NCBI GenBank assembly: GCA_023480885.1
Contig: JAMCWX010000046.1
Location: forward strand, 62,001 to 126,000
Source: Chloroflexota bacterium
Lineage (GTDB): Bacteria; Chloroflexota; UBA6077; FW602-bin22; JACPRP01
Direction: 5' to 3'
Length of the DNA stretch: 64,000 nucleotides
The translations under genes were made by a program, and so were the position numbers. Shown in pieces: positions 1 through 64,000 of this stretch. The notes beneath the pieces are model-generated. The model did no database searches. It worked only from the letters and a program-made list of their open reading frames with translations, and had not been told where the DNA came from. Positions within the stretch are counted from its first letter, which is position 1, and every line of letters begins with the position of its first letter.

Positions 1-1
1 T

Positions 2-9
2 GCTATAAT
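2..9 (+). promoter_or_regulatory. possible extended -10 box
   Basis: The first bases read TGC-TATAAT, a consensus -10 preceded by TG. Any -35 would lie outside the window. The likely target is the Cys-rich ORF that follows. Confidence 0.3.
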
Positions 10-15
10 GTGACT

Positions 16-315
16 ATGGGTAATCAACTCTCAATGAAATCCAATACCTTATGGATGCGCATCGACCCGCAAAGACAAACGTGCAAAGTCTGCGGACATG
101 CGGACAAGTTCAACTTCCACGTGCCCGATCACATCTGGCGAGCCGTTGTCCCTTATCCGTATCGGCAGCTCGTTGTCTGTCTGAGTTGCTTTGACGAGTT
201 CGCGCGCCAGAGACAGGTAGACTATGCGCCGTTCATAAACGAGCTGCTATTCGTTGGCGACCGCGCTCATTTTGCATTCAAACCAATCAGGACACTTACC
301 ATCGACGATGATTAG
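16..315 (+). CDS. small Cys-rich (zinc-ribbon-like) protein
   Basis: About 99 residues with two Cys pairs (CKVCGH and a later CLSC) of the type that bind zinc. I do not recognise the family. A GTG at 10 and an ATG at 34 are alternative starts, and none has a clear Shine-Dalgarno site because the window edge cuts the upstream region. It runs rightward and converges with the minus-strand genes that follow (4-bp overlap of the 3' ends). Accessory gene near the left end of the visible prophage; function unknown. Confidence 0.55.
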   Translation: MGNQLSMKSNTLWMRIDPQRQTCKVCGHADKFNFHVPDHIWRAVVPYPYRQLVVCLSCFDEFARQRQVDYAPFINELLFVGDRAHFAFKPIRTLTIDDD

Positions 316-476
316 TGGCAATTCCCTAGTTTCTCTTTGTCCTTGCACTGGTTACAAAGTTCGCCGCTGTTTGGTTTGATGTACCGCTCATCGTAGTTGC
401 TCGTAGGCCAATTTGAGCAGTTGCGACAAAAGTGCCAGGTGTCAGATCCTTTTTGCTTGCGATACACGTTAGCCAT
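312..476 (-). CDS. small zinc-ribbon protein
   Basis: About 54 residues starting MANVYRKQKG with two CxxC pairs (CRNC, CNQC), a compact zinc-ribbon arrangement common among small phage accessory proteins. The ORF track begins further upstream, but the ATG at 476 is preceded by a strong AGGAGG and overlaps the stop of the upstream gene, which suggests translational coupling. Last gene of a leftward operon that starts at the repressor. No specific function can be given. Confidence 0.65.
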   Translation of the reverse strand: MANVYRKQKGSDTWHFCRNCSNWPTSNYDERYIKPNSGELCNQCKDKEKLGNCH

Positions 477-756
477 TTGATTGCCCTCCTTCTCTAAACT
501 TATACTTACAGTATCGACAAACACGCGCCTCTGATTGCACCAATTCAGCACATCTAGGACACTTCTTTTTTCTTCCCGAATAGATAGCTTCCCATTCAAG
601 GGCTTCCTCATTCGGCGCTCGGGAAATCATAAAAAGAAGCCCAAAGATGCCAAAGAAGAAACCAAAGAGAAAGCCATTAATGTACCCATGCCCTTTCTTG
701 CCAGATACATAGGCTGCGAGGAACGGGAATATCATCCAGATAAGAATTAGTTCCAC
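469..756 (-). CDS. membrane protein with C-terminal zinc ribbon
   Basis: 95 residues. The N-terminal half has two hydrophobic segments (ILIWMIFPFLAAY and FLFGFFFGIFGLLF) separated by a short GKKGHGY loop. The C-terminal third has CPRC and CRYC pairs, a short zinc ribbon that would face the cytoplasm. This resembles small superinfection-exclusion or stress membrane proteins often expressed from prophages, but no family is assigned. It overlaps the next gene by 8 bp in the leftward operon headed by the repressor, so it is likely expressed in the lysogen. Confidence 0.65.
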   Translation of the reverse strand: MELILIWMIFPFLAAYVSGKKGHGYINGFLFGFFFGIFGLLFMISRAPNEEALEWEAIYSGRKKKCPRCAELVQSEARVCRYCKYKFREGGQSNG

Positions 757-761
757 TAAGG

Positions 762-896
762 TTACTCAGACGCATCTTCAGCCACAACAGGCGGTTCTCC
801 CAGTGCTTCCAATTCATCTGCGGCAATCTTGATTTCGTCAGCTAATTTCCTGAATGCGTTTCCAATTTCAGTGATTTCGCCTTCCTCGTTTGTCAT
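762..896 (-). CDS. 44-residue acidic mini-protein
   Basis: Not in the ORF track because it is short. It starts at ATG 896 after GGAGTAGGAAC and encodes an acidic, mostly helical peptide (MTNEEGEITEIGNAFRKL...). Its start overlaps the stop of the upstream small ORF (ATGA), as in a translationally coupled operon. Part of the leftward lysogenic operon. Function unknown. Confidence 0.5.
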   Translation of the reverse strand: MTNEEGEITEIGNAFRKLADEIKIAADELEALGEPPVVAEDASE

Positions 897-1027
897 GTTC
901 CTACTCCATCCATTCTCAGCCTCAACTCAATCAACTCCCCTGGCACCTCGAAAAACTCCTCCATCTCTCTGATTTCGTAGCCTTTCCTGACAAGGCCAAG
1001 TAGTGGCTTCAACGGCACTAAGATCAA
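893..1027 (-). CDS. 44-residue small ORF downstream of the repressor
   Basis: Open frame from TTG 1027 to TGA 893, ending in an ATGA overlap with the next small gene. It encodes a peptide with a charged amphipathic core (GYEIREMEEFFEVPGELIEL). It begins 3 nt after the repressor stop codon. The start is uncertain (a GTG lies a few codons in) and no clear Shine-Dalgarno site is seen. Retained because overlap and spacing fit a tight operon. Confidence 0.35.
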   Translation of the reverse strand: MILVPLKPLLGLVRKGYEIREMEEFFEVPGELIELRLRMDGVGT

Positions 1028-1030
1028 CGC

Positions 1031-1765
1031 TTAAAACCTGGGCCTTGGAGACAACCTATTACTACGCATACGTGCAACCATGACGACCCCATCAGTTTGT
1101 ATCCTCTGCGATTTTGGTCTATATTGTACCGTCTTAACGACACCAAGAATCCTTGTATTCTCATTCACCTTTAACGGCGGACGCTTTTGTAGTGCAACCA
1201 AGTAGAAATCTCCGTTCCTTTGTTCCAATTGCTTTACCAAGCTTTCACCATCGTGAATAGCTAAGACAATATCACCTGATGTTGGACTAGCATCCAGGTC
1301 TACAATAACCCTATGCCCCTCCATTATCTCTGGCTCCATGCAATCACCTGAGACTGGCACGGCTACAAATCTATGACCACGTGCTCCTGCCTCAGGCAAA
1401 TATGGCCAAAGTTCAGCCTCTACCAAAGTACCTGCTCCAGCAGAAGCAGGCTGAGTGGTTTCTGGAACCAAGATAGGGGTTGCTGCTTCAAGTTCTCGAA
1501 GTATCTCTTGTGGTGTACGAGTTCGAGTAGGAATCTGTGTCGATGGCGCAGGATATCCTGCTGCTGCCAAAAGAACAGATGACGGTACATGAAGTACAGG
1601 TGCGAGTTTCCCCAGTCGATTAGCCTCTGGCTTTTCTGTCGCTCCACGTTCCACCTTGGAGACCCAGGGTCTCGTGACTCCGGCATACTCAGCAAGCTGT
1701 CCCTGCGTCAATCCCCGTTCATCCCTAAGTCTCTTAATTAACTGCCCCACAGTCTCCTCGTTCAC
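1031..1765 (-). CDS. LexA/CI-like prophage repressor (HTH + S24 peptidase)
   Basis: 244 residues. Residues about 7-60 are an XRE-type helix-turn-helix (LTQGQLAEYAGVTRPWVSKVERG). Residues about 115-215 are an S24 domain with catalytic Ser in VSGDCMEPEI (Ser139) and Lys in LVKQLEQ (Lys178). An Ala-Gly pair in the linker (ASAGAGT) or just after it (EAGARGHR) is a plausible self-cleavage site. By family knowledge such proteins hold the lytic promoter off and are inactivated by RecA-stimulated autocleavage after DNA damage. The start is GTG 1765, preceded by GGGAGGTAGACA. Two palindromic operators lie just upstream, between this gene and the divergent cro-like gene. Confidence 0.9.
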   Translation of the reverse strand: MNEETVGQLIKRLRDERGLTQGQLAEYAGVTRPWVSKVERGATEKPEANRLGKLAPVLHVPSSVLLAAAGYPAPSTQIPTRTRTPQEILRELEAATPILVPETTQPASAGAGTLVEAELWPYLPEAGARGHRFVAVPVSGDCMEPEIMEGHRVIVDLDASPTSGDIVLAIHDGESLVKQLEQRNGDFYLVALQKRPPLKVNENTRILGVVKTVQYRPKSQRIQTDGVVMVARMRSNRLSPRPRF

Positions 1766-1781
1766 TGTCTACCTCCCATTG

Positions 1782-1795
1782 GATACGATTGTATC
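1782..1795. promoter_or_regulatory. repressor operator O1 (GATAC-N4-GTATC)
   Basis: Perfect 5-bp palindrome GATAC GATT GTATC covering the minus-strand -10 (TACAAT) of the repressor promoter. The same arms and spacing recur at 1868. The likely role is autoregulation of the repressor. Confidence 0.7.
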
Positions 1796-1816
1796 ACGAC
1801 TTTGCACAAGTGATAA
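1788..1816 (-). promoter_or_regulatory. repressor promoter
   Basis: Minus strand: TTATCA, 17 nt, TACAAT. The -35 matches consensus at 4 of 6 positions. The -10 is embedded in operator O1. Confidence 0.5.
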
Positions 1817-1846
1817 AAAATATTTAGAAATTGCCTGATTTAGGTA

Positions 1847-1875
1847 TTGACAAGCGTTTCTACTTGTGATACTCT
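1847..1875 (+). promoter_or_regulatory. lytic (cro-side) promoter
   Basis: Consensus -35 TTGACA (1847-1852), 17-nt spacer, -10 TACTCT (1870-1875). The -10 is inside operator O2, so repressor binding would block it directly. Confidence 0.65.
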
Positions 1876-1881
1876 CGTATC
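1868..1881. promoter_or_regulatory. repressor operator O2 (GATAC-N4-GTATC)
   Basis: Perfect palindrome GATAC TCTC GTATC with the same arms and spacing as O1. It covers the -10 of the rightward promoter. An inverted ACTTGTG/CACAAGT pair in the same intergenic region may be an additional half-site. Confidence 0.7.
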
Positions 1882-1898
1882 GCAGGAACGGAGGGGCA

Positions 1899-2138
1899 AT
1901 GTTAACAGACAAATTGAAGATCAAACAGCAAGAATTAGGGTTGAACGATACTGATTTTGCAAGGAAGCTCAGTGTTCCTCGTTCAACTTGGAGAAATGCA
2001 AAAGTGGGCATTAGGAAACCTAGTCGCAGACTTGCCCTGAAGGCGATGGGGATGTTTCCTGACCTAACTGCTGATTGCGTTTCTTTTTTGCTTTCTGATG
2101 ATACGACCATCACCAATGACAAGACGCACGTAGCATAG
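1899..2138 (+). CDS. Cro-like HTH protein
   Basis: 79 residues from ATG 1899, which follows GGAGGGGCA; the track's earlier start has no ribosome site and overlaps the operator. Residues about 5-60 form a helix-turn-helix of the XRE type (GLNDTDFARKLSVPRSTWRNAK). Being first on the rightward side, divergent from the S24 repressor and driven by the operator-controlled promoter, it fits a Cro or early-activator role. The fold is clear; the exact role is inferred from position. Confidence 0.75.
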   Translation: MLTDKLKIKQQELGLNDTDFARKLSVPRSTWRNAKVGIRKPSRRLALKAMGMFPDLTADCVSFLLSDDTTITNDKTHVA

Positions 2139-2204
2139 CCCAAGGGCGCAATCGCTGTGTTACACGAATCCGTTGAGTTGGACACAAAATAGAAGGAGGA
2201 ACCA

Positions 2205-2381
2205 ATGCAAACCCCACGCGCAACCATCAATCCCGGCACCCTTCGCAGCCGCCAAGAGAAACTGGACTACTGCAAACAGGGCAAGGCGTACAAGGAGCAG
2301 GTAAAGGCGCGAATGGCGATGCGAACCCCAGAGCAGGTCAAGAGAGACTATGAAAGTCTCGTGGACATCTTCGAGGGATGA
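2205..2381 (+). CDS. 58-residue basic early protein
   Basis: Too short for the track. ATG 2205 follows AGAAGGAGGAACCA, a near-perfect ribosome site. The peptide is basic and charged (TLRSRQEKLDYCKQGKAYKEQVKARMAMR...). It overlaps the next gene by ATGA. First gene of the early rightward operon after cro. Family not recognised. Confidence 0.6.
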   Translation: MQTPRATINPGTLRSRQEKLDYCKQGKAYKEQVKARMAMRTPEQVKRDYESLVDIFEG

Positions 2382-2674
2382 GTGAGATGAGCAATGATCA
2401 GATCATCGTCGATCGCAACCGACTGTCCGAAGCCGTGGACGAACTGATGAGCGAGCGCTACGGCGACATGGACAGGGCAGAGGTGGAACGGGCCTTGTGG
2501 CACTGGCTGCAATCGTCAATTGATAAACTCATTAAGCAGGCGGCAACGCTCACTCACTCCGACTACAGGTCGGAGTTCCACAAGCGAGACTTCCAGCAGG
2601 GCTTAACCGATCTTTGGCTTCGCAAGTTTCTTAAAGAACAGGACACCAAGGCCGTGGGAAGCGTGAGCAGATGA
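2378..2674 (+). CDS. hypothetical early phage protein
   Basis: 98 residues, charged and helical, without Cys pairs, signal or membrane segment. The start ATG at 2378 overlaps the previous stop and the 3' end overlaps the next gene by 4 bp, so it belongs to a tight early operon. A second ATG four codons in is an alternative start. No family recognised. Confidence 0.6.
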   Translation: MSEMSNDQIIVDRNRLSEAVDELMSERYGDMDRAEVERALWHWLQSSIDKLIKQAATLTHSDYRSEFHKRDFQQGLTDLWLRKFLKEQDTKAVGSVSR

Positions 2675-3066
2675 GCAGACATGCTTACGTTTACCCCGAG
2701 GCGGTCATTGAGGAAACCGAAGATCTTAAAGCTGTGCGCGGTGAGATCGAGGACATCGAAGCCGTTGTCGCGGCACTCACGGCCACACGCGATAAGCGCG
2801 AAATCCGCCTAGCAGGCCTTATTCGCAACGGTGCGGATCGTCAACACCTCCTCGCGGAACTGGACGCCATCGAGGAGATCAACGAACGAATCGAGCAGCT
2901 AACAGGGGAGCGGGACAAAGCCGAGGAGATGCAGGACATCGAAATTGAGCTAATGTCAGTGCAGGCCGTGAGCCATTGCGAGAGTTGCCTGCAGCTTAAC
3001 GCCTGCAAGTCATTCGAGAAACCAGATCTTTCACGACGTGCGCTTTCACAGCGCGTAGCTGTTTAG
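2671..3066 (+). CDS. coiled-coil early protein with Cys cluster
   Basis: 131 residues. Residues about 15-95 are a long heptad-rich helix (LKAVRGEIEDIEAVVAALT... EEINERIEQLTGERDKAEEMQ). A C-terminal CESCLQLNACKSF segment could bind metal. This two-part form is seen in phage early accessory proteins, but I cannot name it. Overlaps the previous gene by ATGA. A structured, gene-free stretch follows it. Confidence 0.6.
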   Translation: MSRHAYVYPEAVIEETEDLKAVRGEIEDIEAVVAALTATRDKREIRLAGLIRNGADRQHLLAELDAIEEINERIEQLTGERDKAEEMQDIEIELMSVQAVSHCESCLQLNACKSFEKPDLSRRALSQRVAV

Positions 3067-3161
3067 CGAATTAAGAAAGAGGAAAGGGGGATAACCTCCG
3101 AGTGAAATGGTAAGGCTGCAAACTGAATAGCCCATTCCGCATACAGATGAGAAAAAGAAAA

Positions 3162-3216
3162 GAGTGCGGCTAGTTTGGAGGGCTGACCGCACTCAAGAAG
3201 CCCACAACAACGGGCT
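3162..3216. other. two hairpins in the 3067-3307 gene-free stretch
   Basis: The 240-bp gap has an 8-bp inverted repeat (GAGTGCGG 3162-3169 / CCGCACTC 3187-3194) and then AGCCC/GGGCT (3199-3216). There is no T-run, so neither is a convincing intrinsic terminator. No coding frame is supported here. A weak TTGTCA-like -35 at about 3251 could start a transcript for the KGG gene. Confidence 0.4.
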
Positions 3217-3307
3217 CATCGTGCCAAGTATACGTTACATAACATTTATTGTCAAGCGTTGAGGGCCAGGAAAGCATTACGGTTTATTCAGGAAAGGGGG
3301 TTAGGCA

Positions 3308-3625
3308 ATGTCAGACGGTAGCATTTCTGTAAGGGAGGCTGGGCGACTAGGTGGCGAGAAGGTCAAGAAGCTCTATGGCCCGGAATTCTATTCCAAGATC
3401 GGCAAGAAGGGCGGCGAGACGGTTCTCGAAGAGCGTGGCCACATCTTCTACGAGGAGATCGGACGCAAAGGCGGGGAAGCCCTAAAAGCCAAGAGTAGCC
3501 CAGGGTTCTACTCCGAGATCGGCAAGCGTGGCGGGGATGCCGTTAAGGCAAAGCACGGAGAGGACTACTACTCCAAGATCGGCAAACTTGGCGGTCGGAG
3601 ACGCGCTAAGGCTGCGAAAGTCTAG
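3308..3625 (+). CDS. KGG-repeat protein
   Basis: 105 residues made of about four tandem 20-residue units of the form YSKIGKKGGE...K..HG..FY (FYSKIGKKGGE, FYEEIGRKGGE, FYSEIGKRGGD, YYSKIGKLGGR). This is the KGG motif of bacterial stress-induced, LEA-like hydrophilic proteins. It is very basic and probably unstructured or nucleic-acid binding. Start ATG 3308 follows GGAAAGGGGGTTAGGCA. Its placement in the early region suggests a DNA-associated role rather than desiccation tolerance; that is inference. Confidence 0.75.
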   Translation: MSDGSISVREAGRLGGEKVKKLYGPEFYSKIGKKGGETVLEERGHIFYEEIGRKGGEALKAKSSPGFYSEIGKRGGDAVKAKHGEDYYSKIGKLGGRRRAKAAKV

Positions 3626-3642
3626 GGGAGGGAAACGCATCG

Positions 3643-3777
3643 ATGGGTGTCTGCGCAGTATGCGGGAAAATCACGGAGAAACGCTACTACTCCATAAATC
3701 CCAAGACTAACAAGGGCGAATGGGTATGCCCTGGCTGCGAGGGCCAATGGTCACGTTTACCGACCGCAAAGCGTTGA
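3643..3777 (+). CDS. 44-residue zinc-ribbon protein
   Basis: Too short for the track. ATG 3643 follows GGGGAGGGAAACGCATCG. The peptide has CAVCG and CPGCEGQW pairs 22 residues apart, a minimal zinc ribbon. It lies in the early operon between the KGG protein and a coiled-coil protein. Function unknown. Confidence 0.6.
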   Translation: MGVCAVCGKITEKRYYSINPKTNKGEWVCPGCEGQWSRLPTAKR

Positions 3778-3842
3778 CCACGTGGGAATACCAAACGCTG
3801 CACTGTGAATCAAATCTGTAACGAACGGAGGTAATCAAGGCG

Positions 3843-4385
3843 ATGGGAACGAACGGACTAGCAACGGCGCTAATGGAACAGGTCAACGCGCTCACTCTGG
3901 CTGAGAAACAGACCAGGGAGCTTATCAGCCAGGCACAAGCGGAATCGAACAGATTAGCCGAGAGACGCAACTACATCACTGGCCTGATTGGTCGCGCCGA
4001 CGAACTGAGCACTCGCTACCTGGAGATGATCGACACGGTAAACAAATGCTGCGCGACGGTGCGCGAGAAGCGTGACGTGCTCCAGGATGCCAGAGACCGG
4101 CTGGACAGGGCCAAGATCGAAGCGGTATTGCGCGAGACGCCAATCGAGAAAGGTGCACCTGGACGCATCAACGGCGCCAACGCAGAGATCCGCGCAATGC
4201 AGTCTGCACAAGTCGTTGATGAGGATATCAGCTATCAGAACTGCAAGGCAGAAGCGGAATTCTGCCAGCGCGACCTTGACCAGGCTGAGTTAGAGCAGCA
4301 AGCAGCATTGATGAAGGTATCGGCGCTCAAGGCCGTGACGAAGCTCTACACAGCAGAACTGGCCGTCATTGCGGAGTTGGAGTAG
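3843..4385 (+). CDS. coiled-coil early protein
   Basis: 180 residues, mostly long helices with heptads (residues 10-95 and 125-175). Start ATG 3843 follows GGAGGTAATCAAGGCG. Proteins of this shape sit just before ssDNA-binding or recombination genes in many phage early operons and may be recombination mediators or nuclease modulators, but no signature motif is present. Followed after 2 bp by a zinc-ribbon gene. Confidence 0.6.
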   Translation: MGTNGLATALMEQVNALTLAEKQTRELISQAQAESNRLAERRNYITGLIGRADELSTRYLEMIDTVNKCCATVREKRDVLQDARDRLDRAKIEAVLRETPIEKGAPGRINGANAEIRAMQSAQVVDEDISYQNCKAEAEFCQRDLDQAELEQQAALMKVSALKAVTKLYTAELAVIAELE

Positions 4386-4387
4386 CG

Positions 4388-4585
4388 GTGAAAGCAATTC
4401 ATATCACGTTGTTGCTACGTCAAACGCTCCTCTCCCAAAGCGTCAACGATGTACGGGGAAGGTGTCCCAAGTGCGGAGCCATAGCGGTCGTGGAAACCAG
4501 GACTTACGAACCGATGCCGGTCACCTGGGAGCTTTGCTCCGAGTGTGATTACACGGCGGTAGAGGCTGATTCTTTACTTGTTTGA
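4388..4585 (+). CDS. small zinc-ribbon protein
   Basis: 65 residues from GTG 4388, two bases after the preceding stop. Contains CPKCGA and CSECDY pairs about 27 residues apart. Probable structural zinc ribbon; role unknown. Confidence 0.6.
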   Translation: MKAIHITLLLRQTLLSQSVNDVRGRCPKCGAIAVVETRTYEPMPVTWELCSECDYTAVEADSLLV

Positions 4586-4620
4586 TTTGCGCTGAGAGCG
4601 CAATAGGAGGGAATTACACA

Positions 4621-5427
4621 ATGGCAGTCGACAGATCACTTATCACCAGGCCCGAACAGGCTTTGACCGAAGCCGATGAGATACAGCAGATGCTTGCCGA
4701 TGAGATGAACAGGGACGGGGAGCGTCAGGCGTTTGAGTTGAAGCCGCCTCGATTTGGTATCAGTTCTCAGCTTCAGTTGTTCGTCAACAAGCTGACCAAC
4801 GATACCTACAAGACGCTCGAAGGCGTCGTTATCTTCAGTCGCGAGGTAAGCGGTTACTGGATAGAGGGCGAAAAGGCCCCTGTTTGCAGCAGCACCGATG
4901 GCATCAATGGCATCCCCCGTGGCAGCGACCACAGTCAGCGCTGTGCAGCGTGCAAGTTCAACCAGTGGGGAAGCGATCAAAAAGGTGGGCGGGGGAAAGC
5001 TTGCAAACAAATGCGGCGCCTCATCGTCCAGTTGGAGCAGTCACCGATTCCCGTGATTCTCAGTATTCCGCCCACGTCGATCAACGCATTCGATGAGTAC
5101 TGCTCTGGGCTTGTGACCAGCAAACCCCAAAGGACTTACTTTGCTGTCATAACCAAGATGGCGCTGGACAAGGTGTCCAATCCCGACGGCCAGGACTACT
5201 CCAAGGTCAGGTTCGAGAAGGTGCGTAACCTGATCATCGAAGAGATGTACCAGGTCAGGAAATGGCGTGATGAGTTCCAGAAATACGTCACCGTCGAGAT
5301 TGAGGCCGATGACTATAGCACCACTCCGAGCAACGGCAACGGCGCCACTCCCAACAGCGATTACGCCAATGAGCCGCCGCCCTGGGAGGATGATGCGCCG
5401 CCACCTGAAACGCCGCCAGAGTTATAG
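4621..5427 (+). CDS. probable phage ssDNA-binding / recombination-associated protein
   Basis: 268 residues from ATG 4621 after AGGAGGGAATTACACA; the track start at 4582 lacks a site. The middle has a Cys cluster (CSSTDG... CAACKFNQWGS... GRGKACKQMRRL) with a conserved-looking GKACK core. The C-terminus is disordered, Pro-rich and acidic (EPPPWEDDAPPP), reminiscent of the acidic tail that SSB proteins use to recruit partners. By position and tail I infer ssDNA binding; the core fold is not one I can identify with certainty. It directly precedes the structured RNA region. Confidence 0.55.
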   Translation: MAVDRSLITRPEQALTEADEIQQMLADEMNRDGERQAFELKPPRFGISSQLQLFVNKLTNDTYKTLEGVVIFSREVSGYWIEGEKAPVCSSTDGINGIPRGSDHSQRCAACKFNQWGSDQKGGRGKACKQMRRLIVQLEQSPIPVILSIPPTSINAFDEYCSGLVTSKPQRTYFAVITKMALDKVSNPDGQDYSKVRFEKVRNLIIEEMYQVRKWRDEFQKYVTVEIEADDYSTTPSNGNGATPNSDYANEPPPWEDDAPPPETPPEL

Positions 5428-5960
5428 GCGGGAGGATGCTGTAGGGGTTAAGTCTGAGGAATAGCATGCCGCTTAGATGCCGATAGGGCGGGGTGCCTAC
5501 GGGCCAAGGGCTTCTGTCGGAGAAACAGGAACGACGCCTACCGACTGTACGTCGTGGCAACCCGTAGGTTGTAGCAACTTTGCCCATGATGATATTTTGC
5601 GTGGCCGCGAAAGCCGGCGGGAATGCAAGGCTTGACGGCTCGGAGAGACGAGCAGGGAGCGTAGGCTAATGGTAGACCAGGGCCAAAAGCTCAGGAGTAA
5701 GTCCGATTCTTGCCGCTCCCACCGAAACAGTCCGCAGGGGATGATGGGGCAGGAAGAGGGGACTGTTTTGAATTGAGGCGGCGGCGTGGTGGGAACACGC
5801 TAGGCAACATAGGCACGGAACGGGATGTTGCAATCCTGCGCAGGGGCAAGCCGTGCGTGTCCTGTTTCGGGACTGGTTTCTCCGGCCAAGCAGGTTCGAA
5901 TCCTGCTCGTCTCAGGGAACAGTACAGGGCTTCACCTGTCCAGGGCCTTTACCCTGATAG
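5428..5960 (+). ncRNA. large structured phage ncRNA (GOLLD/ROOL-like candidate)
   Basis: About 530 nt with no supported gene, between a gene ending at 5427 and a TTG start with its own ribosome site at 5979. Helices seen directly: ATGCT/AGCAT (5436-5467); CCTACGGG/CCCGTAGG (5496-5503/5561-5568) enclosing CTGT/ACAG and ACGACG/CGTCGT; a GAAA-tetraloop hairpin inside TTGC/GCAA (5597-5628); GCTCG/CGAGC (5638-5653); a tRNA-like module (5655-5721); AAACAGTCC/GGACTGTTT (5725-5768); GCGTG/CACGC (5784-5800); an H-type pseudoknot GCAACAT/ATGTTGC with GCACGG/CCGTGC (5804-5856); a hairpin with T-loop TTCGAAT (5889-5907); ACAGG/CCTGT inside CAGGG/CCCTG (5913-5956). Size, tRNA association and phage context match the known large ornate RNAs GOLLD and ROOL. 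Family membership is not tested and ends are approximate. Confidence 0.65.
5655..5721 (+). ncRNA. tRNA-like module inside the structured RNA
   Basis: 7-bp acceptor-like helix GGGAGCG/CGCTCCC, a D-arm-like segment (GGCTAATGGTAGACC with the GGTAGA signature), and a T-arm-like GTAAG-TCCGATT-CTTGC next to the acceptor, then A. Between D- and T-arms only 18 nt are present: a short GGGC-CAAAA-GCTC stem-loop (4 bp, 5-nt loop) plus 4 nt. A normal anticodon arm and U33 are missing, so this is not a decoding tRNA. It is a tRNA mimic or remnant. Confidence 0.5.
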
Positions 5961-5978
5961 AAAAACAGGGAGGTATCG

Positions 5979-6563
5979 TTGGTGTTTACCAGCCAAACAG
6001 CAAAAGTTGCAGCAAATCGAAGATCCGAAATCCTCACGCCAGAACAACGGAGCGATATTGCTCGCCTTGGTGCAGTAGCCAAGAATGCCAAGCATCCTAT
6101 TGGCTTGATGTCGCGCAAAGGCGGCTTGGCTACCCTCTCTAAACTCGGCAGAGACGGACTAGCAAATCGTATAGCTAAGTGGCGACGACGCAACCCGTCT
6201 AATCTGGAAAGGATCGTTGCGGCCTGGCTGGATGAAATCGGAGCCAAATACGAACGCGAGGCGCAAATAAGGGATTGGTACGCTGACTTTGCTGTTTCCT
6301 GTCACGGTAAACGACGTCGACTTATCGAAGCGAATGGGCACGCCTGGCATAACGATAACTGGCACGGAGAGGCCGATAAGAGGGCTGAACGCGACCGAGC
6401 CAAGATAGAAGCGTGGACTGCAGCAGGTTGGGCTGTCCTTGTCTTGCAGGAAAAGGAAATCAAAGACGGGACAGCAAAAGGAAAGCTCATTCAGTTTGTG
6501 AGGGAAACAGATGAAAGGCACACTGAGCCCAAGGATGGACGAAATACAGAAACTCGATTTTGA
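5979..6563 (+). CDS. Vsr/EDxHD-like endonuclease
   Basis: 194 residues from TTG 5979 (GTG is the next codon) after CAGGGAGG. The N-terminal half has a basic segment with LGAVAKNAK...SRKGGLATLSKLGRDG repeats, resembling modular DNA-binding stretches of phage endonucleases. The C-terminal half (about 85-180) has the PD-(D/E)XK/Vsr-like pattern: YADFAV, RLIEANGHAWHND, then DRAKIEAWTAAGWAVLVLQEKEI. This matches the very-short-patch-repair fold also used by EDxHD homing endonucleases. It starts just after the structured RNA and its 3' end overlaps the next gene. Whether it acts in repair, restriction or homing cannot be said. Confidence 0.6.
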   Translation: MVFTSQTAKVAANRRSEILTPEQRSDIARLGAVAKNAKHPIGLMSRKGGLATLSKLGRDGLANRIAKWRRRNPSNLERIVAAWLDEIGAKYEREAQIRDWYADFAVSCHGKRRRLIEANGHAWHNDNWHGEADKRAERDRAKIEAWTAAGWAVLVLQEKEIKDGTAKGKLIQFVRETDERHTEPKDGRNTETRF

Positions 6564-7140
6564 ATCATGTGTCTCCGAGTTCCTGAGCGCTGAGCAAGAC
6601 AAGCAATCTTGCCTTTGGCGCCAAGGCGATGTAGCTGTTTCCTTTGCTGAATCGTTTGGGGCTGACAAGAAAAGTGCCGCTGCGTTGGCTGGTCAAGTCG
6701 GCTGCTCAGCACGCTGGATTCGAGAGTTGCGCAAAGTGTCAGTCACGTTTCCTGAATCGCAACGCATCCCTGAGTTGACGTGGGCCCACCACAGGATCGC
6801 GAGCAAGACAGATGATCCGCAAGCGTGGCTCGAAAAGGCGTTGCACGGGAAGGTCAATTCAAAGGGCCAGTGGTCAGTGCTGTCAACGCGAGAGTTGCAG
6901 AACCTCATCAATACAGCGAGGGGCAAGGGGACTGAGGCAGAGGCGTCTGTTGATGTGGATGAGGTCGAGTTTCTTGTCACAATTACCTATGAGGAAGATT
7001 CAGGCAAGGATCACATTATCTATTTCAACGTGATTACCAATGCGGAAAATGGAGGCGATTGGCCTTTTCACGGCTGCTTGCCAGACGTAATCTACCAGAC
7101 TTTCGTGAGCCGGCTCAAAGCGAAGGAAACACGGAGATGA
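6511..7140 (+). CDS. putative HTH DNA-binding protein
   Basis: 209 residues; the start could instead be ATG 6535, giving less overlap with the nuclease gene. A predicted helix-turn-helix is near residues 50-80 (KSAAALAGQVGCSARWIRELRKV). It is followed by a segment typical of phage and ParB-like DNA binders (ELTWAHHRIASKTDDPQAWLEKALHGK... WSVLSTRELQNLI). The C-terminal part is acidic. It overlaps the next small gene by ATGA. Replication- or partition-related binding is plausible but unproven. Confidence 0.5.
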   Translation: MKGTLSPRMDEIQKLDFESCVSEFLSAEQDKQSCLWRQGDVAVSFAESFGADKKSAAALAGQVGCSARWIRELRKVSVTFPESQRIPELTWAHHRIASKTDDPQAWLEKALHGKVNSKGQWSVLSTRELQNLINTARGKGTEAEASVDVDEVEFLVTITYEEDSGKDHIIYFNVITNAENGGDWPFHGCLPDVIYQTFVSRLKAKETRR

Positions 7141-7325
7141 AACTCGCTCAATCCCTTTGCCCTTATTGCAAACAACTGTACTGGCATCTGGAAAGCCGCA
7201 AGACACCGACTTGCAACGGGTTTGAATGTTTGTTTAGGCATACGTTTCGAAGGGCTCCGAGTGCTTTTGAGAGAGGTTCAGTGGTTCACCCGAAAGAGAC
7301 TGGACAGGGGAAACTTGCGAGATGA
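7137..7325 (+). CDS. small Cys-containing protein
   Basis: 62 residues from ATG 7137, which overlaps the previous stop. CPYCKQLYWHL and a downstream CNGFECLF could form a zinc site. It overlaps the next small ORF by TGATG. Function unknown. Confidence 0.55.
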   Translation: MKLAQSLCPYCKQLYWHLESRKTPTCNGFECLFRHTFRRAPSAFERGSVVHPKETGQGKLAR

Positions 7326-7468
7326 TCGACTTCAACCGTTCCCTGCACACGAACAAACAGATGGAGCACCTGTTCTTTATGTCGTATCTCCTCTTCAAGG
7401 GAAAGTTGACTGAGTGGCCTGGAGAGAATCACTTCGTGAAGATCAGATCACTGAGGGGCGTTCAATGA
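7322..7468 (+). CDS. 48-residue small protein before recU
   Basis: Open from ATG 7322 to TGA 7468, linked by overlapping start/stop codons to both neighbours. It encodes a mixed hydrophobic and basic peptide (QMEHLFFMSYLLFKGKL). Supported mainly by overlap at both ends. Function unknown. Confidence 0.45.
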   Translation: MIDFNRSLHTNKQMEHLFFMSYLLFKGKLTEWPGENHFVKIRSLRGVQ

Positions 7469-7992
7469 TAGCGCAACAGGCTAACCGCGGACTCGCCGCA
7501 GAGTTACGAGTTGAGATGGCAAATCGGTACTATCTCAACAAAGGCTTGGCACTTATCACGAAGGTGCCAACGAAGTTTGTCCCTCACTGGCGAAGCGGTG
7601 AAGGCATTGTCGGGGCGCACGTTGAGCGGAAGTCGATAGTCGACTTTGTTGGAATAACGCACGGCGGAACTGGCATAGCTTTCGACGTAAAAGAATGCTC
7701 CGTTGAACGCTGGCCACTGAGCAAACTCGAAGAGCATCAGCGCGACTTTCTGAATAAGTGGCACTCGGTTTTTGGCGGGATTGCCTTTGTGCTGCTCTTC
7801 TACAAGCCTACTGATTCAGTTCATGTTCTGACGATTGACCTGTACGAAGCTCATCAATCCGTGGCTGAGATGACCAGGCAGAGAGGATACAAGAGCCTCA
7901 CAATGGGGAAGATCACGGCGCTACCGAAGTGTGAGAGTACAGAGGGGTGCGTTGTGGATTATTTGGGGATGTTGGAGAGGATAGGTCTATGA
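7465..7992 (+). CDS. recU: RecU-like Holliday-junction resolvase
   Basis: 175 residues from ATG 7465, which overlaps the preceding TGA. It has the RecU pattern throughout: NRGLAAELRVEMAN near the start, ALITKVPTKFV, HVERKSIVDFVGI, GIAFDVKEC, then HQRDFLNKW and GIAFVLLFY. The Asp and Glu-Lys of the PD-(D/E)XK nuclease core (D in VDF, D-x-K-E in FDVKEC) are present. RecU cleaves four-way junctions during recombination and late replication, and phage versions resolve concatemers before packaging. It overlaps the replisome-organiser gene downstream. Confidence 0.85.
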   Translation: MIAQQANRGLAAELRVEMANRYYLNKGLALITKVPTKFVPHWRSGEGIVGAHVERKSIVDFVGITHGGTGIAFDVKECSVERWPLSKLEEHQRDFLNKWHSVFGGIAFVLLFYKPTDSVHVLTIDLYEAHQSVAEMTRQRGYKSLTMGKITALPKCESTEGCVVDYLGMLERIGL

Positions 7993-8963
7993 GGCTTCAC
8001 AATCGACAGATCAAAGCTAGTTTCTTTAATGATCCGGATGTGGCGGAGTGGGGCCGTGATAAACGCCTCTACTACCTGGGACTGATTCAATTGGCCGATG
8101 ATAGCGGTTGCTTAGAGAATCGAGCCAGCGCTTTCAAGGCAAACATCTTCCCCTACGAGAGTGATGCAGACATTACATCAAGCACCCTGTCCGTTTGGGT
8201 GGAAGAGTTCATTGCTGAGGGAAAGGCTATTTCGTATGAGGCTAGAGGCAAACAATGCCTATTTCTTGTCAACTTTCACAAGCATCAGAAACTTGATAAT
8301 CCTGCTCCCCCTGATGTGCCTCTACCAGGGTGGCTAACGTGGGAGACATATCCATCAAATAAGAGTGCAGGCAAGTATGTCCTGAATACTGACCTTCTTA
8401 GTGTGTCTTTAGTTTTACCTTATAAATCTCCTAGTAATCCCTTAGAAGTTCTTAGAAACCCCTTCCAACCAGAACCAGAACCAGAACCAGAATTTAACCA
8501 TGAACCAGAACCAGAAGAAAATAATACCATTTGCGCTGACGCGCTTTCATTGGTTTGTAATTCCTCAGAAGACCCCAAGCCTTCTAGCAACGCGCATTCA
8601 TTGACCCTGCTTTCAGACAGCCAAAAACTATTTCTTTCTAAGTTCGGTCGTAAAAGGTTTGCGACTGCAGACCAGGCGAAAGCCATTGCCGAAATCGAAG
8701 CGGATGTGGGCTTTGAAATTTTGGCGCGAGCTTTGACCTGGGCTGCCGAGAACAATATTCGGTCAGTCTCGTCGATTCGTACAGCAGCCAAGAAGATCGC
8801 CAAGGGAAACAATGCGCGATCCGGGCCATCTCCCCCAAATGGCAATTCTAGCCATGTCACAGTTTTAGCGAGAGAGGTGACCAGTGGAGTCGCTCAAAGA
8901 GATTCTAGTGAATCTGATGACTATTACGGAACCAGCACAAAAATCGTACTCAATCCGGGCTGA
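7989..8963 (+). CDS. replisome organiser-like replication initiation protein
   Basis: 324 residues from ATG 7989, overlapping the recU stop. The first 120 residues (RLHNRQIKASFFNDPDVAEWGRDKRLYYLGLIQLADDSG) match the winged-helix N-terminus of phage replisome organisers. The middle has an acidic EPEPEPEF...HEPEPEE stretch encoded by a short DNA repeat. The C-terminal region (FGRKRFATADQAKAIAEI... SVSSIRTAAKKIAKG) resembles a DnaD-like helical segment. Such proteins melt the phage origin and recruit the helicase loader, which is encoded immediately downstream. Confidence 0.7.
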   Translation: MRLHNRQIKASFFNDPDVAEWGRDKRLYYLGLIQLADDSGCLENRASAFKANIFPYESDADITSSTLSVWVEEFIAEGKAISYEARGKQCLFLVNFHKHQKLDNPAPPDVPLPGWLTWETYPSNKSAGKYVLNTDLLSVSLVLPYKSPSNPLEVLRNPFQPEPEPEPEFNHEPEPEENNTICADALSLVCNSSEDPKPSSNAHSLTLLSDSQKLFLSKFGRKRFATADQAKAIAEIEADVGFEILARALTWAAENNIRSVSSIRTAAKKIAKGNNARSGPSPPNGNSSHVTVLAREVTSGVAQRDSSESDDYYGTSTKIVLNPG

Positions 8964-9675
8964 CGACCAAACCACCTGTCTTGATTGTCACGGTTACGGC
9001 GGGGCATGGACGGATGTTGACGATTTCGGACTGGTGCACTTCAAGCAATATTGCTCTTGTCCTTTGGGTCAAAGCCTCAAATTGATGTACGAGGCCGAAA
9101 AGTCCAAGCGAGAGGAGCAATCAAAGCAAGCCGAGATAGATAGGCTTTTCGGCGTGGCGAAAATCCCGCAGCTGTTCGAGAAAGCTACTCTCGCGGACTT
9201 CGCCAAGCAGCCCCAACTATTGGCGCAAGTTGAAAGAGCCGAAAAGTGTCGTCAAGGGCTCTTTCTATGGGGTGTGCCTGGCACAGGCAAGACTCATCTA
9301 GCCGTGGCCGTACTCTCCGAAAAACTTGACGTAGGCACGCCTGGCCTGTTTATCGAAGTGCCTGACATGTTGGCTCGAATCAGGGAGACTTTCAATGGGA
9401 ATGGGGCCAGCGCCGAACAGATGATTCGTGCTGTCTGCGAGGTTGATGTCTTGGTTCTCGATGACCTAGGGGCCGAAAAGCCAAGCGAATGGGTCAAGGA
9501 GCAACTTTTCAGGATCGTCAATACTCGCTATAGCAACTGTCGTTTCACTGTGGTGACGACGAACCTGACGCAGAAAGAGTTGGCTCTTCGCATTGGTGAG
9601 CGTACTGTTTCACGTCTCATCGGGATGTGTGATGTGATTCAACTTGACGGAGTAGATCGGAGGAAAACACGATGA
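8884..9675 (+). CDS. DnaC/DnaI-like helicase loader (AAA+ ATPase)
   Basis: 263 residues from GTG 8884 after AGAGAGGTGACCA, overlapping the organiser gene by about 80 bp. An N-terminal zinc-binding-like segment (CLDCHGYGG ... YCSCPLG) is followed by an AAA+ core with Walker A GVPGTGKTH, Walker B VLVLDDLGAEK, and a sensor segment VVTTNLT. It ends with the helicase-loader arginine region (RLIGMCDVIQLDG). It loads the host replicative helicase onto the melted phage origin together with the upstream organiser. Confidence 0.88.
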   Translation: MESLKEILVNLMTITEPAQKSYSIRADDQTTCLDCHGYGGAWTDVDDFGLVHFKQYCSCPLGQSLKLMYEAEKSKREEQSKQAEIDRLFGVAKIPQLFEKATLADFAKQPQLLAQVERAEKCRQGLFLWGVPGTGKTHLAVAVLSEKLDVGTPGLFIEVPDMLARIRETFNGNGASAEQMIRAVCEVDVLVLDDLGAEKPSEWVKEQLFRIVNTRYSNCRFTVVTTNLTQKELALRIGERTVSRLIGMCDVIQLDGVDRRKTR

Positions 9676-9986
9676 CCACCGCCTTATCTCTCGACGACCA
9701 AATCATCAGAATCGAGAACTACACAGCAGGCATGATGGGCAGCATACTGACGGCTCGCAGTCCCGAGGATCGTCAGAGATGCGAGCGGATGGCCACGGAG
9801 GGCGTGATTCGTCTCTCGGCTCTCTATCGCCAAACTGGGCGCAAAGGCGTCTGTCACGGTCGCGACTATCCGAGGTGCTGCGATCCGAAAACCGTGCGCC
9901 CGTGCATCGTGTGCCAGGGCAAGCAAACGATGGGGGAATATGAGGCGAAGCTGGAAGGGGAGAGACGTGCCAAGCATCTTCTTTGA
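9672..9986 (+). CDS. small Cys-rich early protein
   Basis: 104 residues, overlapping the helicase-loader stop (ATGA). The C-terminal half has CCDPKTVRPCIVCQGK and an upstream CHG, a possible zinc site. The RNase H gene starts inside its 3' end. Family unknown. Confidence 0.55.
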   Translation: MTTALSLDDQIIRIENYTAGMMGSILTARSPEDRQRCERMATEGVIRLSALYRQTGRKGVCHGRDYPRCCDPKTVRPCIVCQGKQTMGEYEAKLEGERRAKHLL

Positions 9987-10470
9987 CGGTGGCTGTTCGC
10001 CGAATCCTGGGCCCGGCTACGGCGCAATCGTCGCGCTGGACGATGAGGACAGGATGCTCGTCGAAAAGGCGTTTCGCATCGGGGACTGGGTCTCTAACAA
10101 TGTCTGCGAGTACGGCGCTTTGCTCATGGGCATCAAGACAGCCATCGAGATGAAGCTCCGACCCGTGACCTTCTACGGCGATTCCAAGCTCATTGTCTCG
10201 CAGGTGAACGGCTCGTGGCGCTGCAAGGATAGTGTCTTGGAATGCTGGCTGGCACGTGTCTGGAAAGCCCTGACCGAGTTGGAGGAGTACTGCATCGTCT
10301 GGATTCCGAGAGAGCAGAACGAGCGAGCGAATAGCATCGTGCAGGCAGCCAGGGCGCGAGATGAAAGGGGGAAGTCTATCGAGGAAAGTCAGGGCAACAT
10401 TGATTATCGAATGCGGGGTGTTGACTACGCGAGGGATGCGGTGAGTGGCGTCAGTTACAGACGCAGATAA
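9967..10470 (+). CDS. RNase H-like protein (type I fold)
   Basis: 167 residues from GTG 9967 (Shine-Dalgarno GGAAGGGGAGAGAC); ATG 9940 is an alternative. The fold is clear: FFDGGCSPNPGPGYGAIV (first Asp), NNVCEYGALL (Glu), FYGDSKLIVSQVNG (second Asp), then EQNERANSI near the fourth acidic position. By family it cleaves RNA in RNA-DNA hybrids, for example primer removal. It sits next to the helicase loader and clamp-like genes, fitting a replication role. A second RNase H-fold gene lies at 18278. Confidence 0.82.
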   Translation: MPSIFFDGGCSPNPGPGYGAIVALDDEDRMLVEKAFRIGDWVSNNVCEYGALLMGIKTAIEMKLRPVTFYGDSKLIVSQVNGSWRCKDSVLECWLARVWKALTELEEYCIVWIPREQNERANSIVQAARARDERGKSIEESQGNIDYRMRGVDYARDAVSGVSYRRR

Positions 10471-10493
10471 CAGGGGAAGTTTCGGGAGGATTT

Positions 10494-10925
10494 ATGGTCA
10501 CAACATCAGAGATGATTTCACAACAAGCGGCGCGAGTTACGCCTTATCCCGTGGCACTGGAGTTGATTGGCCCGAGCGGGAAGCGCATGACCGTGGGCAA
10601 AATCTTCACGACGCCGAAGCACGGCTGGCTGTTTTATTTTGAGACGAAGGATGGCGGGGCATTGCGGAAACTGGATTCCATCGCCGTTGCTCCCGAAGTC
10701 CTCGACTGGCTCGAAGCGCGAGGAATCACAGCGATTCACGCCTACGACAAGCCAGCAAAGAAACTCTATGTCGCGGATGTGAACACATTTCGCAAGCACG
10801 GCGTCAAGACTGCGTATTTCGAGGGAGTACGGTTGCAACTCCCACGGCATTACTGCAAAGCGGCGCATCGTGACTATAAGCCGCTATGGATTGACCTGGT
10901 CGTGTCGATTAAGGCGGGAAGATAG
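10494..10925 (+). CDS. hypothetical phage protein
   Basis: 143 residues from ATG 10494 after GGGAGGATTT. It shows a compact mixed alpha/beta pattern with alternating hydrophobics (GKIFTTPKHGWLFYFETKDGG... ITAIHAYDKPAKKLYVADVNTF). No Cys pairs, signal or membrane segment. It lies between RNase H and the clamp-like gene, so a replication accessory role is possible. Not recognised. Confidence 0.6.
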   Translation: MVTTSEMISQQAARVTPYPVALELIGPSGKRMTVGKIFTTPKHGWLFYFETKDGGALRKLDSIAVAPEVLDWLEARGITAIHAYDKPAKKLYVADVNTFRKHGVKTAYFEGVRLQLPRHYCKAAHRDYKPLWIDLVVSIKAGR

Positions 10926-10946
10926 ACGGGAAGGAAGGGAGTTTCG

Positions 10947-11606
10947 ATGTCAATTCGGCTCAGCAAGGGGAACTTAACCGCACATGTCACAACAAAAGAC
11001 GATTATCGCCCAGCTCTCACGGCTATCTGTTTTACGCAGGAGGGCACTGTCTCGACTGACGGTTTCAGGCTCTTGTTTGTCCCGTATCCTAAGGAACAAA
11101 AAGACGGGGCCATAGAGACATTACCGCTCAGTGCCGATTACCACCCGCAAGTAATGATTCCAGCGCGGACGTTGACCAATATAGCCAAGGCGCTAGTCGG
11201 CAAAAACGGCGAAGCGGAACTGAGTGTAGATGCAGAGGGTAAGCCGAGTATTGTCACGGAGAGTTGCAGCGTCGCGGTTAAGCCTATCGAAGGTGCTTAT
11301 CCGAGGTATGAACAAATCATACCAGAAGGGGAGCCTGTTGCTAGTGTCGCGGTGAACGTTGACTTCCTAATCGATGTCCTGAGAAAGTTGAAGCGGACGG
11401 GGACTAAATGCGTCATTTTGGATGTTTACGATAAACCCTGTAAGCCGCTCGTGATTCGCTCTTATCAAGACGATGCTTACGCAATAGTGATGTCGATAGA
11501 CATGGATTTCAAGAAGCAGAGGCAATATCTCAAAGCGTCTGAGAAGCAGCGCGAGCTGGGCGACATTATCGGCGGTAATTCGAAGTTAGAAGCGATGGCT
11601 GGATAG
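10947..11606 (+). CDS. sliding-clamp-like protein (DnaN-related)
   Basis: 219 residues. It carries hallmarks of bacterial beta clamps: a DGFRLLFV motif, the inter-domain YPRYEQIIPEGEP segment, and a C-terminal IVMSIDMDF that resembles the DnaN LMPM end region. It is shorter than host DnaN (about 370 residues), consistent with two rather than three clamp domains. A ring would then need a different oligomer number. It probably tethers polymerase or other enzymes during phage replication. No phage DNA polymerase is seen in this window. Confidence 0.65.
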   Translation: MSIRLSKGNLTAHVTTKDDYRPALTAICFTQEGTVSTDGFRLLFVPYPKEQKDGAIETLPLSADYHPQVMIPARTLTNIAKALVGKNGEAELSVDAEGKPSIVTESCSVAVKPIEGAYPRYEQIIPEGEPVASVAVNVDFLIDVLRKLKRTGTKCVILDVYDKPCKPLVIRSYQDDAYAIVMSIDMDFKKQRQYLKASEKQRELGDIIGGNSKLEAMAG

Positions 11607-11629
11607 CAGGTTTTTGGGAGGAATCTTCC

Positions 11630-11830
11630 GTGATAGTTGAGTTTGACGCAACGATCCGCATTCGTGAAGAAGATGCCGATACCTTGGAGACAAAGATCAC
11701 GGTCAGGCATTACGCACCAAGAGGAGTAGAGCCAGTTGCCGAGATGATCGGCCAGCAGATCAAGAGCGCCTTTGAGGCATTGAGGACAGCGATTCCGAGC
11801 GAGTCGGAGCGGGATGGCTGCCTGTTTTAA
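11630..11830 (+). CDS. small acidic protein
   Basis: 66 residues from GTG 11630 after GGGAGGAATCTTCC. It shows a beta-rich N-terminus (VEFDATIRIREEDADTLETKITVRHY) and a helical C-terminus. It ends at CLF. Lies just after the clamp-like gene. Function unknown. Confidence 0.6.
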   Translation: MIVEFDATIRIREEDADTLETKITVRHYAPRGVEPVAEMIGQQIKSAFEALRTAIPSESERDGCLF

Positions 11831-11856
11831 GTAAATGAAGTAAGGGGAATTTGGGG

Positions 11857-12459
11857 ATGATAGCCGAAGCGAAGCCAACCACGATGCGTTACCCGTCTCA
11901 CAAGAAACTCAACATGGAGCCAGGTGAGTTGTACGGAGCTCCGAGCGAGAAGCTTTTCGATATCGACGGTGAGGGGGACTTTCTGCCAGCTCCGGATTTG
12001 CAGGACATCGCGCAAGTGCTCATTGATAGGTGCACTGAGTTTGAGCACCTGCTAGGCCAGAAGATCATCTATCTCTGGAGGCGCGAAGGCGGCGAGCAGC
12101 AAGGCCTTGCGACGATGGGCAAGTGCCAGAAAACCAGCGGCCTCATCAAGCACTTCGCGGAATCGGAATGGGTTATCTGGCTGGCAGCGGATCATGTCAA
12201 TAGCTACTCGTTGATGAGGGGACAAGTCGAGGCTTTACTCCATCACGAGCTCTGCCACGCCGGGGAGATGATCGACAAAGAAGGGAACAAGAAAGCCAAG
12301 GTCATTGGGCACGACTTCGATGGGTTTATCGCCAATGTGCGGCGCTACGGTGCTTGGAATGAGAATCTGAAGTTGTGTCGCAACGCCTGGGAGCAATTAT
12401 CGCTGTTCGATTACCGAGACGGGGATGTGGACAAAGAGACTGGGGAGATAAGAGGGTAG
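11857..12459 (+). CDS. putative phage zinc metallopeptidase
   Basis: About 200 residues; the start is ATG 11857, or TTG 11851 with the better AAGGGGAAT spacing. ALLHHELCHAGEM contains the HExxH zinc-binding motif (H130, E131, H134), and a following GHDFDGF could provide the third ligand. This matches small phage metallopeptidase families found in early regions. The C-terminus LSLFDY resembles a clamp-binding QLSLF peptide (EQLSLFDYRDGD), which could tie it to the sliding clamp encoded nearby. Substrate unknown. Confidence 0.6.
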   Translation: MIAEAKPTTMRYPSHKKLNMEPGELYGAPSEKLFDIDGEGDFLPAPDLQDIAQVLIDRCTEFEHLLGQKIIYLWRREGGEQQGLATMGKCQKTSGLIKHFAESEWVIWLAADHVNSYSLMRGQVEALLHHELCHAGEMIDKEGNKKAKVIGHDFDGFIANVRRYGAWNENLKLCRNAWEQLSLFDYRDGDVDKETGEIRG

Positions 12460-12463
12460 GGCT

Positions 12464-14680
12464 GTGGACGACTATAAGGCGTTTCTTGAATCGAAGAGGC
12501 TGGTTGTCAGGTCAACGGGGATTGATGTCTCCCTGGATGAGTTGAATGTTTCCGCAAAACCCCATCAAGTCGACTTGACGATGTGGGCACTTCGGAAGGG
12601 ACGCGCCGCGATTCTGGCCACAACGGGCATGGGTAAGACCCTGATGGAGTTGATGTTTGGTCAGCAGGCTGCGGAAAGGTCATTGATTCTTGCGCCCTTG
12701 GCCGTAGCGTACCAGACCGTCAGAGAGGGTGAGAAGTTTGGAATTGACGTGACCTATGCCCGAAATGAAAGCCAGGCTCCCCGTCAAGGAATAACGGTCA
12801 CGAACTACGAATTACTGGAACATTTCGACCCCGACAATTTCGGAGCCGTAATACTCGACGAATCCGGAATCCTGAAATCTTTTGAGGGGAAAACTAGAAC
12901 CGCACTGATTGAGAGATTCAGGTATACGCCTATGCGCCTTTGCTGTTCCGCAACGCCAGCTCCGAATGATATAGCCGAGATTGCTAACCACGCAGAGTTC
13001 TTAGGGATTATGACGCGAGTTGAGATGTTGGCGGCGTTCTTTGTCCATGATGACAAGGGTTGGAGATTGAAGGGCCATGCTCGTGAGCCGTTCTATCGGT
13101 GGTTGGCTTCTTGGGCGATGTCATTACAGAAACCAAGTGACTTGGGGTATTCGGATGATGGGTATATCCTGCCAGAGTTGACCATTGACCCCATCATCAT
13201 TCCCAGCGATTACGTGCCTGAGGGTCAGTTGTTCGCTATCTCACTCAAAGGCGTGTCGGACAGGGCTCGAGTCCGAAAAGCCACAATGATGCAACGAGTG
13301 CTGGTAGCGGCAGACCATATAAAAGCAGAGCCGAATGAGCAGTGGCTAGTCTGGGTTGGCTTGAATGATGAAGGGCGAGAGTTGGCGAAGATGATTCCAA
13401 GCTCAGTACTCGTGGAAGGTAGCCAGTCGCCTGACGAAAAAGCCGATGCGTTAACCAGATTCGCTAACGGCGAAATTAAGGTTCTTATCAGTAAGGTGTC
13501 TATCGCGGGGTTCGGAATGAATTTTCAGAGTTGCGCCAGAATGGTCTTCGTTGGGCTCGGTGACAGCTATGAACAGTATTTTCAAGCAATCCGGCGTTGC
13601 TGGCGTTTCGGTCAGAAGCGACCAGTCAAGGTTCACATTGTCCTAACCGACTTGGAGGAAACGATTTACGAGAATGTTTTACGGAAAGAGAAGGAAGCTG
13701 AAGCCACGGCGGCAGAGCTTGTCAAGCACGTGGCTGAGTTCGAGAAAGCCGAGATAAGCACGGTGGATAGGGGTAGTTTTATGTACGAAACGAAAGATGA
13801 GAGCGGGCAAGGCTGGCGCTTCATGCTGGGGGATAGTTCCGAGAGATTGCGAGAGTTGGAATCGCATAGCGTTGACCTATCTATTTTCAGTCCACCTTTC
13901 CTGAACCTATATACATATTCCAACACGGAGCGTGACTTAGGCAACAGTTCCACGACTAGACAGTTTTGGTCTCATTTTCGATTCATCATCAGGGAATTGG
14001 CTCAGCTGACAAAGCCAGGGCGTAATGTCTGCGTTCATGTCGCTCAAATCGCTAAGCAAAAGTCTAAGGATGGAGTGATTGGCTTGCGCGATTTCAGGGG
14101 TGAGACTGTCAGGCATTTTGAGCGAGCAGGGTTCGTGTTTCACGGAGAGGTGTGTATCGACAAAGACCCCCAAGCCGTTGCTATCCGCACTCACTCAAAG
14201 GGCTTGGCTTTCATTCAGCTTAGCAAGGATGCAAGTTGGATGCGTCCGACGATTGCAGACTATATCCTGGTCTTTCGTGCTCCCGGCGAAAATCAAGTGC
14301 CGATTCATCCAGATATCACCAACGATGAATGGATAGAGTGGGCCCGGCCAATCTGGTACGGAATCAAAGAGGGTGAAACATTGAATGCTTCTGAGGCTCG
14401 CAGTGATGACGATGAGCGTCACATTTGCCCACTTCAACTGGGCACCATTGAGCGCTGCATCAGGCTTTGGAGTAATCCGGGGGAGTTGATTCTTTCTCCC
14501 TTTGGCGGAATTGCGAGCGAAGGATACCAAGCCATTAAGTTGGGTCGTCGATTCATTGGCGTTGAGTTAAAACCTGAGTATTTCCAGGCGGGTCTCAAAA
14601 ATCTCCGTGAAGCCGAACGCCTAGCCAAGCAAGTTGATTTGTTTCAGTGGGCCGAGGGGGAATCGGAGGCGGTATCGTGA
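12464..14680 (+). CDS. SNF2-family helicase fused to a beta-class DNA methyltransferase
   Basis: 738 residues from GTG 12464. The N-terminal part (about 25-430) is an SF2/SNF2 ATPase: Walker A TTGMGKT (about 53-59), a DES box in VILDESGIL, CCSATPAPN (motif III-like), and motif VI QAIRRCWRFGQKRPV. The C-terminal part (about 440-735) is an amino-methyltransferase with catalytic SPPF (476-479) preceding an AdoMet-binding LSPFGGIASEGYQAIKLGRRFIGVEL. That order makes it beta class, likely N4-cytosine or N6-adenine. Linked helicase and methyltransferase suggest a translocating protective methylase. It is followed by a C5 methyltransferase gene. Confidence 0.8.
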   Translation: MDDYKAFLESKRLVVRSTGIDVSLDELNVSAKPHQVDLTMWALRKGRAAILATTGMGKTLMELMFGQQAAERSLILAPLAVAYQTVREGEKFGIDVTYARNESQAPRQGITVTNYELLEHFDPDNFGAVILDESGILKSFEGKTRTALIERFRYTPMRLCCSATPAPNDIAEIANHAEFLGIMTRVEMLAAFFVHDDKGWRLKGHAREPFYRWLASWAMSLQKPSDLGYSDDGYILPELTIDPIIIPSDYVPEGQLFAISLKGVSDRARVRKATMMQRVLVAADHIKAEPNEQWLVWVGLNDEGRELAKMIPSSVLVEGSQSPDEKADALTRFANGEIKVLISKVSIAGFGMNFQSCARMVFVGLGDSYEQYFQAIRRCWRFGQKRPVKVHIVLTDLEETIYENVLRKEKEAEATAAELVKHVAEFEKAEISTVDRGSFMYETKDESGQGWRFMLGDSSERLRELESHSVDLSIFSPPFLNLYTYSNTERDLGNSSTTRQFWSHFRFIIRELAQLTKPGRNVCVHVAQIAKQKSKDGVIGLRDFRGETVRHFERAGFVFHGEVCIDKDPQAVAIRTHSKGLAFIQLSKDASWMRPTIADYILVFRAPGENQVPIHPDITNDEWIEWARPIWYGIKEGETLNASEARSDDDERHICPLQLGTIERCIRLWSNPGELILSPFGGIASEGYQAIKLGRRFIGVELKPEYFQAGLKNLREAERLAKQVDLFQWAEGESEAVS

Positions 14681-14696
14681 TCCGTAGGAGGTGTGT

Positions 14697-15806
14697 GTGA
14701 ATGTGGATACATGTTCCTTCGCAATTTTGTCCCTCAGTTCCGGAGCCGCCGGACTCGAAATCAGCCTTAGATTGGCGCTCCCAACTTCTCGCGTCGTCTG
14801 CTACGTTGAGCGCGATGCCTATGCCTGTGAAGTCTTGGCTTCGCGCATCGAAGACGAAAGCCTGGATGAAGCACCTATTTGGTCGGATTTACGAACCTTC
14901 GATGGCCGACCGTGGTGTGGAATCGTGGATATCCTCTCTGCAGGCTTCCCTTGCCAGCCTTGGAGTGCAGCGGGAAAGCGTCTCGGCACGATCGACGATC
15001 GATGGATTTGGGACGACATCGCTCGCATCGTTCGCGAGGTTGAGCCCGAATGGATCTTCCTGGAAAACGTACCCGGCCTTGTTCGGGGAGGGCTGGAACA
15101 CGTTCTCAGAGACCTGGCCCTATGCGGGTTCGATGCGGAATGGGATGTGTTTTCGGCGGCGCAAGTCGGCGCACCGCAGATTAGAGAACGGGTGTTCATC
15201 CTGGCCCACGCCAAAAGCAGGGGATTCGGGGTCGAACAAGAGCCTATCTCCCAACGCAACGGTACGTCCATCGTTACGCCGAATCAATTCGCTCTGGCCC
15301 ACACCAACGGGCATGGACAGCCACGGCAGTGGGGCATCCAAGAACTACCCCAGCAGGGGCAGGTCGCACGCAGGGATGACGCTGACCGATGCGACGGCGA
15401 GGGGCGCGATGTGGCCGACACCGAAATCATCGGACGCCGATCACGGAGGGCCGAACCAACGGGACAGCAAGGGCAAGATGGCGTTACCGGGGATGGCGAA
15501 CCACTGGCCCAGCCTGATGAGTGCGGATGCTTCGCGGGGGAGCGAGACGTTCAAACGAGGCAACCCGACACTCTTGGGCTGTTCCCGCCAGGCCCTTCCG
15601 AACTCGACGAGTGGCGGCGCGTCCTCGAGGTCGAGCCGAGTCTTGAACCCGCGATTTGTCGAATGGCTGATGGGCTGGCCCCTGGGTTGGTCAAATCCAG
15701 CCTTGCCTATCAAATCGATCAGCTTCGCGTCTTGGGAAATGGAGTCGTCCCATTGGTTGCGGCAGTTGCTTTTGCGGTTTTGTGGCAGCGACTTGTTACC
15801 GGTTGA
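14697..15806 (+). CDS. dcm: C5-cytosine DNA methyltransferase
   Basis: About 369 residues; GTG 14697 is 5 nt after AGGAGG (14686-14691). It contains the C5 methyltransferase motifs in order: LSSGAAGLEISLRL (motif I region), AGFPCQPWSAAG (catalytic Cys), ENVPGLV (ENV), AAQVGAPQIRERVFILAHA (QxRxR) and RVLGNGVVP at the C-terminus. It probably methylates phage DNA against host restriction. The middle is low-complexity with repeated L-A-H/V-A-D units because another long ORF (14701-15846) is read in the +1 frame through the same DNA. Confidence 0.88.
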   Translation: MNVDTCSFAILSLSSGAAGLEISLRLALPTSRVVCYVERDAYACEVLASRIEDESLDEAPIWSDLRTFDGRPWCGIVDILSAGFPCQPWSAAGKRLGTIDDRWIWDDIARIVREVEPEWIFLENVPGLVRGGLEHVLRDLALCGFDAEWDVFSAAQVGAPQIRERVFILAHAKSRGFGVEQEPISQRNGTSIVTPNQFALAHTNGHGQPRQWGIQELPQQGQVARRDDADRCDGEGRDVADTEIIGRRSRRAEPTGQQGQDGVTGDGEPLAQPDECGCFAGERDVQTRQPDTLGLFPPGPSELDEWRRVLEVEPSLEPAICRMADGLAPGLVKSSLAYQIDQLRVLGNGVVPLVAAVAFAVLWQRLVTG

Positions 15807-15846
15807 TAGCGTGATTCAACCATTACTATCGGAGGCAATACCTTGA
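14701..15846 (+). CDS. overprinted ORF within dcm (WPTP-repeat protein)
   Basis: 381 residues in the +1 frame across the whole dcm gene. It starts at ATG 14701, 9 nt from the same AGGAGG used by dcm. It carries repeated WPTP-A-D-like blocks (SSWPTPKAGDSG, SLWPTPTGMDSHG, MWPTPKSSDADHG) and ends with LNPRFVEWLMGWPLGWSN. I know such WPTP/FVEWLMG sequences as a recurring protein type in phage C5-methyltransferase loci, which argues that this frame is selected rather than accidental. Each WPTP is the shifted reading of an L-A-H-T codon run in dcm. Its product and function are unknown. It overlaps the next gene by 4 bp. Confidence 0.5.
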   Translation: MWIHVPSQFCPSVPEPPDSKSALDWRSQLLASSATLSAMPMPVKSWLRASKTKAWMKHLFGRIYEPSMADRGVESWISSLQASLASLGVQRESVSARSTIDGFGTTSLASFARLSPNGSSWKTYPALFGEGWNTFSETWPYAGSMRNGMCFRRRKSAHRRLENGCSSWPTPKAGDSGSNKSLSPNATVRPSLRRINSLWPTPTGMDSHGSGASKNYPSRGRSHAGMTLTDATARGAMWPTPKSSDADHGGPNQRDSKGKMALPGMANHWPSLMSADASRGSETFKRGNPTLLGCSRQALPNSTSGGASSRSSRVLNPRFVEWLMGWPLGWSNPALPIKSISFASWEMESSHWLRQLLLRFCGSDLLPVDSVIQPLLSEAIP

Positions 15847-16898
15847 CGCTCACAATCCCTTCAGAAATCCAACAAGCAATGTCACAAGGTGCTGCACTCG
15901 CTATCAGCATTTCAGGTGGCAAGGATTCGCAAGCAATGTTGAACGTTCTCGCAGCAGAGTACAAGCGTCAAAACTGGTCAGGGCCAATCTACGCCATTCA
16001 CGCGCACCTTGGCAGGGCGGAATGGCCGCAGACACTGGGGCACTGTGAGAAGATCACGAGGGATCTGGGCATTGAGCTGGTCGTCGTCTCCAGGCCCCAA
16101 GGCGACCTGGTGCAGGAAATTCACGATCGAATGGAGAAGGTCGCGGGCACCTACAAGCCGCATTGGCCCAGCGCCACGAACCGCTATTGTACTTCAGATC
16201 AAAAACGAGGGCAGATCGACAAAGTTATCCGAGTGCCGCACTGGCCTAGCTCGACCAGTCGCTATTGCACATCGCACCACAAGAGCAATCAGATCGACAA
16301 GGCGATTCGTTCACACTGGCCAAGTTCGACGCAGCGGTATTGCACAGCGGATCAGAAACGAGATCAGATAGTCAAGCAGCACCGTCAGCATCGCTTGGTC
16401 GTTGCGGCAATGGGGCTAAGGGCAGAGGAGAGCCCAGCTCGAGCGAAAAAGCAGGCCGCCTCTGTCTGTTCTAGAACGACGTCGACCGTATTGAAGGGAT
16501 TGCTCCCTGGCGAAGCTCTTGCCAAGCAGCAATCCAATCAACATCTAACCATCGACTGGCTGGCGATTCACGATTGGAAAGTTGATGATGTTTGGGATGC
16601 ATGCGGAACCGATAGAGATGCATTGGAGATACGCCGAGGGCTGTACAGGGAAGGGCTGAAACTCCGGTCGCTTGATGGCTGGCCTGCCCATCCCGCTTAC
16701 GTCTTCGGCAATGAGCGGCTGAGTTGCGCAATCTGCATACTCGCTTCGAAAAACGACATCATCAACGGCGCCAAGCACAATCCCGAACTGTATCGCGAGT
16801 ATGTTGCGATGGAGCGGGAGAGTGGGTTTACCTTTCGACATGGCTTCGCGCTGGAAAGTCTGGGGAGTGAATTAGAGTTAGCGGAGGTGCTATCTTGA
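15843..16898 (+). CDS. PAPS-reductase-like PP-loop ATPase with triplicated insert
   Basis: 351 residues from TTG 15843 after GGAGGCAATACC. The ATP-pyrophosphatase loop SISGGKDSQA is at residues about 22-31. The family of PAPS reductases and adenine-nucleotide alpha-hydrolases normally has one HWPS..RYCTSDQKR segment; here it occurs three times in tandem (residues about 107-182). The C-terminal part has AIHDWKVDDVW and a Cys pair in LSCAICILAS. Phage members are linked to DNA or nucleotide modification chemistry, but the substrate is not established. The context of two methyltransferases supports a DNA modification role by inference. Confidence 0.7.
   Translation: MTLTIPSEIQQAMSQGAALAISISGGKDSQAMLNVLAAEYKRQNWSGPIYAIHAHLGRAEWPQTLGHCEKITRDLGIELVVVSRPQGDLVQEIHDRMEKVAGTYKPHWPSATNRYCTSDQKRGQIDKVIRVPHWPSSTSRYCTSHHKSNQIDKAIRSHWPSSTQRYCTADQKRDQIVKQHRQHRLVVAAMGLRAEESPARAKKQAASVCSRTTSTVLKGLLPGEALAKQQSNQHLTIDWLAIHDWKVDDVWDACGTDRDALEIRRGLYREGLKLRSLDGWPAHPAYVFGNERLSCAICILASKNDIINGAKHNPELYREYVAMERESGFTFRHGFALESLGSELELAEVLS
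16161..16388 (+). repeat. three in-frame tandem repeats inside the PP-loop gene
   Basis: Three units of 78, 75 and about 75 bp starting at 16161, 16239 and 16314. They encode HWPSATNRYCTSDQKR..., HWPSSTSRYCTSHHKS... and HWPSSTQRYCTADQKR.... The DNA copies have diverged while HWPS-T-RYCT and the Cys are kept in each, so the duplication is old and under constraint. Confidence 0.85.
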
Positions 16899-17314
16899 AT
16901 GACTTAACATTCCGCCAGTTACAGCAAGAACAACGTGCCTGGATACAGTACAACTTTCCAGGACGTCATGACTTTCAGCCACTATTAGGCGTAGTCGAAG
17001 AACTGGGCGAATTGGCCGAAGCGACCGATGATCCTCGCTTGCTGGAACTAACAAAGAAGCTAGGAAAGCTAGCGCACAGCCACCTAAAGCGAGTGCAAGG
17101 GATTCGAGGCACAGCTGAGGAACACCATGCCAAAGCCAAGGATGCAATCGGTGACATCGTGGTGTTTCTGTCGGATTACTGCTCGGCTTGTGGCTACGAC
17201 TTCCAGGAGATCATTGAGACGACTTGGGCAGAAGTGAAACAGCGAGATTGGCAGAAAGACAAACTGCGAGGCGGCAGTGAGAGCGTACCGTGTTGGAGTG
17301 AGGCGAAATGCTAA
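16895..17314 (+). CDS. MazG-like nucleotide pyrophosphohydrolase
   Basis: 139 residues from TTG 16895, overlapping the preceding stop. It has the all-alpha NTP-PPase pattern: VVEELGELAEA (EExxE metal site) and DAIGDIVVFLSDY (second acidic pair), with W..VKQRDWQKDK at the end. MazG-type enzymes hydrolyse (d)NTPs to monophosphates; phage versions are thought to adjust nucleotide pools or alarmones. Overlaps the next gene by 7 bp. Confidence 0.8.
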   Translation: MNDLTFRQLQQEQRAWIQYNFPGRHDFQPLLGVVEELGELAEATDDPRLLELTKKLGKLAHSHLKRVQGIRGTAEEHHAKAKDAIGDIVVFLSDYCSACGYDFQEIIETTWAEVKQRDWQKDKLRGGSESVPCWSEAKC

Positions 17315-17514
17315 CCGTAATTCCTGACACTAACCATTCGGGCTTCTATCTCGTGAAACCGCCCAACGATGGCGGCACTGCGGCTGTCGTAATAAACACT
17401 AGCGACGGGTTGGTTTGTTTGTCCCATTGGTGCAATAGCGGGAATATGCGATGCGAACACTGCGAAGCTGTTGACATATACCGTCAGGAGAGACGGGGAA
17501 GAGGTGAGAAGTGA
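17308..17514 (+). CDS. small Cys-containing protein
   Basis: 68 residues. A beta-rich start (TVIPDTNHSGFYLVKPPNDGG) is followed by CLSHWCNSGNMRCEHC, four cysteines that could bind zinc. Overlaps both neighbours by 4-7 bp. Function unknown. Confidence 0.6.
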   Translation: MLTVIPDTNHSGFYLVKPPNDGGTAAVVINTSDGLVCLSHWCNSGNMRCEHCEAVDIYRQERRGRGEK

Positions 17515-18278
17515 GTGGCAATGTGATCTACGAGCCAAGAGGCAGAGCCAGGGAATACGCAGAGCTGGCGGCTAATTTGTATCGAGGTTGCGAGCACGGT
17601 TGTCTTTACTGCTTTGCTCCTGGCGCCACCCATCGAGAACGGGCGGCATTCCATAGCCAGGTTGCACCGCGAGAAGGCGTCATGGAGAAGTTCAAGCGGG
17701 ACTGCGAAGTGCTGAAAGGCTCTGGCAAGTCAGTGCTGCTCTCTTTCACGTGTGATCCGTATACACCTGTGGATGTTGAGTATCAACTGACCCGCCAAGC
17801 CATTGAGACGCTACACGAGCACGGTTTGTTCGTCCAGATACTCACCAAGGGCGGCAACCGAGCTCGAAGGGACTTCGATTTATTGGGCAAGGGCGATGCG
17901 TTCGCAACTACGATGACCTTTCATACAGGGATTGATTCGCGCCATTGGGAACCCAACGCAGCCGAGCCGATTGATCGAATGGACACTATGAAGGTTGCCC
18001 ACATACTCGGCATTCCGACCTGGGTGTCACTAGAGCCCGTAATCGATCCTGAGCAAACGCTCTCCATCATTCGCGCCACTCACGAATATGTTGACCTCTT
18101 CAAGGTTGGCACGCTAAATCATCACCCGCTAGCGAAGCAGATAGACTGGCGGGATTTTGGTATGAGGGCAGTTGAGTTGCTGGGGAGGCTAGGATGCAAG
18201 TATTACCTCAAAGAGGATTTAAGGAAGCACTTGGGGCCTGAGCCCATTCAGGAATACCCGCAGGAGGTCAAAGCGTAA
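17511..18278 (+). CDS. radical SAM protein (SPL/Rv2578c-like)
   Basis: 255 residues from GTG 17511, overlapping the upstream stop. The [4Fe-4S] radical-SAM motif is CEHGCLYC (C-x3-C-x2-C) in NLYRGCEHGCLYCFAPG, followed by an open TIM-barrel pattern (VLLSFTCDPYTPVD, VQILTKGG, TWVSLEPVID). This resembles the spore-photoproduct-lyase-like family found in many phages, whose substrate is mostly unknown. It is flanked by MazG-like and RNase H-like genes in the nucleotide/modification cluster. Confidence 0.75.
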   Translation: MSGNVIYEPRGRAREYAELAANLYRGCEHGCLYCFAPGATHRERAAFHSQVAPREGVMEKFKRDCEVLKGSGKSVLLSFTCDPYTPVDVEYQLTRQAIETLHEHGLFVQILTKGGNRARRDFDLLGKGDAFATTMTFHTGIDSRHWEPNAAEPIDRMDTMKVAHILGIPTWVSLEPVIDPEQTLSIIRATHEYVDLFKVGTLNHHPLAKQIDWRDFGMRAVELLGRLGCKYYLKEDLRKHLGPEPIQEYPQEVKA

Positions 18279-18793
18279 TGCAATCCGACCCAACCGCACC
18301 GTGGCGCATCTCAGCCTTGTACTCTGACGGCGGCGTCATACTTCACAATCCTTCAAACATCGGCGGGACTTACGCTTGGTGTCATGTCGAAGATGATCAG
18401 ATCGTCGATCACGGCAGCAGCATCATCCTCGCAACATTGGACATGCAGATAACCAATAACGTTGCGGAGTATGTCGCCGCTGTGTCGGCACTGGAATCGG
18501 TTCCTAACAATTGGTCAGGCTATCTATGCTCAGATAGTCAAGTCACTCTCGGTCGTTTGTTTCAAGGCTGGAAGCTCGACGGCATTCCTTCTGAGTGGGC
18601 GCGACGCGCAACAGATGCGCTGTTTCGGCTCGGAGACGTTCGAGGGATTCTCTTGCAGGGGCATCCGAACAAAGCAGACTTGTTGCGAGGCGTTGGAGCA
18701 AAGCGGAACCTGCCAGTGTCGAAATGGAATGTGCACTGCGATAGGGAATGTCAGAGGCAGGCGGGGTTGTGTTTGGAGAGGGTGAGGGCGTGA
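18278..18793 (+). CDS. second RNase H-fold protein
   Basis: 171 residues from ATG 18278 (overlapping TAA). The ribonuclease H fold is suggested by LYSDGGVILHNPSNIGGTYAW (first Asp), NNVAEYVAAVSALE (Glu) and YLCSDSQVTLGRLFQG (second Asp), with a divergent end (GHPNKADLLRG). The C-terminal CDRECQRQAGLC is unusual and may bind metal. It differs enough from the copy at 9967 to be an independent acquisition. It overlaps the next gene. Confidence 0.65.
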   Translation: MQSDPTAPWRISALYSDGGVILHNPSNIGGTYAWCHVEDDQIVDHGSSIILATLDMQITNNVAEYVAAVSALESVPNNWSGYLCSDSQVTLGRLFQGWKLDGIPSEWARRATDALFRLGDVRGILLQGHPNKADLLRGVGAKRNLPVSKWNVHCDRECQRQAGLCLERVRA

Positions 18794-19377
18794 ACGAGAA
18801 GTATACCGCTATTAGTGAACTTGTGGAACACGCCGAAAACCTAGAACGGGAACTCGGTCAATCGTGGCGAACGGACAGGGCATGGGCAGGCGCAGAACTG
18901 CTTGACGAGATGCAAAAGCTAAAGGCTGAGGCTGCAGTTTTGCGTGATTTCCTCGCAGAGTTTGTGGATGACTATAAGTTGCGGCAAAGGCTGTCGCATC
19001 CAGAATATCGTGCCAAGCAATTCAATAGATTGCTACGGGGCGACATGTTGTATCAGCAGGCTTGTGAAGTGCTCAAGTCCACCACCGCAGGCCGTGACCT
19101 TCTGGCTGAGTTACTGAAGCTGCGCAAGGATATGACTGACATAATCATGGTGAGTGGGCAATCGGATAATCTGGAATCTAGTGCCCAAAGCGTTATTGAT
19201 GGCATCAACACCATGCGTCGCGTGGTTGAGGAACTACAAGCTGACAAGGCAGACCTACTCGCGAGGTTGGAGCGATTGGAGGATGTGGCCAACGCAGCAC
19301 GAGAATATTTGTCTGCGTGTCCTCCCGGCCACGCTAATGAGTTGAGAAGGTTTGTGGAAGCGCTGGAGGTGGAGTGA
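18790..19377 (+). CDS. coiled-coil protein
   Basis: 195 residues from GTG 18790 (overlapping TGA). Nearly all helical with several heptad segments (AISELVEHAENLEREL, LLDEMQKLKAEAAVLRDFLAEF, MRRVVEELQADKADLLARLERLEDV). No enzyme motif. Such proteins are common fillers in phage early clusters. Function unknown. Confidence 0.6.
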   Translation: MNEKYTAISELVEHAENLERELGQSWRTDRAWAGAELLDEMQKLKAEAAVLRDFLAEFVDDYKLRQRLSHPEYRAKQFNRLLRGDMLYQQACEVLKSTTAGRDLLAELLKLRKDMTDIIMVSGQSDNLESSAQSVIDGINTMRRVVEELQADKADLLARLERLEDVANAAREYLSACPPGHANELRRFVEALEVE

Positions 19378-19553
19378 TGGCGGATTTCAAGATGAGTTAT
19401 TTCAACGAAGATCAGCAAGAATATATGCGGTACTTGGCTACCTTGAAGCCAGAGGAAAAGTGCGCTTGTGGCTGGGGCAAGAAAGGCCAGTGCTATTGCC
19501 CGAAGGATTTGGAGTACCAGAAAGCACAACGCTTGGAAAGCGAGGGGGAGTGA
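19377..19553 (+). CDS. 58-residue Cys-rich protein
   Basis: Too short for the track. ATG 19377 shares the A of the upstream TGA. It contains CACGWGKKGQCYC, a tight four-Cys cluster likely to bind zinc. Its end overlaps a fragmentary ORF at 19550. Function unknown. Confidence 0.6.
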   Translation: MADFKMSYFNEDQQEYMRYLATLKPEEKCACGWGKKGQCYCPKDLEYQKAQRLESEGE

Positions 19554-19675
19554 TCTATCTATCTGGCCGTGTCGCACAAACTATGCTCGCTAATCCTCGT
19601 CCCGACCTGGGCGTGATGTTACAACCAGGGATGGGTAACGCAATACCTTTTCTGTTTATCAGCAGAGGCCTCTGA
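19550..19675 (+). pseudogene. truncated N-terminus of a phage metabolic protein
   Basis: GTG 19550 opens 41 codons reading IYLSGRV... PDLGVMLQPGMGN and then stops. The opening resembles the N-terminus of longer phage proteins (LSG.....PDLGFML.P.MGN...) that are usually over 200 residues. After GMGN the match is lost and a stop follows, so this looks like a gene cut short by deletion or frameshift. It is the first of several broken genes in 19.5-20.4 kb. Confidence 0.4.
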
Positions 19676-19709
19676 AGTTGTTTACCGTTGCCTAGCCTGT
19701 GAGGGGTTA

Positions 19710-19904
19710 ATGATTGACGCCGATTCCATACCCGTCAAAATAGTGAAGTGCCACTCTTGCACTCGCTGGCGATCATACGAATCGATCTATATCGACATAA
19801 AAGCTCACAAAGTGCGCAAGGAACTGAACGAAGGTTGCGAATTGTGTACGACGTCGACGATTTGCGGGGAGAATTATGAAGCGAAAGAAAGTCCTGTTGC
19901 TTGA
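19710..19904 (+). CDS. small Cys-containing protein
   Basis: 64 residues from ATG 19710 after GTGAGGGGTT. It has CHSCTRW and a later CELCTTSTIC, a possible zinc site. The frame is also open upstream (a further CLAC) without a start codon, so the present gene may be the 3' part of a larger one. Overlaps the radical-SAM-like ORF by 29 bp. Confidence 0.45.
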   Translation: MIDADSIPVKIVKCHSCTRWRSYESIYIDIKAHKVRKELNEGCELCTTSTICGENYEAKESPVA

Positions 19905-20313
19905 TGTAGACAGCCGAATACCCAATTTGGCTCTGATGCGGATCTCCGCATATCATCGAGCACGAGGCGATGTTGTATCTCTCCATCCGAGTGGCAAGCC
20001 TGATGAGGTTTACGTTTCCTGTGTCTTCTCGAAGCACAGACGAAAAGCGGAGGCGCTGCGTCAAATCTATCCCGATGCTGTGATTGGTGGAAGTGGCTGG
20101 GATTTGTCGGTCGCTTTGCCCAGCGAGATCGAAGCGATAAGGCCCGATTATGACCTTTACGGCATAGATTACGGCATCGGGTACACCTCGCGTGGTTGCA
20201 TCAGGCGTTGCAATTTCTGCGTCGTACCCCATTATCATGGTGCATCAAAATGCGGGGAGGGAACAGCGCTGCTTTTCTCGATGGGTGAATCGGCGAATCT
20301 ACAAATCGTGTAA
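19876..20313 (+). pseudogene. truncated radical SAM protein
   Basis: 145 residues. The N-terminal part has a B12-binding-like alpha/beta pattern (KKVLLLDVDSRIPNLALMRISAYHR, VYVSCVFSKHRRKAEALRQIYPDAVIGGSGWDL). It then reads YTSRGCIRRCNFCVVP, the CxxxCxxC radical-SAM motif. Full-length relatives continue for another 100-200 residues after CVVP; here the frame changes character right after the motif and stops. The barrel is therefore missing and the protein is probably inactive or a remnant. Another frame becomes coding-like at exactly this point (20237). Confidence 0.6.
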
Positions 20314-20371
20314 ATGGGCGGACTATTTGTACTGGAATCGGAAGAAGTTGCAATGGGAGATGGCGATATGA
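20237..20371 (+). CDS. 44-residue ORF joined to the broken radical SAM gene
   Basis: Open from ATG 20237 to TGA 20371 in a different frame from the truncated gene. It encodes a Trp/Arg-rich peptide (RWVNRRIYKSCKWADYLYWNRKKL) that looks more like genuine protein than the overlapping frame. There is no Shine-Dalgarno site. It may be the 3' end of another gene brought in by a deletion. Confidence 0.3.
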   Translation: MVHQNAGREQRCFSRWVNRRIYKSCKWADYLYWNRKKLQWEMAI

Positions 20372-20383
20372 TGGAGGTGAACC

Positions 20384-20563
20384 GTGAAGCTAATCAAGTA
20401 TTGCCCTGTGTGTGGGGCTCCGCTAGTCATTAGGACGAACCGAGAGACAGAAGAGCAGTTTCTTGGATGCAGCCAATATCCAAATTGTAAGCATTCAGAG
20501 CCTCTTCCTGAGAGTATGAAGCTTATGGCGATGGGCGCTCAGATGCTGCCGGGATTTGAATGA
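20384..20563 (+). CDS. topoisomerase-type zinc-finger mini-protein
   Basis: 59 residues from GTG 20384 after GGAGGTGAACC. CPVCGAPLVIRTNRETEEQFLGCSQYPNCKHSEPL is a complete four-Cys zinc finger of the kind at the C-terminus of bacterial topoisomerase I. A free-standing copy probably binds single-stranded DNA. It overlaps the next gene by ATGA. Confidence 0.7.
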   Translation: MKLIKYCPVCGAPLVIRTNRETEEQFLGCSQYPNCKHSEPLPESMKLMAMGAQMLPGFE

Positions 20564-20742
20564 GAGACCTGAATCAGCTCTACCGCTACTCTTGGCGCAA
20601 GTGGCCACATCAACAGAGAAACCACGGGCGACTTTGTAAGCTCCTGGCTTGTGGAAAGCTGAACAATGCGCTGGTAGAGTTTATCGACGACGGCGAGCAA
20701 GTCGTGATCGATCGAAGGGCTTTGAGGAAGGTGAGGAAATGA
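20560..20742 (+). CDS. small basic protein
   Basis: 60 residues from ATG 20560, overlapping both neighbours by 4 bp. Basic, with a WRKWPHQQRNHGRL segment and a VIDRRALRKVRK end. Possible nucleic-acid binder; unrecognised. Confidence 0.55.
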   Translation: MRDLNQLYRYSWRKWPHQQRNHGRLCKLLACGKLNNALVEFIDDGEQVVIDRRALRKVRK

Positions 20743-20909
20743 GACATCTACGCATCGGCTTATCCTGGTCTTTGGTGCCTTTCTTGGTGGGTTTTTTGAT
20801 TCTCTCGGCAATCAGTTGTTTTGGTGTCCTGATGCTCGCAGCCGCGATCGACGATTTATTGAGCAACGGGCGGCGGGATGTTGAGATTAAGGGCTACGAG
20901 GAGATGTGA
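20739..20909 (+). CDS. small membrane protein
   Basis: 56 residues from ATG 20739 (ATGA overlap with the previous stop). One long hydrophobic helix (LVPFLVGFLILSAISCFGVLMLAAAI) after a basic start, then a charged tail. Single-pass inner-membrane protein of unknown role. Confidence 0.6.
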   Translation: MRHLRIGLSWSLVPFLVGFLILSAISCFGVLMLAAAIDDLLSNGRRDVEIKGYEEM

Positions 20910-21349
20910 TGGCGCTACTTAACTATTCCACGACGATCAGCGTGGACAAGACACTAGGCGAGATTCAGGGCTTGCTCGCTAGGCACGGAGCGAGGTCAAT
21001 CTATACTGATTACGACGGGCAAGGAAACCCAACGGCGATATCGTTTCTCATTGCCACGGCGTTCGGGCAGCGAGAGTTCAGGCTACCCGCCAACATCAAA
21101 GCAGTCTACAAGGTGATGATGGAGCAGCGTCGACAGGGTAAGATTCAGCCGCGATTCGTCAACAAGGAACAGCCGGCTAGGGTCGGCTGGCGCATCATCA
21201 AGGACTGGCTGGAAGCCCAGCTCGCCATCATCGAAACGGAGATGGTCTCTTTCGACGAGGTTATGCTGCCTTATTTGATCGCCGACAGCGGCCACACGCT
21301 GTATCAGTTGATGGTGGAAAAGAGATTGGTTTTGCCAGAGCCGAGGTGA
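20909..21349 (+). CDS. conserved-type phage hypothetical protein
   Basis: About 146 residues from ATG 20909. The sequence type (TISVDKTLGEIQGLLARHGARSIYTDYDG...ISFLIATAFGQREFRLPANIK... ARVGWRIIKDWLEAQLAIIETEM...EVMLPYLI) is one I recognise from many phage early regions, always of unknown function. No catalytic motif is obvious. It forms part of a tightly overlapped operon with its neighbours. Confidence 0.65.
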   Translation: MALLNYSTTISVDKTLGEIQGLLARHGARSIYTDYDGQGNPTAISFLIATAFGQREFRLPANIKAVYKVMMEQRRQGKIQPRFVNKEQPARVGWRIIKDWLEAQLAIIETEMVSFDEVMLPYLIADSGHTLYQLMVEKRLVLPEPR

Positions 21350-21352
21350 GGA

Positions 21353-21532
21353 ATGATGCTAACAACGCGAACCTTTGAGCAGATCGATGTCGAATACCAG
21401 TCTATCCGCACCCAGCTCCTGGAAAGCATTAAGCGTGGTGAGCTGCCCAAGAAGCGGATAGCGCTGAGAGAGAGGTACAGGAAGTTGGGAGAGGAACGGG
21501 AAAAGGCGAGCAAATCTAAGCAGGAGGGTTGA
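21353..21532 (+). CDS. 59-residue basic helical protein
   Basis: Not in the track on this strand. It starts at ATG 21353 or 21356, close behind GAGGTGAGGA. Basic and helical (TFEQIDVEYQSIRTQLLESIKRGELPKKRIALRERYRKLGEERE). Ends 2 bp before the sigma-like gene, whose Shine-Dalgarno AGGAGGG lies in its last codons. Confidence 0.55.
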   Translation: MMLTTRTFEQIDVEYQSIRTQLLESIKRGELPKKRIALRERYRKLGEEREKASKSKQEG

Positions 21533-21533
21533 T

Positions 21534-21782
21534 GTGATCGAATTGTCCGACATAACTAACAACATTCCTGACGCAGATCCACAAGTTGATCCTGAGAAGG
21601 CGAACGCCTTTGAGACGCTGCTGGAACTTCTCAACCCTGCTGAGCGGGAAGTCGTTGACTTGCGTTTCCGTGCAGGAATGAAGGTGGTGGAGATTGCTAC
21701 AGAGCTTTCTGTCTCTGAGCGCACCGTGATTAGACGCCTCAAAAGAGCATATGGGAGAGTGCGAGAGTGGGTGAGGGAGTGA
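21534..21782 (+). CDS. sigma-70 region 4-like HTH regulator
   Basis: 82 residues from GTG 21534 after AGGAGGGTTGAT. The C-terminal half LNPAEREVVDLRFRAGMKVVEIATELSVSERTVIRRLKRAYGRVREW is a sigma-70 region 4 / LuxR-type HTH. No region 2 is present, so it is not a full sigma factor. Last regulator before the packaging genes, so it may act as a late-gene activator or adaptor at phage promoters. That role is inferred from position. Confidence 0.7.
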   Translation: MIELSDITNNIPDADPQVDPEKANAFETLLELLNPAEREVVDLRFRAGMKVVEIATELSVSERTVIRRLKRAYGRVREWVRE

Positions 21783-22168
21783 CTGACAAATTCTCTTCCG
21801 ACTGGGCCGACACAAAAGAAGGCCCTTGTCCACACAAACAGGGGGAGAACTGGACTTGCGATTGGCACAGAGCCTTCGGGCCAATCATCTGCAATCTTGT
21901 CGATATGGAGCTTGGCGCTAAGACCTGTCGACGTTTCTACCGGATGTGCGAGTTGCGTGAGTTGATGCCTGAGTTGTGGGGCAAACCTTGTTGCATCGAG
22001 TGGGCAGTCTTGATGTTGAATTGTGCTGAGGAGGATGGCCACATGGCCGGCGTGGTGGATGTGCGTATCTACCCGAACGACGGGAAAAATGTATGGCGCA
22101 ACTACAAGCGGGTGAGGCTGAGGCATTGTCCGTTTTGTGGGGCGGAAAAGCCACAGAGAGGAAAGTGA
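21779..22168 (+). CDS. Cys-rich phage protein with CPFCG ribbon
   Basis: 129 residues from GTG 21779 (GTGA overlap with the previous gene). Many cysteines: CPHKQGENWTC, CNLV, CRRFYRMCEL, CCIEW and RLRHCPFCGAEKP. The last is the zinc-ribbon end typical of small phage proteins of unknown function. Metal binding is likely. The 3' end overlaps a possible extended -10 for the next gene. Confidence 0.55.
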   Translation: MTDKFSSDWADTKEGPCPHKQGENWTCDWHRAFGPIICNLVDMELGAKTCRRFYRMCELRELMPELWGKPCCIEWAVLMLNCAEEDGHMAGVVDVRIYPNDGKNVWRNYKRVRLRHCPFCGAEKPQRGK

Positions 22169-22174
22169 TATAAT
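22166..22174 (+). promoter_or_regulatory. possible extended -10 promoter
   Basis: TGA-TATAAT, a consensus -10 with upstream TG, about 29 nt before the TTG start at 22203. No convincing -35. Confidence 0.35.
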
Positions 22175-22202
22175 AGGCAGAATTGGACACCAGGAGGTTA
22201 CA

Positions 22203-22394
22203 TTGGAATCGCAGGAAATGGGTACTTGTGAAGTGTGCGGCAAGCCTGCTACTTCGATTGTTGTTGATCTGAAAGAAGTGTACGATCCTCATTTCCGTCA
22301 GTGGGAGCCCCATTCTCAACACAAGTTTTGCGATGAGCATAAGCGGCCAAGTCTACGTTATTCAGTACTTGGGAGAATTCAAGAGTCCATTTGA
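22203..22394 (+). CDS. small zinc-ribbon protein
   Basis: 63 residues from TTG 22203, about 6 nt after CAGGAGG; ATG 22218 is an alternative. CEVCGKPATSIVVDLKEVYDP...HKFCDEHKR forms a CxxC...CxxH zinc ribbon. Unknown function. Confidence 0.6.
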   Translation: MESQEMGTCEVCGKPATSIVVDLKEVYDPHFRQWEPHSQHKFCDEHKRPSLRYSVLGRIQESI

Positions 22395-22632
22395 GGTGCG
22401 CAAATGTTCAACTACAGTGAAGGGATGGGCCAAGGAAACAGGCATTGCGTTTGGCTGGTTTTCAAGGCAGATCGGAGAGGCGGACGTGCTCGTATTTCGC
22501 ATCGGTTGCGAGATGTGCGGATTTTTTGTTGAGAAGTCTATCAGTCCGATTGAGATTCGTTTCTATCGTGGCGGCGTAGTCGACTTTCAATCCCAGGTCA
22601 GAAAAGTTCAGGCGAGAGGTTGGGCGGCATAG
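22333..22632 (+). CDS. possible small protein overlapping the previous gene
   Basis: 99 codons from ATG 22333, overlapping the preceding gene by 62 bp. The part after residue 20 (FEVRKCSTTVKGWAKETGIAFGWFSRQIGEADVLVFRIGCEMCGFFVEK) looks protein-like with a CEMC pair. There is no clear start site, and two other frames are also partly open here, so the locus may carry a frameshift. Confidence 0.35.
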   Translation: MSISGQVYVIQYLGEFKSPFEVRKCSTTVKGWAKETGIAFGWFSRQIGEADVLVFRIGCEMCGFFVEKSISPIEIRFYRGGVVDFQSQVRKVQARGWAA

Positions 22633-22675
22633 CTGTCCGCATTGGCTGGACTTCCGCACTAAACGAGGCGAATAC

Positions 22676-22795
22676 GTGCCAGGCGATGAGGGCGTTTTCC
22701 CCTTTGAAGATTTATCTGATGAGACCCGTAAATGGTTGGTAGAACTGCGTATTCGCAAGATGAAAGGCGAACTAAACCTCGATTGCCCCGACTGA
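22676..22795 (+). CDS. 39-residue acidic peptide
   Basis: Open from GTG 22676 behind GAGGCGAATAC. It encodes VPGDEGVFPFEDLSDETRKWLVELRIRKMKGELNLDCPD. The frame is open upstream (CPHWLDF...) without a start codon, again suggesting a broken or frameshifted larger gene. Low confidence. Confidence 0.3.
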   Translation: MPGDEGVFPFEDLSDETRKWLVELRIRKMKGELNLDCPD

Positions 22796-22845
22796 CTTTG
22801 CAAACTTTCCCCCTAAAACCTGTCACTTTTTGCCTGTCAAGTCTG

Positions 22846-22851
22846 TATACT
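22846..22851 (+). promoter_or_regulatory. possible late-operon promoter -10
   Basis: TATACT in an AT-rich gap, about 30 nt before the first gene of the packaging/structural block. The -35 is weak (TCACTT at 17 nt). Confidence 0.35.
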
Positions 22852-22882
22852 TAGTGTAGAGACAACAAACAGAGGTGCTCAG

Positions 22883-23479
22883 ATGACAGAGCTGAAAACC
22901 ATCCAGGCGAGAAATCCACGACGAATGAGTGCGCCGCCAATCGCACGACGTGAAATAAATGCGAAACTCGACGAAAGCGCTTTAGAACAACTTGACCGAA
23001 TTGAGCGAGAAGCCGACCTGGAAGAGAGTGGGAAACCAGTTTCCAAGAGAGCTGATCCCATCCCCTTTCAACCCGTGCCGATAGCGCCAAGCGCTCCAGG
23101 TTCAACGCTGACTGATACGACGGTTCCCTGGACGCCCTCACTACAGCCGACACAGCAGCCGGCCGGCGATTGTGTTGGCCAGCTAATCGCACAGGGTTTC
23201 TCCGAGGAGCAGGCGCAGATGGTCTGTCAGCAATTCGACGTGGGGAATATAGCTGCATCCCTCTTGCAAGAAGAGGACGACGACTCATCTGGTCTTATGC
23301 TCAGTCCGATCATAAACACGAAGCGAGTGCGTCCCTCTGTGCTATCTGCAAAAGAGGAAAAGAGCCCAGAGCGATTTGCTATACTCTTCGCCTGGGTGAG
23401 AAAAGAGTATCCTAGCTTCACTCGCGAAGCGCAGATAGAGATAACACGGAAAGCACTTTCCGTGAATACTGAGGAGTAG
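22883..23479 (+). CDS. hypothetical protein with UBA-like segment
   Basis: 198 residues from ATG 22883. Basic N-terminus, Pro/Thr-rich middle, then a three-helix segment GDCVGQLIAQGFSEEQAQMVCQQFDVGNIAASLL that resembles a UBA-like helical bundle, an acidic EEDDDSS linker and a helical end. First gene of the block leading to the terminase. Possibly a packaged or head-associated protein; no family recognised. Confidence 0.6.
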   Translation: MTELKTIQARNPRRMSAPPIARREINAKLDESALEQLDRIEREADLEESGKPVSKRADPIPFQPVPIAPSAPGSTLTDTTVPWTPSLQPTQQPAGDCVGQLIAQGFSEEQAQMVCQQFDVGNIAASLLQEEDDDSSGLMLSPIINTKRVRPSVLSAKEEKSPERFAILFAWVRKEYPSFTREAQIEITRKALSVNTEE

Positions 23480-23505
23480 ATAAGTTCAACCTACGAGGTG
23501 TTATA

Positions 23506-24030
23506 ATGCCAGCACGCATTTCACAGAATAGACACGACGGGCCTGGCGCTCAGGCATTCGAGCGTTTTATGGAAGCGATGATAAAAGGCGAGGGGGACGA
23601 CGATCCTGACGAGTTGACCTTGAAGCGAATGGCCCAGAAGATAGAGGACATCAAGCAGGTTTTCCGCGAACGGGCATTGGGCCAGCAGGACGCGCAGGCC
23701 GATGCAGTGTATTCCGTGAGTGAGCACATTTCCTGTGAGAGCTGCTCTCTCTGGAATGACGAGAAGCGTCGCTGCAAGGTCGAAGCAAATCTTGCCGGCG
23801 ATGCCCTCATGGCACGCGTTCTTGCCAAGGGTTGCAATGTTTATTCGAAGCGTTCAAGCGCGATGACACTGCGACCTGTTGGTGCAATTCGCCAAGCATC
23901 GGTGGCTGGCGACATCAAGCGAGAGGCGCAGAAGCAGCCTGAGAAGCAGCCTGAGAAGCCGAATGTAGAGGGCGGCTTCGCAGTGCTGAATGCTTCCCAT
24001 CGCAATGCGCCGATCCGTAGGAGGGAATAA
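23506..24030 (+). CDS. hypothetical protein with CxxC motif
   Basis: 174 residues from ATG 23506 (GAGGTG 6 nt upstream). Helical first half, then SCESCSLWNDEKRRCKVEAN with three cysteines, and a disordered tail with QPEKQPEKP repeats. Ends directly at the start of the next gene. Unknown, probably head-related by position. Confidence 0.6.
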   Translation: MPARISQNRHDGPGAQAFERFMEAMIKGEGDDDPDELTLKRMAQKIEDIKQVFRERALGQQDAQADAVYSVSEHISCESCSLWNDEKRRCKVEANLAGDALMARVLAKGCNVYSKRSSAMTLRPVGAIRQASVAGDIKREAQKQPEKQPEKPNVEGGFAVLNASHRNAPIRRRE

Positions 24031-25512
24031 ATGGCTCGAAGATTCTCAATGGTCAATCTCTGGCCAGTGGTTAATTACGATGAGAAGATGGAGCGAACCG
24101 CCGAGAGGAATCGCGTTAGCTATGTGCTTGGCGAGAACGACACGCCAGTCGACGAGAAAATCGCTAGTTGCGAGGATGCGGGGTGCCGCTTCTGTGACGA
24201 TTCTGAACTTGCCTGCCACGAGAACGTAGAGCAGCCTGTCTCGCTTGCTCAGGTTGCGAGTTGTGTCAGGTGGGAGAACGGCACGGCCCAAAGAAAGAGC
24301 GTCGCTCTTTCCGAAGAGTTTCAAGCCGTTGTTGACAGCCTGTCGGGTGCCGTTAGGGATGCAGCCAAGCGACTTGAAAAAGTAGCTTCTGATTTGTATT
24401 ATTCCGAGGATAAGCTGACAGGCGTTGATAACTTGTCTGTTGATAACTTGTCTAGCGTCGTGCGTGAGGTTTCTGATATCGGTCAGGGTTTGATGGATTC
24501 TGCGGACAATGTATGGCCGTCGTTGAAATTGCCTAAGGCTAGCGGGAAAGAGACTGCCGTGTCAGACAAGCAAAACGAATCTTCTATGAGACTTGCCCAT
24601 CCTCACATTGCCACTGTCGCGGCTCAGTTGCGCTTGTCTGGTTACGGCCAATCCTTAATCAATCGCATCGTCGCCTCTTCGTCGCCAGCTTTTCTCTTCC
24701 GTATTGCCGAGTGCGCCAAGACCGGTCGCAGGATACCTGAAGCCATTATTATGGCTCAGCTAGCAAGGCAATCAGCCGACCAGTTAAAAAACACCTGGGA
24801 GGATTTCAAGGCTGGCCGAAGGGTTGCTAGTAAACTCCAGCGTGTCAGTTACGACACTTACGAGCAGAAGTTTGATGCTGAGCGGGGCATATTGGCATCG
24901 AACTTGGCCTACCTGGGCAGGAGAGCTGACGATTTGCGTCGCGCCGATATCGCCTCTGCCTCTCAATTCTTCGACGACATCCAGAAGGCATTGCAGGATG
25001 CAAACTCCTCTCTGGTTGGTATGCTGGAAGCCTGGCAGCAATGGGATAATTACGAGCGCAGCGTGCCAGGCGATGAAAAGCAGACGGCAAGCAAGAAGCC
25101 TTCCAAGGATGTCAGGGCTAACAGGTACGTCGACGACATCATCGGGGACATGATGAGCGAGCCGGGCATGAAGTTGTCGCTGGACAGGTACGACTTTGAC
25201 GATATGGCCGACGAAGCCCTCAAGGCTACTCTGGGGAAAGCTGGGATGCAGGGGGCCTACGAGCTTGGCGACAACGGCGTTGAGCGAGGTGAAGCAACTG
25301 ATGAGGACATCATCGCCGATGCCAAGAAGCTAGGGGTAGATACCGAGGGCAGAAGCATCGCGGACATTGAAGCCGATGTATTGGCCCTGCTGACCTTCGA
25401 TGGAAGGGTCAACTTCCACGACGAGTTTACGGAGCGGGTGCATGATGTGATGCCCGACATTGCGTATGACTTGCGAGGCGAACGCAAGGCGCAGAAACCT
25501 GCGGGGGAATGA
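24031..25512 (+). CDS. large hypothetical virion-associated protein
   Basis: 493 residues. The start has a Cys-rich patch (CEDAGCRFCDDSELACHEN). The middle is largely helical (LSGAVRDAAKRLEKVASDLYYSEDK; ANLAYLGRRADDLRRADIASASQFFDDIQKALQD). The C-terminal part is acidic (DEDIIADAKKLGVDTEGRSIADIEADVLALL). It resembles internal head or cargo proteins in composition. No enzyme motif recognised. Confidence 0.6.
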   Translation: MARRFSMVNLWPVVNYDEKMERTAERNRVSYVLGENDTPVDEKIASCEDAGCRFCDDSELACHENVEQPVSLAQVASCVRWENGTAQRKSVALSEEFQAVVDSLSGAVRDAAKRLEKVASDLYYSEDKLTGVDNLSVDNLSSVVREVSDIGQGLMDSADNVWPSLKLPKASGKETAVSDKQNESSMRLAHPHIATVAAQLRLSGYGQSLINRIVASSSPAFLFRIAECAKTGRRIPEAIIMAQLARQSADQLKNTWEDFKAGRRVASKLQRVSYDTYEQKFDAERGILASNLAYLGRRADDLRRADIASASQFFDDIQKALQDANSSLVGMLEAWQQWDNYERSVPGDEKQTASKKPSKDVRANRYVDDIIGDMMSEPGMKLSLDRYDFDDMADEALKATLGKAGMQGAYELGDNGVERGEATDEDIIADAKKLGVDTEGRSIADIEADVLALLTFDGRVNFHDEFTERVHDVMPDIAYDLRGERKAQKPAGE

Positions 25513-25522
25513 GGAGATTGAA

Positions 25523-26260
25523 ATGCCAAATCAGGTTGACGATAAAAAGGCTCAGGGCGCTGAGAGAACTGCAGAGGCGGTTGTCGAGTTGAGAACACCT
25601 GACATCGTTTCCGATTTGCAGGAGTTCTTGCAGAACAAGCGCAAGATTGAGGAGTTACAATCGCAGGTCGAAGCGATAGAAGTCAGACAAGAGGCGATTA
25701 AAGGTCGCTTGCTGCCAACTCTCAAAGATATCGATGGTCATATGATTCGTTTTGGAGATGTGGCGTTCAAGTATCTCAAGACATCGCGTACAACTGTTTC
25801 TTGGAAAGAGGCATTCAAACTGGTGTTATCCAAGGTGAACGCTCAGACCAAGGCTGTCATGGAACAGACTGTCAAGGATATGTCCAAGACGACCGAATAT
25901 GAGAACATCAAACTTGATGTGGCTCGGAAGAACCTTTCTGCTGGCCCACTTGATTTCCTGAGGGATATCTGGGATAAACTCACTGGAATGTGGCAGAAGT
26001 TCAGTGACTTCCTGAGCAACGCGACGGATGAGTTGGAGAGCTTGGGTGAACCGCCTGTGCCAGAGGAGGCGCAAGCCTCTCGCAATCCCCTTGTGAGGAT
26101 GGATGCTGAATCGGAGTCGGCGGCTAACGAGTTCCTTGCTGATTACAGGGAGCATCGGGAGAGGTGCGCGGAGAGGTGCAAGCAGAATCGTTGGAGTGCA
26201 TCTAATTGTCAGCGTGTTGGATTGACGCCGATAAAGCGGACTAGGTACGGGGACGCTTAG
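25523..26260 (+). CDS. hypothetical helical protein
   Basis: 245 residues from ATG 25523 after GAGGAGATTGAA; the track start overlaps the preceding gene. A predicted coiled coil lies at residues 25-60 (IVSDLQEFLQNKRKIEELQSQVEAIEVRQEAIKGRLLP). A later Trp-rich helix reads FLRDIWDKLTGMWQKFSDFL, and the C-terminus is CAERCKQNRWSASNC. Directly upstream of the terminase small subunit. Function unknown. Confidence 0.6.
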   Translation: MPNQVDDKKAQGAERTAEAVVELRTPDIVSDLQEFLQNKRKIEELQSQVEAIEVRQEAIKGRLLPTLKDIDGHMIRFGDVAFKYLKTSRTTVSWKEAFKLVLSKVNAQTKAVMEQTVKDMSKTTEYENIKLDVARKNLSAGPLDFLRDIWDKLTGMWQKFSDFLSNATDELESLGEPPVPEEAQASRNPLVRMDAESESAANEFLADYREHRERCAERCKQNRWSASNCQRVGLTPIKRTRYGDA

Positions 26261-26297
26261 CCTTATTGCTGAGGGAAGTTGCCGAGGGAAGTTGCCA

Positions 26298-26837
26298 ATG
26301 CCAGGGAAAGTGCCTTCAGAGGTAGCAAGGGAACGGGAAATGCGCGCCTGGGAGATGCGCCAGAAGTACTTCACGCATCGGGAGATAGCTGCGGTTCTTG
26401 GCGTTACCCATCAGGCCGTTACGGCGATGCTTCATCGAATGGCCAAGCGTTACCTTGCCAAGAGTGACCAACTCATTGAGACCGAAAAGTTCACTCAACT
26501 TGAGCGCTTAGAACGTATCGCCCAAGAGGCAGAGTTGGCCTGGGAACGCAGCAAGCTAGACGCTGAGAAGATCGTTACTATCATGGGTCGGCAGATTGTC
26601 AAGAAGGATGGCACCATGATCAATTTGCCTGATGAGGTGAGAACAGAACGAGTAGCCCAGGCCGGCGATCCGCGTTTCATGGAGCAACTTCGAGGAGCCT
26701 TGGCCGACGTCCGTAAGATTTGGGGTATCGATGCTCCGAGCAAGACCGAGTTGACAGGTAACAAAGAAAAGCCCGTGGTCATTAAGACGGTCGTGGCTGA
26801 GATTCCTGCAGGATTGGCTGAGGTCAACAATGTATGA
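26298..26837 (+). CDS. terS: terminase small subunit-like protein
   Basis: 179 residues from ATG 26298 after GAGGGAAGTTGCCA. Residues about 25-60 are an HTH (YFTHREIAAVLGVTHQAVTAMLHRMAKRY), followed by a helical oligomerisation stretch (ERLERIAQEAELAWERSKLD). Position immediately before the large terminase with a 4-bp overlap supports the packaging-site recognition role. Confidence 0.75.
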   Translation: MPGKVPSEVAREREMRAWEMRQKYFTHREIAAVLGVTHQAVTAMLHRMAKRYLAKSDQLIETEKFTQLERLERIAQEAELAWERSKLDAEKIVTIMGRQIVKKDGTMINLPDEVRTERVAQAGDPRFMEQLRGALADVRKIWGIDAPSKTELTGNKEKPVVIKTVVAEIPAGLAEVNNV

Positions 26838-28117
26838 GTGGCTTTTGGGATGTAACGCCGAAGGGCGAGATGCGTTTACACTTGCACGAGGGACAGGCGA
26901 GGGCATGGCTTTCCAAAAGGCGCTTCGTTTTTATGTTGGCAGGCACCCAGTCCGGAAAAACTGTATTTGGCCCGCATTTCCTGTACAGGGAGATAAGAGA
27001 GACTGGCCCGGGCGATTATCTGGCTGTCACGCCGACCTTTCCGCTTTTGAAGTTGAAGATGCTGCCCGAATTCCTGGCGCTTTTCAGGGACACGCTGCGC
27101 CTAGGCGAATGGAAAGCGGGAGACAGGGTATTCCAGTTTCACAGGGAGCCGACGCGGGTAATCTTCGGCAGCGCCACGCATCCAGAGAGCCTGGAAAGCG
27201 CCACAGCCAAAGGAGCCTGGCTCGACGAAGTGGGGCAGGACGATTTCAAGCTAGATTCGTGGGAAGCAATCCTCCGGCGACTGTCGCTGCATAGGGGGCG
27301 AGTGTTGGGGACAACGACCTTGTATAACGTGGGTTGGCTGAAGCAACAAATCTACGATCCCTGGTTGAGGGGTGATTCAGACATCGACGTGATTCAGTTT
27401 GATAGTCTGGCTAATCCCGCCTTTCCCCGTGACGAATACGAACGCGCCCAACGCACGCTTCCCAACTGGAAGTTTCGCCTTTTCTACCAGGCACTCTTTA
27501 CGCGCCCAGCGGGAATGATTTACAGTGATTTCGTCGACGAGTACCGTGAGCAGGGCGGACACAAGGTTACACCGTTTCCGATTCCATGGCAGTGGCCGTG
27601 CTATGTCGGCGTGGACTTTGGCCCAGTGCACACAGCGCTTGTCTGGGTAGCCGAGGACAACACCCGTTACCCAAGCGCGTTTTACGTTTACAGGGAGAGC
27701 TTGGAAGGGGGCAAGACCAATCGCCAACACGCAATGCAAGCTCTGGGCCTTGCCAGGCAAGAGAACGTCGTTAAGTGGTTTGGCGGCGCCAAGTCAGAAG
27801 GTGCACTTCGCGAGGAGTGGGAGTTGGCAGGTGTGCCAGTCCAGGCTCCCTTTGTCAGTGAAATCGAGTTACAGTTGGATAAGGTCATCGAGTTGTTGAA
27901 GCAGCATCGGCTATTCGTCTTCGACACATGTAAGGGCCTCCTGGACGACATTGCAACGTACAGTCGAAAGGTGGACGCAAGCGGACAACCGACAGACGAG
28001 ATTCGTGATGACAACAAGTATCACTATGGCGCTGCTCTGCGTTACGTCATAAGTGGGCAGCTGGAGGCGACGCAGAACCAGGGTATCGTGCTTGGTGTTA
28101 GAATGAGGAGGCGATAA
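26834..28117 (+). CDS. terL: terminase large subunit
   Basis: 427 residues from ATG 26834. The ATPase has Walker A LAGTQSGKT (about 36-43) and Walker B-like KGAWLDEVGQDDF; the motif III-like region is LGTTTLYN. The nuclease domain starts at CYVGVDFGPVHTALVWV (first catalytic Asp), and a later DDNKYHYGAALRY resembles its final acidic motif. It cuts concatemers and translocates DNA through the portal encoded at 29044. Confidence 0.92.
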   Translation: MSGFWDVTPKGEMRLHLHEGQARAWLSKRRFVFMLAGTQSGKTVFGPHFLYREIRETGPGDYLAVTPTFPLLKLKMLPEFLALFRDTLRLGEWKAGDRVFQFHREPTRVIFGSATHPESLESATAKGAWLDEVGQDDFKLDSWEAILRRLSLHRGRVLGTTTLYNVGWLKQQIYDPWLRGDSDIDVIQFDSLANPAFPRDEYERAQRTLPNWKFRLFYQALFTRPAGMIYSDFVDEYREQGGHKVTPFPIPWQWPCYVGVDFGPVHTALVWVAEDNTRYPSAFYVYRESLEGGKTNRQHAMQALGLARQENVVKWFGGAKSEGALREEWELAGVPVQAPFVSEIELQLDKVIELLKQHRLFVFDTCKGLLDDIATYSRKVDASGQPTDEIRDDNKYHYGAALRYVISGQLEATQNQGIVLGVRMRRR

Positions 28118-28408
28118 TTGTTGGCTAAATCTGGGCCAATGGTGAATGAGACGGCGCCTTCGGAGACTGTATCTGTGCCTTCTTTGTCGGCATTGACTGT
28201 CGGCCTGAGCCAAGAAGAGCAGGAAATAGTCCATCACTTGCGTTCTCTTATTGGCCATCTCCCTACAGGTTGGGGGGATATCACGTGTACGATTCAAGTG
28301 CGCGATAATCGAATTGCCCACTTCCGAGCAAATTTGATGATGGATGTAGCTGTTGGCAAAGTGCGACGTGAGAGTGCCGACATGGCGCTGAAGGGGGCAA
28401 GAAGATGA
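28118..28408 (+). CDS. small hypothetical protein after terminase
   Basis: 96 residues from TTG 28118, 6 nt after AGGAGG. Disordered Ser/Pro-rich start and a compact C-terminal half (ITCTIQVRDNRIAHFRANLMMDV). Overlaps the next mini-gene by ATGA. Unknown function. Confidence 0.6.
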   Translation: MLAKSGPMVNETAPSETVSVPSLSALTVGLSQEEQEIVHHLRSLIGHLPTGWGDITCTIQVRDNRIAHFRANLMMDVAVGKVRRESADMALKGARR

Positions 28409-28581
28409 TTTGCTGTCGTTTCTGCAAGTTCTTCGATGTGCAGGTCGGTAAAATCGGATACTGCACTCATCCGAGGCGCTACGATAAGTTCACGAATGCC
28501 AACTTTACCTGTGCCAGATTCGAAGGGGCGGGGATGCGCCCCGCAGATGCAGTAGAGCAACAAGTAGCGGTTGGCGCATAA
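28405..28581 (+). CDS. 58-residue Cys-rich protein
   Basis: Too short for the track. ATG 28405 overlaps the previous stop. CCRFCKFFDVQVGKIGYCTHP...FTCARF is a spaced four-to-five-Cys pattern seen in small phage metal-binding proteins. The stop lies at the upstream edge of leader element A. Confidence 0.6.
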   Translation: MICCRFCKFFDVQVGKIGYCTHPRRYDKFTNANFTCARFEGAGMRPADAVEQQVAVGA

Positions 28582-28603
28582 TCCGGTCAACTAAATAACT
28601 AAT

Positions 28604-28675
28604 CGGTTGTCGAAGAACGAAGCCGACTTGTCCAGTCCTTTTCAAGAAGGGGTAGTAGGTCGGCTATTTGTTTGA
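28604..28675 (+). promoter_or_regulatory. conserved leader element, copy A
   Basis: The 16-mer TTGTCGAAGAACGAAG (28607-28622) runs into hairpin AGCCGAC/GTCGGCT (28621-28665), followed by ATTTGTTT. The same layout recurs at 39892 and 56363. A -10-like CATAAT lies 21 nt before the CGG that opens the element. The next gene (28684) begins just after the T-rich tail. Confidence 0.65.
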
Positions 28676-28683
28676 GGTGAGAA

Positions 28684-29007
28684 ATGTCAGGTTTCAGAAG
28701 TGAATTAGAGGCGTTGGAGTTTGAGTTACCGCAAACTCGCTATCCGTTGGAATTGACTGTCGCGGTGGCTGGCACGAAGGTCGATGGCGTGTTTGGAACA
28801 ATTGTCAACCACATCTCGATTATCAGTGATAAGGCTATCTGGGTGCACGAAACCGATCCAACGGTGGCGGCGACTGGTGTGGCAGGCGGTCGAATCTACG
28901 TTGCAGCGAACGAGAGGCGGGTTGTGGCGTGGAACAGCAATGCGGTTTCCGTGGTCAATGCGGTCGCGGCGGAGAATCCGAAAGTTTACGTTGAGGGCTG
29001 GGTGTAG
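28684..29007 (+). CDS. small virion-type protein
   Basis: 107 residues from ATG 28684 after TTGAGGTGAGAA. Beta-rich (LELTVAVAGTKVDGVFGTIVNHISIISDKAIWVHETDP... GRIYVAANERRVVAW). It looks like a small decoration or scaffolding-associated protein. It is the first gene after leader element A and precedes the portal. Exact role unknown. Confidence 0.55.
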   Translation: MSGFRSELEALEFELPQTRYPLELTVAVAGTKVDGVFGTIVNHISIISDKAIWVHETDPTVAATGVAGGRIYVAANERRVVAWNSNAVSVVNAVAAENPKVYVEGWV

Positions 29008-29043
29008 TGGTTGAAATGTGGCAGTGTGAGGTGATGCGACGGG

Positions 29044-30696
29044 ATGGACGAAGAAGCGAATGGCGTACGCAAGGTTAGGAGACAAGTCGGAGTGGGCAAG
29101 AAGCAAGGCGTGGTGAAGACCAAGGTTATAAGTGATAAGGTCACCAAGTACGGCTCCATTGGCTACACCGTGCGTATGCGCGAGAAGATGTATGAGCCGG
29201 GGCTGACTAGCTCTAATATCAACATTCCGCATGACCCGACAGAGCAGCGCAAGTGGTTGCGTTACTTCTACATCTCAGATGCGTATTTCGGGCACCTTAT
29301 CGACTTCTTCTCGGAGTTCCCGCAGACGGGGACACATAACACGCACCCTGACCCTGCTATCAAAAAAGCCTACGACGAACTCTGTGCGCGCATTGATATT
29401 GATACATATCTCCGTGACATCTTTTTTGACTATTACCTGTTCGGCGATGTTTTCCCCTTTGTCTATATTAATCCATCTTCGGGCGAGGTGACCGAGACGA
29501 CGCTACTCAATCCCGATGATGTGGTCGTCAAACGAATTATTACGTCCGACAAGGAGCAACTATATATAATTCCACCACAGGAATTAAAGGATGTGGTGTC
29601 TAGTCGCAAGCCAAAGGAACTCTACGACAGGCTTAGCGCTGACCAGCGCTATTACATCAGAAATAATCAGCCGATTCCATTGAACCCGATGCAGGCCGAC
29701 CACTTGAAGCGGGGCAACTCGCGCTATTCTCTGACGGGCGCGGCGCCTGGCTTCCGTGTGTTCCGCGCACTCATTCAACGCGACAAACTCCGAGATGCGC
29801 AGTGGGTCATGGCCGACAGGTTCACGACGCCCATCAGGATTTTCGCTTTGACAGGAATCGACGGGCAACGTCCTCCGACGAATAACGACGTGCTCGCTTT
29901 CATGAATATGTTGGAGATGGCTGACGATGATCCGAGCCAGGCCGTCGTAACGAACTTCAACGTCAACGCGCAATTGCTCGGAACGTCGAGTCAATGGGGG
30001 CACATTTACCAGGATATCAATTCCCTGGTAGACGAGTTTCTGGTCAGCTTCGGCGTCAACCGTTCCTTGATTACGGGCGGTGAAGTGACTTACGCCAATG
30101 CCGCCGTTGGGCTGGAAGCGCTCATTCGTCAGTTCGCCACGGCGCAGCGCCTCGTGGCGCGGGTGATTGAGCGACTGATTTACGAGCCTTTCGCCAAGCT
30201 GCAGGGTTTCGTCGATAAAGACGGCAATCCCTGGCCGGCGGATCTCGAGTGGAATAAGCTCGTTGACGACGAAGCCAAGAAGCAGGAGTTACTGAAAGGC
30301 TTGCGCAGTATGGCGCCTCCGCACATCTCTGCCAAGACGATGCTTAACGCTTACGGCCTAGACAGTGCCACTGAGGCTAAGGAAATCGAGAAGGAACGTA
30401 GTAGCGTGTTTGATGCGAATGCGCCGAGGGATGCGCTGCCGAGTCCCGATGAATCGTTTGACGAGGACTTGGGTACTGGCGGAATACCTACTGGCGAGCC
30501 TGTCGATGAGGAAGCACCAAGCGAAGTTCCTGTGGGTGGAATTCCAGGGGAGGAGAATGCAGAGCCTGTGCCTTTTGTACAGAAGCAGCAATCCAAGCGA
30601 GCGGCAAAGCAAATCGCTAAACTCGCGGGAATGCTTGGTGTTGACGAGTTGAACGAAGTTTTGGAGAAACACGGTTATGGGTTGGTAGCACTGTGA
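29044..30696 (+). CDS. portal protein
   Basis: 550 residues. It follows the large terminase block and has the size and pattern of long-tailed phage portals: GSIGYTVRMREKMYEPGL start, WLRYFYISDAYFGHLIDFFSEF, FGDVFPFVYINPSSGEVT, LLNPDDVVVKRI, RDAQWVMADRFTTPIRIF, and a C-terminal acidic, disordered Gly/Pro tail. A dodecamer would form the DNA entry vertex. The C-terminal QSKRAAKQIAK resembles the basic linkers seen in the large head proteins. Confidence 0.82.
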   Translation: MDEEANGVRKVRRQVGVGKKQGVVKTKVISDKVTKYGSIGYTVRMREKMYEPGLTSSNINIPHDPTEQRKWLRYFYISDAYFGHLIDFFSEFPQTGTHNTHPDPAIKKAYDELCARIDIDTYLRDIFFDYYLFGDVFPFVYINPSSGEVTETTLLNPDDVVVKRIITSDKEQLYIIPPQELKDVVSSRKPKELYDRLSADQRYYIRNNQPIPLNPMQADHLKRGNSRYSLTGAAPGFRVFRALIQRDKLRDAQWVMADRFTTPIRIFALTGIDGQRPPTNNDVLAFMNMLEMADDDPSQAVVTNFNVNAQLLGTSSQWGHIYQDINSLVDEFLVSFGVNRSLITGGEVTYANAAVGLEALIRQFATAQRLVARVIERLIYEPFAKLQGFVDKDGNPWPADLEWNKLVDDEAKKQELLKGLRSMAPPHISAKTMLNAYGLDSATEAKEIEKERSSVFDANAPRDALPSPDESFDEDLGTGGIPTGEPVDEEAPSEVPVGGIPGEENAEPVPFVQKQQSKRAAKQIAKLAGMLGVDELNEVLEKHGYGLVAL

Positions 30697-31067
30697 GCGA
30701 GACGAAGCTAAAACGTAGCAAGGGAGGCATTATGGTGGCCAGTGACATAGAAGTACTAGCAGAACGTATCAAGACACTGGAAGCGAGCAACAATATATTG
30801 GCGGCCAAAGTAGACAAGCTAACTGATGCGATGAACGCAGTTAATTTGTCACTTGCGACAGGTAGCCTCACGTTTGCGGCGAAGGCCGACCTGGAAACAT
30901 TGCGCAATTCCCTCACGGGCTATGTTCGAGTTGAGGGGTGTCAGGAAAAGATGACAGCTAAGCAGGATTCCGCACCACTGCGTTACACGTGGCAAACGAT
31001 CACGATGCTCGGTAGTGTAATCATGGCTGCTAGTGCCATAGGTGCCATGATTGCCAGATTTATTTGA
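30693..31067 (+). CDS. coiled-coil protein with C-terminal membrane anchor
   Basis: 124 residues from GTG 30693. Two heptad segments (DIEVLAERIKTLEASNNILAAKVDKLTDAMNAV; KADLETLRNSLTGYV) and a final hydrophobic helix (WQTITMLGSVIMAASAIGAMIARFI). This matches XhlA-like or holin-associated membrane proteins. Located outside the lysis cassette, so alternatively it could be an exclusion protein. Confidence 0.55.
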   Translation: MSETKLKRSKGGIMVASDIEVLAERIKTLEASNNILAAKVDKLTDAMNAVNLSLATGSLTFAAKADLETLRNSLTGYVRVEGCQEKMTAKQDSAPLRYTWQTITMLGSVIMAASAIGAMIARFI

Positions 31068-31091
31068 GACTGTGCGCTGTGAGGTGTGACC

Positions 31092-31283
31092 GTGAACGCT
31101 CCGCAACTACGGCATGGCTTCGAGCCTTGCCCAAGGTGCATCGGCGGTCAGATACTCAATTCGTACGGGCGCCGTTCATGTTTGCAGTGTGGGCATGAGC
31201 TACATAACGATTCAGTTTGCATAAAGGCTTTGCGGGAAAAGACGATAGGCGAAAAACGATTTAGGGGTAAGTGGCGAAGATGA
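31092..31283 (+). CDS. small zinc-ribbon protein
   Basis: 63 residues; GTG 31092 (GAGGTG upstream) or 31086. CPRCIGGQIL...SCLQCGHEL is a classical zinc ribbon, with a basic tail. Overlaps the next gene by 13 bp. Confidence 0.6.
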   Translation: MNAPQLRHGFEPCPRCIGGQILNSYGRRSCLQCGHELHNDSVCIKALREKTIGEKRFRGKWRR

Positions 31284-32014
31284 GTTACTTTTTAGGGAAG
31301 CTTCCTAAGAAGCAGGATAGTCGCAATCTCTTAGCACTCAGCTACCTTCTGCCGGGCGTCAAGGTGCCCAAGTCCTTCGACTACGAGAAACAGGTCAAGG
31401 GGCCATATCCGACGCTCGATCAGTGTGACGTGCCAGCATGTACAGTGTTCAGCTCAGCTTCGTCGCAGATGCGTTTCGAGAAGAAAGAGCAGGGCAAGAT
31501 CATCGTTCCTCAGTTTGTGGACTTGGTGACTTTCTACAATCAGTTCGCCCAACCGGGTGGTGGTGCCTTTATCCTCGACGTGCTGAAGGCATGGCGCAAG
31601 GACGGCTTGCCTTTTGAGCAGAGCAAGTACTGCATTGATGCTTTTGCCGAGGTTGCGATTGAACCTGACATAATCAAACAGGCACTCTACACGTTCGGGC
31701 TTTGTGAGATCGGTGTACAGGTCACACAGCACATGATGGACGTGCCTGACGGTGGCAAGATTGACCTGAAAGGCGACCAGGCTATCTTGGGCGGACACGC
31801 CATGTGCGTTGATGCATATAGCTCCGTTGGTTTGCGCGTCGTTGACACGTGGGCAGGTTTCACAAAGAGGCGGACAATGACTTGGGCCTATGTGCGGAAA
31901 TATATGGACGAGTGTTACTCGCTAGTCGATGCCAAGGACGCCAAGGTCAGGGAGTTGGTTGACGTGGAGCGGTTGCTGGCTGATTTGAGGCAGTTGGTTG
32001 GGGAGGTGATTTGA
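31271..32014 (+). CDS. papain-like cysteine peptidase-like protein
   Basis: 247 residues from GTG 31271 (ATG 31280 alternative). DQCDVPACTVFSSASSQM resembles the Q..GSC..NA active-site Cys segment of C1A peptidases. GGHAMCVDAYS resembles the catalytic GGHA segment, and VDTWAGFTKR aligns with the N-S-W-G region with Asp in the Asn position. No signal peptide. In structural regions of phages such proteins may process virion proteins or act in lysis; substrate unknown. Confidence 0.6.
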   Translation: MAKMSYFLGKLPKKQDSRNLLALSYLLPGVKVPKSFDYEKQVKGPYPTLDQCDVPACTVFSSASSQMRFEKKEQGKIIVPQFVDLVTFYNQFAQPGGGAFILDVLKAWRKDGLPFEQSKYCIDAFAEVAIEPDIIKQALYTFGLCEIGVQVTQHMMDVPDGGKIDLKGDQAILGGHAMCVDAYSSVGLRVVDTWAGFTKRRTMTWAYVRKYMDECYSLVDAKDAKVRELVDVERLLADLRQLVGEVI

Positions 32015-32697
32015 TGCAGGAACCGCAAGTCATCGAGCTTACCGCTTCCGATGTTCATTGGCCGATGGACAATAATCCGCCCTATCTGATGATTGGCGGC
32101 GGCAGATACCCAAGGCGCACCAACATCGATCCATTCCCTTGCTATCCGCACGACCTTGGCCTTGTCAAAGACCTGGTTACTGAGATTACGGAGCTTTGGC
32201 CTATTCCTTTTGAGACCAAGTTCTATGTGCTGCACTTCGAGACGCCCGATAGGACTAACGGCTGGGCACAGATGGATGCTATCGAGTATGACGGCAAGGG
32301 CGGCGTAAAGGAATGGGCCGCATCAATCGCCCTTCAGGGAAAGCGGATTCCTGTTCACCCAGCGATGACCCGATACCTCGTACCGCATGAATGTGGGCAT
32401 CTGGTAGAGGACGCCATCAACGCCAGCCGTGGCGAGCACGCCGATAATCGGAAGATTCTCCAAGAGTATGCGGCGCTGCGGGGGATGGAGTGTAAGGACT
32501 TAGCTGAGGGTGGCACCTGGCATCAGCACGTCGGAGAGATATTCGCCAATGACTTCCGCATCCTGGTTGCTAAGAGGGAGGTAGAGTTCTGGCCGCATTC
32601 AGGGATACCGAGGCCAGAGAACCTTGCAGCGGTGATCGAGTGGTGGGAGGCTCGCAAAGCTGAGTTGATGGAGGTGCAAAGTGCCGTGGCCGTGTAG
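32014..32697 (+). CDS. HExxH metallopeptidase-like protein
   Basis: 227 residues from ATG 32014. YLVPHECGHLVEDAIN gives H125-E126...H129 (zinc motif), and the later HQHVGEIFANDF could supply further ligands, as in zincin families. No signal peptide. It sits beside the papain-like protein, giving two adjacent peptidase-type genes. Target unknown. Confidence 0.6.
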   Translation: MQEPQVIELTASDVHWPMDNNPPYLMIGGGRYPRRTNIDPFPCYPHDLGLVKDLVTEITELWPIPFETKFYVLHFETPDRTNGWAQMDAIEYDGKGGVKEWAASIALQGKRIPVHPAMTRYLVPHECGHLVEDAINASRGEHADNRKILQEYAALRGMECKDLAEGGTWHQHVGEIFANDFRILVAKREVEFWPHSGIPRPENLAAVIEWWEARKAELMEVQSAVAV

Positions 32698-33085
32698 GTT
32701 GATTGAAAACCCATTCCGCGAAGGCGGGCCCGGTTCAAAGGACATTCGGATAGGCGATATGTGGTTTGACCCTTGGAAGCTATCCGAAGATTGCCCACCA
32801 GCCATACAAGCGGATTTGTCTGAAGAATACCGCCGCGACTGGCAGGGGAAACGGCCTCCGATAATCGTCGTTGTGCCTGGCAAGAACAAGGCGGGGTACC
32901 GGTTGATTCCCATTGATGAGCATTACACAAGGCCAGGCGAGACCCACGGCTGGACAGTCACAGGCGAAGCACCGAATATCACGTGCTCACCGTCGATCAA
33001 TGCCGTAGGAGCCTATCACGGCTTCCTACAAAACGGCGTGCTCAGCGATGACGTTGAAGGACGAACGTATAGCGAGGTGAGTTGA
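32681..33085 (+). CDS. phage protein, SPSI/YHGFL family copy 1
   Basis: 134 residues from GTG 32681. The C-terminal part WTVTGEAPNITCSPSINAVGAYHGFLQNGVL is shared with the products at 33085 (TVSPSILVWNKEERYHGFLERG) and 39462 (WEVSGEAPNINVSPSVHIVNRWHGWLKNG). The N-terminal part (GDMWFDPW...) also matches the third copy (GDMWYAPG). Similar small proteins are common in phages without known function. Confidence 0.6.
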   Translation: MPWPCRLIENPFREGGPGSKDIRIGDMWFDPWKLSEDCPPAIQADLSEEYRRDWQGKRPPIIVVVPGKNKAGYRLIPIDEHYTRPGETHGWTVTGEAPNITCSPSINAVGAYHGFLQNGVLSDDVEGRTYSEVS

Positions 33086-33417
33086 TGCCATCTCAGCGAT
33101 CAATCCACCTTCAGGCAGTCAACGCCAGGTTGCGCAGAAAACGAGAGGAAGTAGCGATGAGCAATACCGTTCAAGGCAAGAGGGTTAACGCAGACGCAAA
33201 TAAGTATGACTATGGTATGGAGCCGGGCGACTACGGTCAAGACGCCGATGGCATTTGGCATTGTATAACGCCTAATGGATTGGTGGGCACCTTAAGCAAC
33301 CATAGCGTTCAAGAGCACGAGGACGGCACTATCACCGTCAGTCCTTCAATACTGGTCTGGAATAAGGAGGAGCGTTATCACGGCTTTCTTGAAAGAGGAA
33401 TCTGGCGAGAGTGCTAA
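33085..33417 (+). CDS. phage protein, SPSI/YHGFL family copy 2
   Basis: 110 residues from ATG 33085 (TGATG overlap); an internal ATG at 33157 has the better ribosome site (GAGGAAGTAGCG). The core is GIWHCITPNGLVGTLSNHSVQEHEDGTITVSPSILVWNKEERYHGFLERGIW. Paralogous to its neighbour at 32681 and to the protein at 39462. Function unknown. Confidence 0.6.
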   Translation: MPSQRSIHLQAVNARLRRKREEVAMSNTVQGKRVNADANKYDYGMEPGDYGQDADGIWHCITPNGLVGTLSNHSVQEHEDGTITVSPSILVWNKEERYHGFLERGIWREC

Positions 33418-33438
33418 CCCTTGTTAGGAGGTAACACC

Positions 33439-33777
33439 TTGGGCATTATCAAATACATCGACATCAAAGAGTTCGTTGACTTCGGCTTCCTGCAAGAAGT
33501 CAATCGTCAGTTCCTGCATCCTTTGGGTTTGGCCTTGGAGGTTGCCGTAAACGACGATGGTTCAATGGCTCTCGGTGGCATATGGGATTATCAAGACGAC
33601 CCGGAAGGAATGGCGTTTGCTGATGAGGCACTAGCCAATCCTGCCTTCAAGGAAAAGGCCGAGCGTGTCCGGCAATTCCGAATGCAGAAAGCAGAGACAC
33701 GGCTACCGGCTTTGGGGTATGTCGTGCAGCCGGTGGATATCGGGTCATTTGTGGTTGAGGATAGCATGCCTGATTAA
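33439..33777 (+). CDS. hypothetical phage protein
   Basis: 112 residues from TTG 33439, immediately after GGAGGTAACACC. The type (IKEFVDFGFLQEVNRQFLHPLGLALEV...GIWDYQDDPEGM) is familiar from many phage genomes but uncharacterised. Ends with GSFVVEDSMPD. Confidence 0.6.
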   Translation: MGIIKYIDIKEFVDFGFLQEVNRQFLHPLGLALEVAVNDDGSMALGGIWDYQDDPEGMAFADEALANPAFKEKAERVRQFRMQKAETRLPALGYVVQPVDIGSFVVEDSMPD

Positions 33778-33807
33778 GGGCAACAAAAATAAATGGAGGT
33801 AACATCA

Positions 33808-33999
33808 ATGGACATTCGCTACGAGTTCAACAAGAGGCGAGACAACTTCTGGCTTTGGCTGGCAAAGAGGATGCCTAAGCGCTTCGTGATGTGGTGCGCT
33901 ATTCGCTTAATTGGCTACGCAACATCGGGCAAGTATGGCAATACCGAAGTGCCGAAGCTCACAGCGATGGATGCGGTGCAGCGGTGGGAGATGGCGTGA
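33808..33999 (+). CDS. small conserved-type phage protein
   Basis: 63 residues from ATG 33808 after GGAGGTAACATCA. The pattern FWLWLAKRMPKRFVMWCAIRLIGYATSGKYGNTEVPKLTAMDAVQRWE is widespread in phages; amphipathic helices suggest membrane association. Function unknown. ATG of the next gene overlaps its TGA. Confidence 0.6.
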   Translation: MDIRYEFNKRRDNFWLWLAKRMPKRFVMWCAIRLIGYATSGKYGNTEVPKLTAMDAVQRWEMA

Positions 34000-34313
34000 T
34001 GGGTAAGTTTCGCAAGAGGCCGGTAGTTGTTGAGGCGGTTCAACTGAACTGGAAGAACTGGAACGAGGTGTGCGAGTTCTTGGGCGACATCATTTCACCA
34101 TCCAATCCAGGCAGGAACGTTGAAACATTTTCTGACACTTGCGGCGAGGTTGGCCCGCAGTACATCGAGTTAACAATCCCTACCCTGGAAGGCGATCACA
34201 TCGCCAAGCACGGCGACTACATCATCAAAGGCGTGAAGGGTGAGTTTTATCCTTGTAAGCCTGATATCTTCGAGCAAACATATGAGGCGGTCGAAGAAGG
34301 GGTGGCCCCGTGA
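33999..34313 (+). CDS. KFRKRPVVVEA-type phage protein
   Basis: 104 residues from ATG 33999. The N-terminus KFRKRPVVVEAVQL and the GDYIIKGVKGEFYPCKPDIFEQTYE core match a very common small phage protein family of unknown function. Short beta-rich fold expected. Confidence 0.7.
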   Translation: MGKFRKRPVVVEAVQLNWKNWNEVCEFLGDIISPSNPGRNVETFSDTCGEVGPQYIELTIPTLEGDHIAKHGDYIIKGVKGEFYPCKPDIFEQTYEAVEEGVAP

Positions 34314-34370
34314 AGGCAAGCGAACTAACCGCCATAATAGGACATGTTTAAGCTAACTAAAGGAGAAAGC

Positions 34371-34706
34371 GTGAAACACTCCTTAGATATTGTACTTGTA
34401 ACGATAGACCGTACCATCCTAGACGCAGCGTTGGGGAAACTGCCAAGCGTCAACGACGCTGCTGTGTGGACGGCCCAATACGAAGTGAGTAATGTCGTGC
34501 TGGATGAGAAGGGCCAATATCGCTGCCACGCGATGGTGCGCTTCCACACATCTGCCGACCGGGACGCCTACTTCGCTACCATTGGGGCGCTGGCTGGCGT
34601 GCTGGATGGCTGTCTGCCGGGCTCGATGGTGCGCAAGCACACCTGCGGGCACGATGACGCCAGCGCCTGCCAAGAGGATGTAGTCTACGAGGTGGTCGGA
34701 CAATGA
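34371..34706 (+). CDS. hypothetical protein
   Basis: 111 residues from GTG 34371 after AAAGGAGAAAGC. Mixed alpha/beta with TIDRTILDAALGKLPSVND and CHAMVRFHTSADRDAYF; the end has a CGHDDASACQ segment. Overlaps the next mini-gene by ATGA. Confidence 0.55.
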   Translation: MKHSLDIVLVTIDRTILDAALGKLPSVNDAAVWTAQYEVSNVVLDEKGQYRCHAMVRFHTSADRDAYFATIGALAGVLDGCLPGSMVRKHTCGHDDASACQEDVVYEVVGQ

Positions 34707-34864
34707 TACGAGTGCAGTACATCTACAGTGAGGCGCTAAAAAAGACGATTGGATGCCGACATGTCGATAACTTAGGTAGAGTAACAACACTGCCCTTGAC
34801 AGGCAAGACTAACATCAAGGCTATAGAAAACCTGCTCCAGGCTCGGGCGCTGGAGGTGAAGTGA
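34703..34864 (+). CDS. 53-residue basic protein
   Basis: Too short for the track. ATG 34703 overlaps the previous stop, and its TGA overlaps the ATG of the next gene. Mixed basic peptide (IRVQYIYSEALKKTIGCRHVDNLG). Function unknown. Confidence 0.5.
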   Translation: MIRVQYIYSEALKKTIGCRHVDNLGRVTTLPLTGKTNIKAIENLLQARALEVK

Positions 34865-35991
34865 TGGCTTGGACGCTCACGGACGGCTCGCAATGGAACT
34901 ACCGCCAGAAGATCAGTGTCAACACCAACGGCATCGGCTTGGGCGGCAATGTGACTGCGCCGCAAAATATCCACATCGGTAACATTGCGACGTTCATTGG
35001 CGGGAACAATTTTTGGGCCAAGGTGAGCAGCACCAGCGGCTACATCGCCGTCACGAGTAGCGATGGCTCAACGGTGCTGGACTACGCCATCAAGGACTGG
35101 AATTACGCCGCGCAGGATATGTGTGTTGATGTGGAGCACACCTGGCAGAGCGGGGCCGACACCATCATCTACCTGTACTACGGCTATGTGTCGGGCGGGA
35201 CGTACCCGAAGGGGGCGAGCGATTTCGCCAATACATACGACGCCAATGCCAGGGCCGTCTACTGCATGAAGGACGACCCGGACAACGGCACGGTGCAGGA
35301 TTTGACGGCCAACAACTATGACGGCGCCAAAGCGGCGGCAGGTCATCCTGCCGAGGCCGTGGGGGCGGCGGGTAGGGGCCAACTCGGAGATGGCATCGAC
35401 GACAGCATTAGCGTCAGTTCGCTGATGTTCCCCTACTCCAACAACTTCACCGTGGAGTTCTGGTTCCAGAACAATGGGGACACGTCCTGGGCTTTCGCCG
35501 GGGCGCAGGCCGGCGGTAATGCAGGCATCATCTTCGACTTCAACCTACACCTTGCAAACAACATTGGCTTCGTAAAAATAAACGTGTACAATTTATTTTA
35601 CCCATGGGGCGCAGATAACAACAAGCATCACCTTGCATTTAAACAAACACCTACAGGAATGCATATCTGGATGGATGGGGCAGGCGTGATTAACAACACC
35701 AACGGCGCATCGTCCTTAGACCCGAACACAGGTTTCTGTCTCCACGCTCGCAACATATCCGGCAGCGTGGGCGATTGGTTCAAGGGGTTGCTGGACGAGT
35801 TCACGGTATCCAATGTCGCCCGGAGCGACGATTGGCTAATGATCCGCTACCAAGGCGTTAATAGACAGGACGACTGGGGTACGGTGGGCGTGAACTATTT
35901 GCAGGCAGACACAGCTGAATGTAGTTATATTCCTGAATCGCGTGGGGCTGGTCGCGGCGTTCTAGTTGCCGTCGGAAGGGGGATAGCGTAG
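34864..35991 (+). CDS. lectin-like surface protein (DUF2341 + LamG/ConA-like)
   Basis: 375 residues from ATG 34864. Residues 1-130 match the DUF2341 type (WNYRQKISVNTNG... TSSDGSTVLDYAIKDWNYAAQDMCVDV... TIIYLYYGY). Residues 150-350 are a LamG/concanavalin-like fold (FTVEFWFQNNGDTSWAF... HHLAFKQTPTGMHIWMDG... LDEFTVSNVARSDDWLMIRYQG). Such proteins decorate heads or tails and bind carbohydrate. It is followed without a gap by another structural protein. Confidence 0.7.
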   Translation: MAWTLTDGSQWNYRQKISVNTNGIGLGGNVTAPQNIHIGNIATFIGGNNFWAKVSSTSGYIAVTSSDGSTVLDYAIKDWNYAAQDMCVDVEHTWQSGADTIIYLYYGYVSGGTYPKGASDFANTYDANARAVYCMKDDPDNGTVQDLTANNYDGAKAAAGHPAEAVGAAGRGQLGDGIDDSISVSSLMFPYSNNFTVEFWFQNNGDTSWAFAGAQAGGNAGIIFDFNLHLANNIGFVKINVYNLFYPWGADNNKHHLAFKQTPTGMHIWMDGAGVINNTNGASSLDPNTGFCLHARNISGSVGDWFKGLLDEFTVSNVARSDDWLMIRYQGVNRQDDWGTVGVNYLQADTAECSYIPESRGAGRGVLVAVGRGIA

Positions 35992-37002
35992 ATGGAAATT
36001 TTCCGCAAACGCAACGAAGCGACTGGGGTTGTTTTCCCCTTGATCGACAGTGCCAACCGTCCAGCATTCAAAACTGTGGCGACACTGGCGGCAGGCGACG
36101 TTAAGATCATCTCGCATTCAGCAGGTGCTTGGCAAGCGGCAGCGAACACGGCAACCACAACACCTACTGAACTAGGGCTGGGGTACTACTATTTACCACT
36201 GACGGCGGCGGAGCTTAACCCTGATAATTCGCAGTATCCAGTCATTATTGTCTGTCATGACGCGGTGGGGGCACAATGGGATGACCAGTCTATTGTAATT
36301 TGGACGCGGGATGTCGATATGGATGACGTGATGTTGGCAGGGAGCTATGTAGCTCCGCCAACCGTAGCGGCAATCCGTACCGAGATGGATATGAATTCTG
36401 CAGACTTGAATGCGATCATTGCGTATGTCGATGAACTCGAATCTCGCTTGACCGCAGCCAGGGCACCCCTGCTCGATAACCTGAGTAATCTCGATGCAAT
36501 GATCAGTAGCCGCCTTGCTTCAGCTGCGTATATAACGCCTCCGACAGTGTCAGCGATTGCTGACCAAGTCTGGGATGAGGCAGCAGCAGATCATAATATT
36601 GCTGGTACTGCCGGAGCCGCGATCGCGAAAATCCTCGCCGGAGGCTCAACGATAATGGTTACTTCGCCCGTCGCCTCAAACGGCGATATTGAGATTTATC
36701 AAGGCGCCGATTACGCAACCCAAGAGAACCGGGCCCTCGAATGGACTGATCCGACAGGCGCTGCTTGGCCCGATCTCACGAACGCGACAGTCACAGTCCA
36801 CATCGGAGAGAGCTTCTCAAAGGCGGCAACAGTGATCACTCCGACAGGTGCGAACAAGAAGGTCAGGCTTGATCTAGCAGCAGCCGACACGGCGGCTCTA
36901 CGCGCCAGAACGTACGGGCTCTATATCGAAGCCTTGCTCGCTAATAATCATCAGATTCCTTTGCTCGTCGGGAGTGCGACAGTATTACAATCTAGTGCAT
37001 AA
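35992..37002 (+). CDS. phage structural protein (appendage-like)
   Basis: 336 residues starting immediately after the previous stop. Repetitive Ala/Thr-rich composition with an N-terminal RKRNEATGVVFPLIDSANRPAF and a C-terminal beta domain (ALEWTDPTGAAWPDLTNATVTVHIG... LIDLAAADTAALRA-like). It resembles BppU or head-fibre type proteins. Likely virion surface or adhesion component; exact assignment is tentative. Confidence 0.55.
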   Translation: MEIFRKRNEATGVVFPLIDSANRPAFKTVATLAAGDVKIISHSAGAWQAAANTATTTPTELGLGYYYLPLTAAELNPDNSQYPVIIVCHDAVGAQWDDQSIVIWTRDVDMDDVMLAGSYVAPPTVAAIRTEMDMNSADLNAIIAYVDELESRLTAARAPLLDNLSNLDAMISSRLASAAYITPPTVSAIADQVWDEAAADHNIAGTAGAAIAKILAGGSTIMVTSPVASNGDIEIYQGADYATQENRALEWTDPTGAAWPDLTNATVTVHIGESFSKAATVITPTGANKKVRLDLAAADTAALRARTYGLYIEALLANNHQIPLLVGSATVLQSSA

Positions 37003-37057
37003 ACGCGCTAATCAGAAGTATGAGGGTGAAGTGGTAATGAGGGTGAGGGAATTGTAG

Positions 37058-38065
37058 ATGCTTGCTCTGCATCTCGCCAATCAAACCGATACCGACGCTG
37101 CTCGTGTTGCGCCACTCTGTGACGACTTCATTGTGCTGAGCATTTTCCCCCAGCAGATGCCAGCAATCCGAGCCAGCAATCCAAATGCTCGGTTCCACGT
37201 GCGATGGTGGCTTGACAAAGGGGCATTGCCTGATTCACTTCAAGAGGCACGCAAGGCAGCAGCTTGGTGGGCAACTTGGGGTGCCTATGTTGCCTCTTCC
37301 CGTTGTGGAAATGAGGGCAATTTAGAGACGCCACACACAGCGCAGCAATACATGGCCTGGCAAATGAACTTTGCGTTTGAGTTGCACAGGTTGATACCAG
37401 GCATCTCGCTTTGGTTACCTGCCCCTTCGCCTGGAATGGCAGATTCCCCCGATTGGGTGCAGGGCATGGCTGATTGCGCGAGAGAAAACCCTGACCTGTT
37501 TATCGGCCTTGACGCGCACGCCTATGGTACACCTCAAGAGGTCGACGGGGTTCTATCGGTTTTTAGGCACCACTGGCAAGGGCCGTTGAACGTCACGGAA
37601 TGCAATTTTGGCGCTGGGCGGCAATGGGACTTGAACGCTTATGCTGCTGCTTTGCCTGAATATTTGGCCGTTGCACGAAAGCACAAGGTCAACTTTCTTG
37701 GGTTCTTCATCTGGGTTTGGAACAATCCTGATATGAAGTTGCCGACTACGGCAAGCATCAAAGACACGCCGATGGAAACGGCGATGAGAAACTATGTTGA
37801 TGGAGGTGAAACTGTGGCTTGGGATAGGCACGCAGTCTACGACGAGTGGCAGAAGCTCTTCGGCGGCCAGGGATACAATCCTGGGGATGCTTTCGGTCAG
37901 ATCATCAAGAGTAATCCCGATCGAGAATACGGCGTCTTCGTGGGCGGCTACCACGTCGAAGAGCCTTTCATCTACGCGTATACGACAGTCGGCATCTTCT
38001 GCTACGACAAGCGGAGCAGCAAAGCGGTGTTTGCGACTAGTGAGGAAGAGCTCCCTTTCTCTTAG
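37058..38065 (+). CDS. glycoside-hydrolase-like endolysin domain
   Basis: 335 residues with a TIM-barrel glycoside hydrolase pattern: RFHVRWW, SSRCGNEGNLE (acid/base Glu position), LFIGLDAHAYG, GPLNVTECNFGAG (second Glu) and FLGFFIWVWNNPD. A C-terminal domain follows (HAVYDEWQKLFGGQGYNPGDAFGQII). No signal peptide. It probably cuts peptidoglycan glycan. A slippery heptamer and stem-loop at its stop codon would shift ribosomes into the amidase frame, giving a bifunctional endolysin. Confidence 0.7.
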   Translation: MLALHLANQTDTDAARVAPLCDDFIVLSIFPQQMPAIRASNPNARFHVRWWLDKGALPDSLQEARKAAAWWATWGAYVASSRCGNEGNLETPHTAQQYMAWQMNFAFELHRLIPGISLWLPAPSPGMADSPDWVQGMADCARENPDLFIGLDAHAYGTPQEVDGVLSVFRHHWQGPLNVTECNFGAGRQWDLNAYAAALPEYLAVARKHKVNFLGFFIWVWNNPDMKLPTTASIKDTPMETAMRNYVDGGETVAWDRHAVYDEWQKLFGGQGYNPGDAFGQIIKSNPDREYGVFVGGYHVEEPFIYAYTTVGIFCYDKRSSKAVFATSEEELPFS

Positions 38066-38103
38066 ATCCGTCAGTCAGTCAGGTAATACTACTGGACTGG
38101 CGG
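38053..38103 (+). promoter_or_regulatory. candidate -1 programmed frameshift site (endolysin)
   Basis: Heptamer C-CCT-TTC (38053-38059) in the exact zero-frame phase X-XXY-YYZ, two codons before TAG. An 8-nt spacer follows, then a 9-bp stem CCGTCAGTC (38068-38076) / GACTGGCGG (38095-38103) with one G-U. Slippage enters a frame open through 38673 that encodes the amidase. Confidence 0.65.
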
Positions 38104-38673
38104 GAAAGTGACTTCATTGCAAGAAGCATTGGCACGGATGGCAACGGGCGTTATTTCCGAAAGCGCAACCAACCGATTACAGGTGCATTGATTCACAATA
38201 CTGGAGGAATGGAGAGCATTGAGGCTGATAACAATTATCATAGACAAAAGGACTGGGGAGAGGGTAGCCGGGCGCCGCACATCGCTTATACATTGTGGCT
38301 TCCCTATGAGCCAATGGCCTTTCTGGTTGCGTACGGTATCGCCTGCGATGAGCAGAATCCGCCGAAAGGCGTGGCTGTGCTCTGTAACTATCTTTGGGAG
38401 CGCACCTGGCACGGCACGAATGCCAACGATAGCTGCCTCGGCGTTACCTGCCAGGTTGACGGCGAGAGCCAGGAGTTGAGCGAAAGTCAGAAGCTCGCTG
38501 TTACCTGGTTGCTCAATGAGTGGCTGCCAGGCCAGGGGGTGAACATTCCGAAAGGCAATGTCTGGGGGCACGGGGAAACGCCGAATGTCTACGGCGGCGG
38601 GCCTGATTTTGGCAACAATACTGTGTGCCCGGGGAAGTATGTGCTTCCCTGGGTCAAGAGTTTAAGAAGTTAG
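38059..38673 (+). CDS. N-acetylmuramoyl-L-alanine amidase domain (read by -1 frameshift)
   Basis: 205 codons in the -1 frame relative to the glycoside hydrolase. It has an amidase_2 pattern: WRESDFIARSIGTDGNGRYFRKRNQPITGALIHNTGG (first His), then HRQKDWGEGSRAPHIAYTLWL, and HGETPNVYGGGPDFGNNTVCPG at the end with a His/Cys zinc-site pattern. No ATG, GTG or TTG precedes the first beta-strand; TTG 38188 would delete part of it. Expression by frameshift is therefore the best explanation. It cleaves the sugar-peptide bond of peptidoglycan. The alternative is that the two halves were split by a mutation. Confidence 0.65.
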   Translation, partial: LLDPSVSQVILLDWRESDFIARSIGTDGNGRYFRKRNQPITGALIHNTGGMESIEADNNYHRQKDWGEGSRAPHIAYTLWLPYEPMAFLVAYGIACDEQNPPKGVAVLCNYLWERTWHGTNANDSCLGVTCQVDGESQELSESQKLAVTWLLNEWLPGQGVNIPKGNVWGHGETPNVYGGGPDFGNNTVCPGKYVLPWVKSLRS

Positions 38674-38685
38674 AAAGGATGCTTT

Positions 38686-39159
38686 ATGTTCAATCAGTTT
38701 CTACAGACAATTCTGGAAAACAATCAACTTCGCGTCCTCTTCTGGTTGCTTATCGGCGACCTTATATCCCTGCTCGCCTTTAGCATCTTCAGCAAGAAAC
38801 TAGATTTGGAAGAGGCGTTAGGTTTCTACCAGACGCGATTGGTGCCTGCCCTGCTCGGCTACGTTGCGATGCTCGCCCTGGCTCAGGCCGATGTGAATAA
38901 TACCTGGCATCTGGCGGACGCAGCTAATGCGGCCTGGCTGGTGCTTATTGGCTTGTTACTCGTCGATGCGTATTCGCACTTAGAGAAAGTCGGTATACCT
39001 GTTCCCAAGTCCATCTCTAAGCAGAACGTTATGCGCATCGACGATGCGGTGAGGCTGCTGAAAGCGTCGAGCCCACTCAGGCCAGGCAAAGACATAGTGT
39101 TGCCAAGCGTCTCGACCGACGCCAAGGAAAAGCCCGACTCGCGCCGGGCTCCCGTATAG
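38686..39159 (+). CDS. holin-like membrane protein
   Basis: 157 residues from ATG 38686 after GAAAGGATGCTTT. Three hydrophobic segments (RVLFWLLIGDLISLLAFSIF, LVPALLGYVAMLALAQ, AAWLVLIGLLLVDAYSHL) and a charged C-terminal tail resemble toxin-secretion/phage-lysis holins. Location straight after the endolysin supports a lysis role: it would permeabilise the membrane to release the enzyme. Its last codons include a GC-rich inverted repeat (AGCCCG/CGGGCT). Confidence 0.7.
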   Translation: MFNQFLQTILENNQLRVLFWLLIGDLISLLAFSIFSKKLDLEEALGFYQTRLVPALLGYVAMLALAQADVNNTWHLADAANAAWLVLIGLLLVDAYSHLEKVGIPVPKSISKQNVMRIDDAVRLLKASSPLRPGKDIVLPSVSTDAKEKPDSRRAPV

Positions 39160-39164
39160 CTTGT

Positions 39165-39243
39165 CGCAAGGCCGCACCTCCAACCTTGCGGCAGGCATCC
39201 TCCAACGGAGAGGTTAGCGGCTTCGTCCACCACTAGCCTCTCC
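39165..39243. other. two hairpins after the holin gene
   Basis: CGCAAGG/CCTTGCG (39165-39190) and GGAGAGG/CCTCTCC (39207-39243, extended by TAG/CTA). The second is not followed by a T-run. Possible 3' processing or attenuation structures of the lysis operon. Confidence 0.45.
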
Positions 39244-39262
39244 CCCTGAATAGGAGAGTGAT

Positions 39263-39469
39263 ATGTTCTGCAAGCGACCACGTGTGTGGAAGTGCGATAA
39301 GGCTTGCGTCACGAGAGGGGAGAAGGTTCACTGTGCGGCCGGGCGCTGGGGAGAAAAGCGGTACTCGCTCAGCACGGTGATGTTCGCTCCCAGCGTGGTT
39401 GTGCCTTGTAAGCCCGAAAGCTGCGAGGATTATGTTGACTATGAGGCTGAGGGAAACATCGATGATTAA
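39263..39469 (+). CDS. small Cys-rich protein
   Basis: 68 residues from ATG 39263 after AGGAGAGTGAT. Cysteines in MFCKRPRVWKCDKACVTRGEKVHC and VPCKPESCEDY. Acidic end. Overlaps the next gene. Likely metal-binding; function unknown. Confidence 0.55.
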   Translation: MFCKRPRVWKCDKACVTRGEKVHCAAGRWGEKRYSLSTVMFAPSVVVPCKPESCEDYVDYEAEGNIDD

Positions 39470-39821
39470 GTGTCGAATGGTTGACTTCGAGAAGATTCGA
39501 ACAGGTGAATATCGCCCTGTGCCTGGGGATATGTGGTATGCACCTGGTGAGATCATCAAGAATGGCAAGGATGGCGGCTCGTACATCTATGGTTACCGTC
39601 TTTCAGACCAGTACGTCGCCAATGTCAAAGACAAGCGGCAGCCCATCTTCGTCTGCCTTCCGAGGAATATTCACTTCTGTGTCGATTCAGCAACGAGCGA
39701 TGGCAACGGTAAAGGATGGGAAGTATCGGGAGAGGCGCCCAATATCAACGTGTCGCCGTCAGTTCATATCGTCAACCGGTGGCACGGCTGGTTAAAAAAC
39801 GGGGAAATTACGGATGCTTAG
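39462..39821 (+). CDS. phage protein, SPSI/WHGWL family copy 3
   Basis: 119 residues from ATG 39462. It shares GDMWYAPG and the core WEVSGEAPNINVSPSVHIVNRWHGWLKNGEI with the products at 32681 and 33085, so this family occurs three times in 7 kb. Function unknown. Leader element B starts after it. Confidence 0.6.
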   Translation: MIKCRMVDFEKIRTGEYRPVPGDMWYAPGEIIKNGKDGGSYIYGYRLSDQYVANVKDKRQPIFVCLPRNIHFCVDSATSDGNGKGWEVSGEAPNINVSPSVHIVNRWHGWLKNGEITDA

Positions 39822-39840
39822 CGAAGTTTGCAAACTATGC

Positions 39841-39947
39841 TTGCTTCTTTGATTTAGAACTGTTATTATATCATCAACTTAACATTGCGGCTTGTCGTAG
39901 ACCGAAGGCCACGTTTTTGGATAGTTCCAAGCGTGGCCTTTTTGTTT
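39841..39947 (+). promoter_or_regulatory. promoter and conserved leader element, copy B
   Basis: TTGCTT (39841-39846), 17 nt, TATTAT (39864-39869). Then the 16-mer TTGTCGTAGACCGAAG (39892-39907), the two-tier hairpin GGCCACG/CGTGGCC (39907-39938) with inner TTGGA/TCCAA, and TTTTTGTTT. The next gene starts at 39958. Best-defined promoter of the three copies. Confidence 0.7.
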
Positions 39948-39957
39948 GGGAGCAGAG

Positions 39958-42264
39958 ATGCCAGTCAAGATTCGACCCAACGCTATACGGGTTAAATTCG
40001 GTACTCTCCTCAAAGAGGCGCATCCCTACGATTCGATTCAGTTGACGGGTGAGGCGCCGAGCGATTGGAGCTATTACCGTGTCATTGCACTCAGGGCCGA
40101 TATCCCCAATTCTAACGGAGATTGCTTTCCCCTTGCAGAACTTACCGAGGCCCACAAGACATTCCTCGGTCAGCATTTTAGGCTGAACCACGATCAGATT
40201 TCCGATCAGGCTGTGAGAGGCAAGGTGTTCGATGCCGTGCTTGTTGAGCATCCGCAAGGCGCGTATCCCCAGGTTTGTGGGGCAGAGTGCAAGGCGCACG
40301 TTGAATGCCTAGTCGGCATCGACACTTCGAGCTTTCCTGACTTGATTGCAAGCATTGACCAGGGCAACCTGGACGTGTCGATGGGTTGCGTCTGCGAATC
40401 AGCTTCCTGTTCGATTTGCGGGAATGTCGTCACGGACGATTACCAGGAGCCGTGTTACCACATCCAGTATTACAAGGGTTCTACGTGGAATGGCAAGCCA
40501 GTTTATGAGATCATTCATAAGCCTGAGTTTGTGGAGTTGTCCAAGGTTGAGGATGGAGCCGATGAAGCGGCGGTGATTTTGGAGCGGGTGGCAAGCAAGA
40601 ATGGTGAAGGATTCACTGATAAGCTGAGCAACTTGTTCAAGGTCATTGCGCGACGACTTGGAGTGAGTGTGGAGGACTTGGAGCGCGAGGCGAGACTGGA
40701 ACGGAAACCGAGTGCAACGCTACTGGCGTTGAGGGAGAACAGGCAGGCGGAGAGATATCGGGAGTTGATTGCCGAGGACTACAAGTACGGTTCAACGCAA
40801 TTCGATTTGCCAAAAGAGATTGCCGATGTTGTTCTAGCTTTCGGAAAAAGCATTCCGCCCGAGGATTTGGCCCCTGATGGCGTTGAGGATAACCCACACA
40901 TCACGGTCAAGTACGGGATTAAGGATCAAGCAGAAGATGCGCTGGAAATACTACAAGATTTGCTCATCGACCAGCCGCCAGTCAAGGCGTCCTTTGGGCC
41001 TGCTTCGCTGTTTGAGAACGATGATTTTGACGTGCTGAAGTACGACGTGAAAAGCCCAGCACTTCACAATCTGAATGCCAAAATCGCTGGGGTGCTGGAC
41101 ACCGTTAACACGCAAGATGAGTACGTGCCACACGTGACTGTCGCTTACCTCAAGCCAGGACGGGGTAGGGATTACGTCGGCAACGATGATCTGATAGGCA
41201 AGTCAGTCACATTGGATAAACTCATGTTCTCTGGCAAAGACGGTGAGACAGAGGCGATCAAGCTGACGGGAAAAGCGACTGAAGCCAGCCGTAAGTGTAA
41301 GGCCGGTAGCGCCGTCTACCAATGGAAGATGGAATCCGACAAAAGGGTCTGTGGGGAGAATCGACAGACAGCCAAATACCGACAATTGAAGGCGAAAGCA
41401 CCCACGTTTGATTACGGGGTAGCCAAGTCAATAATTGAGGAAGGTATGACTATCACCGATTGGTGGACTGATCCTAATTATAACAAGGATGAACTCGTTG
41501 AGTGGTTTGGTGAAAATGCTTTGAAGAGAGGCGTTGAGCTTGCGTTACAAGATGGGGGGCGAATTCCTGCTGATGTGCTGGCTGATTATCCTGATCTTGT
41601 GGCTAAGTATGGCAAGCAAGCAGAGTATTCGAAGCATGCGGCGCCTGCTAGAAAAGTGAAGGCCGCAACCACCTACGAATGGGTCACCCAACAAGACGAA
41701 AAAGTCTGTGAATCTTGCGCTGCAATGGACGGCGAAACCCGCGAAGCGGACGACACTTACAAGAATGGGGTTGATAGGCCACCGCTACATGATCACTGTA
41801 GGTGCTCAGAGCGTCGCGTGAGTGGCGCAAGCCGACAGATTGACTACAAGCAGAGGCGAGAGGCCCAAGCTACCTGCAAACCCACTTCTGCGTTATTAGT
41901 CAAGGGAGACGATTCGCTCTTTACGCAAGAGTTACGGAGTTATTGGAATAGCTGTACCCTTCTAATAGAATCATATAAGGGGCTAGTGGAAGATGCCAGT
42001 GAGATTGTTCAGGAGCTTGAAGAGTTTCGGAATGAGGCTAACGAAAGTGACCTCAACGAATATATCTCAGCAATAGTGGAAGACTACAGTCCGAATGTTG
42101 GTGGCAAAAGAGATGTCGTTGCTCTTGCCCTCAGAGACATTGACACTGAGGTAGCTAAACTCCAACAGTTGCAGCTATCCCTTAATCGCAAACCCACTTC
42201 GGCATTACTTGCTCTGCGCACTCTAAGGCGCCGAGAACTTCGAAAGGAGATTACAACGAAATGA
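39958..42264 (+). CDS. multidomain head protein: prohead protease/core-like + 2H phosphoesterase + MuF-like
   Basis: 768 residues from ATG 39958. Residues 1-230 resemble myovirus prohead core/protease N-termini (VIALRADIPNSNGDCFPLAELTEAHKTFLGQHFRLNHDQ; VSMGCVCESASCSICGN; HKPEFVELSKVEDGADEAAV). Residues about 275-440 have two HxT motifs 78 residues apart (PHITVKYG H314; PHVTVAYL H392), the hallmark of 2H phosphoesterases. Residues about 575-620 (CESCAAMDGE... PPLHDHCRC) match the MuF/minor-head C-terminal metal motif. A KPTSALLALR-type motif recurs at residues 250, 641 and 745, and RKCKAG/RKVKAA linkers separate modules. Probably a capsid-internal polyprotein. Confidence 0.65.
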   Translation: MPVKIRPNAIRVKFGTLLKEAHPYDSIQLTGEAPSDWSYYRVIALRADIPNSNGDCFPLAELTEAHKTFLGQHFRLNHDQISDQAVRGKVFDAVLVEHPQGAYPQVCGAECKAHVECLVGIDTSSFPDLIASIDQGNLDVSMGCVCESASCSICGNVVTDDYQEPCYHIQYYKGSTWNGKPVYEIIHKPEFVELSKVEDGADEAAVILERVASKNGEGFTDKLSNLFKVIARRLGVSVEDLEREARLERKPSATLLALRENRQAERYRELIAEDYKYGSTQFDLPKEIADVVLAFGKSIPPEDLAPDGVEDNPHITVKYGIKDQAEDALEILQDLLIDQPPVKASFGPASLFENDDFDVLKYDVKSPALHNLNAKIAGVLDTVNTQDEYVPHVTVAYLKPGRGRDYVGNDDLIGKSVTLDKLMFSGKDGETEAIKLTGKATEASRKCKAGSAVYQWKMESDKRVCGENRQTAKYRQLKAKAPTFDYGVAKSIIEEGMTITDWWTDPNYNKDELVEWFGENALKRGVELALQDGGRIPADVLADYPDLVAKYGKQAEYSKHAAPARKVKAATTYEWVTQQDEKVCESCAAMDGETREADDTYKNGVDRPPLHDHCRCSERRVSGASRQIDYKQRREAQATCKPTSALLVKGDDSLFTQELRSYWNSCTLLIESYKGLVEDASEIVQELEEFRNEANESDLNEYISAIVEDYSPNVGGKRDVVALALRDIDTEVAKLQQLQLSLNRKPTSALLALRTLRRRELRKEITTK

Positions 42265-44708
42265 AACCTACCTTCGAGAAAACAGGCGTTCGTCTTGGCA
42301 GGGCTCATCTGGACATTGCCGATATGAGCGACAGGGATTTGGTCGCTTACGAGGATAAGAACGAGAGGTATTTTGTGGCGAGGTTGGGACAGCTAGTCAA
42401 AAGAATGGCTGAGCGTTATACCCTTTATGACCTGATGGAGATTGCTGGAGTTGAGGGTCAGCCAAGGGATGCCATGCGTCTTGACGAGAGGGGGCGACCG
42501 ATCCTCAACGAAATGCCCTATGGGGAGAACGATGTCATTGATGCTGAGGATGGTGACAGCTTTATTCTTACTTATGATGACGGCAGAAGTGAGCAGCAGA
42601 TACAAGTTACCATTCCCGCTGCATATAGTGCCTCTGCTCGCAAGGCTAGGCAGCAACGAAAAGCAGCCCTCCAATCCATCGATTTCACTACTTCCGATGC
42701 CATTGTTCAGACACTCGCCGATGCTGCGAAACGTTCCGATGAGGGCAAGGTTCAGGCCCTGTTGACCGCTTTGAAGAATGGCAAGGCTGACACCGAAGCC
42801 GTGTTTAAAGCATTTGGTGAATGGCAACTTGACTTTCTCTCCGAGTTCGGCAGCAAGTCCGTGGCCGATGATTACAACTTCGATGAGGCCGAGAACGCAT
42901 TGCAACTCTCCGAGGATGCAGCGAACAAGGCGCTTGACTTTGTCCTCGATCAGGTCTCTGTGGGCAAGGATACCGAGGATGACGATACTGGTGAGGCTCC
43001 CGACGACGAAGCCAGTGGAGATATGTCGGATATGTCCGATGAGATGATGGCCGCTGCTAGGAAAGCTAAGCGGGCCATCGGCTTCAGGTTGATTCGCGGG
43101 GAGGATTACCCCTGGGATCAGTGCATGTCTGACCAGAAAGAGGCGGGCTACTCCGATGAGGACGCCCAGAAGATATGCGGTGCGATTTACTGGAAGAATC
43201 ACGGCAAGGGGAGCAAATCGGGCCAGAAGCGGAAAGCTGCTGTCATTGATTGGAACGAGGATACCGTTGCCCAATATGCGGGGCAATGGCTCTGGCGCAA
43301 CAGCGAAGGCTCGCAGACCAAGACCTTCCATATTAAGTACGAAGCTGTGGGCGACAAATGGCGTTTGTCTCTTGAGGATGGGTTCCTCATTACGAAAGGC
43401 TATCTGTATACCACGCCAGAACTGATCGAATACTTGAAAGATGGTGATGCGCGGCCAGAAGGGGCAACGGTAAGCAAGGCCAATAGATGCAAAGCCGATG
43501 GCTTGATGAAAGGAAGCAGGATGGCGAAGCAGAGACGGAATGCAGAGGGGGCTGGGTTAAGTTACTCTACTGCTGAAGATGTTGCCCGAATACTTCAAGA
43601 GAATCATCCCGATCCGCAACGCCGCTACGCACCGATTGATGCTGCCGCTGTGCTTTCTCATGTGCATTTGATTTGGGGGCCAAAAGAGCAGCAATGGCTT
43701 GATAGCGCATCGGCTCAAGAAATCGCTGACCGAATTGAGGGGGCCTGGCAGAAATGGAACACGGGTAGCAAGCGCAAAGCCGATGATGACCTTGCTGCTC
43801 CTGCCAATGCACCTGATAAATCCTATTCTCCCTCTGATGCCTTGGAAACCCTGACTATTCCAGAGTTCAATCAGAAAGCCTCTGAGTACGCTTTCCAAGT
43901 ACAGCCGTTCGGAGCCTTCAAAGACAAATGGAACCGTTACTGGGATTACGTCCCAGATGGTAGCGGCAATCGAATCTACTATACGCGAGATGAGAAAAAA
44001 GAGGCGACGGCCAGTAGGAAGCGCAAGGCCGATCCTAATGCGGTAGCCATTGTCTTCGCGGTTGGCCAGAAAGTTGAACTTGCACAGGGTGCTGCTGGCT
44101 TGGTTGACATTCCTGTGGGCTCTGCGGGCACGGTGGAAGATTCCGATGGAACCAATTACCTCATCAGCTTTGAGAACGGGCCGCGTTGGGTCTCTGGTTT
44201 CTGGTTAGTAGAGCCTGGCGAAAAAGAGGAAGAGGAGCCACAGGAACTAACGCCGCAAGATGCGATGCAAGAAGGCGTCAGTGACCTGTTCGACGATGCT
44301 GATGAGCAGATCGAATCTGACAAGCCCGATCAAGAAGGCGTGGTCGCGCAACGTCTGAAGCAAAGCGTCAAGGCCGAAGTTGCCAGACGACGAGCAAGAG
44401 CGCAAAAAGACCTCCAGCCATTCGTCGATATAGGGATGATTCAGGGCCGCGAACGCTACGCTTCGCTGCTGTCCACGCTCTCGGCTCTTTCGGAAGAGCA
44501 GTATACAACGGTCATTGAGATGTTCAGAGCCAAGTCTGCGCAGGCGGCTAAGGTGGAAGCGAAATCCATTGCCAAGGTTGCCTCAACTGAGCATCCAGAG
44601 GATAACGGTTATCAGGCCCCACTCATCACGGCTGCCCGCAACGATTCCGAGGAGGAGGGTCTTGGTCTACGGTTCACGGTCATCGGCAGTGGCCACCATT
44701 TAAGATAG
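42261..44708 (+). CDS. modular scaffold/core-type head protein with KRKA linkers
   Basis: 815 residues from ATG 42261 (4-bp overlap). It is a string of small modules: an N-terminal region (1-130), a helical scaffold-like part (135-250) with acidic linker EDDDTGEAPDDEASGDMSD, a small Cys domain (GEDYPWDQCMSDQKEAGYSDEDAQKICG), compact modules at about 330-410, 430-500 and 510-585, an SH3-like module at 592-655, and an acidic C-terminal helix region. Modules are separated by basic motifs near 134 (QRKAA), 270 (RKAKRA), 325 (KRKAA), 412 (RCKAD), 506 (KRKAD) and 589 (KRKAD). Position between protease-like protein and major capsid suggests scaffold or packaged cargo. Confidence 0.6.
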   Translation: MKPTFEKTGVRLGRAHLDIADMSDRDLVAYEDKNERYFVARLGQLVKRMAERYTLYDLMEIAGVEGQPRDAMRLDERGRPILNEMPYGENDVIDAEDGDSFILTYDDGRSEQQIQVTIPAAYSASARKARQQRKAALQSIDFTTSDAIVQTLADAAKRSDEGKVQALLTALKNGKADTEAVFKAFGEWQLDFLSEFGSKSVADDYNFDEAENALQLSEDAANKALDFVLDQVSVGKDTEDDDTGEAPDDEASGDMSDMSDEMMAAARKAKRAIGFRLIRGEDYPWDQCMSDQKEAGYSDEDAQKICGAIYWKNHGKGSKSGQKRKAAVIDWNEDTVAQYAGQWLWRNSEGSQTKTFHIKYEAVGDKWRLSLEDGFLITKGYLYTTPELIEYLKDGDARPEGATVSKANRCKADGLMKGSRMAKQRRNAEGAGLSYSTAEDVARILQENHPDPQRRYAPIDAAAVLSHVHLIWGPKEQQWLDSASAQEIADRIEGAWQKWNTGSKRKADDDLAAPANAPDKSYSPSDALETLTIPEFNQKASEYAFQVQPFGAFKDKWNRYWDYVPDGSGNRIYYTRDEKKEATASRKRKADPNAVAIVFAVGQKVELAQGAAGLVDIPVGSAGTVEDSDGTNYLISFENGPRWVSGFWLVEPGEKEEEEPQELTPQDAMQEGVSDLFDDADEQIESDKPDQEGVVAQRLKQSVKAEVARRRARAQKDLQPFVDIGMIQGRERYASLLSTLSALSEEQYTTVIEMFRAKSAQAAKVEAKSIAKVASTEHPEDNGYQAPLITAARNDSEEEGLGLRFTVIGSGHHLR

Positions 44709-44749
44709 GCTGATTCAGCCTTTCAAGTAACGAAAGGGGGACATAAACA

Positions 44750-45148
44750 ATGTCGATTCTCAGAGTTAAGTGTGACACCATAGCGAGAGTGTCTTTGCCA
44801 GCCAAGTCCGACGCAGCGTTCGAGCCTGGCGACCTGGTGAAGTACGATGCGAACGGCGTCGCCCTGGCCGGCGCCGGCGTGGTCGCTGGTATGGTAATGG
44901 AATCCAAGGTTGCCACCAGCATCAACCCGGCTGAGTACGGCGCGACGGCTGTGACCGTCGTCCGTGGCCCTGGGCTCATCAGCACCGACGAGTACGAGGG
45001 CGCTGTTGTGGCTGGCAATCAAATGGTCATTAATCCCGCAACTAGCAAGCTGAAGGTCAAGGCCGCTGAGACTACACCCGTTATTGCCATCGCCCTTGGC
45101 CCTGGCACAGCGACCGAAGTCGATTTTCTGTTGACGGGTGATATGTAA
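44750..45148 (+). CDS. capsid decoration-like protein
   Basis: 132 residues from ATG 44750 after AAAGGGGGACATAAACA. Beta-rich with a SH3/beta-tulip-like composition (FEPGDLVKYDANGVALAGAGVVAGMVMES... VVAGNQMVINPATSKLKVKA), the usual form of head-stabilising proteins next to the major capsid gene. The upstream gap (44709-44749) has an AGGCT/AGCCT hairpin and the Shine-Dalgarno site only. Confidence 0.65.
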   Translation: MSILRVKCDTIARVSLPAKSDAAFEPGDLVKYDANGVALAGAGVVAGMVMESKVATSINPAEYGATAVTVVRGPGLISTDEYEGAVVAGNQMVINPATSKLKVKAAETTPVIAIALGPGTATEVDFLLTGDM

Positions 45149-45186
45149 TCCCGTCAGCTCACATTTTCGAAAGGGGGAAATCTACG

Positions 45187-46119
45187 ATGCCATTGGAATT
45201 CACCTCCGCAGAAAAGGCTCTGCTTCATTCTAAGGGCGCAGATGCCGATGCGCAGTCATATGTAGCCCGTGAGCGATTGATTCGCACCGCAATGAAAACC
45301 GAGAAGGGCCGAATGCTGCTTGGTGCCGAAACTGTGCCCTTCATTCGCCAGACCGTCGACTACCAATCAATTGCACGCAAAATCTTCGTCGTCGACACCT
45401 ACGAGCAGGGTAGCCGCGAAGACTACGATAAGCAGCCGATAGTTGAGGCGTATGTGCTCGGCCCCAATGGCGATATCATTCGCTACGACGTTGGCCGCGA
45501 CACATTCTCGCTGTACCCGTTCAAAGTCGCCGTCAATCCTCGCGAGGACAAACTGCGCTATGTCAGGCGCCGCTATGCGATGCTCGATCAGATTCAACAG
45601 AAGGCGTCTCAGGCGATATGGATCACCGAGGATACGAAGTGCTTTGCACTTCTCAGCGCTGCACTGCCTGCGTCACACGCAATCACAGTTTCTGGCGGCA
45701 AACTTCTCAAGACCCATCTCTCTGATGCATTCGCTCACGTTGAGCATCACGGCAATATGCTGAGAGTAGCAACCGTACTTGTTGACCCAAAGGCACTCGG
45801 TGACATTCGTAACTGGGACTACTCCGGGTGGAGCGATTCCACCCGCGAGGAGATGGAGACGACTGGCAAGGTTGGCCGGATGTGGGGAGCGGACTTCTAC
45901 GCCGTGCCTCTGCCTGGCTACGATACCGCGACCTATGGCACAGTATTCTGCCTCGCGGCCCCGGAGTATCTCGGCATCCTGTTGGAGTACCTGCCGCTGG
46001 ATGTTGAAGACGATCCGATGGCCCGCTACGAGCAAGCTTTCGGCTTCGTCTACTCTGAGGCTATCGGCCTTGGCGTCGGCAATCCAAATGGGGCTGTCAA
46101 GGTTTCCGTGGCTGCATAG
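45187..46119 (+). CDS. major capsid protein
   Basis: 310 residues from ATG 45187 after AAAGGGGGAAATCTACG. Order (decoration protein, capsid, terminator) and sequence character fit an HK97-fold capsid protein of the contractile-tail type: EKGRMLLGAETVPFIRQTVDYQSIARKIFVV, KVAVNPREDKLRYVRRRYAMLDQIQQKASQAIW, then WGADFYAVPLPGYDTATYGTVFCLAAPEYLGILLEYLPLDVEDDPM near the end. It is followed by a strong terminator-like hairpin, as is common after capsid genes. Confidence 0.75.
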   Translation: MPLEFTSAEKALLHSKGADADAQSYVARERLIRTAMKTEKGRMLLGAETVPFIRQTVDYQSIARKIFVVDTYEQGSREDYDKQPIVEAYVLGPNGDIIRYDVGRDTFSLYPFKVAVNPREDKLRYVRRRYAMLDQIQQKASQAIWITEDTKCFALLSAALPASHAITVSGGKLLKTHLSDAFAHVEHHGNMLRVATVLVDPKALGDIRNWDYSGWSDSTREEMETTGKVGRMWGADFYAVPLPGYDTATYGTVFCLAAPEYLGILLEYLPLDVEDDPMARYEQAFGFVYSEAIGLGVGNPNGAVKVSVAA

Positions 46120-46150
46120 TCGGCTATCTATTGACCTGTTAGGGGGATAT

Positions 46151-46178
46151 GGGCTCAGGTTAACCACAGCCTGAGCCC
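46151..46178 (+). terminator. hairpin after the capsid gene
   Basis: 9-bp perfect stem GGGCTCAGG/CCTGAGCCC with a 10-nt loop. Followed by TCAGAAAAG rather than a T-run, so it may be a partial terminator or an mRNA-stabilising hairpin. Confidence 0.6.
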
Positions 46179-46199
46179 TCAGAAAAGTTGGAGGTGTTT

Positions 46200-46598
46200 A
46201 TGTTTCGTTTCAAGGTGGTCGAGGGCTCGGTGTATATTACGGACATGGAAGCGAGGCACGGGCCAGATGAGGAGTTTACGCTTGCCGATAGTCTGGCAAG
46301 AGGCAGTATGGGCATTGCCTCACTTATTGGAGCAGGGAAGATTCGTGTCGTGCACAGCGATGCTGATGATCCACTGGTGATCGAAGATCGGTACGTTACC
46401 ACAGGTTTTGAGGCGCACAGGCACGTTGCAGTTCAATCCGTATACGAACTGGCTAAGGAAAAGAGGCTCAAAGAATTGGGTCGAGCCGAGGGGATAGCGC
46501 CCTACGATGGCTCATTCGATGATGTTCCTGATTCCAGCGTGACTTCCAACTCTGAGCAAGACAACTCTGCTGAGCCCAGGCGCAAATCTCGGAAATAG
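46200..46598 (+). CDS. hypothetical head-to-tail region protein
   Basis: 132 residues from ATG 46200 after GGAGGTGTTT. Beta-rich start FRFKVVEGSVYITDMEARHGPDEEFTLAD, then a helical and finally disordered basic tail (EPRRKSRK). Location after the capsid gene is typical of a small connector-accessory protein. Confidence 0.55.
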   Translation: MFRFKVVEGSVYITDMEARHGPDEEFTLADSLARGSMGIASLIGAGKIRVVHSDADDPLVIEDRYVTTGFEAHRHVAVQSVYELAKEKRLKELGRAEGIAPYDGSFDDVPDSSVTSNSEQDNSAEPRRKSRK

Positions 46599-46610
46599 TG
46601 AGGCATCGCC

Positions 46611-47066
46611 ATGGCCCTGGCCGACTTAATCGCTCGTCTGCGCGTTCAGCTTCAAGATGTCGTTCCTGCAAGCTATGACTTCGACGATTCCGCCTATACC
46701 GAGTTTTTCAATGTAGGAATGGATGAACTGAACATCAGACTGAATACAGCCTATACGGTTGACGATTTTCCTGTCCAGTGGACGGCGGCGGTGCTCTGCG
46801 CTGCCAAGATAGCCACGGTCAGGGCGCTCGTGCACGACACGGCGAAGATGATTAGCAACTCCGTGCAGGGTCAGGCGGTCAACGTCAACGAACTTAATCG
46901 CAACTTTACGGCAGAACTCGCACTCGCTCAGCAGCAGTTGGAGACATATCTCCTGGCCATTGAGAAGTGGCAGCAGGGCACACAAAGCCCGTACAGCGCA
47001 GCCTTGCTGTACCAGCGTTCCTGGGCGAGACGTAATCCGCGCATTAGCCGTGTCGAGAATTACTGA
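46611..47066 (+). CDS. head-tail connector protein
   Basis: 151 residues from ATG 46611. Mostly helical (LADLIARLRVQLQDVVPASYDFDDSAYTEFFNVGMDELNIRLN... AAVLCAAKIATVRALVHD), the usual gp6/gp15-like adaptor form. First of four connector/completion genes between capsid and sheath. Its end overlaps the next start by one base. Confidence 0.6.
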   Translation: MALADLIARLRVQLQDVVPASYDFDDSAYTEFFNVGMDELNIRLNTAYTVDDFPVQWTAAVLCAAKIATVRALVHDTAKMISNSVQGQAVNVNELNRNFTAELALAQQQLETYLLAIEKWQQGTQSPYSAALLYQRSWARRNPRISRVENY

Positions 47067-47569
47067 TGGTAACGGGAATCAAGTATGCCAAGACGCCGCC
47101 GCAGAAGTACATCGACCAGGCGCCACGGCAGACGGAGTGGCTGGCAGAGGCGCAGCCGAGCGTGAAGTTGCGACGCATCCTGACGAGCGGGACGAGGTGC
47201 CCTGATTGCTGGGATAATGTCACACAGTCCTGTAACAATCCGAACTGCCTCACTTGTTACGGAACTGGCTGGAGTGGTGGCTATGCTGCACAGGAAAGCG
47301 TCAAGGTCGGCATCAGCCAACCGAACATGGTAGATCAGAAAGCCTGGACGGCCATAGGGTTTATCCAGGTTGAGATGGGAATCGTCGGATGGTGCGCACC
47401 GAGCGTGAACATCAAGCCACGGGATATGATCGTCGATGGCGGCGGGAAGCGTTATGTGGTTGCCGAGCAGGTCAACAACGTTGGGCTTTTGGGGACTGCA
47501 GTCAGGCAGTACTTCGAGCTAGAAGAGCGTGAGATAGACGACATCACCTACAGCGTGCCAATAACCTAG
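47066..47569 (+). CDS. head-closure-type protein with zinc ribbon
   Basis: 167 residues from ATG 47066. The middle contains CPDCWDNVTQSCNNPNCLTCYGTGW, a zinc ribbon of the kind in some head-closure proteins, and a beta-rich C-terminal part (VGWCAPSVNIKPRDMIVDGGGKRYVVAEQVNNVGLLG). Second of the connector genes. Confidence 0.6.
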   Translation: MVTGIKYAKTPPQKYIDQAPRQTEWLAEAQPSVKLRRILTSGTRCPDCWDNVTQSCNNPNCLTCYGTGWSGGYAAQESVKVGISQPNMVDQKAWTAIGFIQVEMGIVGWCAPSVNIKPRDMIVDGGGKRYVVAEQVNNVGLLGTAVRQYFELEEREIDDITYSVPIT

Positions 47570-47590
47570 AACTGAAAGGGGGATACCCAA

Positions 47591-47815
47591 ATGTCGAATA
47601 GATCAACCAGATTAGCTCAGCTTATCGAGGAGCATAATAAACTTGTAACTGATGTGGCTAATCTTGTTACACTGGTCACCGAGCTAAAGGCCGATATGAG
47701 CGCTCACGTTCACGGTGGCGTGACAGCAGGGGCAGCCAATACGGCAGCAGCGCCAATCATAGCGGCTGCCGACGTGGTACAGTCCAGCGCAACCGTGATT
47801 GCCGACATACTCTAA
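47591..47815 (+). CDS. small coiled-coil structural protein
   Basis: 74 residues from ATG 47591 after AAAGGGGGATACCCAA. A heptad helix (LAQLIEEHNKLVTDVANLVTLVTELKADM) followed by a SAHVHGGVTAGAANTAAAP segment of the kind seen in trimeric phage appendages. Possibly a small collar or whisker component. Confidence 0.55.
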   Translation: MSNRSTRLAQLIEEHNKLVTDVANLVTLVTELKADMSAHVHGGVTAGAANTAAAPIIAAADVVQSSATVIADIL

Positions 47816-47816
47816 A

Positions 47817-48251
47817 ATGCAATTCGACATCAAGGGTGACGGCCTGGATTTGTTGATGGGAATGTTCTCTGCGGAGGAGATGCAGCGGCGTGCGCAGCAA
47901 TACTTGCGCGACGTGATACCCTCCGCCACAGAAGAGGCGAATAACCTCCTTCAGGCTCAGCCCTTGATTGATGGACAAGCTTCCTGGCAGATGAATGATG
48001 CGAATAGCGTTTCGATTATCGCAAAAGTCAAGTCGGCACTCGGAAGTATCAGGCTACCTTTCGGCGTGAAGCGGATCAAACTCATTCCGAAACGTGGCGG
48101 AGCATCGATAGTCCTGGTGAGCAAAGAGCGAGCTGATCGATCAACAGAACAGGAACAGCCAAGTGTCCTGGAGCAGGCTTGGGATGCACCGCAAGTAACA
48201 CAGACACGAGAAGAGGCGAAGCGCCGTCTCTTCCAGTTGAGGCAAGAATGA
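47817..48251 (+). CDS. tail completion / neck protein
   Basis: 144 residues from ATG 47817, one base after the previous stop; there is no clear Shine-Dalgarno site, and TTG 47799 is an alternative. Begins QFDIKGDGLDLLMGMFSAEEMQRRAQQYLRDVIP, like HK97 gp10-type proteins, and ends in a basic helix. Overlaps the next gene by ATGA. Confidence 0.55.
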   Translation: MQFDIKGDGLDLLMGMFSAEEMQRRAQQYLRDVIPSATEEANNLLQAQPLIDGQASWQMNDANSVSIIAKVKSALGSIRLPFGVKRIKLIPKRGGASIVLVSKERADRSTEQEQPSVLEQAWDAPQVTQTREEAKRRLFQLRQE

Positions 48252-48808
48252 TTTATGGGCTTCGAGAATATGTAGTCAATCAAACCATAACGCGCCTGGG
48301 GCAAATGCTGACGGGCTTCGTGCCGGCCGTGCAACTCGCGGGGCAACACTCGCTGGTAAAGCTCACCTATCCGAATGTATACGTCGTGGCAAAACTGCCG
48401 AGTTTTTCCAGTAGCGTGCTGGGCGACTTCTGGGGAGATGAGCAGCAGCCCGACGGCACCTGGCAGGAAAGTTACTCGGTCAAGGTGCCCAATCTCAGCG
48501 TGCTACTCAACGTGTCTGCCAAGAATGAAATCGAACGCAACAAGGTGACGGATAAGATCGTCAACACGATCCTACTCGGCAAGAACGCGACTGATGTGCT
48601 CTGGCGCGACGTGCTCTACGCTGATGGCCTGCAACTCAAAACTGTCTCCCTGGCTGCTGAGAGCGAGGAGAACACGCCGCAAGAGGGGAAGATCTTTCAC
48701 GCGCAACTCGCATTGAGCGTAGACACGGAGTTCAAGGCGACGATCACAGATCAGGCAGTCAGTCTGGTTACACTGACGGGCAATGTCGTCGTGACAACGA
48801 CTATCTAA
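48248..48808 (+). CDS. tail terminator-like protein
   Basis: 186 residues from ATG 48248 (overlap). Mixed alpha/beta with a long central helix (KNEIERNKVTDKIVNTILLG) and a beta-rich C-terminus (HAQLALSVDTEFKATITDQAVSLVTLTGNVVV). Last gene before the sheath, the usual place for the tail terminator. Assignment is mainly positional. Confidence 0.55.
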   Translation: MIYGLREYVVNQTITRLGQMLTGFVPAVQLAGQHSLVKLTYPNVYVVAKLPSFSSSVLGDFWGDEQQPDGTWQESYSVKVPNLSVLLNVSAKNEIERNKVTDKIVNTILLGKNATDVLWRDVLYADGLQLKTVSLAAESEENTPQEGKIFHAQLALSVDTEFKATITDQAVSLVTLTGNVVVTTTI

Positions 48809-48830
48809 CTCCGAGAGAGGGGTGATTGTT

Positions 48831-50213
48831 ATGGCATACAAGGTTCCAGGCGTTTACACTACCCAGAGAACCGCACCCAACATCGTGAGCCTAGGGCTCG
48901 AAACCAAGGTGCTTGCCCTCGTGGGTACGGCTCCAAAGGGCAGTGATAATCCGCTTTATTTCTATAGCGCTGCTGATGCGTTCGCAGAGCACGGCAGCCC
49001 GGCCGATGCTGCCAGTGCCGGCTACACCCTGCCTTTGGCGATTCAACTCGCCTTCGAGAACAACGCGCAAGTGGTCTGCGTGGCCCGAGCGGGGGCGGTC
49101 AAGTCATCTCATACCTTCCTGAGTGGTGTGACCCCCGTGATTACCTTCACGGCGGCGCCTCATTATGCGGGCACTAGCGGCAACAGCATCACGGTGGCCA
49201 TCGCGGCGGGCACCCTGAGCGGGGTCAAAGTAACCGTCACGGCCCCTGATGGCGTGACGACCGAAACGTTTGATAACCTGGCCGACAATACGGCCATCGT
49301 CAACGCCGTGAATCAATCTAGCGCCATCGTCACGGCTGCGGTCGTGGCCGCTACTCCCCTCGCGGATATCATCGTCGCCACGGCACTTTCTGGCGGCAAT
49401 GACGGCAAGGCGGCTGATAGCACGGCGCTTCAGGCGGCAATCACGAACCTAGAAACCAAGGAAGTCGATATCGTGGCCATAATGGCAGGTGACACAACCA
49501 CGCTCACGGCTGCCAAGACGCACGTGGACACTATGTCCAGCAGCACGAACCGCAAGGAACGCATCCTGATCGCTGGTCTGGCGCGCGGGTCGACGAGTAC
49601 GCAGGTTCAGACGCAGGGGACAAATTTCGCGGATGGTAGGTGTGTTGTGGTTGCCCCTGCGACCCTGAAGAAGTACAACCCTTCGACGCAACTCGTTGAA
49701 CTCGTCGACGGCTTCTACCTCGCGGCGGCGATCGGCGGCCTGGCAGCGGGGCTCAGTCCCGAGATGCCCCTAACGCGTCGCGCTGTGAACGGCTTCGATT
49801 CGCTGGCCGACATTTACACCGTGTCCACAATGAACACCCTCGCGGAGAACGGCGTAATGGTCATCCATAACTCACGGGGCATCAGGGTTAGACACGGGCT
49901 TACAACTGCAGCGGTCGGTGACACGTTCTCTGAGCTTAGCGTGAGACGTGCTGATGATCACGTGCGCAAGTACATCAGGGAGGCTCTCGATAGCTTCGTG
50001 GGCCAGCCGTCGCGCGTCGATACAGCGGTAGTGATCCGTGAAGCAGCTAAGTCGGCTCTAACTGAGTTAGTCAATAAGGAGAAGATAGCGGCCTGGGCTT
50101 CTGTGACCTGCACGCAGAACGCAGTCACGCCAACACAGTACGACGTGATCTACTCATACAAGCCGGCCTGGCCCGTGAACTTCATTGAGGTTAGCTATTC
50201 GATTGAACTTTAG
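48831..50213 (+). CDS. contractile tail sheath protein
   Basis: 460 residues from ATG 48831 after GAGAGGGGTGATTGTT. MAYKVPGVYTTQRT is the classical sheath N-terminus. The fold continues with ALVGTAPKGSDNPLYF, PLAIQLAFENNAQVVCVARAG, an inserted beta domain, and a C-terminal ELSVRRADDHVRKYIREALDSFVGQPSR ... PVNFIEVSYSIEL. This defines the phage as myovirus-type. Followed directly by the tail tube gene. Confidence 0.9.
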   Translation: MAYKVPGVYTTQRTAPNIVSLGLETKVLALVGTAPKGSDNPLYFYSAADAFAEHGSPADAASAGYTLPLAIQLAFENNAQVVCVARAGAVKSSHTFLSGVTPVITFTAAPHYAGTSGNSITVAIAAGTLSGVKVTVTAPDGVTTETFDNLADNTAIVNAVNQSSAIVTAAVVAATPLADIIVATALSGGNDGKAADSTALQAAITNLETKEVDIVAIMAGDTTTLTAAKTHVDTMSSSTNRKERILIAGLARGSTSTQVQTQGTNFADGRCVVVAPATLKKYNPSTQLVELVDGFYLAAAIGGLAAGLSPEMPLTRRAVNGFDSLADIYTVSTMNTLAENGVMVIHNSRGIRVRHGLTTAAVGDTFSELSVRRADDHVRKYIREALDSFVGQPSRVDTAVVIREAAKSALTELVNKEKIAAWASVTCTQNAVTPTQYDVIYSYKPAWPVNFIEVSYSIEL

Positions 50214-50230
50214 AGTGAGGAGGTGCTGCT

Positions 50231-50659
50231 ATGCCTGACGCTCAAGTTTCAGGTCGGCACTATAACATACTGATCGGCGGCAAGCGTGTCGGCGGCTTGC
50301 AATCCGTCCAGGCGACGGAGAACTTCGACACGGCGCGCTCCTGGGAGATCGGGAGCGACTTGCAGTACAAGACGCCTGGCCATCGCAGTGGCAAGGGTAC
50401 ACTGAACCGCATCTATCTCAAGAAGTCCGATATCAAAAGCATCCTCAAGCCAGATGGTGTCACCGACTGGGACGGCGACCTACGCGGCGTGCTCTTTGAC
50501 ATCGTGGAGACGATCAAAGACCCGCTGACCAGCGCAGTGGTGGAAGTCGCGACCTACGTCAACTGCACGGTCGACAGCATCACATGGAACCAGAGCGATC
50601 CCGTGGCGCTACGGAGCGAAAATGCGCCGTTTACCTTCGAGTACAAAAGAACGAGCTAA
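50231..50659 (+). CDS. tail tube protein
   Basis: 142 residues from ATG 50231 after GAGGAGGTGCTGCT. Beta-sandwich composition (HYNILIGGKRVGGLQSVQATENFDTARSWEIGS... GVLFDIVETIKDPLTSAVVEVATYVNCTVDSITWNQSDPVALRSENAPFTFEY) is typical of contractile tail tubes. Sheath-tube order is canonical. Confidence 0.82.
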   Translation: MPDAQVSGRHYNILIGGKRVGGLQSVQATENFDTARSWEIGSDLQYKTPGHRSGKGTLNRIYLKKSDIKSILKPDGVTDWDGDLRGVLFDIVETIKDPLTSAVVEVATYVNCTVDSITWNQSDPVALRSENAPFTFEYKRTS

Positions 50660-50704
50660 TTCGAAGGTTGTTGGGGCAAATAATGTGGTGCTTTCCCGAA
50701 AGGG

Positions 50705-50713
50705 TGCTATAAT
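50705..50713 (+). promoter_or_regulatory. extended -10 promoter of the lipoprotein moron
   Basis: TGC-TATAAT, a consensus extended -10 located between the tube gene and the lipoprotein start, within an otherwise continuous tail operon. The -35 at 17 nt (GTGGTG) is poor. Confidence 0.5.
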
Positions 50714-50744
50714 GCTGGCAAAAAGCATAGGAGGTAGGCGAACA

Positions 50745-51290
50745 ATGGTAGGCAAATCAGGGGGCTTTTTGCGGGCAGCGACGATGCGGCGGGCGTTGGC
50801 GCAGGGGATGTGGGCGATGGTCGGAGTAATCGTCATTGGTTTACTTCTGTCAGGTTGCGGATCATCTCTATTTGCGTCTGCTACACCAACTCCAGATCAG
50901 GCAACAGTTTGGCGAACGGTTCAAGCCAATGTGCCCGAAGTCAGAGATGTTTCACTTTTTGAGGCAAGAAAGGTAATGAGCTTACTGGGGCCAGATGTTG
51001 AGTGGCTTGACGTAATGGTTCAGATAAGCGGCAAGCGGGGTACCGATGCGATTAAGATGCAGCAAATGCTGCATATCACAGAAGATGAAATGCGAACACG
51101 GCCAAGTATCGTGTTGGAGAAGATGTTTGCATATCTCCGCAACGTTAGCACTAACAGCAATCCCAGCATAGCAAAGGCTATTGCATTTGAGATTATGACA
51201 AAATATCTTCTGATCAACATTGATTTGAAAACCGCAGATAGACTCATAGAATTAGCTTTCTCTTCATCTGCACCCTCTCCATCAAGATAA
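50745..51290 (+). CDS. lipoprotein moron (possible superinfection exclusion)
   Basis: 181 residues from ATG 50745 after AGGAGGTAGGCGAACA. N-terminus: basic residues, hydrophobic helix WAMVGVIVIGLLL, then lipobox LSGC followed by GSS, a bacterial lipoprotein signal. The mature part is soluble and helical (EVRDVSLFEARKVMSLLGPDVEWLDVMVQI). It interrupts the tube-chaperone gene order and has its own -10, the signature of a moron expressed in the lysogen. Prophage lipoproteins in other systems block superinfecting phages. That function is inferred here. Confidence 0.65.
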   Translation: MVGKSGGFLRAATMRRALAQGMWAMVGVIVIGLLLSGCGSSLFASATPTPDQATVWRTVQANVPEVRDVSLFEARKVMSLLGPDVEWLDVMVQISGKRGTDAIKMQQMLHITEDEMRTRPSIVLEKMFAYLRNVSTNSNPSIAKAIAFEIMTKYLLINIDLKTADRLIELAFSSSAPSPSR

Positions 51291-51361
51291 TTCGTTAAAA
51301 CGGTGACGGGTGATGTGCTGATAACCCTCTTGTTTATTACGTGATACGGAGGTAACCGAAA

Positions 51362-51718
51362 ATGACAGAAGCTAACACAGATGATCCCCTGATCCAAGTC
51401 TTTGGCGGAGTAATGATTGGCTCAGCGCGGGTGATGGGCATAGATGTCAAAATGCGAACCCTCACGAGTAGCGAAGTCCAGGACATACTGGCGCAGTGTC
51501 AGTCCATCCAGGATACGCCGTTACGACTTCACAAGGAAATGAGCCTAACCCTTGCGTACTCCCTTTTAGAAGTGGCTGGCAACGCACTCCCAGAATTGAT
51601 CGGTGAGCGAGTGACACTGATCGGTAGCTGGCGCCAGACGATCATCGACAAATTAGCTACTGCCTATGGGGAATTAACCCAAAAAGAGCGGCTGTTAATC
51701 GATGAACTAAAAAACTGA
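51362..51718 (+). CDS. tail assembly chaperone, upstream part
   Basis: 118 residues from ATG 51362 after ACGGAGGTAACCGAAA. Helical protein (SSEVQDILAQCQSIQDTPLRLHKEMSLTLAYSLLEVAGNAL). Together with the next frame and the A-AAA-AAC slippery site it forms the gpG/gpGT-type pair that loads the tape measure protein. Located exactly between tube and tape measure, as in other long-tailed phages. Confidence 0.8.
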   Translation: MTEANTDDPLIQVFGGVMIGSARVMGIDVKMRTLTSSEVQDILAQCQSIQDTPLRLHKEMSLTLAYSLLEVAGNALPELIGERVTLIGSWRQTIIDKLATAYGELTQKERLLIDELKN

Positions 51719-51754
51719 CTTCCGACCCTCGCAGTCGAAACTTGTGGAGGGTCG
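51709..51754 (+). promoter_or_regulatory. -1 programmed frameshift site (tail chaperone)
   Basis: A-AAA-AAC (51709-51715) in zero-frame phase, immediately before TGA. A 7-nt spacer follows, then an 8-bp stem CGACCCTC (51723-51730) / GAGGGTCG (51747-51754). The -1 frame is open through 52032. Matches the conserved tail-chaperone frameshift of dsDNA phages. Confidence 0.88.
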
Positions 51755-52032
51755 TGACTGGCTGTAGCTTGTGGCGCGACCGAGATATTACGCCACTTCA
51801 GATGACCTGGGCGATGATGAATGCCCAGCAAGATGAACGTGAAATAGTAGAGCGGGAGAGTAGGCTATACAAGGCTCTATACAACATCGTTCACGGTAAC
51901 CCCGAAAAGACGGGGGCGTTGCTCTTTGGGCAAAGAGAGGTTTCCATAGATCCGGACTTTGAGGCTGAAATGAATAGCGATTTGTGGTGGGGTGAAGCTG
52001 ACGAGTCGAAAGGAATAAACTGGAATGATTGA
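51715..52032 (+). CDS. tail assembly chaperone, frameshifted extension
   Basis: 106 codons in the -1 frame. A TTG at 51742 exists, but translation is expected mainly by frameshift. LWRDRDITPLQMTWAMMNAQQDEREIVERES and a Trp-rich acidic end. Overlaps the tape measure start by 8 bp. The fused protein is thought to coat the tape measure during tail assembly. Confidence 0.8.
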   Translation: MTSDPRSRNLWRVVTGCSLWRDRDITPLQMTWAMMNAQQDEREIVERESRLYKALYNIVHGNPEKTGALLFGQREVSIDPDFEAEMNSDLWWGEADESKGINWND

Positions 52033-53656
52033 CCCGAAGGTACAGCAAGAGGTAGTTCAACTCAGAGCCGAAGTCAATGTCCCGTCAGAAGGTATCTATG
52101 ATGGTGCTCAGAAAATGGGCTACCTCAGCACCAGCGTCAAGGACACAGGGAAAAGCATTAACGAAACATCCGACATGTTCAACAAGCTCAGAAGTGAGTT
52201 GTTTCTTGTGACAGGGATGTTGGGATTCAGCTTCCCCCAAGCAATTAGCGCTAGCGCTGTTGCGATGGCGGCATTAAATGTCAGCGAGCGTGCGGCGCAA
52301 CTGCGTCAGTATGAAAAGGTTATGACGGGAAGTACCCTGGCGTCTGATGAGTGGGTGAAGAAGAGCGAAGACAGTGTTTTGAGATTGGCCATAGCTAATG
52401 GAATGCTGACGGGAGAGGTGCAAAAGCGGATACTGTTGCTTGGGCAACACCGAATACCGCAGGAGCAATTACTAGGCGCTTTTGATGCCATGCGGTTGGC
52501 GATGTGGGAGCTTGCAACTGATTCTGACACGGCAACACAGATAGTCTCGTTTGCGTTAGCGAGACAAGGCAAATCCATCAACCAGGCCGAATTGGATGTA
52601 GAGAAGTATAGGTTACTTGCTAAGGATATGGGAGTACCAGCGAAAGAATTCGCGAATGCGTTGGCGCAATTGGAGCAACAACTTCCCACAGAATCTATAA
52701 AGATGAGACCAGAAAGCTTGATTCCATTTCTCAAAGAGTTTCACGAGGCGGGCCTTCCAATGCTCGAAACTATCGTTGGCGCACCGTTCCAGAGGCAGCT
52801 ACTTTGGGAGAACCTTCCAGGCGTCGGCATCACCGAAGAGGACATTCAGCAAAGTCCTGAAAGAGCCATGCTCAAAATGATGCAGTTTGCAGAACAGAGT
52901 ACTCATAGCCTTCAGGGCTACCCAAAGGAACGCCGAATGGCGATAGAGAGTCTTCTAAGGGGCGTCTTTGGTTTCAGCACAGAAGAAGGTAAGTTCCTTG
53001 CGGAGGAGTTCGAGAAGGAAATCGACAGCAACATACCCTGGCAGCAAATGGTAGATGCATTGCCGAGGAAGGTTCAGGAAAAGGCGATAGAGGGAGCGCA
53101 ACGACTGCCACAAGCCAAGGCCAAGTCACAACGAGAGGGGAAGGATATACTCGGAGCTGGGAGTCGGTTGGTTCAGGATTACTTTTGGTATCAGTTGGGC
53201 AAGGAATGGAATCAGCGTAGTTGGCAGGAAAAGTCTCAGTTCCTCGTGGGGAGCTTGATTCCTGGCGTTACGCCTCTCCTTTTATCACGTTATGGCTTCC
53301 CTGGGGTAGCAGATGTAGCTACGAACCTCGTGAAGAATTTCACAGAATCGGATTCGCTGAAAGCCTCAATGGTTCCGTCTCATATCGTACGGGGGGCTCC
53401 CGTCAGTGGTGTTTCTGCCAGTTCCGCAGTTGACAGGCTCACCTCCCAGTCTCAACTTCAAGGCATTCCTGCCCATACACCCATCCAGCAGCAACAATCC
53501 AAAGCAGACATCAATCTGCGTATCGAGATTACAGGCGACGCAGCAAGGCAGGCCAGAGTACAGCGTGTCGCAGTACCACAACTTCCAGGGCTCAACATCG
53601 GCGTGGACATCATCGAGAACGGCGTGAATAATATAGGACATCTGTTTGGAAGGTAA
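52025..53656 (+). CDS. tape measure protein
   Basis: 543 residues, mostly helical with hydrophobic patches (LFLVTGMLGFSFPQAISASAVAMAALN; VGSLIPGVTPLLLSRYGFPGVADVATNLV). It follows the chaperones and is the longest helical tail protein, so tape measure is the best call. It is short for a myovirus, suggesting a tail of only about 80 nm by the usual 0.15 nm per residue rule. The C-terminus has a small beta domain (ADINLRIEITGDAARQARVQRV). Confidence 0.8.
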   Translation: MIDPKVQQEVVQLRAEVNVPSEGIYDGAQKMGYLSTSVKDTGKSINETSDMFNKLRSELFLVTGMLGFSFPQAISASAVAMAALNVSERAAQLRQYEKVMTGSTLASDEWVKKSEDSVLRLAIANGMLTGEVQKRILLLGQHRIPQEQLLGAFDAMRLAMWELATDSDTATQIVSFALARQGKSINQAELDVEKYRLLAKDMGVPAKEFANALAQLEQQLPTESIKMRPESLIPFLKEFHEAGLPMLETIVGAPFQRQLLWENLPGVGITEEDIQQSPERAMLKMMQFAEQSTHSLQGYPKERRMAIESLLRGVFGFSTEEGKFLAEEFEKEIDSNIPWQQMVDALPRKVQEKAIEGAQRLPQAKAKSQREGKDILGAGSRLVQDYFWYQLGKEWNQRSWQEKSQFLVGSLIPGVTPLLLSRYGFPGVADVATNLVKNFTESDSLKASMVPSHIVRGAPVSGVSASSAVDRLTSQSQLQGIPAHTPIQQQQSKADINLRIEITGDAARQARVQRVAVPQLPGLNIGVDIIENGVNNIGHLFGR

Positions 53657-53659
53657 AAC

Positions 53660-54256
53660 ATGCAACGACTGAGCATTGGAGAACACGTCTTCTACGTCAA
53701 CCCTGAAGAGGTAGCTGTTTCTGTCAAGTCTAACGCCGTGGCCCAGCGCACCAAGGGTGGCGAGTCTATTCAAGTCTTTCAGGCCGACGACGAGACGATC
53801 ACGATCACGGGAACGACGGCTAACGCAGGACTGAAAGAATTGGAGGCGATACAGCAAGCCATATATCCCAGCGTGCACATTCTCTTCATATATCCGTACA
53901 AGAGAATGAGTCGTACTGTTCGAGTGTTGAGCTGCGTCTACACTGATTCCGCGAACAACAGGCCGAATCTTTACCAATACCGTATAGAGTTGATGGTAGA
54001 GAAGCCGCCGGCGGGTACGATCATCTCTGCATTGTCAACCAGTCAGCAGAACGTATATTCTACGGGCTCGGTTATTGAGATAATCGCCGCTGATGGGGAT
54101 GACATCGCTTCGGTCATTCAGGCGGCGAATCAGCAAGTAGGCAATACTCTCTATACGGATTACAACTCATTCGAGCAGCGCATTCGTGCCATCAATCCTG
54201 ACATCAAGAATTGGAGTAGCATTCCCGAAGGCACGAAGGTCTGGATACCAGGATGA
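53660..54256 (+). CDS. LysM-type baseplate/tail protein
   Basis: 198 residues from ATG 53660 after GGAAGGTAAAAC. The N-terminal part is beta-rich (RLSIGEHVFYVNPEEVAVSVKSN... GESIQVFQADDETITITGTT), like tail tube-related hub adaptors. The C-terminal 50 residues (NTLYTDYNSFEQRIRAINPDIKNWSSIPEGTKVWIPG) are a LysM-like module as in myovirus gp53-type baseplate proteins. Overlaps the next gene by 4 bp. Confidence 0.7.
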   Translation: MQRLSIGEHVFYVNPEEVAVSVKSNAVAQRTKGGESIQVFQADDETITITGTTANAGLKELEAIQQAIYPSVHILFIYPYKRMSRTVRVLSCVYTDSANNRPNLYQYRIELMVEKPPAGTIISALSTSQQNVYSTGSVIEIIAADGDDIASVIQAANQQVGNTLYTDYNSFEQRIRAINPDIKNWSSIPEGTKVWIPG

Positions 54257-56325
54257 CAGGTTTTCGCAATCTCACCGTGTATCCCGATTATAGGGTTATC
54301 ATCACGCCACAAGGACAGCAGCCGATTTCCTTGCGTAAGCTGTCCAGTATCAGCACGCGCGTCTTTATGGGCGCGAGTGTCAGTGATTGCTCTATCGGGA
54401 TCGTGGACGCCGATGCCGAGGCGTACCATCTCTTCGACGCGATGGACGTAATAACCGTCGACTTCAAGGCGATTGACGGGAACTTCTACCGCGCTTTCAC
54501 TGGCTACCTGGACAGCGTGACGGAGAGATTCGACGTCGGCGGCGGTAGAGGCGTGGCGATTCAGGCTTCATCGCCGTATAAACTCTTCACGATCACAGCC
54601 ATGACGCCAGATCAACAAATACAGTTCACGATGTTCTCAGCTACTGAGCCATTATCCACGGATGTGCTGAATATGCTCTGCGACTTCGTGGGGTTACCGA
54701 AAGAGCAACGCGTTTTCAGCATCAGCAACGATGCGCGCTTGAAGCCAAGTTTCGAGATAGACTACTCAGGCTTCATCGGGCCGATGCTGAACATGGCCGA
54801 GCGACAGGCCATCGCGCCACTCGTGCAGATGGTGGCAGAAAACTCCTCACACGAGCTTTACTTCAATGAGTATGGCGCTATGGTCTACAGGGACGTGGAT
54901 TTCAGGCAGGATGCTCGCACGCCTATCGTGATCAATGACCTGTGGGTAATCAACCACGACATCAGTCGTGGCGATAAGTACTTCAAGTCGGAGATACAGG
55001 TGTTTGGCGATGCTGCCGTGGGTGGCAACCAATACGGCAACCAGAATACTGTCATACTTGACCTCCAAAACGTAGTCGGCGCCGAGGTTGCGCAGAGCGC
55101 CCAGCGATACCGTGAACGCTACGCATCATACCATGCCAACTGGCTTTTCCAGAGAGATGACATAAAGCGCTACGCCGATTTCCTGATGCGCTTATCCGTC
55201 AACTCAGCCGTGCAGTGCTCGCTGACGACAATCGGCTTGCCCGAAGCGAGACTGGGCGCAACGCTACAATACCCGAGCGCTGGCAAGGCGTTCAACATCC
55301 AGGCCATCAGCCATCACTACACGGAGAATCAGGGCTTCACGACGACCTTCGGCCTGGCTTACGGTAGAGCCATTGTTGGGCGAAGCATCGAGGTTTTCCC
55401 TGTCGAGGTCGAACGGGTGACCCTCAGCGCACCGAGTGCATCGGGAAAGAAAGCGCAACCTCAGCCGCCTAATCCGCAAGCTGGAGATGTGGTGAGTTAC
55501 GCCAGGTCACAGATTGGCAACTCTTATGTCTGGGGCGGTAGCGATCCGAATGTCGGCTTCGATTGCAGCGGCCTGGTATGGTGGGCTTACAAGCAGGTTG
55601 GCATTTCAATCGAGAGACAAAGCTACTTTCAGTGGGCGGAGTTCATTCCCGTCAACACGCCACCGATCAACTTCGATGATTTGGATCCGGGTGACTTGGT
55701 TTTCTTCAGCACTGATGGCAAGGGTGGTGCGAGCCACGTCGGCATGTACAGCGGCAACGGCAAAATGATCAATGCGCCGAACTTCGGCATTCCTGTCCGA
55801 GAGGAAGCAATAGCAGGTTCCTGGCTCTATCAGTACATCGGGGCAAATAGACCATCAGGCAGGCCAAAGATAAAGCAGCAATCCGCCGCCGAATCTGCTA
55901 CTTCCAGTGGCATTGTGCCCGGCTTTGCGAGCCCTCTCAGCAAGCCATACACAATCCTGAGCCGCTATGGCGACAGAATCGACCGCGACTCCCCGAACAA
56001 CGGCATCGACATTCAAGTTGCTGCCGGCACATCAGTTTACGCCGCAGCCGGTGGACAGGGCTCGACGCCAGGCACTTATGACCCCCTGAATGAGGGCTGG
56101 GTAGTCGAAGTAGCTCATTCAGGCGGCTGGAAAACACGCTATACGTATCTCTTGAGACCAGCGCAGGACATACTTGACCATAACAATATCCCCGTGGACA
56201 ACAAAACCGTCATTGGCTACGTGGGCCATTCTGGAAGGGCGCGGGGAAGCAGCGCTTACCTGCACTTCGAGATAATCACGCCGTCAGGAGATCACGTCGA
56301 CCCGGAGAGTTACATCACATTCTGA
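54253..56325 (+). CDS. baseplate hub fused to NlpC/P60 and a degenerate M23 domain
   Basis: 690 residues. Residues 1-390 are a gpD/gp27-like hub (VFMGASVSDCSIGIVDADAEAYHLFDAMDVITVDF... FNIQAISHHYTENQGFTTTFGLAYG). Residues about 415-540 are NlpC/P60: GFDCSGLVWWAY (Cys438) and ASHVGMYSG (His495). Residues about 565-690 resemble an M23/LytM peptidase (GIDIQVAAGTSVYAAAGG... GYVGHSGRA... AYLHFEI). The first zinc His is Asn (PNNGID), and HLH is YLH, so it is probably catalytically dead. The hub could cut and bind peptidoglycan during DNA entry. Confidence 0.8.
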   Translation: MTGFRNLTVYPDYRVIITPQGQQPISLRKLSSISTRVFMGASVSDCSIGIVDADAEAYHLFDAMDVITVDFKAIDGNFYRAFTGYLDSVTERFDVGGGRGVAIQASSPYKLFTITAMTPDQQIQFTMFSATEPLSTDVLNMLCDFVGLPKEQRVFSISNDARLKPSFEIDYSGFIGPMLNMAERQAIAPLVQMVAENSSHELYFNEYGAMVYRDVDFRQDARTPIVINDLWVINHDISRGDKYFKSEIQVFGDAAVGGNQYGNQNTVILDLQNVVGAEVAQSAQRYRERYASYHANWLFQRDDIKRYADFLMRLSVNSAVQCSLTTIGLPEARLGATLQYPSAGKAFNIQAISHHYTENQGFTTTFGLAYGRAIVGRSIEVFPVEVERVTLSAPSASGKKAQPQPPNPQAGDVVSYARSQIGNSYVWGGSDPNVGFDCSGLVWWAYKQVGISIERQSYFQWAEFIPVNTPPINFDDLDPGDLVFFSTDGKGGASHVGMYSGNGKMINAPNFGIPVREEAIAGSWLYQYIGANRPSGRPKIKQQSAAESATSSGIVPGFASPLSKPYTILSRYGDRIDRDSPNNGIDIQVAAGTSVYAAAGGQGSTPGTYDPLNEGWVVEVAHSGGWKTRYTYLLRPAQDILDHNNIPVDNKTVIGYVGHSGRARGSSAYLHFEIITPSGDHVDPESYITF

Positions 56326-56333
56326 CAATATGG

Positions 56334-56425
56334 TATACTGAGTTTAGCTGAATACTGAACCGTTGTCGAAGACCGAAGCGGATTGATTTAGCCCTTGAAG
56401 GGCCGAACAATCCGCCTTTCTTTTT
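56334..56425 (+). promoter_or_regulatory. promoter and conserved leader element, copy C
   Basis: Extended -10 TGG-TATACT (56331-56339), then the 16-mer TTGTCGAAGACCGAAG (56363-56378). The two-tier hairpin GCGGATTG/CAATCCGC (56378-56415) with inner GCCCT/AGGGC follows, then CTTTCTTTTT. It precedes the baseplate spike gene. Same layout as copies A and B. Confidence 0.7.
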
Positions 56426-56435
56426 GAGGTTTCAA

Positions 56436-57404
56436 GTGTACCTGAGAATCGCCAAGGTTATCGACGTACAAAAGAACAAGATATTCCTGGAATGGCTCGA
56501 CGGGAATGGTTACGCTGTAGCGAACCCGACCCTTGCGGCCGGTGGGCCTCAGTGGGGTATCATCGCCATGCCGAACATTGGTGATGTGGCTGTTTGCGGA
56601 TACCGCGAAGGACACGTGCCAGTGATTCTGGGATATGTTGTCGACCCGTCGCAGTTGCCCTCTGTTGAAGCTGGCCAGGTTGTGATTCTCGATAAGAATG
56701 GCAACGCCTTGAAGCTGCTCGGCGACAACGCTCTCAGAGCGGTAGGCGTTGACATCATGGTTGACGCGAGCAAAAAGGTCGATAGCATTGACGTTAGCGC
56801 TCATAGCCATACAGATTCCTTGGGTGGTGCTACGTCAGGCCCAGCGGGGGGAGATGGCCCGGCGCATGGGGGCGTGCCGGCTGGGGCTCCCGTTATGGTC
56901 AAACTCGACGAGAAAATAGCTAGCGTGGGTGGCTCCGTGAGCTTCGACTTCACGAACATCCCACAGACATTCAGACACTTACAGGTGGTTTATGCCGTCA
57001 GAGGAGACGCTGCAGGTACCCTCGTCTCGTTGGGGCTTCGTTTCAATGGCGATGCAGGTAACAACTATGATTTTGAATACCTGATTGCCGCAGCTGCTAC
57101 GACTACACCTGCCGAAGGTCTGGCTCTGTCTTTTATCAATGCTGGTGGCGTAGTCGCTGCAGGTGCCCCAGCAAACCTTTTTGGTATGGGTCAAATACTC
57201 ATCCCAAATTACGCTAGCACATTGATGGAGAAGGCCGCCGACTGTTCCGAGATACGCAAGATCGGCACGGCATCAGGGAACATCTCTTGGACTGGGCGAG
57301 GCGGCTACTGGCGCAACATTGCTGCTATTTCGCAATTAACACTATTCGCAACGGCGGGCAGCTTCGCCGAGAGTTCAATCGCAACCTTGTATGGGTTGCC
57401 ATAA
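56436..57404 (+). CDS. baseplate spike / assembly protein V-like
   Basis: 322 residues from GTG 56436, 6 nt after GAGG. The first 85 residues are the gpV/gp5 OB-fold (YLRIAKVIDVQKNKIFLEWLDGN... WGIIAMPNIGDVAVCGYREGHVPVILGYVVDPSQLP), then a short beta stretch and HSHTDSLGG linker. The C-terminal part (FRHLQVVYAVRGDAAGTLVSLGLRFNGDAGNNYDFEYL) is fibre-like and is unusual for a spike protein. First gene after leader element C. Confidence 0.75.
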   Translation: MYLRIAKVIDVQKNKIFLEWLDGNGYAVANPTLAAGGPQWGIIAMPNIGDVAVCGYREGHVPVILGYVVDPSQLPSVEAGQVVILDKNGNALKLLGDNALRAVGVDIMVDASKKVDSIDVSAHSHTDSLGGATSGPAGGDGPAHGGVPAGAPVMVKLDEKIASVGGSVSFDFTNIPQTFRHLQVVYAVRGDAAGTLVSLGLRFNGDAGNNYDFEYLIAAAATTTPAEGLALSFINAGGVVAAGAPANLFGMGQILIPNYASTLMEKAADCSEIRKIGTASGNISWTGRGGYWRNIAAISQLTLFATAGSFAESSIATLYGLP

Positions 57405-57419
57405 GGAGACATAATAACC

Positions 57420-57899
57420 ATGACCGACACATCAACGACCCCTGAGAGCTTAATAATATCAGCAGACCGCCCCTACAGGGCCCTTTCTCTCGACATCGCC
57501 TTGACGAGCGATGGGGACATTGACCTTGCAGCCAATGGCGATATTCGCATCGTCTCAGGCAGCGATAAACTGACACAAGACATCTGGAAGTATCTCCAAA
57601 CACCACCGGGCGACGATATGTTCAATCCGAACTACGGGAACGCCCTGTGGGGCTTTCTCTCACAAGCCAGGCCCAGCGATGCGGAGGTGGCTGCTGCACT
57701 GGACGAAATGACCCGTTCACTGGCAGCCTTAAAAGAGAATGAATCCATAGAGCGAGTGATTCCACTCAGTGAGCAGATAAACCGCATTGAGGACGCGAGG
57801 ATTGAGCCTTCATCTTCACCTGACACGATCCAGGTGAGCTTCACGGTGGTGAACAAGGCAGGCACGAAGCAGCATTCAAAAGCTCAGATCACGAGGTGA
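57420..57899 (+). CDS. baseplate wedge protein, gp25/W-like
   Basis: 159 residues from ATG 57420. The core DIDLAANGDIRIVSGSDKLTQDIWKYLQTPPGDDMFNPNYGNALWGFL is the gp25-like signature of contractile baseplates. It links sheath and baseplate. Followed 3 bp later by the J-like gene. Confidence 0.8.
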   Translation: MTDTSTTPESLIISADRPYRALSLDIALTSDGDIDLAANGDIRIVSGSDKLTQDIWKYLQTPPGDDMFNPNYGNALWGFLSQARPSDAEVAAALDEMTRSLAALKENESIERVIPLSEQINRIEDARIEPSSSPDTIQVSFTVVNKAGTKQHSKAQITR

Positions 57900-57902
57900 C
57901 GC

Positions 57903-58973
57903 ATGGCCACAAAGTCATTTAGCGACATCGTTTCGTCGATCAAGAATTATCTAACGGCAGTCGCACCGAATATCGCTACGTACACGGGTACAGTGATAGG
58001 CGACATAATCAATGCGATTGCGGGGGAAATTGGCCAGAACTACGCCACGATCGACAACACTAAAACTGATATGTTCCTGAGCACGGCTACTGGTGCTGCA
58101 TTGGACAGCAAATGTGCCGATTTGGGCATTGTACGATTACAAGGCGCCAGGGCGACGGGCACGGTGACCTTCTTACGCCCTGTGGGGGCTAGCACGACGC
58201 CAGCCTATACCATTCCGACAGGCACGCAGGTCAGCACCCTTGGTGATGCGAGCAATCCATCCATTTACTTCGAGACGACTACTGATGCAATGCTTTCCAG
58301 TGGCAGCAACACGGTTGACGTGGCGATTCAAGCCAAGGAACGGAGCACGGCTGGCAATGTCTCGGCGGCGACGATCACGGTGATTCCGACCGCGATTGCC
58401 GGCGTAGGCTCAGTGACGAACGCGGCGTCAACGAGCGGCGGTGCCGATAAGGAAACAGACGCAGCACTCAGAGCCAGGGCGCTGGGCAGCCTTGCGCCAC
58501 TTTACTCAGCAGCGGCGCTAGTCGCGGCGGCTAAATCCGTAGCTGGCATCTTCGATGCGGTTGTCAGTGATCCTGCTGACGGCACAGGCAGCTTCACGGT
58601 TTACGCTTGCGATTCTAGCGGCATCCTCGGCGCTGGGCTGCAATCATCTGTCTTGACAGCGGTGAATGCCAGGAAGGTGATCGGTACGACGCCAACGGTG
58701 TCAGCGCCCACTAAGACTGTCCAGGCTGTCACAGCGACGGTCACAGTCAAGAGCGGCTACGATGCTGCCATAGTAAAGAGCAATATACAGACAGCGATCA
58801 CGAACTTCATCAACGCTCTGAAGATCGGCGATGACCTCATTCGCTATCAGATGATGGTCAATGTCAGTGATGCCGTGGACGGCGTTGATGATTTGAGCAT
58901 CAGCGTGCCTGCCGGCAACGTGGTAACAACGGCCAGTGAGGTACTGCGGGCCGGAATCATCACTGTAAGCTAG
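57903..58973 (+). CDS. baseplate J-like protein
   Basis: 356 residues. Typical J/gp6 pattern: DIVSSIKNYLTAVAPNIATYTGTVIGDIINAIAGEIGQNYATIDNTKTDMFLSTATGAALDSKCADLGIVRLQGARATGTVTF, then TIPTGTQVSTLGD and GGADKETDAALRARALGSL. Forms the wedge ring of the baseplate with the preceding gene. Confidence 0.85.
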   Translation: MATKSFSDIVSSIKNYLTAVAPNIATYTGTVIGDIINAIAGEIGQNYATIDNTKTDMFLSTATGAALDSKCADLGIVRLQGARATGTVTFLRPVGASTTPAYTIPTGTQVSTLGDASNPSIYFETTTDAMLSSGSNTVDVAIQAKERSTAGNVSAATITVIPTAIAGVGSVTNAASTSGGADKETDAALRARALGSLAPLYSAAALVAAAKSVAGIFDAVVSDPADGTGSFTVYACDSSGILGAGLQSSVLTAVNARKVIGTTPTVSAPTKTVQAVTATVTVKSGYDAAIVKSNIQTAITNFINALKIGDDLIRYQMMVNVSDAVDGVDDLSISVPAGNVVTTASEVLRAGIITVS

Positions 58974-58992
58974 TCGATAATGGTGAGTTAGA

Positions 58993-60588
58993 ATGAAATG
59001 GCAAGGCTTGCATGAGGCTGAGGACTTCGCATTGGGAACATTCGATAAGGTGTTCTTCGACAAGCGTTCACGCACTGATGCGCATCTGCGTTTGGGCGTG
59101 GTCGACACAGAGTACATCCGGCTGCTGAACACCGACGCTGCGTTCGTGTACATCGGCACTTGGCTTGATGTCGGCTATTCAGGCTCATATTCCACCAATG
59201 TAAAGACGACGCGCACGGCAACAGATAAAGTTGAGATCACCTTCACGGGTGTGGCTGTTGAGGCCAGATTTTACGGCTGGCCAGGGGACAGCCAATATGC
59301 GCCGGGCATTATGGGAGCGCAACTTGACGGCATTGAGTTAGACAATATCGACTGCTACGCGGCTGTAGCAGCCTGGAAAACCAGGCGCATTTATACGACT
59401 TACGGCAGCCATAAACTGACCATTAGCAATCTGGCGATGGCAAACAAGCTAGGTATCCCCGTGGGTGCACCAATCGACACCATTGGCACGAGTACGGCGC
59501 GACGGGTAATAGCGAGCAAGACGGCCGGCAGTACGACGCGCCCCGGTACATGGACGATATTCGCCAAGAGTGCGACGACATACACGGTAATAAATCCTGA
59601 GGCTATTGAGAGCGCCATCCAGACTTGCAGTGACACCGACATTAAGACAGCACTCATCGACGGCGTTGACCTTATCGTGCGTAGCGGCTTGACGACCGGG
59701 GACAAGGCCACGATCACCACGAAGGCCGTTGAGATAAACATCGACTGCGCCGACTACTGGACACAGTTCACGGCGACCGGCAAGTATACCACTCCCGTCT
59801 TCCCGACTAACAGCGAAAACACCATCTGGGTGATGGCGACAATGGACAGTGAGTTGGGTGATTACGGCTCGGTGAGCGTCAAGGCCGCATATCCCCCGAC
59901 GACGGATGAGGTAAGCGGTAACCTGGTGAACGGAGAGGCGGCCAGCATCATCAATCAGGCCATCAACTGCCAGTTGGAGATTACACTGAACACATCGGAC
60001 AGGCAAAAATCTCCAGGTATCTCGAATCTGGAGCTTCATTACTTCGAGATTGGTAAAGACACACTCCTGAACAAGTTGCCGTCCGTCTATAAGCGCTGGG
60101 TTGTAAGCACCTTCATCAAGATATTCGGAAGCGTGGCAGTGGCGCTCTGCCAACTTCGCAGCGAGATGGAGAGGCTGATTAGTTCCTATGCTCTGAGTGG
60201 GGCTTCGCGGGATTACTTGGAGAGCTGGGGTGCTGACTTGAACCTACTGCGCAAGGTAGGCGAATCCGATGCCAATTACAGGGCCCGACTTATAACGACG
60301 TTGCGAGGCAACGTCGATGGCGGCACAATCGACTTCATTCGCCAGGTCGTGAGCCAGTACATCGGGACTGACGTGACAGTGCGTCAACTCCCTGGGAGCA
60401 CGAAAGCCTGGGTGCTAGGCATATCGAAGTTAGGTGTTGATACTTTTCTTGGCGCTACCCCGCAAGGTTTTTGGTGGTATGAGGTAGTTTGCCCTGCGAA
60501 CTATCAAGGCGTGATCAAAACGCAGATCAATGACTTGATAGCCTATTTGAAACCTTGCGGAACGCGCGTTCGTATCCGTTACGAATAG
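58993..60588 (+). CDS. baseplate/tail protein with C-terminal I-like (DUF2313-type) domain
   Basis: 531 residues from ATG 58993. The N-terminal 340 residues are beta-rich and fibre- or lectin-like (TDKVEITFTGVAVEARFYGWPGDSQY). The C-terminal about 170 residues (LLNKLPSVYKRWVVSTFIKIFGSVAVALCQLRSEMERLISSYALSGASRDYLESWGADLNLLRKVGESDANYRARLITTLR) match the tail protein I / gp48 type. This fusion of adhesion and wedge domains is consistent with a compact baseplate. Confidence 0.7.
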   Translation: MKWQGLHEAEDFALGTFDKVFFDKRSRTDAHLRLGVVDTEYIRLLNTDAAFVYIGTWLDVGYSGSYSTNVKTTRTATDKVEITFTGVAVEARFYGWPGDSQYAPGIMGAQLDGIELDNIDCYAAVAAWKTRRIYTTYGSHKLTISNLAMANKLGIPVGAPIDTIGTSTARRVIASKTAGSTTRPGTWTIFAKSATTYTVINPEAIESAIQTCSDTDIKTALIDGVDLIVRSGLTTGDKATITTKAVEINIDCADYWTQFTATGKYTTPVFPTNSENTIWVMATMDSELGDYGSVSVKAAYPPTTDEVSGNLVNGEAASIINQAINCQLEITLNTSDRQKSPGISNLELHYFEIGKDTLLNKLPSVYKRWVVSTFIKIFGSVAVALCQLRSEMERLISSYALSGASRDYLESWGADLNLLRKVGESDANYRARLITTLRGNVDGGTIDFIRQVVSQYIGTDVTVRQLPGSTKAWVLGISKLGVDTFLGATPQGFWWYEVVCPANYQGVIKTQINDLIAYLKPCGTRVRIRYE

Positions 60589-60599
60589 AGGTGATATAG

Positions 60600-61772
60600 A
60601 TGAGGCGACGGGATTACATTGCGCAGCAATTAGTTGATGATGGCGACCTTGATGGCGACTCCAATGAGTTCTATCAGGGTTTCATTAACCTTTTTACAGA
60701 TATAGTTTCAAGTGATTGCGTCATCAGTGGCTTAGCTGCCTCTGCTGGCGGGGGAATGAACATCAGCGTTGCCATCGGCACGGCTTACTTTCAGGGCAAA
60801 CGCATGAACATCAGTGCGCCTGCCACTGTAACGCTGGCCGCCGCTGACCCCACAAATCCACGAATCGACTGCATCTACGTCAAGACAACGCTTACCAGTT
60901 CTTCTTCTGGTGGTGATTCTTTCCTTGAAGACGTAGCGTCGGTTGATAAGGTAACTGGCACACCCACCGTATCGCCAGTTGCGCCAGCCGTGACAGGTGG
61001 CACGAAACTGGCTGAGGTTTACGTTACGGCTGGAGCGGTATCTATAACTTCAGGGAACATCACTGATAGTCGCTTCACGCTCCGAGGCTTGTACGAGTTG
61101 GCGAATCACCTCAAAGCATCGGCGGCGAACGTTCATGCGCATTCGCAACTCAGCGGCGTGACGGCAGACCAGCATCACCCACAAGCACACACACTTACTT
61201 CACATACGACACGGGCACACTCTGAGTTGACGGGCATCGGGACAGATGACCACCACGCACAGACGCACACTCACGCCTCACACACTGGGATTGGAGCAGA
61301 TGACCACCACGCACAGACGCACACTCACGCCTCGCACATTGGGATTGGAGCAAATGACCACCACGCGCAATTGCATGCGGCGAGCCATGTCTCGGGCGGT
61401 GGAGACGCTTTATCGGGCACGCTGGCTGTGAACATCACAGGGAACGCCAACACGGTTGATGGCCAGCATGGGCCAGCGAGTGGCTACATCATGGGTGCGA
61501 CGGGTGGCAACCAACACATCGAGAAGTTTTGCGCTAACATCGGCCCACTAGACAATGGCATCACCAAGACGGTCGCTTTCACCTTCATTAATCCTTTTTT
61601 TGCTAATGTGGTGGCCGTGGAGAGTGTTGGCGTCGTGGGCGGTGGCTCACGGCTCGATCACTATTTGACCGCCAAATCGGTAACTGGTGCCACAGTCGCT
61701 ATGTTGAATTTCTCAGGAGGAGTAATAATAGATCCACTCTGGGTGGAGCTTATCGCCGTAGGAGATGACTGA
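60600..61772 (+). CDS. tail fibre with His-rich metal-binding repeats
   Basis: 390 residues from ATG 60600. The N-terminus (about 1-150) resembles baseplate-attachment parts of phage fibres (GMNISVAIGTAYFQGKRMNISAPATVTLAAADPTNPRIDCIYVK). Residues about 190-260 are tandem His-rich repeats (TGIGADDHHAQTHTHASH). HxH arrays in trimeric fibres coordinate metal ions. The C-terminal domain (GPLDNGITKTVAFTFINPFFANVVAVESVG... IIDPLWVELIAVGD) is probably receptor-binding. Confidence 0.75.
   Translation: MRRRDYIAQQLVDDGDLDGDSNEFYQGFINLFTDIVSSDCVISGLAASAGGGMNISVAIGTAYFQGKRMNISAPATVTLAAADPTNPRIDCIYVKTTLTSSSSGGDSFLEDVASVDKVTGTPTVSPVAPAVTGGTKLAEVYVTAGAVSITSGNITDSRFTLRGLYELANHLKASAANVHAHSQLSGVTADQHHPQAHTLTSHTTRAHSELTGIGTDDHHAQTHTHASHTGIGADDHHAQTHTHASHIGIGANDHHAQLHAASHVSGGGDALSGTLAVNITGNANTVDGQHGPASGYIMGATGGNQHIEKFCANIGPLDNGITKTVAFTFINPFFANVVAVESVGVVGGGSRLDHYLTAKSVTGATVAMLNFSGGVIIDPLWVELIAVGDD
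61245..61375 (+). repeat. 54-bp tandem repeat in the tail fibre gene
   Basis: Units begin at about 61245, 61299 and 61353 (ATGACCACCACGCACAGACG...). The first two are nearly identical and the third is partial. They encode DDHHAQTHTHASHTGIGA. Near-identity implies recent expansion or ongoing homogenisation, so copy number may vary. Confidence 0.85.
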
Positions 61773-62077
61773 TGCAAGAGATAGTAGTTACCAGGGAACG
61801 TCGCTCAACGGCCAGTGACAATTTATCTGGCCTGGTGCTCAGCGTAACAATCAATGGAAGACCATTGGACGTGGTTATTCCACTCGATGCTATCGAAAAC
61901 CGAAAGCGGCTTTACGGCCTGGCAACCGACCAGGAAGCCATCAACGCCATTCTCAAAGAGCACGCTACCCGTGAATTGGAACTAGGGCCAGACGACAACG
62001 CTGATCCTCGATTGGCAACGATGGGTGGATTGCGTCAGGATGTAAAAGTGAGCAGAAAAGCCCAACGAACCACTTGA
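61772..62077 (+). CDS. hypothetical protein after the tail fibre
   Basis: 101 residues from ATG 61772 (overlapping TGA). Beta-rich middle (LVLSVTINGRPLDVVIPLDAIENRKRLYGL) and a basic end. Last gene of the rightward structural operon, where fibre chaperones often lie. That role is possible but unproven. It converges with the integrase. Confidence 0.55.
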   Translation: MQEIVVTRERRSTASDNLSGLVLSVTINGRPLDVVIPLDAIENRKRLYGLATDQEAINAILKEHATRELELGPDDNADPRLATMGGLRQDVKVSRKAQRTT

Positions 62078-62139
62078 CAGGTTACAGAAATGCATGAGAG
62101 AGTTCACGGCGTGGGGTGGGTAAGGCACTAAACCACCAG

Positions 62140-63264
62140 TCACTGTTGAGTTGAGCATTCTCTCAGTATCCTACTCATCATCCTCGCTATTTCCTCATCC
62201 TGCTTCTTGATTGCGTGAGCATAGATTGACATCGTGATGTTGGCATCGGCATGGCCAAGCCGAGCGGAGACAGCGGTTATCGGAAGATTGTTCCCCAGTA
62301 GCAGGGTGGCGTGTAAGTGCCGTAGTTGATGGGGACTAATCTCCCTTATCCCCAGCTTCTTGCATTGCCTGGTCAAGGCATGCTCAATCATTGATCGGCC
62401 TAGAGGTTCACCTTGAATAGTCGTGAAGATCAACTCGTTATCTTGCCAAGCGTCACCTGCCTTGCCGTGCCACTCTATTTGTTGCTCCTGTTGTCGCTTC
62501 AGAGCGTCGACACCCTCAGGGGGCAGCGCGATTGTTCTGAATCCAGATTCCGTTTTCGGGGCATTTTCTAGCCACTCGCCCTTAACCTTGCGTAAGCTTC
62601 CCCTTATCGTGATTGTGCCGTTAATCAAATCGACATCTGACCAGTGCAAGGCCATTAGCTCTCCGATGCGGCAACCACTGGCCGCAGTCACGAGCCACAA
62701 CGGGCCTAGTCGATGTTCCCGTGATGCTTTGAGGAAGGCGCGCAGTTCTTCGGGACTCCATAGGCTCTTACGCTCTGACTTGCTTCGAGGAACGAGTACC
62801 CTGTCGGCAGGATTGCTGACTAGCCAACCCCAAAGAACAGCCATCTTCAAGGCTCTATGTAGAAGGGAATGAACGAAACTGGGTATACGCTTTCGTCCTT
62901 TGGCGCTCAGGTCATTGTAAAGCATCTGTAGATGTGCGGGATTAAGATCACGAAGTTTGATGCGTCCCAGCCGTGGCCTGATGTGGCGGTCGCAGATATC
63001 CTGATAGTCGGCAATCGTGCCAGCTCGTAGGGAATGACTCGCCGTCTCAAGCCACAGGCCTAGCAAATCATTGACGGTCTTACGGCCAGGATCGGGAAGC
63101 GTGTTGTCGCTACCGATGGCGCGTTGCAGTTCTGCGAGTTTACGTTTTGCCTCTCGCTCGGTCTTGGCGTAAACCGTTTTGCGCTTGCCGTTTATCTGTA
63201 GACTGGCACACCATTTACCGTCAGAACTTCTTCGGTAGACGGTGCCAGCGTTGCCCGAGGGCAT
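62140..63264 (-). CDS. int: tyrosine integrase
   Basis: 374 residues from ATG 63264 after GGAGAGGACAATCAG. Residues 1-60 are an arm-binding-like domain (GTVYRRSSDGKWCASLQINGKRKTVYAKTEREAKRKLAEL), about 65-150 a core-binding SAM-like domain, and 165-360 catalytic. Active residues: R199 (SGCRIGEL), K237 (PKTESGFR), H312 and R315 (HQLRHLHAT), H338 (LGHAD), Y348 (SIYAH). It integrates and excises the prophage at the adjacent tRNA-Leu 3' end. Oriented toward the structural genes and away from the tRNA. Confidence 0.93.
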   Translation of the reverse strand: MPSGNAGTVYRRSSDGKWCASLQINGKRKTVYAKTEREAKRKLAELQRAIGSDNTLPDPGRKTVNDLLGLWLETASHSLRAGTIADYQDICDRHIRPRLGRIKLRDLNPAHLQMLYNDLSAKGRKRIPSFVHSLLHRALKMAVLWGWLVSNPADRVLVPRSKSERKSLWSPEELRAFLKASREHRLGPLWLVTAASGCRIGELMALHWSDVDLINGTITIRGSLRKVKGEWLENAPKTESGFRTIALPPEGVDALKRQQEQQIEWHGKAGDAWQDNELIFTTIQGEPLGRSMIEHALTRQCKKLGIREISPHQLRHLHATLLLGNNLPITAVSARLGHADANITMSIYAHAIKKQDEEIARMMSRILRECSTQQ

Positions 63265-63299
63265 CTGATTGTCCTCTCCGATGCCCTGGCGCTTGTTCG

Positions 63300-63380
63300 T
63301 GTAGCAGAAATGTAGCAGCGAGTTGGTGAATTGACGCTACATCGTCTGCGGTGAGGGATAACCTGGAAGGATTAGCTACA
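63300..63380. promoter_or_regulatory. putative integrase arm-type sites
   Basis: TGTAGCAG twice in direct orientation (63300-63307, 63311-63318) and GCTACA twice inverted (63336-63341, 63375-63380), all between int and the tRNA. The clustering beside the expected crossover point suits arm-site binding. The region also holds the int 5' leader. Confidence 0.45.
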
Positions 63381-63420
63381 ACATATTGTGGTTGATCCGC
63401 CTAAACGCTGCAAGACCGGG

Positions 63421-63502
63421 TGGGGAAGCGGGGACTCGAACCCCGACGCCTTTCGGCACATGATCCTAAGTCATGCTCGTCTACCAGTTCCGACACTCCC
63501 CC
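63421..63502 (-). tRNA. tRNA-Leu (anticodon UAG)
   Basis: Complete cloverleaf on the minus strand: acceptor GGGGGAG/CTTCCCC with one G-U, D-arm with TGGTAGACG, anticodon stem CATGA/TCATG around CTTAGGA (anticodon UAG), a short class II variable arm (GTGCCGAAAGGCG), T-arm GGGG-TTCGAGT-CCCC and discriminator A. CCA is not encoded (CCC follows A). The 3' end faces int, so the attachment core probably overlaps positions 63421-63450. Confidence 0.92.
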
Positions 63503-63595
63503 GTTGGAACCACAAGCTGCGCCCGACGGCATTGCCGATAGCGGCATGGTCGGTGAGCCCGCTCATCTTGAGCGTTGTCCTGTGGTTAATTAGAT

Positions 63596-63624
63596 AGTAT
63601 ATCTAATGCGTGCTGGCCTGTCAA
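63596..63624 (-). promoter_or_regulatory. consensus promoter of the tRNA-Leu gene
   Basis: Minus strand TTGACA, 17 nt, TATACT. The -10 lies inside a 19-nt palindrome ATTAGATA-GTA-TATCTAAT (63589-63607), which could be an operator or a coincidence. It is about 95 bp upstream of the tRNA. Confidence 0.75.
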
Positions 63625-63804
63625 ATTGGCTGGCTGCCTGGTCCCCATAGCGCAAGACATACAAGCAGTGCCTGCATCGTGGGCTGTTACCGCGCAATGG
63701 TCTGAGTCGGAAAGGCGACTGCACCTGGCCTCAGCGTTGCAGAGGCGAACCTTGAGCGGTGCTTGGATCGCCATGAAATCTGCCTGAGCTTCGATTGCAC
63801 CTGT

Positions 63805-64000
63805 CTACTTGCTCTCCATCGGATAGCCGATGGCGATCAGGGCGTTGAAGCCGTTTTCGAGTGGTCGAACTTTCGTGAATCCCTTTTGCGTGAGCGTCTG
63901 CGCCACACGGGCGCTGCTCCCCTCGTGGTGTCAGGTGCAAACGGTCACGATTTCTTTGTCTTTGGGAAGGCGAGCTATCTCGCCGTTCTGCGAGCCCGGC
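63805..64000 (-). pseudogene. partial rhodanese-like gene with an in-frame TGA
   Basis: The minus-strand frame entering at the window edge reads ...LPKDKEIVTVCT-TGA-HHEGSSARVAQTLTQKGFTKVRPLENGFNALIAIGYPMESK, then TAG at 63805. This is the C-terminal half of a rhodanese domain (active-site Cys in VTVCT; SSARVAQ.L...GF..VRPLE.GF). TGA (63931-63933) sits where relat­ives often have a second Cys (CxCPxE). Either the gene is inactivated or the TGA is read as selenocysteine. Probable host gene outside the prophage. The stretch 63625-63804 between it and the tRNA promoter holds no gene I can support. Confidence 0.55.

Follow-up and report, generated by a model that had tools for sequence, protein, structure and literature searches.

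The window analysed here, a stretch of 64,000 nucleotides, lies on contig C14 (137.8 kb) of a MAG 3.09 Mb in size and carries a contractile-tailed prophage, in which terminase, portal, capsid and sheath genes were identified. An integrase gene (62140–63264) and the adjoining tRNA-Leu gene (63419–63502) mark a probable prophage end. The lysis cassette, on the forward strand, sits between the portal gene and the capsid-maturation gene. It comprises a lysin locus, which gives a PHROG endolysin match (E = 2e-6) and is a predicted endolysin, and an adjoining membrane protein ORF (38686–39159), which is a candidate holin by a sub-threshold Phage_holin_4_1 match only. Elsewhere in the window, ORF 39946–42264 is an unusual capsid gene with three parts in one, namely a head-maturation-protease-like part, an RNA-ligase-family-like stretch (phrog_755) and a MuF-like head-morphogenesis part. 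ORF 12464–14680 (738 aa) is matched over almost its full length by DNA helicase profiles and in its C-terminal half by methyltransferase profiles, and is followed (14701–16898) by a DNA methyltransferase gene and a PAPS-reductase-like gene.

The lysin locus consists of two forward-strand frames. The 0-frame ORF (37058–38065; SD −7.9 kcal/mol) encodes a glycosidase of 335 aa and ends GAG CTC CCT TTC TCT TAG. Within these last codons lies a slippery heptamer, C_CCU_UUC (38053–38059), in the 0-frame phase, with the TAG stop codon (38063–38065) placed 3 nt beyond it, as the preliminary description of this DNA had proposed for a tandem slip close to the stop. The −1 frame stays open across 38044–38673, beginning 9 nt before the slip site, and from 38053 to 38673 its 206 codons specify a linker and an Amidase_2 domain. 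Only 22 nt are shared by the two frames, and CCCTTTC falls inside this overlap; the site combines a permitted X_XXY_YYZ heptamer type, the correct phase and the correct position. Codon-usage scoring of 38062–38187 lacked the strength to locate the point at which the frame changes. In E. coli, C_CC.U_UU.C is among the motifs with high-level −1 frameshifting, and H_HH.U_UU.Y is among the most efficient heptamer classes (PMC4066793).

Folding places a putative stimulatory hairpin downstream of the heptamer (38068–38103, forward strand). Its outer stem, in which CCGTCAGTC (38068–38076) pairs with GACTGGCGG (38095–38103), the arms being CCGUCAGUC/GACUGGCGG, begins 8 nt past the heptamer, and this spacer is within the 5–9 nt expected for the 3′ structure of a −1 PRF signal. 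The 38-nt hairpin has a folding energy of −17.9 kcal/mol, with a z-score of −4.6 against dinucleotide shuffles; the 8-nt spacer and 9-bp stem originally described were both recovered. On the 5′ side, an SD-like GAGGAA (38042–38047, forward strand; anti-SD duplex −6.4 kcal/mol) ends 5 nt before the heptamer and is a possible 5′ stimulator. Slippage during transcription, instead of on the ribosome, would likewise yield both products, but it requires long runs of A or T, the longest run of identical bases at the site is 3, and the hairpin spacing suits the ribosome; we regard this explanation as extremely unlikely.

Both frames appear to encode lytic enzymes. The 0-frame product has a putative acid/base residue E86 (CGNEGN), a putative nucleophile E181 (VTECN) and a C-terminal domain of ∼75 aa. 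The protein matched nothing among the Pfam and PHROG profiles; it is, however, homologous (E = 5.8e-12) to a glycosidase on a second contig of the same MAG, C66, and this C66 protein matches Glyco_hydro_cc (PF11790) at 21.7 bits against a cut-off of 21. Both candidate catalytic Glu residues are invariant across the three related glycosidases described below. Together, these data are consistent with a putative glycoside hydrolase of clan GH-A type. Looser profile matches (L053, L054, L057–L059 and L105) proved to be distant GH-A-like proteins with no frameshift and were retained for the fold assignment only, and a search of viral and genome collections with the motif FIWxWxNPD returned 29 matches, all 29 unrelated. 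The −1-frame product is a genuine Amidase_2 (PF01510, E = 1.6e-6, 28.9 bits against a curated cut-off of 26), and it retains all of what are presumably its Zn ligands, H (LIHNT), H (WGHGE) and C (VCPGK). AlphaFold models of both window proteins were of low quality (pLDDT 36 and 46).

The amidase had been described as lacking a usual start, and this was borne out: ahead of its first strand no ATG, GTG or TTG is present in the −1 frame of the window, and the first canonical start triplet, TTG 38188, lies within that strand (...ITGALIHNTGG). This bears on a different explanation of the locus, in which the second enzyme is translated separately after the glycosidase, by termination–reinitiation or from an independent start. 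In the window such initiation would fall to a near-cognate codon, CTG 38092 or ATT 38116, and the SD of ATT 38116 does reach −5.3 kcal/mol. The near-cognate candidates as a group, however, have SDs of +0.9 to −5.3 kcal/mol, weaker than those of at least ∼80% of ATG genes in the phage (median −7.2 kcal/mol for the 38 ATG genes of the window).

A second −1 signal is present in the same phage, in the tail-assembly chaperone pair (51362–52032, forward strand), which had been noted as having the same architecture. There, the ORF at 51362–51718 ends CTA AAA AAC TGA, the heptamer A_AAA_AAC occupies 51709–51715, and after a 7-nt spacer an 8-bp stem forms between CGACCCTC (51723–51730) and GAGGGTCG (51747–51754). 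The −1 ORF reaches 52032, a few bases into the ORF (52025–53656) that occupies the tape-measure position. A lipoprotein-like ORF (50622–51290; signal LLLSGCGS), possibly a moron, separates the chaperone from the gene in the tail-tube position. The lysin locus itself was considered as a tail-chaperone G/GT frameshift and rejected, since it lies 13 kb upstream, in the wrong position, and a separate chaperone pair exists.

No close homologue of the window lysin was found in IMG/VR, in phage records or in 400 genomes of the phylum, and a search of IMG/VR for related phages with the major capsid protein of the window phage gave no match. Two more distant relatives with the same layout were nevertheless identified. 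The first, on C66, was found by searching the same MAG with the window protein and lies at another prophage end, adjoining an integrase gene and tRNA-Thr. Its glycosidase (310 aa, 27% identical to that of the window) is encoded by a gene ending GCA CTC CCT TTA GCG TGA; a stem of 8 + 5 bp begins 7 nt past the heptamer, and what follows in the −1 frame is an SLT transglycosylase (PF01464, E = 3e-10) in place of an amidase. The second came from an Amidase_2 search of the host's class (29 genomes) followed by a scan for heptamers near 0-frame stops. It lies in a siphophage-like element, judged by its gene order and a long tape-measure-like ORF, on contig C324 (L072) of G006, a MAG from another family of the same order as the window host. 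The glycosidase gene, with the motifs WNEV and ITEC, ends GCC CTC CCT TTA CCG TGA; a 9-bp stem (CGGCGAGGG/CCCUCGCCG) begins 7 nt past the heptamer and the −1 frame encodes an Amidase_2 (E = 1.6e-17).

The glycosidases of the three loci are 26–28% identical, and the C-terminal domains of the C66 and G006 proteins are clearly related (QFPxxxxxWxAAGGxENNF). In all three loci the signal is kept, albeit in a sample as small as three loci, drawn from two MAGs within a single order: each glycosidase gene ends CTC-CCT-TTH-NNN-stop with a stem 7–8 nt beyond, and the three stems are unrelated in sequence and alike in placement. Equivalents of the SD-like element are present, but weaker, at C66 and G006. 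The heptamer of these two relatives, C_CCU_UUA, is outside the most efficient class of the E. coli rules (PMC4066793). Because the signal is common to three prophages, the second enzyme may differ while the shift site stays.

The relatives also bear on separate translation of the second enzyme. In both C66 and G006 a GTG overlaps the 0-frame stop (GTGA) and could yield the free enzyme, alone or beside frameshifting, but the SDs of the two GTG codons are weak (−2.6 and −3.0 kcal/mol against the median of −7.2). A further SLT transglycosylase (L091, 1264–1971, on contig C163 of G008), 46% identical to that of C66, lies in the −1 register relative to a small ORF upstream, with which it overlaps; it has no heptamer and could begin at a TTG, and independent initiation is therefore plausible in the SLT enzyme family. 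An independent start among homologues was thus found in part for the relatives, and not for the window. Reinitiation leaves unexplained the heptamer in all three loci, the TTA codons and the stems, and we consider it unlikely as an account of the three lysins.

We also considered that an originally in-frame fusion gene had been split, either by an indel error in the assembly or by a frameshift mutation of recent date, given that one missing base would produce the same two ORFs, that the sequence comes from a MAG and that the frames overlap by so little. However, three contigs belonging to two genomes share this layout at the same place, and sequencing error is therefore unlikely. C66 and G006 retain C_CCT_TTA, the distance to the stop and the stem spacing, and neither carries an in-frame fusion or an indel-repaired gene. 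Moreover, the homopolymers at the site are only 3 nt long, the key residues of both enzymes are present, and a heptamer and hairpin together are improbable by chance. We judge this explanation to be very unlikely.

The frequency of such signals was estimated from the prophage contig, C66 and the host contigs (340 kb; 97,296 in-frame codon positions). In-phase X_XXY_YYZ heptamers numbered 205 (0.0021 per codon position), and only four of them fell within the last 22 nt of a gene: those of the window lysin, the C66 lysin, the tail chaperone and one other gene, which lacks a hairpin. The hairpins of the first three have energies of −16.8 to −21.5 kcal/mol and begin 5–8 nt on. When the −1 frame was recoded synonymously in 2000 versions per site, folding as good as the native was obtained in 16 versions for the window, 45 for C66, 72 for G006 and 21 for the chaperone. 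Leu-Pro-Leu would be expected to be written CTC CCT TTA at a frequency of only 0.0018 (C66 and host) or 0.0007 (G006 contig), because TTA accounts for 3% and 1.7% of Leu codons, respectively. With a rare TTA retained and stems of different sequence in the same place, the shift site rather than the peptide appears to be what is kept.

A scan of the 29 genomes of the class for CTCCCTTTHNNNTRR returned ∼50 sites, and among the examined sites with a true stop only the three lysins paired a 0-frame ORF of 100 aa or more with one in the −1 frame of 60 aa or more. The pattern was picked after the three lysins had been seen, and the scan therefore gauges specificity and is no independent test. In viral contigs, the pattern CTCCCTTTANCGTGAGC gave four matches, all by chance. 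Overlapping but separate lysis genes with coincidental heptamers, the window amidase being poorly expressed or dead, might be entertained given that gene overlap is frequent in phages and that the cases are few; the heptamer, CTCCCTTTHNNNTRR-site, recoding and codon-frequency statistics make such coincidence scarcely credible. Other heptamers were less convincing. L075 (G023:C457; C_CCT_TTT at 413) and L078 (G028:C527; C_CCT_TTC at 1402) have hairpins and lie upstream of a −1-frame Amidase_2, but the heptamer is further from the stop and normal starts are possible, and they were kept as weaker candidates, not as equals. The heptamers of L066 and L099 were rejected as their frames do not look coding, and so was an AAAAAAC near 39794 of the window, where the −1 ORF runs into the following gene and has nothing gene-like about it.

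Overall, we consider it highly probable that −1 PRF at these loci gives a glycosidase alone together with a minority fusion of glycosidase to amidase or transglycosylase, a prediction made from sequence. Most ribosomes would read ...CTC CCT TTC TCT TAG and stop there, freeing the glycosidase by itself. The hairpin, and perhaps the SD-like element too, would hold a minority with tRNA-Pro and tRNA-Phe on C_CCU_UUC, where both tRNAs could re-pair on CCC UUU in a tandem slip (with tRNA-Leu in place of tRNA-Phe on UUA). The shifted ribosomes would then read ...ELPF-LLDPSV... into the amidase, producing a bifunctional glycosidase–amidase lysin that would contain the shift-spanning peptide AVFATSEEELPFLLDPSVSQVILLDWR. 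The same signal would generate a glycosidase–SLT transglycosylase in the C66 prophage and a glycosidase–amidase in that of G006. The earlier proposal of a hydrolase–amidase fused by −1 frameshifting is, at the level of sequence analysis, supported. We infer that shifting occurs, at some rate, and that keeping the two forms at a fixed ratio is of consequence for lysis.

Programmed −1 frameshifting is a known mechanism, here in a predicted new use; that the same layout returns with another second enzyme is a new finding. The −1 frameshift of the G/GT (E/E′) tail-assembly chaperones of tailed phages was reportedly described by Xu, Hendrix and Duda in 2004. That system has since been reviewed (PMC5009743). 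The window phage's own chaperone has the same design of slip site, 7 nt and stem; the lysin products, in contrast, are two lytic enzymes and no assembly chaperone, and the slip site is C_CCU_UUH rather than A_AAA_AAC. Modular two-enzyme endolysins are usually encoded in one uninterrupted ORF, with their domains at 1:1; the window lysin resembles them in pairing glycan-cutting and amide-cutting domains, but the pair is split across two frames. A lysin of two overlapping genes was reportedly outlined for phage phi-vML3 by Shearman in 1994. In the account given in PMC3111421, the overlapping lysin genes of this lactococcal phage encode a lysozyme-like protein and a smaller holin-like protein, with no second catalytic domain, and by that description, the only one compared, phi-vML3 is like the window in having overlapping lysin genes. 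The same Shearman 1994 work is cited for ‘lysins’ in a passage of PMC10885494, and lysins are listed among frameshift-containing genes in the PRFect paper, in a citation group that includes Shearman 1994.

Other systems share single features. Lys170, CTP1L, CD27L and Ms6 LysA are two-polypeptide endolysins made from one gene via an internal start (PMC9430671, PMC4777826, PMC3111421), and they show that a set ratio between lysin forms can be functional (PMC9430671). They are like the window lysin in that one lysin gene gives two products, possibly forming heteromers in a set ratio; their short form, however, is the C-terminal part, made from an in-frame internal start, whereas in the window lysin it is the N-terminal enzyme that would be made as the short form, and a change of frame would be required for the long one. 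For genes 39/40 of Alteromonas phage vB_AspP-H4/4, a single sentence mentions a putative slippery sequence and a −1 shift between the endolysin and an overlapping gene (PMC5658483), the second product being an internal virion protein rather than a second lytic enzyme. Frameshifts have also been predicted in genes near the endolysins of Streptomyces phage TonyStarch (PMC9671017). Searches of openly licensed PMC full texts found no endolysin for which synthesis by a frameshift into a second lytic domain has been demonstrated; the claim that none has been described thus held within this literature, with these partial precedents, and novelty is not certain.

Known cases of programmed frameshifting in tailed phages come mainly from tail and capsid genes. 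We tentatively suggest, at just short of even confidence, that this lysin family keeps the −1 site as a conserved joint, by which an excess of glycosidase would be made together with a set minority carrying an exchangeable amidase or transglycosylase, in fixed-ratio and possibly multimeric form, the dose being set by translation. If true, this would suggest that the ratio of two lytic activities is itself under selection, and would add a class of lysins that gene finders miss, since the second enzyme may lack a start codon and would either be left out of annotations or appear there as a fragment. The conserved joint would also provide a natural route to mixed one- and two-enzyme lysins.
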